From positions 1-24,156 of IMG/VR virus record IMGVR_UViG_3300025543_000210: a stretch of 24,156 nucleotides of DNA. One strand, 5' to 3'. A program made the translations under genes and the position numbers. The notes under the pieces were generated by a model. That model saw only the letters and a program-made list of their open reading frames with translations, was not told where the DNA came from and ran no database searches. Below are positions 1 to 24,156 of this stretch, piece by piece (positions within the stretch are counted from its first letter, which is position 1; each line of letters starts with the position of its first letter). This stretch comes from a virus.

Positions 1-2
1 CC

Positions 3-296
3 TATGAAGAGTATCGAGAAATCACAGACCACAACAGAGCAGTGCATCTCAAATGGCTCGCCAAACAAAAGAAACTCAGACAAAAAGCAAAGATGTCTGC
101 TCATGTAGAACAAAACCTTTCACCAGAAATCATGCCACCTCGCGCACCTAACCCAACTAAACCTACAGGCAGACCAGTAGGCAGACCCCCTAAGACTAAG
201 CCGGTCAAGTTCGACTTCGTTCAACAGTACGTAGGCGCACTACTAGGCACCACAACTGCCATCGCATTGTTCTTTGTGATGCTGCGAATCGTTTAA
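3..296 (+). CDS. Partial small phage protein with a C-terminal membrane segment (5' end outside window)
   Basis: The reading frame is open to the left edge, so the start is probably outside the window; an internal GTG at 42 is possible but has no good ribosome site. The visible part is highly basic and charged, followed by a proline-rich stretch with GRPVGRPPK, which resembles an AT-hook. It ends in one hydrophobic segment (YVGALLGTTTAIALFFVML) that looks like a C-terminal membrane anchor. The TAA at 294-296 is only 6 bases before a tRNA gene, so both are likely on one transcript. I do not recognise a family. The AT-hook resemblance may simply reflect a basic proline-rich linker. Confidence 0.55.
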   Translation, partial: YEEYREITDHNRAVHLKWLAKQKKLRQKAKMSAHVEQNLSPEIMPPRAPNPTKPTGRPVGRPPKTKPVKFDFVQQYVGALLGTTTAIALFFVMLRIV

Positions 297-302
297 TAAC
301 TA

Positions 303-376
303 GAGGGTGTGGCAGAAAGGCTATGCAGCGGACTGCAACTCCGTTTATGTCGGTTCAATTCCGGCCTCCCTCTCCA
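303..376 (+). tRNA. tRNA-Cys (anticodon GCA), CCA encoded
   Basis: A full cloverleaf can be drawn by hand. The acceptor stem is 303-309 with 366-372, with one U-U mismatch at pair 6. The D arm has three pairs (312-314 with 324-326). The anticodon stem is 328-332 with 340-344 and its loop is CTGCAAC, giving anticodon GCA at 335-337. The T arm is 349-353 with 361-365 and its loop is TTCAATT. The discriminator is T373, followed by CCA at 374-376 in the DNA. A weak 13-22 pair in the D stem is usual for bacterial tRNA-Cys. It lies between two genes of the same operon, so it must be cut out of an mRNA. Confidence 0.93.
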
Positions 377-392
377 CCTACAGGAGTTCAAC

Positions 393-641
393 ATGAACTA
401 TAGAGTAACTATTCGCGCATCGGCATATAAAACATTTACGGTCACTGATGCTAGTAGCAAAGAAAGTGCCATAGCAGATGCCCACTTAGCTGCTTACGAA
501 GTATTCGACATCCACGACAATCCAGATGACAGAAAATTTGAAGTAGAAACAGTAGCTGTTATACCCGTCCAAGCAAGCAGCAGTATTACTTCAGTAACAA
601 CTACTGACTTTGCTACCGGCGAAATACTGGAAGAAAAGTAA
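393..641 (+). CDS. Small hypothetical phage protein (82 aa)
   Basis: The ATG at 393 has AGGAG at 382-386, seven bases upstream, and begins 16 bases after the tRNA. A longer reading from 309 would translate through the tRNA and is not credible. The protein starts MNYRVTIRASAYKTFTV, a probable beta-hairpin, then has an alanine-rich helix and an acidic stretch. This is a common layout among small early phage proteins that I cannot name. It has no membrane segment or catalytic motif. Its stop overlaps the next start (TAATG), so the two are likely translationally coupled. It may be one of the many small host-takeover proteins, but nothing in the sequence shows this. Confidence 0.75.
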   Translation: MNYRVTIRASAYKTFTVTDASSKESAIADAHLAAYEVFDIHDNPDDRKFEVETVAVIPVQASSSITSVTTTDFATGEILEEK

Positions 642-838
642 TGAGCGAAAAAGACCTTACACCAGAGTTCATAGCTAAAGGCTTACGTGATCTAGCGAGC
701 AAAGCAGATTACGCACCCGACGTTAGCACTGATGGTTCTAACCAAAGGTTTATATCAGCAGTTGGGTTAGCAGATTTTCTGCACACAGCTGCCGATCTCA
801 TTGAACAAAATGATTTGTCAGAAAACCCTAGACCTTAG
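641..838 (+). CDS. Small hypothetical phage protein (65 aa)
   Basis: The start codon shares a base with the preceding TAA (TAATG at 639-643), so this gene is probably read by coupled translation. The product is short, mildly acidic and mostly helical (LTPEFIAKGLRDLASKADY; LADFLHTAADLIEQND). It has no cysteines, signal peptide or membrane segment. I do not recognise a family. It sits just before the ubiquitin-like gene; the gap of 57 bases holds that gene's ribosome site. Whether it belongs functionally to the conjugation cassette or is an unrelated early gene cannot be told from sequence. Confidence 0.7.
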   Translation: MSEKDLTPEFIAKGLRDLASKADYAPDVSTDGSNQRFISAVGLADFLHTAADLIEQNDLSENPRP

Positions 839-895
839 ACCGTGGCACTAAGTTCTATAACCTTAAACCCGCCACAAGATACAGGAGGTATCACC

Positions 896-1111
896 ATGTC
901 CGAGATATTCGTAAAAATAGTACGCGTACCAGGCGCAGTAACTGAAGTTGGCCTTGAGCAAGGCTCAACTGTTGCTGATGCATTGTCCGCAGCAGGCATT
1001 GAGCAGAACAATGCCGAGGTACTTAAAGTCGGTTCAAGCTCTGTTGACCGCAACTACACCCTAGTAGACGGCGACCGAGTCATCTACAGCATCGGAGCCA
1101 AGGGCAACTAG
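896..1111 (+). CDS. Ubiquitin-like beta-grasp protein (ThiS/MoaD type), probable conjugation modifier
   Basis: The ATG at 896 follows a strong AGGAGG at 882-887; an upstream GTG at 842 is in frame but lacks a site. The 71 residues follow the ThiS/MoaD pattern: strand 1 (IFVKIVRVPG), strand 2 and helix (GSTVADALSAAG), then a late LVDGDRVIYSI segment matching the 'DGD.V' signature of sulfur carriers and bacterial ubiquitin-like proteins. The C-terminus is ...GAKGN: a single glycine at 70 followed by Asn71 instead of a free Gly-Gly. In known pathways an E1 adenylates the exposed glycine, and a JAB protease can first trim the tail. The E1-like and JAB genes lie just downstream, which supports a modifier role over thiamine or molybdopterin sulfur transfer, as no such pathway genes are present. 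The target is unknown. Confidence 0.82.
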   Translation: MSEIFVKIVRVPGAVTEVGLEQGSTVADALSAAGIEQNNAEVLKVGSSSVDRNYTLVDGDRVIYSIGAKGN

Positions 1112-1167
1112 CAACTGCCTGACCGCACCCCATTAGACCAAACAGGCATCACTGTTCCTTAGCTCGT

Positions 1168-1193
1168 TCCCGTCCGAGTGGTCGAAGACGGGA
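1168..1193 (+). promoter_or_regulatory. Strong RNA hairpin between the Ubl gene and the rest of the cassette
   Basis: Seven outer pairs (1168-1174 with 1187-1193) and three inner pairs (1175-1177 with 1182-1184) enclose a GTGG loop, with an AA bulge at 1185-1186. No T-run follows, so it is not a standard terminator. It could protect or process the transcript and so set the ratio of modifier to enzymes. Its middle resembles the D arm of a serine or leucine tRNA, but no other tRNA arms can be drawn. Confidence 0.5.
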
Positions 1194-1226
1194 TTACTTT
1201 GCCTAACGATAGTACTGGAGGTACTA

Positions 1227-1391
1227 ATGACTAACCCAAAGCTACTTGTACTTGGTACAGAAGACGACTTTACCAAACAAGAAGTCGATTGGTTATCAGA
1301 CTTAATAATAGAAAAACTAAACGACGAAGGAGTAAGCACACAAGGTTTTTCATTTCAGATACGCGTTGAATACATACCGGAGAGAAGATAA
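1227..1391 (+). CDS. Hypothetical 54-aa protein inside the ubiquitin-like cassette
   Basis: The ATG at 1227 follows GGAGG at 1217-1221 with a five-base gap, and the stop overlaps the E1 gene's start as TAATG (1389-1393). The strong ribosome site and the coupling make it a real gene despite its length. The product begins MTNPKLLVLGTEDDF, then has a predicted amphipathic helix (EVDWLSDLIIEKLND), and ends basic (YIPERR). I recognise no family. It has no cysteine, so it cannot be a thioester-forming enzyme. Its place between modifier and E1 suggests an accessory or adaptor role, but that is inference. The ribosome site sits inside an imperfect palindrome, TAGTAC-N5-GTACTA (1210-1226). Confidence 0.72.
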   Translation: MTNPKLLVLGTEDDFTKQEVDWLSDLIIEKLNDEGVSTQGFSFQIRVEYIPERR

Positions 1392-2080
1392 TGCTATCGA
1401 CCATAAGACACGACCCAATATTTCGAGCCTATGACTACAAGGATTACCCAATCCATATTGTAGGCGCAGGTGCTACAGGCTCACGCTTGTTCATGTCACT
1501 CATCGAGTTGGGCCTGACCAACATCAGTGTGTATGACTTTGACATCGTAGAGCCACACAACCTAGCTAACCAATCATACCTACATGAGCACATAGGAATG
1601 CTCAAAGTAAACGCACTCAAAGACCTTGCAACCAAGAAGCTCGGTGTGCCTGCTGACTTAATCAAAGACATGCGCTTCATCAACGAGCGCATTGACCAAC
1701 GACAGTTCGACGGCTTCCTGTTTCTGCTTACAGACACGATGGCTAGCCGCCGCCAGATCGTTGAGGCTCAAACAACTGGTGCAGACAGCACGTTGTTACA
1801 AGTGTTCGAAACCCGCATGGCTTCAACACACGGCAACGTAGCTCACTTCTCACCAACTAACGCAGCTCAACGTAAAGCATGGTTCGACACTCTTATCAGT
1901 GACGACGAAAGCGAAGTATCAGCTTGCGGCACCAGCATATCTGTAGGCCCGACAGCCTCACTGATTGCAAACATGGCTGTGTGGGAGTTTATGAACTTCC
2001 TACTCAATGACGGCTGTGCCACTGCCCAACTCGATGTCTTCTTCAAACCAATGCTAATGACCACCAAGGAAAGAATATGA
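1391..2080 (+). CDS. E1-like activating enzyme (ThiF/MoeB fold)
   Basis: This is a 229-residue adenylating enzyme of the ThiF/E1 superfamily. In the family such enzymes use ATP to adenylate the C-terminal glycine of a ubiquitin-like protein and then form a thioester. Visible motifs are the nucleotide loop GAGATG (25-30), DFDIVEPHNLANQ (49-61), the lysine after the glycine turn (K72), TD...SR (114-120), and a candidate catalytic Cys179 in SACGTSISVGPTAS, which aligns with the ThiF cysteine position. Two deviations stand out. The arginine of the usual NLxRQ motif is Asn60, and no paired CxxC zinc motif is present, since the only other cysteine is 209. The length equals the core domain alone, with no extra domain. 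Translation is coupled to the genes on either side (TAATG upstream, ATGA overlap with the JAB gene). Confidence 0.88.
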   Translation: MLSTIRHDPIFRAYDYKDYPIHIVGAGATGSRLFMSLIELGLTNISVYDFDIVEPHNLANQSYLHEHIGMLKVNALKDLATKKLGVPADLIKDMRFINERIDQRQFDGFLFLLTDTMASRRQIVEAQTTGADSTLLQVFETRMASTHGNVAHFSPTNAAQRKAWFDTLISDDESEVSACGTSISVGPTASLIANMAVWEFMNFLLNDGCATAQLDVFFKPMLMTTKERI

Positions 2081-2862
2081 ACCGCCTACCTTATTACCCC
2101 CAAGCCAAACAAGCGTCATTTGACAGTAGCTCATTGACCCCAGTAACAACCCAACTGTATGAGTGGGACTTACCCAAAGCACCACAAGTGTATTACACAC
2201 CCCTTGTCTGGGAATCCATCCGCTACCTAGTAGACACCATTGCTACCGAAGTCGGTTGGCTCGGTCTCGTTGACATCGATGACGACGGTAACTACTTAGT
2301 CACAGAAATCTTTGTACCAAAACAAACTGTATCCGGTGTCGAGACAGACATCACACCAGAAGCTCTGGTCGACCTAGCCGTAGACCTAGAGTCCAAAGGT
2401 ATCTCATCAGAGAAACTTATCTACTGGGGGCACTCGCACGTAAACATGGGCGTTAGCCCCTCGATGCAGGACGAAGTACAAGTAGAAGAGTTCCTAGACA
2501 ACGGCTGCAAGTACTTTATCCGTGGCATCTATAACAAGCACGGCAGTTCAAAGGTTGATGTGTATGACACAGCAGAAAACTGTGTGCATCAATGCGTGCG
2601 TAATGGCGTACAGCCCACAGTACTCGACGACTTACTCAAGACCAGACTTGATGACCTAATCAAAACCAATGTCGAAAAACCCGTCGTCAAAGCATTCCCA
2701 AAATCAAAACTAGGGACTACACATAAAACCGTAGTCACTAACACAACACCTAACTCTTATTACTTAGACGGCTACGGCAGTTATATCGACGACGACGAAT
2801 ACGCCGACGACCTAGAACGTCAAGAAATACTAAACAACCCATTTGGGTTCAGGGAGCACTAA
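2077..2862 (+). CDS. JAMM/JAB-type metalloprotease (deubiquitinase-like)
   Basis: The sequence has an exact JAMM metal motif: H119-x-H121-x7-S129-x2-D132 (GHSHVNMGVSPSMQD), preceded by a likely catalytic Glu58 (TEVGWLG). Such zinc proteases cut the peptide or isopeptide bond after the glycine of ubiquitin-like proteins, either to mature the modifier or to remove it. The 261 residues are longer than a bare JAB domain. Residues 1-35 are a variable lead, and about 90 residues after 180 form a polar, acidic tail ending NNPFGFREH of unknown role. The start overlaps the E1 stop (ATGA). Beside a Ubl ending in Gly-Asn, a maturation role is plausible. A RadC-like role is unlikely, as the helix-hairpin-helix part is absent. 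Confidence 0.88.
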   Translation: MNRLPYYPQAKQASFDSSSLTPVTTQLYEWDLPKAPQVYYTPLVWESIRYLVDTIATEVGWLGLVDIDDDGNYLVTEIFVPKQTVSGVETDITPEALVDLAVDLESKGISSEKLIYWGHSHVNMGVSPSMQDEVQVEEFLDNGCKYFIRGIYNKHGSSKVDVYDTAENCVHQCVRNGVQPTVLDDLLKTRLDDLIKTNVEKPVVKAFPKSKLGTTHKTVVTNTTPNSYYLDGYGSYIDDDEYADDLERQEILNNPFGFREH

Positions 2863-2863
2863 T

Positions 2864-3808
2864 ATGTACAAAACAATCGACAAGATAACCATTGACCACA
2901 AACAAATTGCTATCGAGCAACACACCGACAGAATTTTCCTTATAAACCATGACCTGCTAACGCTAAAAAACAAAGTAACTGCCACTAAAATAAATTTAGG
3001 TAAAGCTGAACGATCATTAGCTACCGCTCGCCTAGCCGTAACTAACAACTCCAGCTGGGACTGGCTACGTGTTGCCGGTGGCTCCAAAAATCTTGCTGCG
3101 GCTATGAAACAAGAAGCAAACAATTATTTGAACTGTAGGCGAGGAGAGCGTTTTGAATACAGAGATAGCCTAACAACACTTGAACGCCGCTATGATAAAT
3201 ACCATGACGAACTTTACAACACTAAGTTTTTGCTAAAGCAAGCCTATGCATCTGAGGATACCCCAACAAACCATACAATCGCAGACTGGGAACACGAGCT
3301 GCGTAACTGTGAGCATTATGTTAAAGGCTCCATCAAATTAAAGCACCGCTATCAAGGCGGCGGGTTTCTTGACGAATGCTATGAAGAATATTACAAAGTA
3401 ACAATGCGCTTCAGCCCGATGACAGCTTGCTCATCTAACAATGATTACATTGACATAAACCCCATCTATATCCCGTCAGTCACCGCTGACTTTTTAATTG
3501 ATAAAAGACGTGCCGGTCATCACAACTACTACACTGTGCTGAGAGCTTCTCCCGGCTTTGCCAAACACCGTTACACAGGATTTGAACGCCGTAAAGTCTT
3601 GCATCCACATATGACTGATACGACTACGCCCTGCTTAGGTGACTTTCAAGGGCCAATAACTGAAGCACTTGATACCTTTGACATACCTACAGCAGTAGTA
3701 GTACTGGGTATGTTCTTACAACAATTTGATCCAGCTGATGCAGCTGGCAGATCTTACCGAAACTTCCCATTAGCAGAATCCATGTTTAACCAAGAACAAG
3801 CAGCATGA
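2864..3808 (+). CDS. E2-like protein: N-terminal helical region plus UBC-like C-terminal domain
   Basis: The ATG at 2864 has AGGGAG at 2851-2856; an in-frame TTG at 2843 is inside the JAB gene and less likely. Residues 1-165 are charged and mostly helical, probably coiled coil. Residues 200-305 resemble the ubiquitin-conjugating fold of prokaryotic E2 families. The order is a YYTVLRASPGF strand, then LHPHM (246-250), six residues, Cys257-Leu-Gly-Asp-Phe, then helices (TAVVVLGMFLQQFDPADAAG). In eukaryotic E2s the same spacing is HPN...G.ICL then W...i..lL..pnp. Cys257 would carry the thioester. The HPH variant matches what I recall of the PRTRC-B / Prok-E2 type. The operon context with Ubl, E1 and JAB agrees. 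The call rests on motif reading, so it could also be an inactive UBC-like scaffold. Confidence 0.68.
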   Translation: MYKTIDKITIDHKQIAIEQHTDRIFLINHDLLTLKNKVTATKINLGKAERSLATARLAVTNNSSWDWLRVAGGSKNLAAAMKQEANNYLNCRRGERFEYRDSLTTLERRYDKYHDELYNTKFLLKQAYASEDTPTNHTIADWEHELRNCEHYVKGSIKLKHRYQGGGFLDECYEEYYKVTMRFSPMTACSSNNDYIDINPIYIPSVTADFLIDKRRAGHHNYYTVLRASPGFAKHRYTGFERRKVLHPHMTDTTTPCLGDFQGPITEALDTFDIPTAVVVLGMFLQQFDPADAAGRSYRNFPLAESMFNQEQAA

Positions 3809-3996
3809 TCCAAAAAATTATCCAATTCGTAATTACATACTTGACCATACGACAAATATTTACTGAGGCAACTAATGAAACAACTAGAGATGAAACTACT
3901 GCTAGAGGGCGAAGAGATGGAGACGTTCATGGAGATAGCTCTGTCGATCCAGACGCATCTACAGACATTAGAAAACCTACTAGAGACAAAACTTGA
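3805..3996 (+). CDS. Possible small membrane-anchored peptide (63 aa), overlapping another small ORF
   Basis: The ATG overlaps the stop of the E2-like gene (ATGA at 3805-3808), which is typical of coupled genes here, but there is no clear ribosome site. The first 20 residues (MIQKIIQFVITYLTIRQIF) form a short hydrophobic segment; the rest is low-complexity and charged. From 3875 on it shares its DNA with another small ORF in a different frame that has a ribosome site and looks more protein-like. The second half here may be just an out-of-frame reading. It is kept because of the coupling and the hydrophobic start. Confidence 0.35.
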   Translation: MIQKIIQFVITYLTIRQIFTEATNETTRDETTARGRRDGDVHGDSSVDPDASTDIRKPTRDKT

Positions 3997-4015
3997 CGAA
4001 ACACAGGAGACTTAA
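3875..4015 (+). CDS. Small acidic helical protein (46 aa)
   Basis: The ATG at 3875 has GAGG at 3865-3868, six bases upstream. The 46 residues read MKQLEMKLLLEGEEMETF and then a leucine/threonine-rich amphipathic helix, ending ETKLDETQET. It has the regular heptad spacing of a small coiled coil. The stop lies three bases before the next start, and that gene's AGGAG is inside this gene's last codons. It overlaps the 63-residue ORF in another frame; of the two, this one has the better ribosome site and residue composition. No family recognised. Confidence 0.55.
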   Translation: MKQLEMKLLLEGEEMETFMEIALSIQTHLQTLENLLETKLDETQET

Positions 4016-4018
4016 ATT

Positions 4019-4303
4019 ATGTTCTTAGCTGGAATAATCGCCGCCGCCGGTATGTTGTTCTTACTGTTCAAATTCGGTGTGCGCAAAGTAATCAACTACG
4101 ACATCTTCTTTGATGTGCTGATTACATTCTTTCTTATGATCGTTCTCGCTGGCACGTTCAGCGGCATGATCGCTGCCTTATTCGGCGGCTTACTTGTGTC
4201 CGTTGTGCTGTTCATTATGAAACGCACAATGCGTCACGAAAAATTATCTTTAGTGAAAACCAAAAAATTCCCTTATAGGAGGTGGATGTGGGTGGAGCAA
4301 TAG
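4019..4303 (+). CDS. Small integral membrane protein (94 aa), three membrane segments
   Basis: Start ATG 4019 follows AGGAG at 4005-4009. Three hydrophobic segments are clear: FLAGIIAAAGMLFLLF (2-17), then roughly 29-48 and 49-66 (VLITFFLMIVLAGTF; IAALFGGLLVSVVLFIM). A basic tail follows (MKRTMRHEKLSLVKTKK), which the positive-inside rule would place in the cytoplasm. I have a general memory of similar short membrane proteins in early regions of environmental tailed phages, without a known function. It could be a superinfection or membrane-modifying protein, or holin-like, but it is far from the late lysis genes. Its end overlaps the ribosome site and start of the next gene. Confidence 0.75.
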   Translation: MFLAGIIAAAGMLFLLFKFGVRKVINYDIFFDVLITFFLMIVLAGTFSGMIAALFGGLLVSVVLFIMKRTMRHEKLSLVKTKKFPYRRWMWVEQ

Positions 4304-4767
4304 CAGAATCAACAACAGACAACGACTTCTTTTATCTATGCCCTGAGTGTGACTACGACCTTGGCGAAGACTTCTCAAACATGACCGAAGACAGTTGCCC
4401 TGAGTGCGACCACCCTATAGAAAAAGAATCACTAACCCGTGGCTCAGCTGCTCCCGCTATACGGTTGCGAGGCTTCGATGAAGACGATGATGATCACGAC
4501 GAAATGCCAGACATAGAAGACGAAGGCCAAGAAATAAGAATAGAAGGTTATGTAAGTGGGATAGAAACTTATAACTCTTTCTGTCTTCCTTACGGTTATC
4601 AATGGAGTGATGTTGAATCGTGGTCTATGTCAGGAGAGACAATATTCATTGAGTTCACCTCCGGCCTTAGTTGGAGCAATTCGTTGGTTATAGTAAATAA
4701 CGACACCGAATGCACTGGCGATTACCGTGCTATAGACGACCAATACAACGTATTAGGCGAATACTAA
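4288..4767 (+). CDS. Zinc-ribbon protein with acidic linker (159 aa)
   Basis: A strong AGGAGG at 4277-4282 sits five bases before GTG 4288; the in-frame GTG at 4282 overlaps the Shine-Dalgarno and is rejected. The N-terminus holds two CPEC motifs, at about residues 18-21 and 37-40 (LCPECDYD, SCPECDHP), a classic four-cysteine zinc ribbon. Next is a very acidic linker (DEDDDDHDEMPDIEDEGQE) and a C-terminal beta-rich domain with FIEFTSGLSWSNSLVIV. Zinc ribbons often bind nucleic acid or RNA polymerase, but the acidic character argues against simple DNA binding. No family recognised. The stop is fused to the next gene's start (TAATG). Confidence 0.7.
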   Translation: MGGAIAESTTDNDFFYLCPECDYDLGEDFSNMTEDSCPECDHPIEKESLTRGSAAPAIRLRGFDEDDDDHDEMPDIEDEGQEIRIEGYVSGIETYNSFCLPYGYQWSDVESWSMSGETIFIEFTSGLSWSNSLVIVNNDTECTGDYRAIDDQYNVLGEY

Positions 4768-4943
4768 TGTACCCAGAACACCCTACCTGCACTGACTGTA
4801 ACGAGGAGTGCCATCCTGTAGTTGAAAGCTTCACAGAACCAGTAGAGTTCTGGGGGACTGTATCAACCCACACCTACTATGAAGTCAGCAGCAATTGCTG
4901 TGACAGCGCAGTAGATATGCCCGACACCCACGATTATTTTTGA
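4767..4943 (+). CDS. Small cysteine-rich protein (58 aa), putative zinc finger
   Basis: Begins at the TAATG overlap with the previous stop; a longer in-frame reading from 4710 lies inside the upstream gene and is unlikely. Six cysteines occur in 58 residues: CTDCNEEC (8-15) and NCCDS (43-46), the last pair adjacent. The spacing fits one metal-binding treble-clef or ribbon site. With the preceding zinc-ribbon gene, it makes a pair of small metal-binding proteins made by coupled translation. Function unknown. It ends TGA 4941-4943, where a 26-base gap with an operator-like palindrome begins. Confidence 0.68.
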   Translation: MYPEHPTCTDCNEECHPVVESFTEPVEFWGTVSTHTYYEVSSNCCDSAVDMPDTHDYF

Positions 4944-4953
4944 TTAACTATAT

Positions 4954-4967
4954 TAGTAGGAGTACTA
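4954..4967. promoter_or_regulatory. Operator-like palindrome, site 1 (TAGTA-GGAG-TACTA)
   Basis: This is a perfect five-base inverted repeat around a four-base spacer, the best-formed of six similar sites. The spacer GGAG is itself the Shine-Dalgarno core of the gene starting at TTG 4970, so a bound protein or RNA structure could also block translation. TACTAT at 4963-4968 could serve as a -10 box. Confidence 0.5.
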
Positions 4968-4969
4968 TT

Positions 4970-5179
4970 TTGGACAAGAAAGAATATTTAGAACTCAGTG
5001 ACGAGATTCAACCCCACTTAGAACGCGACATGAACTCATACGAGATGTTGCAGTTCACCCACGTTTGGCTCAAGAGCAGGAAGCCTGAGCTACACCAAGA
5101 GCTAGTACGTACCTTCCAGACAATGGAAGCCTCCGTATACGCACACCGACAAGAGCAGGACGCTAAAGACGTTTTCTAA
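4970..5179 (+). CDS. Small hypothetical phage protein (69 aa), TTG start
   Basis: The start TTG at 4970 has AGGAG (4958-4962) seven bases upstream; the in-frame TTG at 4940 overlaps the previous stop and has no site. The product is charged and all-helical (MDKKEYLELSDEIQPHLERD ... QEQDAKDVF) with no cysteine or membrane segment. It ends 18 bases before the DNA polymerase gene and may be expressed with it. The ribosome site lies within an operator-like palindrome, so this gene may head the replication transcript. I recognise no family. Confidence 0.68.
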   Translation: MDKKEYLELSDEIQPHLERDMNSYEMLQFTHVWLKSRKPELHQELVRTFQTMEASVYAHRQEQDAKDVF

Positions 5180-5197
5180 TTACAAGGTACAAGCAGG

Positions 5198-6997
5198 ATG
5201 CTAGTGACACTAGATTTTGAAAGTTATTACGACCCCAAAGTATCACTGACAAAAATGTCAGTCATGGAGTACATCAAGCACCCCGATTTCAAAGTATGGG
5301 GGGTCGGTATCAAAATAAATGTTGAGCCTACCGAATGGTACGGCGAAGACGAAACTGAAGCAGCTCTTGATGACATCAACTGGGAAGAGGCGTTCTTGGT
5401 GTGCCACAACACGCCCTTCGACGGCTACCTGCTCACGCAGCTCTATGGTCATAAACCCCTCTACTATATAGACACGGCAGCTATGGCCCGTGGCAGATGG
5501 CCTGGGCAATCGGCACGGTTAAAAGACGTAGCAGAGCGCTGCTTCCCAGACGACGAGTCCATGCGTAAAGGCGAGGAACTAATCAATGCCAAGGGCATAT
5601 ACGACCTGCCGCCAGACATCGAAGAGTCCTTAGCTGGTTATTGCATCCAAGACGTAGACTTAACCTATGCCATCTACAATAAGCTATGGACAGAGTTCCC
5701 AGAAGTCGAACTGGAAGTCATAGACCTTACAACCCGTATGTTCTGTGAGCCTAAGATCGTCGTAAACGTAGAGAAGACACAGGCATTCTTAGACCAAGCA
5801 CGAATAGCAAGTACAACCGCCATTGAACAATCGGGCCTAGACCGTAGTACTTTGGCAAGCAACCAGAAATTCGCAGCATGGGCCGAAGAACAAGGGTTAA
5901 AAGTACCTACTAAAACCAGCCCCACCACAGGTAAAACAATCCCTGCCTTCGGTAAAAACGATGCAGCCTTCAGGCAATGGACACAGCAGAACCCAGAGTT
6001 CAGTCATGTGTTCGCTGGACGAGAAGCGGTTAAAAGCCGGTTAAATGAAACCCGCGCCCAACGCTTCATCGACAGTACAAATGCCGAGGGCTGCATCCCC
6101 GCCCCGCTCCGTTACTACGCAGCGCATACCGGAAGGTTCGGCGGCACCGAAAAGATCAACCTACAAAACCTACCCCGTAACAGCGAGCTACGCCGAGTGC
6201 TAGAGGCACCAGAAGGTAAGCTCATGTACGTAGCTGACTTGTCAAACATCGAGTCTCGTATGCTTGCGTGGTTAGCAGGACAGGACAACCTATTGGAAAT
6301 GTACTTCTATGGCGCAGATGTGTACTCATCCTTTGCCAGTGACCTGTACAACCGCCCTATCACCAAAGCTGATGAGATAGAACGCTTCGTAGGTAAGACC
6401 GCGATCTTAGGTTTAGGCTACGGAATGGGCGCTCAGAAATTTATGGCGACCCTCAAATCAGCAAACATCGATCTGCCGTTCGAAGAGTGTAATGAAGCGG
6501 TCAACGCCTATAGATCAAAGTACCCTGCTATACCCGCGTTATGGGAACAATCAGAGCGCATACTCAGGCAGACCCTGAGCATGAAGGGTGGCGAGAAGTT
6601 CGCTTATCAATACAAGTGCCTGATAGCAGAACCTTCCGCGATCATGATGCCCAATGGTATGGGCCTTCGATACCACGACTTACAACTTATTAGTAACGGT
6701 AAGCTGTCATACAAGTCTGGCAAGAAAACAGAGTTTACTTACGGCGGCAAAATCGCAGAGAACATAATCCAAGCTCTAGCGAGAATAGTCATCTGCGAAC
6801 AAATGTTAGCAATACAACAATTACCAGAATTTGAAGTTGTTTTGACGGTACATGATGAAATTATTGCTATTAGCGACGATACTAATCCCCAAGAGAGAAT
6901 GGACACCATGCTGTCTGTTATGCGTACCGCCCCAACGTGGGCTTCAGATCTACCTTTAGATGCAGAAGGTGGATGGGATAAGTGTTATAGCAAATGA
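5198..6997 (+). CDS. Phage DNA polymerase, family A, with 3'-5' exonuclease domain
   Basis: This is the replicative DNA polymerase, 599 residues and near full length for compact phage PolA enzymes. The N-terminal exonuclease shows TLDFESY (D6, E8), HNTPFDGYLL (70-79; D75) and YCIQDVDLTYAIY (148-160). The polymerase domain shows TGRFGG...NLQNLP (311-326), motif A YVADLSNIESR (D347), motif B with K400 and GLGYGMG (405-411), and motif C VHDE (551-554). No 5' nuclease domain is present. It acts with the primase-helicase downstream. The start ATG 5198 is preceded by AAGG at 5184-5187, a wide gap of ten bases. Its last codon overlaps the csrA-like start. Confidence 0.96.
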   Translation: MLVTLDFESYYDPKVSLTKMSVMEYIKHPDFKVWGVGIKINVEPTEWYGEDETEAALDDINWEEAFLVCHNTPFDGYLLTQLYGHKPLYYIDTAAMARGRWPGQSARLKDVAERCFPDDESMRKGEELINAKGIYDLPPDIEESLAGYCIQDVDLTYAIYNKLWTEFPEVELEVIDLTTRMFCEPKIVVNVEKTQAFLDQARIASTTAIEQSGLDRSTLASNQKFAAWAEEQGLKVPTKTSPTTGKTIPAFGKNDAAFRQWTQQNPEFSHVFAGREAVKSRLNETRAQRFIDSTNAEGCIPAPLRYYAAHTGRFGGTEKINLQNLPRNSELRRVLEAPEGKLMYVADLSNIESRMLAWLAGQDNLLEMYFYGADVYSSFASDLYNRPITKADEIERFVGKTAILGLGYGMGAQKFMATLKSANIDLPFEECNEAVNAYRSKYPAIPALWEQSERILRQTLSMKGGEKFAYQYKCLIAEPSAIMMPNGMGLRYHDLQLISNGKLSYKSGKKTEFTYGGKIAENIIQALARIVICEQMLAIQQLPEFEVVLTVHDEIIAISDDTNPQERMDTMLSVMRTAPTWASDLPLDAEGGWDKCYSK

Positions 6998-7173
6998 CCA
7001 AGTTGGTATTAAGTCGAAAACTAGACGAGCAAATACGCTTGCAATTCGACGACGAAACGTCTGTGTTAATTACAGTCAAACGAATCGACCGCAACCAAGT
7101 CCGGTTGCTGTTCGATGCGCCACTAGAAGTAATTATACAGCGTTCCGAACTAGACAAATTTGACCTTGATTAG
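6994..7173 (+). CDS. csrA: CsrA/RsmA-family RNA-binding regulator (59 aa)
   Basis: The ATG overlaps the polymerase stop (ATGA 6994-6997). The protein aligns by eye with CsrA along its whole length: LVLSRKLDEQIRL for the LILTRRVGE.. start, a central VLITVKRIDRNQVRL for VTVTVLGVKGNQVRI, and FDAPLEVIIQRSEL for VNAPKEVSVHREEI. Arg8 and Arg50 fall at the two RNA-contact positions (R6/R44 region in E. coli CsrA), though the glycine after the first strand is lost. CsrA dimers bind GGA motifs in mRNA leaders and block or promote translation. In a phage it could redirect host carbon metabolism or regulate phage mRNAs. A longer out-of-frame reading of the same DNA exists but looks random. Confidence 0.85.
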   Translation: MTKLVLSRKLDEQIRLQFDDETSVLITVKRIDRNQVRLLFDAPLEVIIQRSELDKFDLD

Positions 7174-7187
7174 TAGCAATAGTACTA
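7174..7187. promoter_or_regulatory. Operator-like palindrome, site 2 (TAGCA-ATAG-TACTA)
   Basis: It begins the base after the csrA-like stop and lies 40 bases upstream of the primase-helicase ATG. A 17-base extension, TAGTAGCAATAGTACTA (7171-7187), matches 15 of 17 bases with the site at 14628-14644. TACTAT at 7183-7188 is a possible -10 box, so a bound repressor would cover the promoter. Confidence 0.55.
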
Positions 7188-7227
7188 TTTCAGGCCGAAT
7201 TAGATTTGTCACTTTAAGGAGAGAAAG

Positions 7228-9711
7228 ATGCAGTTAAGTTTTCTGTCTGCTCGCAACGGATTGCGATTAGCTAAGACTTTTTCACAAGACAAGTCTACGC
7301 CGTATCCACACGTAACAAACGTAGACAGTCATCACGCCACAGTTCATACACCCCAGGAATTATTCACTGCCTTAACAGACCAAGCGTCTAAAGGGCACTG
7401 CTTAATGAAAGGCGAGCTAAAAAGGCATTTAGAAAACGAATCGCGCAAAGGCCAATCAGACCGTAATGCTTACAGTGATCTGTTAGTACTCGACATAGAT
7501 AACCTGACGCTACCTCAAATGCCCTTTGGCAATGGGCAGCTCACCAAGCTGCACGTAGAACAAATTGCTAACACAGTAGTAAGCGCTCTACCCCAAGAGT
7601 TACACGACGTAACTTACATTGCTCAAGCTTCTGCTTCGTTCGGTTTAAAGCCAACGTATTCACTGCACATATTCTTCATGCTGACAGTGCCGCTACCGCC
7701 AAAAACTATAAAGTTGTGGTTACAACAAATGAACCATTCAACAGAGTTGTTTAACAGTCAGTGCAGCCTTTCAGTAAATGGTCAGTCGCTGAAGTATCCA
7801 TTGGACATCAGCGTTGCTGACAACAGCAAACTCATATTCATAGCACCGCCTACTTTTATTAACGGCGCTGTTAACCCGTTTGAAGATGATGACAACCGCA
7901 CTACCCTCGTAGTGCGTGGGCAAGAAACCCTAGACCTTGCATCTTTGATGGATGGGATTAGTCCAGAGAACTGTTTCGCTGCAAGCAAACGCCGCAAGGA
8001 CGAACTGCGTAAAGACGCAGGGATGGGCCGCAAAGCAGAAAAGATAACGCGCACTCAAGTTAACTTCCGCATGGAAGAAATACTGACCAACCCCGATCAA
8101 ATGAACATCTCAGTTTACAACGATACCAACTATCCATTTGTTCACTGCGATATAAACGGCGGTGATAGCCATGCCTATTACTTCTTAGCAGACAATCCAA
8201 CTTACATGCACAACTTCAAAGGTGAACCCATCTTTGAGATTGAGAAAGCAGACCCAGATTTTTATCTCAGCATATTTGAGCAATATGAAGACAAGATCAG
8301 TGAGCACGGACAAGCACACAGACCAGTTGCCATTAGAGACTTCTACACTGACCAATACTATGCAGGGATGTTTGACCCTAACCTAGATCAGTTTAGCGAC
8401 AGCTTCCCATTAACACCGTTAGCTAAAGGCTCTATCGATGGCTTTATGATGAGCCACGGTCGCCCTGTTCCTGAATTCATACCAGATGCACAAATTGAAT
8501 TTGATCCAACACAAACAGACAACGCTATCCAATTAACAAATATCCCATATCAAATAAACATGTATCGGCAAACAGAGCTTATGCTCAATAACGTAACACC
8601 CCCTAGACCTTTGACCGTAGGCGAAGGCATAGCGTTAAAAGACATATGCCCTACCATCTATACGGTTATGCACCACATGCTAGGCAACGGTGACGAAGAG
8701 TTTGAGCGCATGATCAACTGGCTCGCCTACATCTTCCAAACCAAAAAGAAAACCGGAGTGTCGTGGGTACTAACAGGAGTACAAGGTACAGGTAAAGGTT
8801 TGTTCTACAGCCGCATACTTAGACCATTGTTCGGCAACGCACATGTTCCTATGAAGGCTTTGCAGAACATAGAAGAACAGTTCAACAACTACATGCGTAC
8901 CGCATTGTTCTTAGTAGTCGATGAATTTCACATGGCATCAGCGCAAAGTGGCGCTAAGAAAATTGCAGACAAACTCAAGAACGCGATTACAGAACCCACG
9001 CAAACCATACGTGGTATGCGGGAGAACCAACACGAAGTGCCAAGCTACACAAACTTCGTGTTCCTAACTAACCGCTTAGATGCAGTTAACTTAGAAGAAG
9101 CACAAGACCGCCGGTACAACATCGGCCCCCGTCAAGAGGTAGCGCTCAAAGACGCTCACCCAGAAATCATCGCCAACTTACGTGGTATTGAAAGAGAGCT
9201 ACCAATGCTTGCTGGTGTATTGACCACGTTCAAGTACAGCGAACAACTAGCAGAGAACGCCATCGTCAACGATGCTAAGTCAGAGATGCGCCGTGTATCC
9301 ATGAGCGTGTTTGAAGAGTTCTGCGAAGCCGTCAAACAAGGCGATGTTAAATACTTCAGCGATGTATTAGAGATAGATGCCTCTGCTCTTATGAACGGCG
9401 GTGAGATTATGAACGCTCAACGTTTCGTCAAGAACTGGGTAGCAGACTCACAAAAAGAATACAGCATGGTGCTTACTGAACACCTACGTACTGTATTTCA
9501 AGCTCTGACTGATCAACGTATCAACTCTAAAGAGTTTACAAAGAAATTAGACCGCAACAATCTCAAACGTATACGCAAACGAGAAATAGATGCTGGTCGA
9601 GCCGCAAACCCAGTACGTGGTATTGAGATACGTTGGAAAGTTGCATTAGAAACTCAACAAGAAATCATAGCCACGCACTTCTCTGCAAAAGACAAAGCGT
9701 TAGTTGCTTAG
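7228..9711 (+). CDS. Bifunctional DNA primase-helicase (prim-pol-like N-terminus, SF3-type ATPase)
   Basis: Start ATG 7228 follows AAGGAGA. The 827-residue protein has an N-terminal region with LLVLDID (85-91) and, further on, QASASFGLKPTYSLHIFFM, the pattern of archaeo-eukaryotic-type phage primases. The C-terminal ATPase has Walker A GVQGTGKG (517-524), Walker B FLVVDEFH (D565, E566) and an arginine-rich sensor region (TNRLDAVNLEEAQDRRY). This layout matches phage proteins of the DUF5906/P4-like helicase class, which unwind DNA and make primers. It would act with the PolA enzyme. Operator-like palindromes lie on both sides of the gene. The primase assignment is less sure than the helicase one. 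Confidence 0.85.
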   Translation: MQLSFLSARNGLRLAKTFSQDKSTPYPHVTNVDSHHATVHTPQELFTALTDQASKGHCLMKGELKRHLENESRKGQSDRNAYSDLLVLDIDNLTLPQMPFGNGQLTKLHVEQIANTVVSALPQELHDVTYIAQASASFGLKPTYSLHIFFMLTVPLPPKTIKLWLQQMNHSTELFNSQCSLSVNGQSLKYPLDISVADNSKLIFIAPPTFINGAVNPFEDDDNRTTLVVRGQETLDLASLMDGISPENCFAASKRRKDELRKDAGMGRKAEKITRTQVNFRMEEILTNPDQMNISVYNDTNYPFVHCDINGGDSHAYYFLADNPTYMHNFKGEPIFEIEKADPDFYLSIFEQYEDKISEHGQAHRPVAIRDFYTDQYYAGMFDPNLDQFSDSFPLTPLAKGSIDGFMMSHGRPVPEFIPDAQIEFDPTQTDNAIQLTNIPYQINMYRQTELMLNNVTPPRPLTVGEGIALKDICPTIYTVMHHMLGNGDEEFERMINWLAYIFQTKKKTGVSWVLTGVQGTGKGLFYSRILRPLFGNAHVPMKALQNIEEQFNNYMRTALFLVVDEFHMASAQSGAKKIADKLKNAITEPTQTIRGMRENQHEVPSYTNFVFLTNRLDAVNLEEAQDRRYNIGPRQEVALKDAHPEIIANLRGIERELPMLAGVLTTFKYSEQLAENAIVNDAKSEMRRVSMSVFEEFCEAVKQGDVKYFSDVLEIDASALMNGGEIMNAQRFVKNWVADSQKEYSMVLTEHLRTVFQALTDQRINSKEFTKKLDRNNLKRIRKREIDAGRAANPVRGIEIRWKVALETQQEIIATHFSAKDKALVA

Positions 9712-9728
9712 CTTTTAGCTTGCTTTAT

Positions 9729-9742
9729 TAGCTATACTACTA
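9729..9742. promoter_or_regulatory. Operator-like palindrome, site 3 (TAGCT-ATAC-TACTA)
   Basis: This site has one mismatch to the inverted repeat and matches the 14631-14644 copy at 12 of 14 bases. TATACT at 9733-9738 would be a good -10 box inside it. It lies 24 bases before the nuclease ATG, in a 55-base gap with no terminator visible. Confidence 0.5.
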
Positions 9743-9766
9743 ATTGCTAAACAACATAGGCTCAAC

Positions 9767-10513
9767 ATGAACCTCACTCAAGAAAGCAGACCTGACTTAG
9801 AAAAGCTCACAGCCAAACCAGACAAGCTTGGGCTTACCCCTGCTTGGTCATACTCCGCACTTAAAGTGTTTGAAGAATGTCCGTACCGCACATACATCAG
9901 CCGCGTTAAAAAAATTAAAGAGCCGTCAGGCCCAGCAGCTGATCGAGGTACAGAAATACACCAACAAGCTGAAGACTATGTCTGCGGCAAGCTTGGCGAG
10001 ATGCCTGACACCCTCAAGAAATTTGAGAGTCAGTTTGAAGAACTACGTGCCTTATACGCAGATGCAAAAGTAGAACTAGAAGGTGAATGGGGCTTTGATC
10101 TCGATTGGCAACCAGTTGGTTGGATGGAACCTAAAACATGGGCGCGTATCAAACTAGATGCCTTGGTCAATGAAGATGAGCAGTCAGCCCGTGTCATCGA
10201 CTATAAAACAGGCAAGAAATGGGGCAATGAAATTACACACTCTCAGCAGTGCCTGTTGTACGCCATCGGCACCTTCTTTCGCTACCCACACATAGAGTTT
10301 GTGCAAACCGAACTGTGGTATCTGGACAAAGCCGAAACAACTATTAAGCAGTTTACTAGGGCTGAGGCAATGACCTTTGCTCCAGGCTTTTACAGACGCG
10401 CAATTGCCATGACCACTTGTACAGACTACGAACCAAAGCCAAGCAAAAACAATTGCAAGTGGTGTTCGTTCAAAAAAGGTGACCACCCCGAATGTGCTTG
10501 GGGGGTTACCTAA
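9767..10513 (+). CDS. PD-(D/E)XK nuclease with four-cysteine (Fe-S) motif, Cas4/RecB-like
   Basis: The 248 residues carry the RecB-family nuclease set: RGTEIHQ (60-66, GxxxH-type motif), D131 in IKLDALV, IDYKTGK (D145, K147) and a QQC motif after it (160-162). One cysteine near the N-terminus (C38 in FEECPYR) and three near the C-terminus (C230, C233, C243) match the iron-sulfur cluster pattern of Cas4 and AddB-type nucleases. Such enzymes resect or degrade single-strand ends. Here it probably serves recombination and replication, or destroys host DNA. There are no Cas genes nearby, so no CRISPR link is implied. The start ATG 9767 has only a weak TAGG site. Confidence 0.88.
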   Translation: MNLTQESRPDLEKLTAKPDKLGLTPAWSYSALKVFEECPYRTYISRVKKIKEPSGPAADRGTEIHQQAEDYVCGKLGEMPDTLKKFESQFEELRALYADAKVELEGEWGFDLDWQPVGWMEPKTWARIKLDALVNEDEQSARVIDYKTGKKWGNEITHSQQCLLYAIGTFFRYPHIEFVQTELWYLDKAETTIKQFTRAEAMTFAPGFYRRAIAMTTCTDYEPKPSKNNCKWCSFKKGDHPECAWGVT

Positions 10514-10604
10514 ACAGTTCGTGACCTCGGTCAGTGTATACGTAGGTGCCTCTCCGTTCCCTACTAAAGCTGGCCTTGGTCATGGAACCTTATGGAGTAA
10601 ACAA

Positions 10605-10823
10605 ATGAAAATGTATTACTGCGAAGACGACTTAATTGTTGAGTACGCATTAAAAACTGATCCGCCAGATGCTGAGTTCTGGTCTACATACAAACTCAAA
10701 AAGTCTGACATAAAAATAGTCACTAAAATGAACCGCTCAGACGCTGCTGAGATGCGTACAAAAATCCTAACCGACATTTTTTCAATAGAACCCAACATAA
10801 GAACCACTAAAGCTTCGACATAA
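10605..10823 (+). CDS. Small hypothetical phage protein (72 aa)
   Basis: ATG 10605 has GGAG at 10594-10597, seven bases upstream; a longer in-frame reading from 10479 overlaps the nuclease gene and lacks a site. The product starts MKMYYCEDDLIVEYALKTD and has a basic beta stretch (STYKLKKSDIKIVTKM) followed by a helix. It has one cysteine and no membrane segment. No family recognised. The 91 bases before it hold no gene, and the operator-like site begins three bases after its stop. Confidence 0.6.
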   Translation: MKMYYCEDDLIVEYALKTDPPDAEFWSTYKLKKSDIKIVTKMNRSDAAEMRTKILTDIFSIEPNIRTTKAST

Positions 10824-10825
10824 AA

Positions 10826-10839
10826 TAGTAGTAATGCTA
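10826..10839. promoter_or_regulatory. Operator-like palindrome, site 4 (TAGTA-GTAA-TGCTA)
   Basis: This is an exact reverse complement of the 14-base core at 14631-14644. With its flanks it matches the minus-strand reading of the site at 22580-22593 at about 20 of 22 bases, including a TGCTAATATTA tail that could be an extended -10 element. The helicase ATG is 31 bases downstream and has no ribosome site, so a leaderless or near-leaderless transcript is possible. Confidence 0.6.
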
Positions 10840-10870
10840 ATATTATATTCTAATCAACTATGTACTAACT

Positions 10871-12226
10871 ATGTTTAAACCATTTGATCACCAAACAAAA
10901 ACTACTGACTTCATCCTTAGCAAACACAAAGTTCTAATCACTTCAGATCCCGGCACTGGTAAAACCAGAAGCGTCATCGATGCGTATGCGAAGCTGCCAA
11001 AAGACAAAGGCCGAATGCTAGTCATCGCGCCCTTGTCTATCTTGCAAGCAAGCTGGGCAGATGACATAGACAAGTTCCAACCTGACCTGACGTACTCTGT
11101 TGCGTTTGCAAAAAACCGACTCAAAGCATTCAACGAGTCCGCGTCTATCGTGCTTACCAATCACGATGCAGTTAAGTGGTTACTAAAAAACAAAAACATG
11201 CTCGCTGGCTTTAACACTATCTGCATCGACGAGTTCACTGCCTTCAAGAACAAAGACAGTCAGCGCAGTAAAGCCATTGCAAAAATCATCGAGCAGTTTG
11301 ACTACCGTATCGCCATGTCAGGTACGCCTAACAGCAACTCCATCCTAGACATCTGGCACCCTACCCTACTGGTAGATGACGGTGAGCGTCTTGGTCACAG
11401 GTTCTATTCATTCAGATCAGCTGTATGCACCAGCCGTTTCAATGGCTTTGCAAATGAGTGGGTAGACCGTGATAACGCTGAAGAGATAGTTGCGAGCGCC
11501 CTACTAGATATCAACATCCGCTTCTCGCTAGAAGAATGTATTGATATGCCCGAACAAACTATTAGTACCATGACTACTACTTTGCCGCGCACCATCATGA
11601 ATCAGTATGTAGATTTAGCAAATGACTCTGTGCTGCACACCAACAAAGGCACAGTCAGCGCGGTTCATGCAGGTGCCAAAATCAAAAAGCTATTGCAGCT
11701 ATGCACAGGTGCCTTGTACGACAACGAAGGCAATGTGATTGGCGTTCACGAAGACCGCTACAACCTAATCATGCAGCTCATACAAGAACGGGCGCACAGC
11801 TTAGTCGCGTTCAATTGGAAACACGAACGTGACCACATGGTCAATGAGTGTGAGAAGCGTGGGATTAAATACGGTGTCATCGACGGCAGCACACCCGCAC
11901 ACAAACGCACTGATGTGGTTGGCAAGATGCAAGCCGGTCAATTGCAAGTTGTGTTCTGTCACCCGCAGTCCGCAGGGCATGGCTTAACTATGACTACCGC
12001 CACTTCAATCATTTGGGCTAGCCCCACCTACAACGCTGAGCACTACCAACAATTCAATCGACGTATCTACCGAGCTGGTCAAACCAAGCGCACTGAAGTC
12101 ATCCGCATTGCTGCGGAAAACACTTGGGAGCCTGACGTTTACGAAAAACTAGAAGGCAAGTTAGGTCGAATGGAAGAACTACTAACGATTTTAAATGATT
12201 TAAACAACATCAGGAAAACAGCATGA
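10871..12226 (+). CDS. SF2 DNA helicase/ATPase, SNF2-like phage type
   Basis: The 451-residue protein has Walker A SDPGTGKT (25-32), motif Ia-like VIAPLSILQASW, a DEFT box (D120, E121) in place of DEAH, motif III MSGTPNSN (149-156), and a C-terminal motif VI RRIYRAGQTKRTEV of the SNF2 type. It hydrolyses ATP to move on duplex DNA. In phages it is used in replication, repair or recombination. No Shine-Dalgarno precedes ATG 10871: the bases before it are AT-rich with only CTATGTACTAACT. The stop overlaps the next start (ATGA at 12223-12226). Confidence 0.92.
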   Translation: MFKPFDHQTKTTDFILSKHKVLITSDPGTGKTRSVIDAYAKLPKDKGRMLVIAPLSILQASWADDIDKFQPDLTYSVAFAKNRLKAFNESASIVLTNHDAVKWLLKNKNMLAGFNTICIDEFTAFKNKDSQRSKAIAKIIEQFDYRIAMSGTPNSNSILDIWHPTLLVDDGERLGHRFYSFRSAVCTSRFNGFANEWVDRDNAEEIVASALLDINIRFSLEECIDMPEQTISTMTTTLPRTIMNQYVDLANDSVLHTNKGTVSAVHAGAKIKKLLQLCTGALYDNEGNVIGVHEDRYNLIMQLIQERAHSLVAFNWKHERDHMVNECEKRGIKYGVIDGSTPAHKRTDVVGKMQAGQLQVVFCHPQSAGHGLTMTTATSIIWASPTYNAEHYQQFNRRIYRAGQTKRTEVIRIAAENTWEPDVYEKLEGKLGRMEELLTILNDLNNIRKTA

Positions 12227-12567
12227 AGCTAATTACTAAAGAAATAGAAAAACAACTGCTCTCAAACCAAGACCTTCCCGAAGAAGACCGTAAACCCTAT
12301 CTAAAGCTATTCAACCCAACGGGCGCAGCAACATGGCTCATCAGTGAAATTGACAGCGGCAGCATTGAGAGCGGCGATGCCATCTTCTTTGGACTAAGCG
12401 ATATGGGTTTTGGTGAATCCGAACTCGGACTGATTTCTATGCAAGAACTAACGTCAGTAAAACTGTCCTTTGATTTAAGTATCGAACGCGACCTGCACTG
12501 GGAGCCGACCAAAACGCTTATCGAATATTGGATTGAATCACGAACTAATGGAGCAATCAGCGCATGA
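12223..12567 (+). CDS. DUF2958 family protein
   Basis: Begins in the helicase stop codon. The sequence matches the DUF2958 signature as I know it: MKLITKEIEKQLL at the start, then ...LKLFNPTGAATWLISEID, GDAIFFGLSDMGFGESELGLISMQEL and a late IERDLHW. The family is found on mobile elements and phages, often near DNA metabolism genes, and its function is unknown. No catalytic motif is visible. Length (114 residues) is usual for the family. The next gene starts at the overlapping stop (12564-12567), giving a tight helicase-DUF2958-coiled-coil run. Confidence 0.85.
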   Translation: MKLITKEIEKQLLSNQDLPEEDRKPYLKLFNPTGAATWLISEIDSGSIESGDAIFFGLSDMGFGESELGLISMQELTSVKLSFDLSIERDLHWEPTKTLIEYWIESRTNGAISA

Positions 12568-12929
12568 ACCTAGACGAAACAATCGACCGACTAAAAACAG
12601 TCAAAGAACAAATTAAAGACCTCAACACTGAGGTCAAAGAACTCAAGGAACGGGAAGACGAGATCACCCGTGACCTGATGGCAAAGATGAATGAAGCGGG
12701 TCTGAAGCGTATGGCTAATGACAACGCAACCATCTCTGTCGCAACTGAGCTAGTACCTAATGCCGATAACTGGGACGAAGTATACGGCTTCATTATCGAA
12801 AACAAGTTACTAGAATTTTTGCACCGTCGGTTATCCGCTACTGCAATCCGAGAATATGTGTCCACTTATGGAGACATTCCTGGGCTGAGTATGCGGGAAC
12901 TGACAAAACTTAACTTCCGATCTCTATAA
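12564..12929 (+). CDS. Coiled-coil phage protein (121 aa)
   Basis: The first 45 residues form an obvious coiled coil with leucine heptads (TIDRLKTVKEQIKDLNTEV ... REDEITRDL). A mixed domain follows (ANDNATISVATELVPNADNW), ending in GLSMRELTKLNF. This architecture is common for small proteins in phage replication modules that lie next to single-strand binding proteins or recombinases, but I cannot assign a function. Its start overlaps the DUF2958 stop by ATGA. The gap to the next gene is 18 bases. Confidence 0.72.
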   Translation: MNLDETIDRLKTVKEQIKDLNTEVKELKEREDEITRDLMAKMNEAGLKRMANDNATISVATELVPNADNWDEVYGFIIENKLLEFLHRRLSATAIREYVSTYGDIPGLSMRELTKLNFRSL

Positions 12930-12947
12930 CTAAACAGGTAACAACCT

Positions 12948-13610
12948 ATGGCTAATCAAGCACTTGCACTAGCGGACGATAAAGTCCCAGCGTACATCAA
13001 CCAGTCTGGCTCTCGCGGTAACGAAAACGTGGGCGATCAGTTGGCTATCCCAAGAATCAAACAGCTACAAAAGATGTCTGATGAAGTGGACAAGCACCAC
13101 CCTAAGTTCATCAAAGGCGCTGAAGCTGGCATGTTTATGAACTCGCTGTCAGGCGAACTGATGGGCGATGAGATCTACGTGATCAGTATTAACTTCGTCA
13201 CAGATTATGTCATCTGGCGCACGCGCGAAGCTGGCGGTGGCTATGTCGGCAAGACTTCTTCAATGGGCGAAGCAACTGCCTTGGTTGCAGCTCAAGAAGA
13301 TGCACCAGAGAAGTTCCAAATCTCTGAGACGCACAGTCACTTAGTGGTCACCAAAGACCCTAAGACTGGTGAGACATCCATGCCAGCTTTGTTCGATTTC
13401 GCTAACTCCAAGCTAAGTGTATCCAAGAACTGGAACACACAGATTGGTATGAAAGGCGGTGATCGTTTCGCTGGTCTATGGAAACTGTCTACAGTCTCTG
13501 TAGAGAACCGTGCTGGAGCTACCTACCTAAACGTCAAGATCGATTGGCAGGGTTGGGTACAAGAAGCTGACTACAAAGCTGCTGAAGCATTGTATGAAGC
13601 GCACGCTTAA
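12948..13610 (+). CDS. Phage hypothetical protein, possibly single-stranded DNA-binding
   Basis: The 220-residue protein has a disordered lead (MANQALALADDKVPAYINQ), then a beta-rich core (MGDEIYVISINFVTDYVIW; SHLVVTKDPKTGETSMPALFDF), and an aromatic stretch near the end (DRFAGLWKLSTVSVENRAGATYLNVKIDWQGW). An OB-type fold with exposed aromatics would suit ssDNA binding, and its place between helicase and nuclease genes agrees, but no diagnostic motif is present. The usual acidic C-terminal tail of SSB proteins is missing; it ends ALYEAHA. Treat the function as a guess. ATG 12948 follows a weak AGG (12936-12938). Confidence 0.7.
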   Translation: MANQALALADDKVPAYINQSGSRGNENVGDQLAIPRIKQLQKMSDEVDKHHPKFIKGAEAGMFMNSLSGELMGDEIYVISINFVTDYVIWRTREAGGGYVGKTSSMGEATALVAAQEDAPEKFQISETHSHLVVTKDPKTGETSMPALFDFANSKLSVSKNWNTQIGMKGGDRFAGLWKLSTVSVENRAGATYLNVKIDWQGWVQEADYKAAEALYEAHA

Positions 13611-13616
13611 AACCGC

Positions 13617-14066
13617 ATGAACGAACACGGTTTTATAAAAGCCGTGCATCGGAAACTTCCACCTGCGCTATACAGGTGGAAGATTCATGATAACTTCACG
13701 GGCGGCGTGCCAGATGCTTGGTATGCCGGCCCTAACGGTTCCCTGTTTATTGAATATAAATATGTAACCCTACCTAAAAAACCCAGCACAAGGATTAAGA
13801 CTGGACTCTCAGCCCTTCAACTTGCTTGGCTAGATACTATGTGCGACTATAAAGTAGTAGTCGCAGTAATAATCGGCTCAAAAACAGGCGCTATTATTTT
13901 AACCCGAAAAGACTGGCATAAACCCCTCTTTAATACTGACTTCGATCAAGGGTTATCGATAGCAAATACAAGTAAGTGGATAGCTCAAAAACTCAATGGC
14001 AACCAAAATGAACAAGCCAAACCAAACTCAAGTAATTCAAAACTTGAGAAACCTTTGGGAAACTAA
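13617..14066 (+). CDS. Small PD-(D/E)XK nuclease (VRR-NUC-like)
   Basis: Near the N-terminus is the pattern GGVPDAWYAG...LFIEYKYV, giving D33 and E46-x-K48. This is the catalytic D...ExK of small PD-(D/E)XK nucleases such as VRR-NUC and phage Holliday-junction or replication nucleases. A later LSALQLAWLD matches the Q-containing helix these enzymes place after the active site. The 149 residues fit a stand-alone domain with a polar tail. The last 23 codons overlap the XRE regulator gene in another frame. Likely role: trimming replication or recombination intermediates. The start ATG 13617 has no Shine-Dalgarno, perhaps coupled to the upstream gene seven bases away. Confidence 0.8.
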   Translation: MNEHGFIKAVHRKLPPALYRWKIHDNFTGGVPDAWYAGPNGSLFIEYKYVTLPKKPSTRIKTGLSALQLAWLDTMCDYKVVVAVIIGSKTGAIILTRKDWHKPLFNTDFDQGLSIANTSKWIAQKLNGNQNEQAKPNSSNSKLEKPLGN

Positions 14067-14595
14067 AAAAGTAACTGAAAACATGACTCAGACCGAAGCA
14101 GCTTCTCAGCTTGGGTGGACACAAAGTGCTTTTAGTCACTACCTTACCGAAATTACCACGTTAAATTCCGCAGCAATCATTAAGTTAGCTAACTTCTTAG
14201 AAGTTTGCCCAAGCGAAATTGACCCAAATTTCAGTACTGACATGCCCACATACACCAACTTTGCAAGCTACCCAGAAACACTCTCCGGTAAAAAGTCACT
14301 TGTATCTAAAAACAGATTTATCAATGTGGGTAGTAGTAACCTTCTTAGCGTCATAGAGGTAGACCAAAAGAATCAGTTTTTTCCTTTAGGGTCAAAAGTA
14401 GGGGTTGTTTCAACACAGTTACTGCAAAAAAACTGGGTTGAAACTCGAACTGCAAACACGGAAGCTATTTGTCTAACCAAGAAAAGCAAGACTAGTAAAT
14501 TTTCAATTGTCTCTATTGAAAGAGCCAAACTGAAATCACTGCCGCTTGATAAATTTACTAGTCACCTAACCGTCATCTACTCAAAGCTGTTCTAA
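13996..14595 (+). CDS. XRE-family helix-turn-helix regulator, candidate phage repressor
   Basis: Residues 28-75 form a lambda-repressor-type helix-turn-helix: MTQTEAASQLGWTQSAFSHYL, then AIIKLANFLEVCPSEIDP. Residues 100-199 are a second domain with FFPLGSKVGVVSTQLL, which recalls the CI/LexA C-terminal dimerisation fold, but I see no clear Ser-Lys protease pair. It is the only XRE-type DNA-binding regulator in the window, so it is the best candidate to bind the TAGYA-N4-TRCTA sites, one of which starts 36 bases past its stop. Its position at the end of the rightward replication run, overlapping the nuclease gene by 71 bases, is unusual for a CI-type gene. Starts at 14008 or 14083 are possible. 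Confidence 0.78.
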   Translation: MATKMNKPNQTQVIQNLRNLWETKKVTENMTQTEAASQLGWTQSAFSHYLTEITTLNSAAIIKLANFLEVCPSEIDPNFSTDMPTYTNFASYPETLSGKKSLVSKNRFINVGSSNLLSVIEVDQKNQFFPLGSKVGVVSTQLLQKNWVETRTANTEAICLTKKSKTSKFSIVSIERAKLKSLPLDKFTSHLTVIYSKLF

Positions 14596-14627
14596 CGTTT
14601 GATGCTTTGTAACAAAAAACCCAAAAA

Positions 14628-14644
14628 TAGTAGCATTACTACTA
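14628..14644. promoter_or_regulatory. Operator-like palindrome, site 5 (TAGTAG-CATTA-CTACTA)
   Basis: Six-base arms flank CATTA as a perfect palindrome. It also contains the 14-base core TAGCA-TTAC-TACTA at 14631-14644. A second, different palindrome, ATAGT-TTT-ACTAT, follows at 14655-14667, and CACTATAAAA lies near 14677. The gap between the regulator stop and the DUF3310 gene (14596-14689) thus looks like a promoter-operator region. Confidence 0.6.
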
Positions 14645-14689
14645 ACCTAAAGGTATAGTTTTACTATTGCAAACGACACTATAAAAAAC

Positions 14690-14938
14690 ATGAAAGACCT
14701 TGTTAATCACCCTGATCATTACAACTCAGGCGGTATTGAAGCTATTGAAGCTATCGAAGCCAGCATGACTAGTGAAGGGTTCCAAGGTTACTTAAAAGGA
14801 AACGCGTTAAAATATCTGTGGAGGTGGGACAAAAAATCTACCGACCCAAAGCTAAGAATTCAAGACTTAGAAAAGGCCCAATGGTATCTGAATCGCCTCA
14901 CGAGCTGTGTTATACAAGAGGAGCGGATGGATGATTAA
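14690..14938 (+). CDS. DUF3310 family protein
   Basis: The sequence matches DUF3310 closely as I know it: VNHPDHYNSGGIEAIEAIEA, then GYLKGNALKYLWRWDKK and QDLEKAQWYLNRL. The family is common in phages, is called a 'nucleotide kinase-like' protein in many annotations, and has no proven function. The run EAIEAIEA comes from a short tandem repeat in the DNA (14737-14759). ATG 14690 has no clear ribosome site, as with the helicase. It is preceded by the operator region and is likely transcribed with the next gene, whose ribosome site lies inside its last codons. Confidence 0.88.
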   Translation: MKDLVNHPDHYNSGGIEAIEAIEASMTSEGFQGYLKGNALKYLWRWDKKSTDPKLRIQDLEKAQWYLNRLTSCVIQEERMDD

Positions 14939-15131
14939 AGTTTTAGAGAGTAGATATGGGCTTTTCATGACTGTTGAAGATTTAGCCGAAGTAGTTAAAT
15001 CAAACAAGCAAACAATTTACAACAAGCTATACGATGAAAGTTTAGGCATACCTCATTGGCGTATGGGAAAACGTTATCTTTTCCCGACTGAAGGTGTAGC
15101 TAACTACATTTCAGCTCAACTAGAAGCTTAA
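14931..15131 (+). CDS. Small DNA-binding protein, excisionase-like (66 aa)
   Basis: The ATG at 14931 follows AGAGGAG (14917-14923) with a seven-base gap; an earlier in-frame start at 14907 lacks a site. The product has a MerR/Xis-like winged-helix pattern: FMTVEDLAEVVKSNKQTIYNKL as the helix-turn-helix, then IPHWRMGKRYLFPTEGVANYI as wing and last helix. Such proteins bend DNA at attP to favour excision, or regulate integrase. It is convergent with the integrase gene and overlaps its end by three bases, a usual neighbourhood for xis. An AlpA-like transcription regulator is the main alternative. Confidence 0.72.
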   Translation: MIKVLESRYGLFMTVEDLAEVVKSNKQTIYNKLYDESLGIPHWRMGKRYLFPTEGVANYISAQLEA

Positions 15132-16237
15132 ATATCCTCAGCGTTTAGCTGAGTGTAGATAGACAATGTGTCCCACTTCAAGTGCCCTGATATGACAGCA
15201 ACTTCTGGCACGCTGTAGTTCTTTTCTTTGTCTTCAAAAAGACGACTTATACCCTCGTGCCTAAGATCGTGAAAAGTTAAATCTTCTTCAGTTGCTTTGC
15301 TTCTCACACCAGGAATTGGTGGTGCCCTCAATCCAGACTTGATCGCCACCCTAGCAAATCTATCTGAAATCGATTCACTCTTTTTTGGCTTCCCAAACAC
15401 ATGATTAGCCCGTTCTGGCAGTCTTGTTCTGTTGCGGGTTACCTTGCCAACCTTTTTATATTCACGTAGGAGCACCTCTCTCACGCCCTCTCGCATAGGT
15501 ATTATATCGGTCGGCCCCTTCTTATAACCCTCCCATAACCTGCTTTGTATACGCACGGTGTGCCGTTCAAAGTCTACATCGTCCCAAGTTAACCGATGAA
15601 TTTCGCCCTGCCGCATACAGGACTCAACCGCAAACTCGATCATAGGGCTTAGCCAGTTGTTCCCTGACTCAGAATTATGCTGCCTGCCTACTCCAGCCAT
15701 GAGCGTTTCCCACTCTCCTTCCCGCAGCCGCCTAGTACGACGCTTGCTACCAGCAATCATCTTCAACGACCCAAGTGCAGGCTTGGTTACCTCTACTGGA
15801 TTAGCAGCTATTGGTAACTCCCAAAACACAATTCCATAAGCAATGACTTGTTTTAGGTACGACATGTCTTTCTGTAATGTCGAAGCCCCAACAGTCTTTC
15901 GGCGGCGTTTGCCGTAGGCAAGCAAGTACTTGGGAGTTAAATCTTTAAGCGTGTCACTTTCAAACTCACGGGCCATGCGCTGTAGACTAGAGAGCTTAGA
16001 CCCTAGTACTGGGGCAGTGTCCTCTAGCTCTTTGATGTAGTTGTGGATTAAGTCTGACAGTCTATGGCTGATTACTTCTTTGTCATCGATAAACGTACCG
16101 TCGTCCATCTGCATCTCAACCTTCCTAGCCCATGCCTTAGCTGCTGACTTTGTTTTGAAGGTTTTTGTCTTACGGGCATGACCAGCTTTGTTTATGTCTG
16201 CCTGCCACTTACTGCCCTTAAGCCTTATATTTGCCAT
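15128..16237 (-). CDS. int: Tyrosine-family site-specific integrase
   Basis: The 369-residue recombinase has an N-terminal arm-binding-like domain (ANIRLKGSKWQADI...KTFKTKSAAKAWARKVE), a SAM-like core-binding region (about 55-150) and a catalytic domain. Catalytic residues are R209 (CMRQGEIHRLTW), probable K239 or K240, H323 and R326 (FHDLRHEGISRLF), H352 (SGHLKWD) and nucleophile Tyr361 (SIYTQL). It integrates and excises phage DNA at attP, found 82 bases upstream. Its GGAG ribosome site (minus strand, 16242-16245) lies inside the first of the CTCCGCC repeats, so binding there could repress its own expression. The length is normal for a P4/phage integrase. Confidence 0.95.
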   Translation of the reverse strand: MANIRLKGSKWQADINKAGHARKTKTFKTKSAAKAWARKVEMQMDDGTFIDDKEVISHRLSDLIHNYIKELEDTAPVLGSKLSSLQRMAREFESDTLKDLTPKYLLAYGKRRRKTVGASTLQKDMSYLKQVIAYGIVFWELPIAANPVEVTKPALGSLKMIAGSKRRTRRLREGEWETLMAGVGRQHNSESGNNWLSPMIEFAVESCMRQGEIHRLTWDDVDFERHTVRIQSRLWEGYKKGPTDIIPMREGVREVLLREYKKVGKVTRNRTRLPERANHVFGKPKKSESISDRFARVAIKSGLRAPPIPGVRSKATEEDLTFHDLRHEGISRLFEDKEKNYSVPEVAVISGHLKWDTLSIYTQLNAEDI

Positions 16238-16240
16238 CTA

Positions 16241-16260
16241 ACTCCGCCATTACTCCGCCA
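16241..16260. repeat. Two direct repeats ACTCCGCCA, probable integrase arm sites
   Basis: ACTCCGCCA occurs at 16241-16249 and 16252-16260, an 11-base spacing that puts both copies on the same face of the helix. The same motif recurs around attP. The copy next to the int start contains the int Shine-Dalgarno. Confidence 0.6.
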
Positions 16261-16311
16261 AAGCAATATAGTGGCTTATAAATAGATATAAAACAATAGG
16301 TTACAAAGGTA

Positions 16312-16338
16312 GCGGAGAGAATCCCTCTCTCTCCGCCA
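16312..16338 (+). other. attP: Probable attP core: tRNA-Ser 3' end and crossover-like inverted repeat
   Basis: The 20 bases GAATCCCTCTCTCTCCGCCA (16319-16338) read as the end of the T arm, the 3' acceptor strand TCTCTCC, discriminator G and CCA of a bacterial serine tRNA. Phages often integrate at this end. In addition, GCGGAGAGA (16312-16320) and TCTCTCCGC (16328-16336) are perfect nine-base inverted repeats around exactly seven bases, ATCCCTC. That is the geometry of a tyrosine recombinase crossover site: two core arms and a 7-bp overlap. No tRNA-Ser body lies upstream, so this is a core site, not a gene. The full attP likely spans 16241-16465. Confidence 0.75.
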
Positions 16339-16389
16339 TTTAATATATTTCCCTTATAAATCAGTAACTTACGAAGGCCGAAGGGTCAT

Positions 16390-16398
16390 TGGCGGAGT
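16390..16398 (-). repeat. Inverted copy of ACTCCGCCA, probable integrase arm site
   Basis: TGGCGGAGT is the exact reverse complement of the two copies beside int, on the other side of the core. A T-run follows directly (16398-16403), but the bases before it form no convincing stem, so it is not called a terminator. Confidence 0.5.
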
Positions 16399-16446
16399 TT
16401 TTTAAGTACCTGATTTTATTAGGTTTTATAATTTAGTCTAAAGCAG

Positions 16447-16465
16447 ACTCCGCTAATAGCGGAGT
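16447..16465. repeat. Inverted repeat ACTCCGCT-AAT-AGCGGAGT, probable integrase or Xis arm site
   Basis: Perfect eight-base arms around AAT. Each arm is a near copy of the ACTCCGCCA arm-site motif. Together with the copies at 16241-16260, 16312-16338 and 16390-16398 this gives seven CTCCGCY units over 225 bases. Confidence 0.5.
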
Positions 16466-16494
16466 TTACTGCCGCCTTGTACACACACCAACTA

Positions 16495-16524
16495 CCCAAC
16501 ATTTAGTCCACACTAATTGTTGGG
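16495..16524. promoter_or_regulatory. 30-base palindrome/hairpin in the leader of the isolated rightward gene
   Basis: CCCAACA (16495-16501) pairs with TGTTGGG (16518-16524), and TTAGT (16503-16507) with ACTAA (16512-16516), around a CCAC loop with one T-T mismatch at 16502/16517. It ends eight bases before the AGAGGA ribosome site. It could be a dimer-binding operator or an RNA leader hairpin. No T-run follows. Confidence 0.5.
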
Positions 16525-16542
16525 TCTCATAAGAGGAAAATA

Positions 16543-16824
16543 ATGGAAAGTAAAACTTTTGAACAAGATGGAAAAACTTATTACGCCACACCAGATATTG
16601 TGATCCGTGTGAATGGTATAAAGAGAATAAGCCCTGTTGAAACCTTTGAATGGTGCTGCGAAAACATGGAGCTTTCAGATGTAACAGAGAGCGAAGTTTT
16701 TCCTCAATATCACGTTGGAGAAGGCGGTGAAGAGGATTACGTCAGTTACACTGATCCTTTAGTTGTTGTGAAGAAAGAGCGTCTTTCTGTAGCAAAAGAC
16801 ACCCGCTGGTTGCCAAGGAAATAA
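16543..16824 (+). CDS. Hypothetical 93-aa protein, isolated rightward gene next to attP
   Basis: ATG 16543 follows AGAGGA (16532-16537). The product is soluble and acidic with paired cysteines (FEWCCENMEL, about 37-42) and beta-rich ends (KTYYATPDIVIRVNGIKRI; YTDPLVVVKKERLSV). No family recognised. It is the only rightward gene between the leftward integrase and the leftward late genes, and it has its own leader with a long palindrome. This is the typical place and style of a moron or lysogenic-conversion gene expressed from the prophage, but that is inference. It runs head-on into the late genes with a 22-base gap and no clear terminator. Confidence 0.65.
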   Translation: MESKTFEQDGKTYYATPDIVIRVNGIKRISPVETFEWCCENMELSDVTESEVFPQYHVGEGGEEDYVSYTDPLVVVKKERLSVAKDTRWLPRK

Positions 16825-16846
16825 GCATGAAAGAAATTACCCGCTT

Positions 16847-17272
16847 CTACTGCCGCCGTCTCGGACGGTGACTCGCCTTCCGCACAGTGCTGGTTTTCTT
16901 AGCTACTTTTTTTGGTTGAGCGGAGAACTGTTTACCAGCTTTTGTGTCTTTTCGTTTCTTGGCTGTAGTAGCAGCGTACTCCTTGCTTGATAGAGCCTCT
17001 CTAGCCTTCTTCGGGAGATACCTTTCACCTGTTGCTTTCTTTCCTTGCGTTGAGTTCTTACCAGACTTAGTACCCCAATCTTCTTTAGTCCACTTAGACA
17101 AAGACTTCTGCGCCTTTGTCTTTGGGCCTGAATACTTGCCGCCTGACTTTTTGTATCGCTGCGTTGCAAGCTGAGCTTTTCTAGCCGACCACTGACCCGG
17201 CTTACCTCCAGCCGAGCCAGCTTTTACCGACGCAACAATGCGTTTCCATTTTGGTTCGTCAGAACGAGACAC
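16847..17272 (-). CDS. Basic DUF5872-like protein (141 aa)
   Basis: The GTG start at 17272 overlaps the preceding TAG (TAGTG). Residues 1-95 match the DUF5872 pattern as I know it: SDEPKWKRIVASVKAG, GGKPGQWSARKAQLATQRYK, SLSKWTKEDWGTKSGK and TGERYLPKKAREAL. The domain occurs in phages and giant viruses and has no proven function. The C-terminal 45 residues are lysine- and arginine-rich (TSTVRKASHRPRRRQ), so the protein is very basic and likely binds nucleic acid or packs with DNA. It is the last gene of the leftward late run. A minor virion or DNA-condensing protein is a fair guess. Confidence 0.8.
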   Translation of the reverse strand: MSRSDEPKWKRIVASVKAGSAGGKPGQWSARKAQLATQRYKKSGGKYSGPKTKAQKSLSKWTKEDWGTKSGKNSTQGKKATGERYLPKKAREALSSKEYAATTAKKRKDTKAGKQFSAQPKKVAKKTSTVRKASHRPRRRQ

Positions 17273-17373
17273 TAGTACGCCTTAGAGCTAGGCTTCTTTT
17301 TCCTAGTCTTCTTACTGGTTTTCTTTTTAGTCTTACCGGGGGGTTGGTTTATACATGGATAGCCGTTATGCAT
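17272..17373 (-). CDS. Very small lysine-rich peptide (33 aa)
   Basis: ATG at 17373 has TAAGGAGA upstream (about 17379-17386 on the minus strand), and its stop is coupled to the next start (TAGTG). The peptide starts MHNGYPCINQPPGK and continues with a run of lysines, threonines and arginines (KTKKKTSKKTRKKKP). Similar tiny basic peptides occur in the structural modules of many environmental tailed phages, from memory. It may coat DNA or accompany the DUF5872 protein. Its coding is supported by the good ribosome site and coupling, not by length. Confidence 0.65.
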   Translation of the reverse strand: MHNGYPCINQPPGKTKKKTSKKTRKKKPSSKAY

Positions 17374-17383
17374 ATCGATCTCC

Positions 17384-17830
17384 TTACGTTAGCCGCATTA
17401 AAAGAAGCCCGACTGTCAGCGGCACAACAATCAAGCAAATCAATACAATCAATCCAATCTGACGTAGCTCTTTGTTACGCGCAGCTCTCTGTCTTACTAA
17501 TCTCGCAAGCTCTTCTTGCTTAGCCTTTCGAGCGTTTGCCATCTCCTGCATACACTGCTGGTACAAATGTCCGTTACCGCTGATGGTGAATATATCTTTC
17601 ACCTCCTGCATAGTGTCTGCAATCTGCTTACGCGCTAATGCGGCTTTGACAGCATCAGCTTCAGATAACCCACCAGCGTTCTGAGCTTTAGCAAGCTCTA
17701 CTTCTGCCCCGCCCAATTTCCCAAGAAAAACTCCTATCGTGGACAAGTCATCAGCCGCTCCAGCCACCTGTTTAATAGCAGATGTAGCCATGTTGACCCC
17801 AGCAACTATCGCGGAGATTTCAGCAATCAT
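17384..17830 (-). CDS. Late protein with C-terminal membrane segment (148 aa)
   Basis: The ATG at 17830 overlaps the upstream stop (ATGA at 17827-17830); a longer in-frame reading to 18019 would lie inside the tail assembly gene and is rejected. Residues 1-40 are a hydrophobic glycine/alanine-rich helix (MIAEISAIVAGVNMATSAI...), the middle is a long charged helix (AKAQNAGGLSEADAVKAAL; EEMANARK-type region with many Arg/Lys), and residues about 126-147 are one clear membrane segment (IGLIVLICLIVVPLTVGLLL). It could be a virion protein injected into the membrane or a lysis-related protein. No family recognised. Confidence 0.7.
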   Translation of the reverse strand: MIAEISAIVAGVNMATSAIKQVAGAADDLSTIGVFLGKLGGAEVELAKAQNAGGLSEADAVKAALARKQIADTMQEVKDIFTISGNGHLYQQCMQEMANARKAKQEELARLVRQRAARNKELRQIGLIVLICLIVVPLTVGLLLMRLT

Positions 17831-18219
17831 TCTGGTATGTCTGGAAACGTAACCTCTTCGATAGTTGTGGCATGAGAGAAGTCGTCCGTGAGGTCTCTCA
17901 GTGTTTGGCGATACATCTGCCAAGCACTTCTTTGTTCTGCGGTAAGCGGTGAATCTGTAACCTGTGTCCAGTCGCTCATTTTTAATCGACCATCTCTTAT
18001 AGTGCGAACAGAAAACCACATCTCAGCTAAAGCTTCTGCGTCTGTCTGAACTATTTCCACAAACTCCCCATCGACGAGTTTGTGTGTGGCGTCACTCCAG
18101 TCGCCCGTGTTCACATACGCAGTCGTGCCTTGTGGAACCAAATTAAAATCGCAATCCTGACATATGCCAGTACCAATAATTATTCCAGTCGCGTCATCAA
18201 CAATTGCCCGATTGATCAT
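17827..18219 (-). CDS. Tail fibre assembly/chaperone-like protein (130 aa)
   Basis: The C-terminal half has the pattern of phage tail assembly chaperones (XkdW/DUF4376-like): VRTIRDGRLKMSDWTQVTDS, PLTAEQRSAWQMYRQTLRDL and a final FPDIPE. The N-terminal half is a small beta domain (IVDDATGIIIGTG). Such proteins fold or attach the receptor-binding fibre made by the gene just upstream. Its start at 18219 overlaps the fibre gene's stop by four bases (ATGA). Length is normal for the family. It may instead be a virion-associated cap, but the conserved DWTQ..D.PL motif makes the chaperone call likely. Confidence 0.82.
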   Translation of the reverse strand: MINRAIVDDATGIIIGTGICQDCDFNLVPQGTTAYVNTGDWSDATHKLVDGEFVEIVQTDAEALAEMWFSVRTIRDGRLKMSDWTQVTDSPLTAEQRSAWQMYRQTLRDLTDDFSHATTIEEVTFPDIPE

Positions 18220-20408
18220 TTCTTCACCTCTAGAGTAGAGATAGTCCGATCAGCGTAATTACCATATTCATCCTGAACGTAGGCTTGGAGCGTGTATGTC
18301 CGAGATCCACTAGAGGTGTTCGTATCTAAAAAGTTAAAAGGAATGATAAAAAGGTCTGGAGTAGGTCGGACTGCTTTTGACTGAGAGGTAAACAACACGG
18401 TCGATCCTCGGCGCAAACGGAACCGCATTAACGCCTGGTCATTGTGAGATCTAACAGCAAAGCTGCCAGATATTAAGACCGGAGCACCACTATACGTCCC
18501 CGTCAAAGTTTGGATTGTGCTAAAGGTCGTGTTGTTACTGCTACTAGCGATTGCAATATTGGCACTTGTCGTTATAGCGTTGGGGAACGTCACCGCTTGG
18601 TCTTGAATTTTAAGTGTCGAGACCGCTAGGTTTTGAATCTTTGCGTTACCAACACCAAGGTCTTTGATAATGACCGTGGGGATGCCGTTAATGTTCTGTG
18701 AAGCAATGGTCGAGTTGTCTAGTCTCAGCTTAGAGGCATCAATAGTGTTGGCGGCTATACGCGCAGCCGCAATAGAACCTGCTGTGATTTTATCCGCATT
18801 CAACGCGCCTATTTTTGCGTTGGCAATTGACCCGTTCTTAATGAACGCATCAGCCATGTAAACACCGGCGGGAACTGACTCACCATTCAGTGTAGTAGCG
18901 CTGGCCTGCACGACAAAAGGTACTGTTGCAGTAGCACTGCTAGTTGCACCTCTCATAAGCGCAAAGCGATCTGCGTTGACTATGAACTCAGACTCGTTAA
19001 CCCCTAAAGATGTTGTAGTATTTGCTAAACCAAAACCTGCAACAGCGCCATTCGCGTCAATCTTAACCGTGTACTGCCCTTCTAGGTCACCAATGTCACT
19101 GGCGTTAGCTGAGTATGCTTGCTCAACAGTCACTCCAGTGCCGCCTGTGTTGTTCAATCTAGCAGTCAACCCGTTGACTGTAGACGCCGCCGCCGTCGCA
19201 GAACCACTGGCAGATGTTGCGGAACTCGCAGCACTTACACTAAATGCTGAAGCGGCGGCTTTCGCGGACTCAGCGGCAGTTTTTGCTGATTCTGAAGCAG
19301 CAGCAGAATTACCTGACGCAGTTTCAGATGCGCTCGCATTGCTTTCACTTTGAGAGGAAGCTGCGGCGCTAGCTACGGCACCAGCTTTCGCTGTGTCTGC
19401 CGCAACTCTCGATACTTCGCTTGCAGTCGCCGAAGCTTCAGAATCATCCGCGAAAGAACTTGCGTTACTCGCGCTTGTGGCAGCGGCTCCAGCGCTCGCG
19501 CCAGCATTATTTTTCGCAGTAGTTGCAAGTACAGCTTGAGCAGATGCAGTTGCCGCCGATCCAGCAGCACTTGTCGCAGAGGCAGCACTTTGACCCGCAG
19601 AAGTGCTTGCAGAAGCGCGACTTGTGTCGGCATTTGTTTCTGCGATTTCGGCATTATCTTTAGCAGTTTCGGCATTACTTTGGGCTAACAGAGCCGCTGT
19701 CTTTGCAGCTATTGCCTCAGCCGCATCAGACGCCGCTGCCGCCGCAGCAGTTGCAACACCAGTAATATCTGAGCTTAGACTTTGCGATAATTGGCTATCT
19801 GTGATCGCGCCGGTTAATACTCCCAGCAAATGATTTACATCAGGAGCAGTTGAAGCCGCCGTCCCCGCCGCTGCGTTAAAAGGCCCAGCAATACTGTCCG
19901 TGTTTACGTGCCGAACCCAGTAATACCTTGTCGCACCGGAGCCAACTGGGTCTACAAATATACGCCCTGACTGAATTCCAAGTAATGTGGCATCACCAAT
20001 AGAATCACTAGTGTGGCTGTGAACCTCAGTGTGTGAATGGTTTGAGTAAGCTGGGTAATCCCACCCCAAGTTTATCTGACTGTAGGCACCGTTAGCTTGA
20101 AAACCTGTAGGCGCTGGTGGCACAGCTAAATCTGGAAGCCTGCCGCCCGGTTGTACAAAACCTACGTTGCCTGACCTGTTTGGGTCAAAGGGATTAGACC
20201 TTAGTTCTTGGGCAAGGCCACTGTCTATTAGTTCCCGTAAAGTAACAGCCCGGTCACGAGGATCGCCCCGCCTACCCAGCCGAATGTTGGTGACCTGTTC
20301 AAGTGTTTCTAAATATCGGCGCATCTCAGGTGACGCACTTGCAGGAACCTTTGGAAACGCAGGTACTTTAGTTGGGTCGTTTGTTCTTATGTTGCTATTA
20401 CTGCCCAC
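18216..20408 (-). CDS. Large tail fibre/tip protein, J-like (730 aa)
   Basis: GTG 20408 lies inside the end of the upstream gene (11-base overlap). Residues 1-95 are a phage-specific lead (EMRRYLETLEQVTNIRLGRR). Residues 96-190 look like a fibronectin-type domain (PPAPTGFQANGAYSQINLGW ... RYYWVRHVNT). Residues 215-410 are a long alanine/serine coiled-coil stalk with many short repeats (ASATSAAGSAATASAQ). Residues 420-610 match the DUF1983/lambda J C-terminal type (YTVKIDANGAVAGFGLANTT; FIVNADRFALM; PAGVYMADAFIKNGSIANAKIG). The last 110 residues are beta-rich and likely the receptor end. The low-complexity stalk produces long false ORFs on the other strand. Role: host recognition. Confidence 0.9.
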   Translation of the reverse strand: MGSNSNIRTNDPTKVPAFPKVPASASPEMRRYLETLEQVTNIRLGRRGDPRDRAVTLRELIDSGLAQELRSNPFDPNRSGNVGFVQPGGRLPDLAVPPAPTGFQANGAYSQINLGWDYPAYSNHSHTEVHSHTSDSIGDATLLGIQSGRIFVDPVGSGATRYYWVRHVNTDSIAGPFNAAAGTAASTAPDVNHLLGVLTGAITDSQLSQSLSSDITGVATAAAAAASDAAEAIAAKTAALLAQSNAETAKDNAEIAETNADTSRASASTSAGQSAASATSAAGSAATASAQAVLATTAKNNAGASAGAAATSASNASSFADDSEASATASEVSRVAADTAKAGAVASAAASSQSESNASASETASGNSAAASESAKTAAESAKAAASAFSVSAASSATSASGSATAAASTVNGLTARLNNTGGTGVTVEQAYSANASDIGDLEGQYTVKIDANGAVAGFGLANTTTSLGVNESEFIVNADRFALMRGATSSATATVPFVVQASATTLNGESVPAGVYMADAFIKNGSIANAKIGALNADKITAGSIAAARIAANTIDASKLRLDNSTIASQNINGIPTVIIKDLGVGNAKIQNLAVSTLKIQDQAVTFPNAITTSANIAIASSSNNTTFSTIQTLTGTYSGAPVLISGSFAVRSHNDQALMRFRLRRGSTVLFTSQSKAVRPTPDLFIIPFNFLDTNTSSGSRTYTLQAYVQDEYGNYADRTISTLEVKK

Positions 20409-22116
20409 GGATCTCGTCCATGCTCTGGGCTAAACAGATCTCGTTAATGGACACCGCGCCACTTACCTCAACTTCCCATTCAGAAGCAACTGCCGAAGGT
20501 AACCGCATTATCGGCTCACGCAAAGTACCGTTGCTAATACCAGAAGGCGTAGTTGTAGCTTGTGTGTAAACGCCTGATGACTCAGACAATGTGTAATTAG
20601 AAATCAATGCCCCGTCGCCGTAGACCTTTACAGTCACTGGATACGCTTCAGCGTGAACAGAAACCCAAGCCATTGAAACAGGAGCTGGCGTAACAAACTT
20701 CTTTGTCTTAAATGTGAGCGTATTGTTAGAAGCCCCGCCTCTGTACTTGCGGATCTTGTTACCTTCTATAACAAACAGCTGACCTGACTTTGGGTCTTCA
20801 AAACCGCCGCGCACTTCTGCGGACAAAGTTATGGTCGAGAACGAAGCTTCACTGGCCCTTGGATCATAGACCCAGCCCCCTAGAGAACCGCCATTGTTAT
20901 AGAACGCGACGTAAGTGCCTTCATGTCTAAATGCCCTTATAAGAGTGGGATGAAAGCTAGTAGACCACTGATCAACGGAAATTAGACCACGAGAAACCAC
21001 CTCTCCTGTAGACCCTGACACTGCAACCAACCCATCAGGCGCTGCATACAAAACAAACTCGCCCATGTCCACAACCGAGTTTTTGTTAACGCAGGCTTGT
21101 GCTAGGTCAATTCTTATTGGTGTCAGAGCTGCTGGGTCAGTGCCAGTTATAAAGTATGGCGTACCGTCAGTCAGCGCCACGACTCCGTTGCCTGTGGCGG
21201 CAATGTCTACAATGTCTTCTTCAAGCGTAATGCGGTAGTCGATAGGCCAAGCGTGTGGCAGGTATGGCTCAGATAGACAAAACCGCTTACCAGAGAACCC
21301 TGCCATCACACCGTTGCCCACAGCAGTTAGCCCAAGCATCGGGCCGTCTGGGTACAAGCTGGTGTTGTCATCTGGGGGGCCAATCCAACTGCCAGACGGT
21401 AAGACCTCACTTAGCGCGGAGGACTTAACAGTGTCTGCATACGAAGTTGTAGCAAAAGCAACCTCCGCTACAAACTGAAAGTCAGTGAACTGAGAACCAG
21501 TGTTTGATCTGTATATGCGCTTCTTAGCTGTTGAGCTAAAAAAGTAATTACCACTTGGGTTATTACCCGTGGGCATAGAAACAGTCACTGTCTCTGTGCT
21601 GGTCACATCCAAAGTGGTGCTGGCTAAACTAGGTGGCCCCTCTTCACCTAAGCTAGTGACTAAAGTGTAAACATACGCCCTAGTCTCAGGTGTTTCGGTT
21701 GCGGTAACCGTACCGCTTTGAGCAATTGTAGGAGCGTTACTGGGCGCAGGTACACCTAAACGATATGTTGTTACGGGGTAACCGCTGCTGCCCGAAACCA
21801 TAGAAGCTACTGTACCTACGCGGGGGTAGTCGTCGCCTGTAAAGTACAACCGCTCATTGATGTCATTAGGTATTGGCCCAGCTACTACATCAACGCCGTC
21901 TTCTGACCACTCCAGCCAGTTAGTGTCGCGGTAGTAATAAATAGAGCGGCGAGCGCCGTTCTGCAATGTGTAAGTGTCTGTGTTGGTCTTTGTTGGAGTT
22001 AACCTGCCAGACTCAAAGTCTATGTTCTGAGCTATTTGACCGAACTGATCGGCTATCAAGCGCGGGGCTACTCCAGGTGCTATGCCTGAGAAACGGTCGC
22101 GTTTAAAGTAAGCCAT
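20398..22116 (-). CDS. Phage virion protein, probably beta-propeller (572 aa)
   Basis: The protein begins MAYFKRDRFSGIAPGVAPRL and has repeated blade-like segments (LGLTAVGNGVMAGFSGKRFC; DIVDIAATGNGVVALTDGTP; MGEFVLYAAPDGLVAVSGST; AFRHEGTYVAFYNNGG). An internal region at about 130-210 looks like a fibronectin or carbohydrate-type domain (ETRAYVYTLVTSLGEEGPPS). This layout is common to structural proteins near the tail of podovirus-like phages and could form a tail nozzle or adaptor, but I cannot say which. It directly precedes the J-like fibre. ATG at 22116 lies three bases after the XhlA-like stop. Confidence 0.75.
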   Translation of the reverse strand: MAYFKRDRFSGIAPGVAPRLIADQFGQIAQNIDFESGRLTPTKTNTDTYTLQNGARRSIYYYRDTNWLEWSEDGVDVVAGPIPNDINERLYFTGDDYPRVGTVASMVSGSSGYPVTTYRLGVPAPSNAPTIAQSGTVTATETPETRAYVYTLVTSLGEEGPPSLASTTLDVTSTETVTVSMPTGNNPSGNYFFSSTAKKRIYRSNTGSQFTDFQFVAEVAFATTSYADTVKSSALSEVLPSGSWIGPPDDNTSLYPDGPMLGLTAVGNGVMAGFSGKRFCLSEPYLPHAWPIDYRITLEEDIVDIAATGNGVVALTDGTPYFITGTDPAALTPIRIDLAQACVNKNSVVDMGEFVLYAAPDGLVAVSGSTGEVVSRGLISVDQWSTSFHPTLIRAFRHEGTYVAFYNNGGSLGGWVYDPRASEASFSTITLSAEVRGGFEDPKSGQLFVIEGNKIRKYRGGASNNTLTFKTKKFVTPAPVSMAWVSVHAEAYPVTVKVYGDGALISNYTLSESSGVYTQATTTPSGISNGTLREPIMRLPSAVASEWEVEVSGAVSINEICLAQSMDEIRGQ

Positions 22117-22119
22117 CTA

Positions 22120-22335
22120 TCACCTCATTAATAAAGCCCAGATCACCCCTGCCATCCCGCTAACCAAGGCCATCGCTGCAATAAACATATTTTTATTTAG
22201 CTGTAGCAGTGCAGCTTCTATCTTTTCGAGACGGTTAAAAATGGTCTTCGACCGCTCTTCGCACATGGCCTCATGAGAGGCCAAGCGCTGAGTTGCTTCT
22301 GTGTACCTTGCGTCACTCTGCGATGGGATCGACAT
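22120..22335 (-). CDS. XhlA/holin-associated small membrane protein (71 aa)
   Basis: The product has an N-terminal coiled coil (RLASHEAMCEERSKTIFNRL EKIEAALLQLNK) and one C-terminal membrane helix (MFIAAMALVSGMAGVIWALL) with a short basic end. This is the XhlA/hemolysin-type layout, which in phages accompanies or acts as a holin for lysis. No endolysin is visible in the window, so the rest of a lysis set must be elsewhere. Its start overlaps the end of the upstream gene by 23 bases. An inner-membrane virion or superinfection protein is a possible alternative. Confidence 0.72.
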   Translation of the reverse strand: MSIPSQSDARYTEATQRLASHEAMCEERSKTIFNRLEKIEAALLQLNKNMFIAAMALVSGMAGVIWALLMR

Positions 22336-22549
22336 CTACTGCTGCCTCTTCCTTGACCGATGCCGAAACCATATTAGCGAGTGATTGAACTGCCACTTCA
22401 GAAATAGTTGCCTTTCGTCTAGCAGCTAACATGTCCTGCTGAGCTTCTTGATGTAAAGCCAAAAGCTCTTTACTTTTGTCCGTCAAAGATTCGATCTCGT
22501 AGCTAACGTCATCGATTGTAATTGTCGGTTTCCCGTCTTGGTTATCCAT
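22313..22549 (-). CDS. Small late coiled-coil protein, DUF6447-like (78 aa)
   Basis: ATG 22549 follows AGGAGAG on the minus strand (about 22556-22562). The protein starts MDNQDGKPTITIDDVSYEIE, then LTDKSKELLALHQEAQQDM, which recalls the DUF6447 type of small phage tail-module protein (an I-x-I-N/D-G..Y beta hairpin, then a helical coil with repeated LQ/LH heptads). It has no cysteine or membrane segment. An operator-like palindrome lies 30 bases upstream of its start, so it may head a late transcript. Function unknown. Confidence 0.7.
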   Translation of the reverse strand: MDNQDGKPTITIDDVSYEIESLTDKSKELLALHQEAQQDMLAARRKATISEVAVQSLANMVSASVKEEAAVDVDPIAE

Positions 22550-22579
22550 TAAACTCTCCTAGTTTTGAGCAAGTAATAT

Positions 22580-22593
22580 TAGCATCAGTACTA
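22580..22593. promoter_or_regulatory. Operator-like palindrome, site 6 (TAGCA-TCAG-TACTA)
   Basis: Read on the minus strand, this site with its flank closely matches the helicase promoter site at 10826-10839 (about 20 of 22 bases), in the same orientation to its gene and at nearly the same distance (30 versus 31 bases from the start). It is the only such site in the late region. Confidence 0.6.
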
Positions 22594-22620
22594 TTAATAG
22601 GCGATAGCAATTTACTCAGA

Positions 22621-22686
22621 TCAAACCGGCAAAGCACTGTGTTCTCTGTCGCATTGTGAAATTGTCCATGTGTTTGTAGCGGTCAT
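22621..22686 (-). pseudogene. 21-residue ORF, possibly the start of a truncated late gene
   Basis: ATG 22686 follows GGAGAAT on the minus strand, a good ribosome site. The peptide MTATNTWTISQCDREHSALP resembles, from memory, the opening (TWTISQ.DR) of a roughly 80-100 residue protein common in marine phage structural modules (DUF7936-like). Here it stops after 21 codons, and no reading frame beyond continues the known pattern. It looks like a truncated relic, or a genuine minigene. The start is coupled to the end of the upstream gene. Confidence 0.4.
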
Positions 22687-22687
22687 T

Positions 22688-23035
22688 TTATTCTCCTTTT
22701 GGAAATTCTGCTTTTACAGCTAAACAATCAGCTATATATTTTTCAATGGCTACGGTGTCGTTTTTTACAACAGCGTCTAAATAATCTTCAACAGGAGGAT
22801 ACGCACCTGCTCTCTGCGATTGATAGTCTGAATTATATCTAGCAAGAAATTCTTCTACTGTTAGGAAGCCTTCCATTGCTTTAACATTACCAAACCCATC
22901 GTCCATATCTTTTGTTAAGTCAAAATTATCTTGAACAATATACTCAACGCAATTATCGGTAATTATTTCAGGTTCAGGCTTTTTGGAAATTAGAGAAATC
23001 CTATTTTCAGTCTGATTTATATATAAATATCTCAT
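22688..23035 (-). CDS. Hypothetical late protein (115 aa), next to a tail fibre gene
   Basis: ATG 23035 follows AAGGAG on the minus strand (about 23044-23049). The protein begins MRYLYINQTENRISLISKKP and has an acidic middle (FDLTKDMDDGFGNVKAMEGF) and a helical end. Its size and place after a fibre gene fit a small fibre assembly or capping protein, but it lacks a motif that proves this. No family recognised. It is probably read on the same transcript as the fibre gene, which ends 15 bases upstream. Confidence 0.65.
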   Translation of the reverse strand: MRYLYINQTENRISLISKKPEPEIITDNCVEYIVQDNFDLTKDMDDGFGNVKAMEGFLTVEEFLARYNSDYQSQRAGAYPPVEDYLDAVVKNDTVAIEKYIADCLAVKAEFPKGE

Positions 23036-23050
23036 GCCATTGCTCCTTTC

Positions 23051-24156
23051 TTAATGTAGTGCCACCCACGAACCCCAAGTCCCACTATATCTCCACCTCA
23101 TGTATGCCTTCGTATCATTGTATCCATACGCTAATTGAGTCATGTTCGACGTACCGTTTTTTGAACCATATTCATAATTAAACACATGGTAATAAGCTGT
23201 TCCTCCAGGTCCGCCAGTAGCGGTACCCTGAAGTAAGGTGTAAGCATTACCCGCTCTAGCGTTTGAGGAATGATCAAAACTAGCGGTGCCGCTAGTCGAG
23301 ATCGCGCCAAAGCCGCCTATGTATTGTTGGTTGGCGTAGATTGCGCCCCCAAGCGTTATCTGTAGGCGTTCTTGGTTGTTTGTTATAAACGACAAGTAAC
23401 CCGCACCCGTAGTACCTAACTGAAACCCACTAATCGATGCGGACAGCACGTTGGTGAACTCAGTGCCCGTAAAGGTTAATTCGTTAATGGCATTCTGGTT
23501 TGGTATCTCAATGCCACCCGCTGATGTAATGCGCATGCGTTCTGAGCCGTTGGTTGCAAAAAGCATGTTAGTGTTTTCAAAATTCCAGAACTCTGCGTTT
23601 TCTGAACCGTCTATGCCTACAGTGAAGCCATCGCCTAGGGCAGCCCCAGTAGTGCTATTTGTGTACTGAGTTTGAACGCCAGTGCTGTCGCCTTTACCTA
23701 AAACAAGGGTGCGCTGGGGAGACGAAACGCCAATACCCACGTTGCCTGTTGACGTAAACGTAGCAACAACAGAATCTGAATCGTCTTCAAAGATTTGCCA
23801 CTTACCTGCTTCTCTTTCCCCAATTTCCCAGTTTGTTCCTGAAACAGTGCTGTCCTGTCTAATAATACTGTCGCCGGGAGCAGTACCGCCTAAATGCAAC
23901 TTGGTGCTTGGACTTGAAGTACCAATACCCACGTTGCCGTTGTAGTTCGCAACTAAAACATCTTTTGCAGCACCACCGTCAGTGATTGTTAGAAATACTT
24001 TATTACCCTCAGAAGATGATTTGTATCCCCAGTTGGAAAAGTATGTTGGGGCAGAGGCCCCATAATCAAATTTAATGTTTGACGTATAAGAATCGTTACC
24101 ATCAACAGTAAGCCCATCCATCGTGGCTGTGCCAGTAACTGCTAGGGTGCTAGACA
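23051..24156 (-). CDS. C-terminal part of a tail fibre protein with NVGIG repeats (5' end outside window)
   Basis: The frame is open through the right edge, so the gene starts outside the window; an ATG at 24121 lies inside the frame and is not the true start. At least two NVGIG(T/V)SSP units (about 100 bases of DNA apart in sense) mark the fibre repeat seen in many marine phage tail fibres, and upstream residues read TLAVTGTATMDGLTV, another fibre repeat. The last 90 residues are aromatic and glycine-rich (YYHVFNYEYGSKNGTSNMTQ; YMRWRYSGTWGSWVALH), typical of a fibre tip that binds the host surface. It is separate from the J-like fibre. Confidence 0.85.
   Translation of the reverse strand, partial: SSTLAVTGTATMDGLTVDGNDSYTSNIKFDYGASAPTYFSNWGYKSSSEGNKVFLTITDGGAAKDVLVANYNGNVGIGTSSPSTKLHLGGTAPGDSIIRQDSTVSGTNWEIGEREAGKWQIFEDDSDSVVATFTSTGNVGIGVSSPQRTLVLGKGDSTGVQTQYTNSTTGAALGDGFTVGIDGSENAEFWNFENTNMLFATNGSERMRITSAGGIEIPNQNAINELTFTGTEFTNVLSASISGFQLGTTGAGYLSFITNNQERLQITLGGAIYANQQYIGGFGAISTSGTASFDHSSNARAGNAYTLLQGTATGGPGGTAYYHVFNYEYGSKNGTSNMTQLAYGYNDTKAYMRWRYSGTWGSWVALH

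Follow-up and report, generated by a model that had tools for sequence, protein, structure and literature searches.

Why would a phage place the components of a ubiquitin-type conjugation system beside the genes that copy its DNA? The 24,156-nt stretch analysed here (hereafter the window) comes from a marine virus of bacteria and carries, at positions 896–3808 and adjoining phage replication genes, genes for a ubiquitin-like protein (Ubl), an E1-like enzyme, a JAB/JAMM protease and an E2-like protein. Bacterial Ubl conjugation is known mainly as an anti-phage defence, and a complete set owned by a phage would, if our reading is correct, mean that viruses use ubiquitin chemistry offensively or for replication. 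We infer that the cassette probably encodes a phage-owned, reversible Ubl-conjugation system that acts early in infection.

Do the four genes form a genuine unit? The ORFs named in the original prediction are all borne out on the + strand, namely Ubl (896–1111), E1 (1391–2080), JAB (2077–2862) and the E2-like gene (2864–3808). The tight run that it described extends from a 54-aa ORF (1227–1391, + strand) through the E2-like gene and past it, with overlapping or 1-nt junctions, whereas the Ubl gene stands about 115 nt and this small ORF apart. The 54-aa ORF overlaps the E1 start, has homologues with 63–100% identity in loci L001, L002, L010 and L011, and is replaced by different small ORFs in the other loci. 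A search of gene neighbourhoods in other phages, which the prediction had called for, found the four genes together in at least 34 IMG/VR contigs and in several orders, including Ubl-E1-JAB-E2, E2-JAB-E1-Ubl and E2-Ubl-JAB-E1. Since other viral contigs also carry them together and their catalytic residues are invariant there, their association is not due to chance, and since they stay together while gene order shuffles, the cassette is conserved as a unit. There is good support for the further claim that an early-type replication region of a phage holds a complete Ubl, E1, E2-like and JAB set distinct from CBASS and PRTRC alike; for the E2 part that support comes from motif, profile and synteny, without a fold match.

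The E1-like adenylating enzyme (229 aa) is of the ThiF family (PF00899, E=1.4e-18) and shows 79–99% identity in 11 loci. Residues G25, G27, D49, D51, N57, Q61, K72, D115, R120 and C179 are kept in 40 of 40 non-identical sequences, Xanthomonas, Flavobacterium and crAss-like phages included. Cys179 (codon 1925–1927, + strand; CGTSISVGPTA) is the candidate thioester cysteine, which we take to be the equivalent of ThiF Cys184 and MOCS3 Cys239. As anticipated, the cassette thus appears to contain an activating enzyme with ATP-site residues and a putative catalytic Cys. The 71-aa Ubl, expected to be ThiS/MoaD-like, is a beta-grasp protein conserved in close loci, whose family profile (A11) matches SAMP2 (E=2.1e-7) and also MoaD and RnfH structures, with ThiS matched by 12 of 19 family members. 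Could it then be a plain sulfur carrier of the ThiS/MoaD/Urm1 kind, with E1 forming a thiocarboxylate from which sulfur is passed to a cofactor or tRNA, and with the E2-like protein and JAB serving other roles? This resemblance, the ThiF-like E1, whose best NCBIfam match is a ThiS-adenylyltransferase model although far under its cut-off, and a tRNA-Cys gene at 303–376 would all suit such a role. However, none of the window proteins searched could be recognised as a sulfurtransferase, a rhodanese or a cofactor enzyme, the Ubl lacks a terminal Gly-Gly, and it is conserved as a unit with an E2-like protein whose Cys is invariant and with a JAMM protease that is intact, so that we regard a sulfur carrier as highly improbable.

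The end of the Ubl is instead K-G-N (…GAKGN; codons 1100–1108, + strand), and most relatives have Asn or Ala at the last Gly position. Gly70, nearly invariant in the alignment, lies in the same column as the penultimate Gly of SAMP2. Beyond K-G-[N/A] the relatives continue with a second Ubl or with variable tails of 0 to ~23 residues, a pattern that speaks for processing of the Ubl by JAB; tandem Ubls are limited to some distant relatives and the window Ubl is a single domain. In a Xanthomonas phage the Ubl-like protein already ends in SGG and no JAB gene lies nearby, a combination that would fit protease maturation of the Ubl. The protease itself (261 aa) does have the exact JAMM motif attributed to it, HSHVNMGVSPSMQD (2431–2472, + strand), reading H-S-H-x7-S-x2-D, and Glu58, His119, His121, Ser129 and Asp132 are invariant in 41 of 41 sequences. 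Prok-JAB matches occur in 8 of 16 family members and are weak (best E=0.0036); a tblastn search of PLSDB plasmids with JAB gave no match.

Is the fourth protein an E2? Its 314 residues comprise an N-terminal coiled coil (2864–3253, + strand; two long helices, residues 12–60 and 75–129, in the model) and a C-terminal E2-like domain (3254–3805, + strand), as judged from family alignments A1, A5 and A8 and from the model (pLDDT 85 for the whole protein). The predicted HPH and Cys pattern is present (HPH at 3602–3610, candidate catalytic Cys257 at 3632–3634), but the spacing is seven residues (HPHMTDTTTPC) and not six. One alternative is that this is an unrelated coiled-coil protein accompanying a Ubl-E1-JAB trio. 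In its favour, no member of the family has a Pfam match, and Foldseek searches of the PDB returned no significant match and no solved E2 for the domain alone and, with coiled coils swamping the list, no E2 among the matches listed for the whole model. Neither a tblastn search of INPHARED with the protein nor a search of three genomes with the Prok-E2_B model gave a match. Against it, HPH-x7-Cys is exactly the spacing of classical E2s, the H, P, H, C and G of the domain are invariant in 25 sequences (A5), and the profile aligns with eukaryotic E2s (hhalign score 29.3, P=4e-4) far better than in 60 shuffled controls (maximum 18.0), and better than the reversed control (12.8) or unrelated-family controls. 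The domain model (pTM 0.86) also predicts a strand-loop-helix order (helix, strands, HPH/Cys, two helices), and the protein co-occurs consistently with E1, JAB and Ubl. We therefore consider this alternative very unlikely, and the fourth protein a putative E2.

In the conjugation system that we favour, JAB would trim the residue or residues past the conserved Lys-Gly of the Ubl, E1 would adenylate the exposed C-terminus and hold it as a thioester on Cys179, and the Ubl would pass to Cys257 of the E2-like protein. Early in infection, E2 would then attach it to a partner chosen by the fast-changing coiled coil, most likely a host factor but perhaps a protein associated with replication, and JAB could remove it again. 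We count in favour of such a system the conservation of the set as a unit with its catalytic residues intact, the pattern seen in the Ubl tails, the contrast in selection and the location in the replication module; we count against it the lack of a Pfam or PDB match for E2, of a diglycine in the Ubl and of a strong Prok-JAB match.

The selection contrast comes from one sequence pair (window versus L001), in which dN/dS is 0.06 for E1, 0.14 for JAB, 0.28 for the E2 domain and 0.95 for the E2 coil. E1 is nearly frozen and the coiled coil is fast-evolving, the latter sharing 17–24% identity with the more distant members of the close group. The coil is a candidate target selector, although its ratio near 1 in this single pair may reflect relaxed constraint instead of an arms race. 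Such rapid change would also suit a counter-defence against Ubl-based immunity of the host, be it Bil, CBASS type II or something similar. The phage set would drain or reverse that immunity, either through removal of host conjugates by JAB or through a Ubl that serves as a decoy. The same enzyme classes are indeed used against phages by Bil and CBASS (PMC11354881, PMC10097602). Nevertheless, neither a decoy nor a deconjugator would have to bring along an E1 and an E2 whose catalytic cysteines are invariant, no host system came to light, and we judge this interference to be unlikely.

Does the cassette correspond to a system already described? On the features tested we rejected its assignment to Bil, PRTRC or CBASS. 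The bacterial anti-phage system Bil (BilABCD) likewise has four genes, for Ubl, E2, JAB and E1, and its JAB processes the Ubl in a reversible conjugation (PMC11354881). However, BilA has two Ubl domains (ISG15-like) against the single one of the phage protein, BilD is an E1 that pairs an inactive adenylation domain with an active one, against one ThiF match in the phage E1, and BilB has a Cys-Glu-His-His (CEHH) motif (PMC11354881), whereas in the phage protein HPH precedes the Cys and LGDFQGPITEALDTFDIPTA follows Cys257, with no His in the next 20 residues. PRTRC, or Iyer type 6d, resembles the cassette in that Ubl, E1, E2-like protein and JAB each have a gene of their own on a mobile replicon (plasmids, mobile elements), and also in its E2 motif (PNVxxxGxxCWG, compared with the phage E2-like HPHVxxxGxxCWG). 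However, 6d E2s are defined as lacking the classical His before Cys (PMC1779556), the phage set has neither ParB nor the helical fifth protein, and alignment of the two JAB profiles is not significant. The sole match to NCBIfam PRTRC models was to PRTRC_ThiF (27.6 versus a cut-off of 144.75 bits), with the A, B and C models unmatched; a PRTRC_C search of 98 genomes of one phylum gave no signal in any of them and is hence uninformative. The Cap2-Cap3 pair of CBASS type II, 6A-MBL and Bub share the E1, E2 and JAB chemistry, and the phage E1 domain scores against their models. In these systems E1 usually forms a fusion with E2 (as in Cap2) or with JAB and works alongside a cyclase, an MBL or some other partner, whereas phage E1, E2 and JAB are all separate genes with a free Ubl; no nucleotide cyclase of CBASS was matched among the window proteins searched. 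The lambda/T1 tail-assembly pair TAPI-TAPK also joins a phage Ubl-like domain to a JAB (PMC1779556), but among tail genes with NlpC/P60 and without E1 or E2, both of which the replication-module cassette has. Archaeal SAMP2-HvJAMM1-UbaA, with an E1 and a JAMM protease, includes the closest structural relatives of the Ubl, but it is a cellular system with a Gly-Gly terminus on its Ubl, and it is not known to use an E2.

The neighbours of the cassette are genes for DNA polymerase, primase-helicase, SNF2 helicase, Rad50/SMC-like ATPase, uracil-DNA glycosylase or exonuclease. Relatives are found in the cultured Bacteroides phage DAC15 (host B. thetaiotaomicron), PhiCrAssBcn phages (B. intestinalis), Flavobacterium phage Fpv3 and Xanthomonas phage PhiXhv-15; in cultured crAss-like and Flavobacterium phages, divergent E2-JAB-E1 sets come after the primase and are annotated as "hypothetical" or "thiamine biosynthesis". 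A crAss-like Ubl candidate was not accepted as homologous (profile P=0.37). That several unrelated phages have the set next to genes for polymerase, primase or other replication functions, together with the strong conservation of E1 and of replication genes, might indicate that the system acts on the phage's own replication proteins or virion parts, regulating replication or assembly. A fast E2 coil is less expected with a fixed internal partner, the window has no structural genes beside the cassette, and a position in replication modules of unrelated phages, apart from structural genes, speaks against particle modification as the main role; self-modification is therefore possible but doubtful.

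The presence of the cassette in many unrelated phages suggests protein tagging by the phages themselves in the course of infection. The chances seem to us about even that these sets represent a widespread class of self-sufficient viral systems (Ubl, E1, E2 and DUB), hitherto without a name, which unrelated tailed phages carry in their replication modules and with which they covalently reprogramme host or replication proteins early in infection. The literature searched, whose scope left aside bioRxiv and most subscription papers, the Bub papers included, held no earlier description of the phage cassette. Such a class, if real, would explain abundant gut phage genes now carrying the two labels above, and would add an E2 family outside current models, with a bearing on the evolution of the ubiquitin system. 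It would span marine temperate, crAss-like gut, Flavobacterium and jumbo phages.

Promoter matches in the window were fewer than in shuffled sequence, and an Rfam sR32 match within the E1 gene, below the gathering score, was judged to be chance. Downstream on the + strand, a hydrophobic, membrane-like protein of 94 aa (4019–4303) is kept next to the cassette across the DNA-polymerase-linked clade, with 77–97% conservation (tblastn over the loci), and is a possible partner of it. The next gene (4282–4767, + strand) encodes a fast-evolving, zinc-ribbon-like protein, speculatively an E3-like adaptor, with two invariant CxxC pairs whose four Cys are kept in 13 of 13 homologues.

The phage cassette would operate in the manner of a ubiquitin-type pathway for protein conjugation, complete with a deconjugase of its own. 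All the open reading frames of the original prediction are present at 896-3808 and encode a ubiquitin-like protein (Ubl, 71 aa), a ThiF-family activating enzyme (E1, 229 aa), a JAMM metalloprotease (JAB, 261 aa) and an E2-like protein (314 aa). The tight run of genes that it described holds for the last three, with a 4-nt overlap between E1 and JAB and a 1-nt gap between JAB and E2, but not for Ubl, which lies further upstream, set apart by about 115 nt and a 54-aa ORF that precedes E1. The E2 gene in turn overlaps the next small ORF.

The E2-like protein consists of an N-terminal coiled coil of two long helices and a C-terminal domain in which HPH and Cys are invariant (n=25 sequences). Both residue groups had been foreseen, but as HPH-x6-Cys; the spacing is x7, the same as in the HPN-x7-C of eukaryotic E2s. 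The domain was modelled (pLDDT 89, pTM 0.86) as a helix, strands, a loop carrying HPH and Cys, and two helices. No E2 was listed among its best PDB matches in Foldseek, and Pfam gave no match to the protein. In a profile-profile comparison with three eukaryotic E2s, the phage HPH...C aligned on HPN...C and on the D-P-x-D that follows, with a score of 29.3 (P=4e-4). As controls, column shuffles reached at most 18.0 (n=60), the reversed profile scored 12.8 and unrelated families stayed under 12. Cyanobacterial PRTRC_B-like E2s aligned more weakly (P=0.003), on the same motif. The phage protein is very probably a divergent E2. Two E2-like genes occur in the relative loci L056, L098 and L092; the second gene of L092 (4563-5924; PHVELSGYPVAG) adjoins the intact one, lacks the catalytic Cys and recalls inactive E2 variants (UEV). 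In a Xanthomonas jumbo phage (L105:3247-5925) the protein reaches 892 aa and has a dense Cys-rich end, which may be a zinc-binding or E3-like domain integral to the protein. A close relative (L002:6043-6994) carries the gene in two overlapping frames, reflecting a frameshift or a sequencing error.

Among 40 non-identical E1s, G25, G27, D49, D51, N57, Q61, K72, D115, R120 and C179 are invariant; C179 lies in the context CGTSxSVGxTA, at the position of ThiF Cys184 and MOCS3 Cys239. The JAMM residues E58, H119, H121, S129 and D132 are likewise invariant in 41 JABs. A profile of 19 Ubls matched solved SAMP2 (E=2e-7), MoaD and RnfH; a pure sulfur-carrier role, with no protein conjugates, is among the less likely functions. 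Nearly all Ubls carry a K-G-N or K-G-A tail whose Gly lines up with the penultimate Gly of SAMP2. Some sequences stop there, and others continue into a variable tail, short or long, or into a second Ubl (L056, L095, L097/L098). On the simplest reading of these sequences, Ubl is made as a precursor that JAB cleaves; the cut would most probably fall behind the Gly, a mature end at the Asn being a conceivable alternative. A Ubl-like protein of Xanthomonas phage PhiXhv-15 has an SGG terminus and no JAB gene nearby, which fits the precursor reading. Extra Ubl-like paralogues with divergent tails are found 5′ of the main Ubl in three relative loci (L002:3286-3504 and 3516-3770, L003:6990-7205, L009:7228-7617).

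Between the window and its relative L001, dN/dS rises from 0.06 (E1) through 0.14 (JAB), 0.27 (Ubl) and 0.28 (E2 domain) to 0.95 (E2 coil); this last value, from one pair only, is compatible with either arms-race selection or relaxed constraint. Against more distant relatives, coil identity falls to 17-24% while E1 remains at 80-86%. Because the coil diverges fast while E1 stays conserved, the coil is likely to be the part that recognises the target. The most likely function is early tagging of a putative host protein, in which Ubl would be attached reversibly, early in infection, to a target chosen by the coil. The main alternative is modification of replication proteins. The genes 3′ of the cassette encode first a 94-aa hydrophobic protein and one that resembles a zinc ribbon, then DNA polymerase A, a primase-helicase, an exonuclease and a helicase, followed by a repressor and an integrase. 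This gene content marks the region as a replication module in a temperate phage and, as judged from the genes themselves, as one of early type. Tail fibre and internal virion protein genes are on the opposite strand of this probably incomplete contig of 24,156 bases; modification of the virion is among the less likely functions. The zinc-ribbon-like protein 3′ of the cassette (4282-4767) evolves fast, has two CxxC pairs invariant in 13/13 homologues and could be an E3-like zinc adaptor. A phage-encoded tRNA-Cys (GCA) is located 5′ of the cassette (303-376), and adjoining the integrase (15128-16237) the stretch gcggagagaatccctctctctccgcca (16300-16345) resembles a tRNA gene 3′ end, a possible attachment site.

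An E1 scan of IMG/VR gave 11 close loci, and profile scans many distant ones. With HMMs built from the close group, the four genes were found together in 34 IMG/VR contigs (10 close and 24 wider, a few near-duplicates included) and in three bacterial MAG contigs. The set recurs in a gene order that varies, being Ubl-E1-JAB-E2, E2-JAB-E1-Ubl, E2-Ubl-JAB-E1 or Ubl-E2-JAB-E1 depending on the group; retention of the set despite shuffling is as expected from selection for joint function. When 84,980 species genomes of prokaryotes were scanned once, just four loci came back, every one of them on a MAG contig. This is suggestive of a mainly viral family and, because the scan works from short peptide patterns, not proof of it.

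As originally predicted, the cassette is neither CBASS, having no fusion and no cyclase among the window proteins searched, nor PRTRC, whose models it does not match above their cut-offs. Bil, defined by a two-domain Ubl, a CEHH motif and a two-domain E1 (PMC11354881), was rejected since the cassette has none of these, and the lambda TAPI-TAPK pair (PMC1779556) was also discarded. In layout the cassette comes nearest to the 6d/PRTRC operons that mobile elements carry, where the genes are likewise separate, but its E2 and JAB families are its own. We found no description of it in the open-licence papers searched.

A search of 50,697 phage records revealed divergent E1s in Flavobacterium phages, in crAss-like phages, in jumbo phages of Xanthomonas and Erwinia and in gut phage MT835544. 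JAB and E2-like queries each gave 74 records with an identical organism breakdown (29 Bacteroides phages, 29 Flavobacterium phages, others). In crAss-like and Flavobacterium phages both genes precede E1; HSH...C-x-G is invariant in the E2-like proteins of this branch, which align with the E2 profile of the phage cassette at P=2e-4; the JABs match as well (P=4e-6), and a Ubl is only presumed (candidate P=0.37). In Bacteroides phages DAC15 and PhiCrAssBcn1 the cassette follows the primase in gene order. In gut phages, reverse transcriptase-like genes adjoin the E2-JAB-E1 set, one recognised by Pfam RVT_1 (L059:7361-8512) and one by eye (L013:6682-8019).
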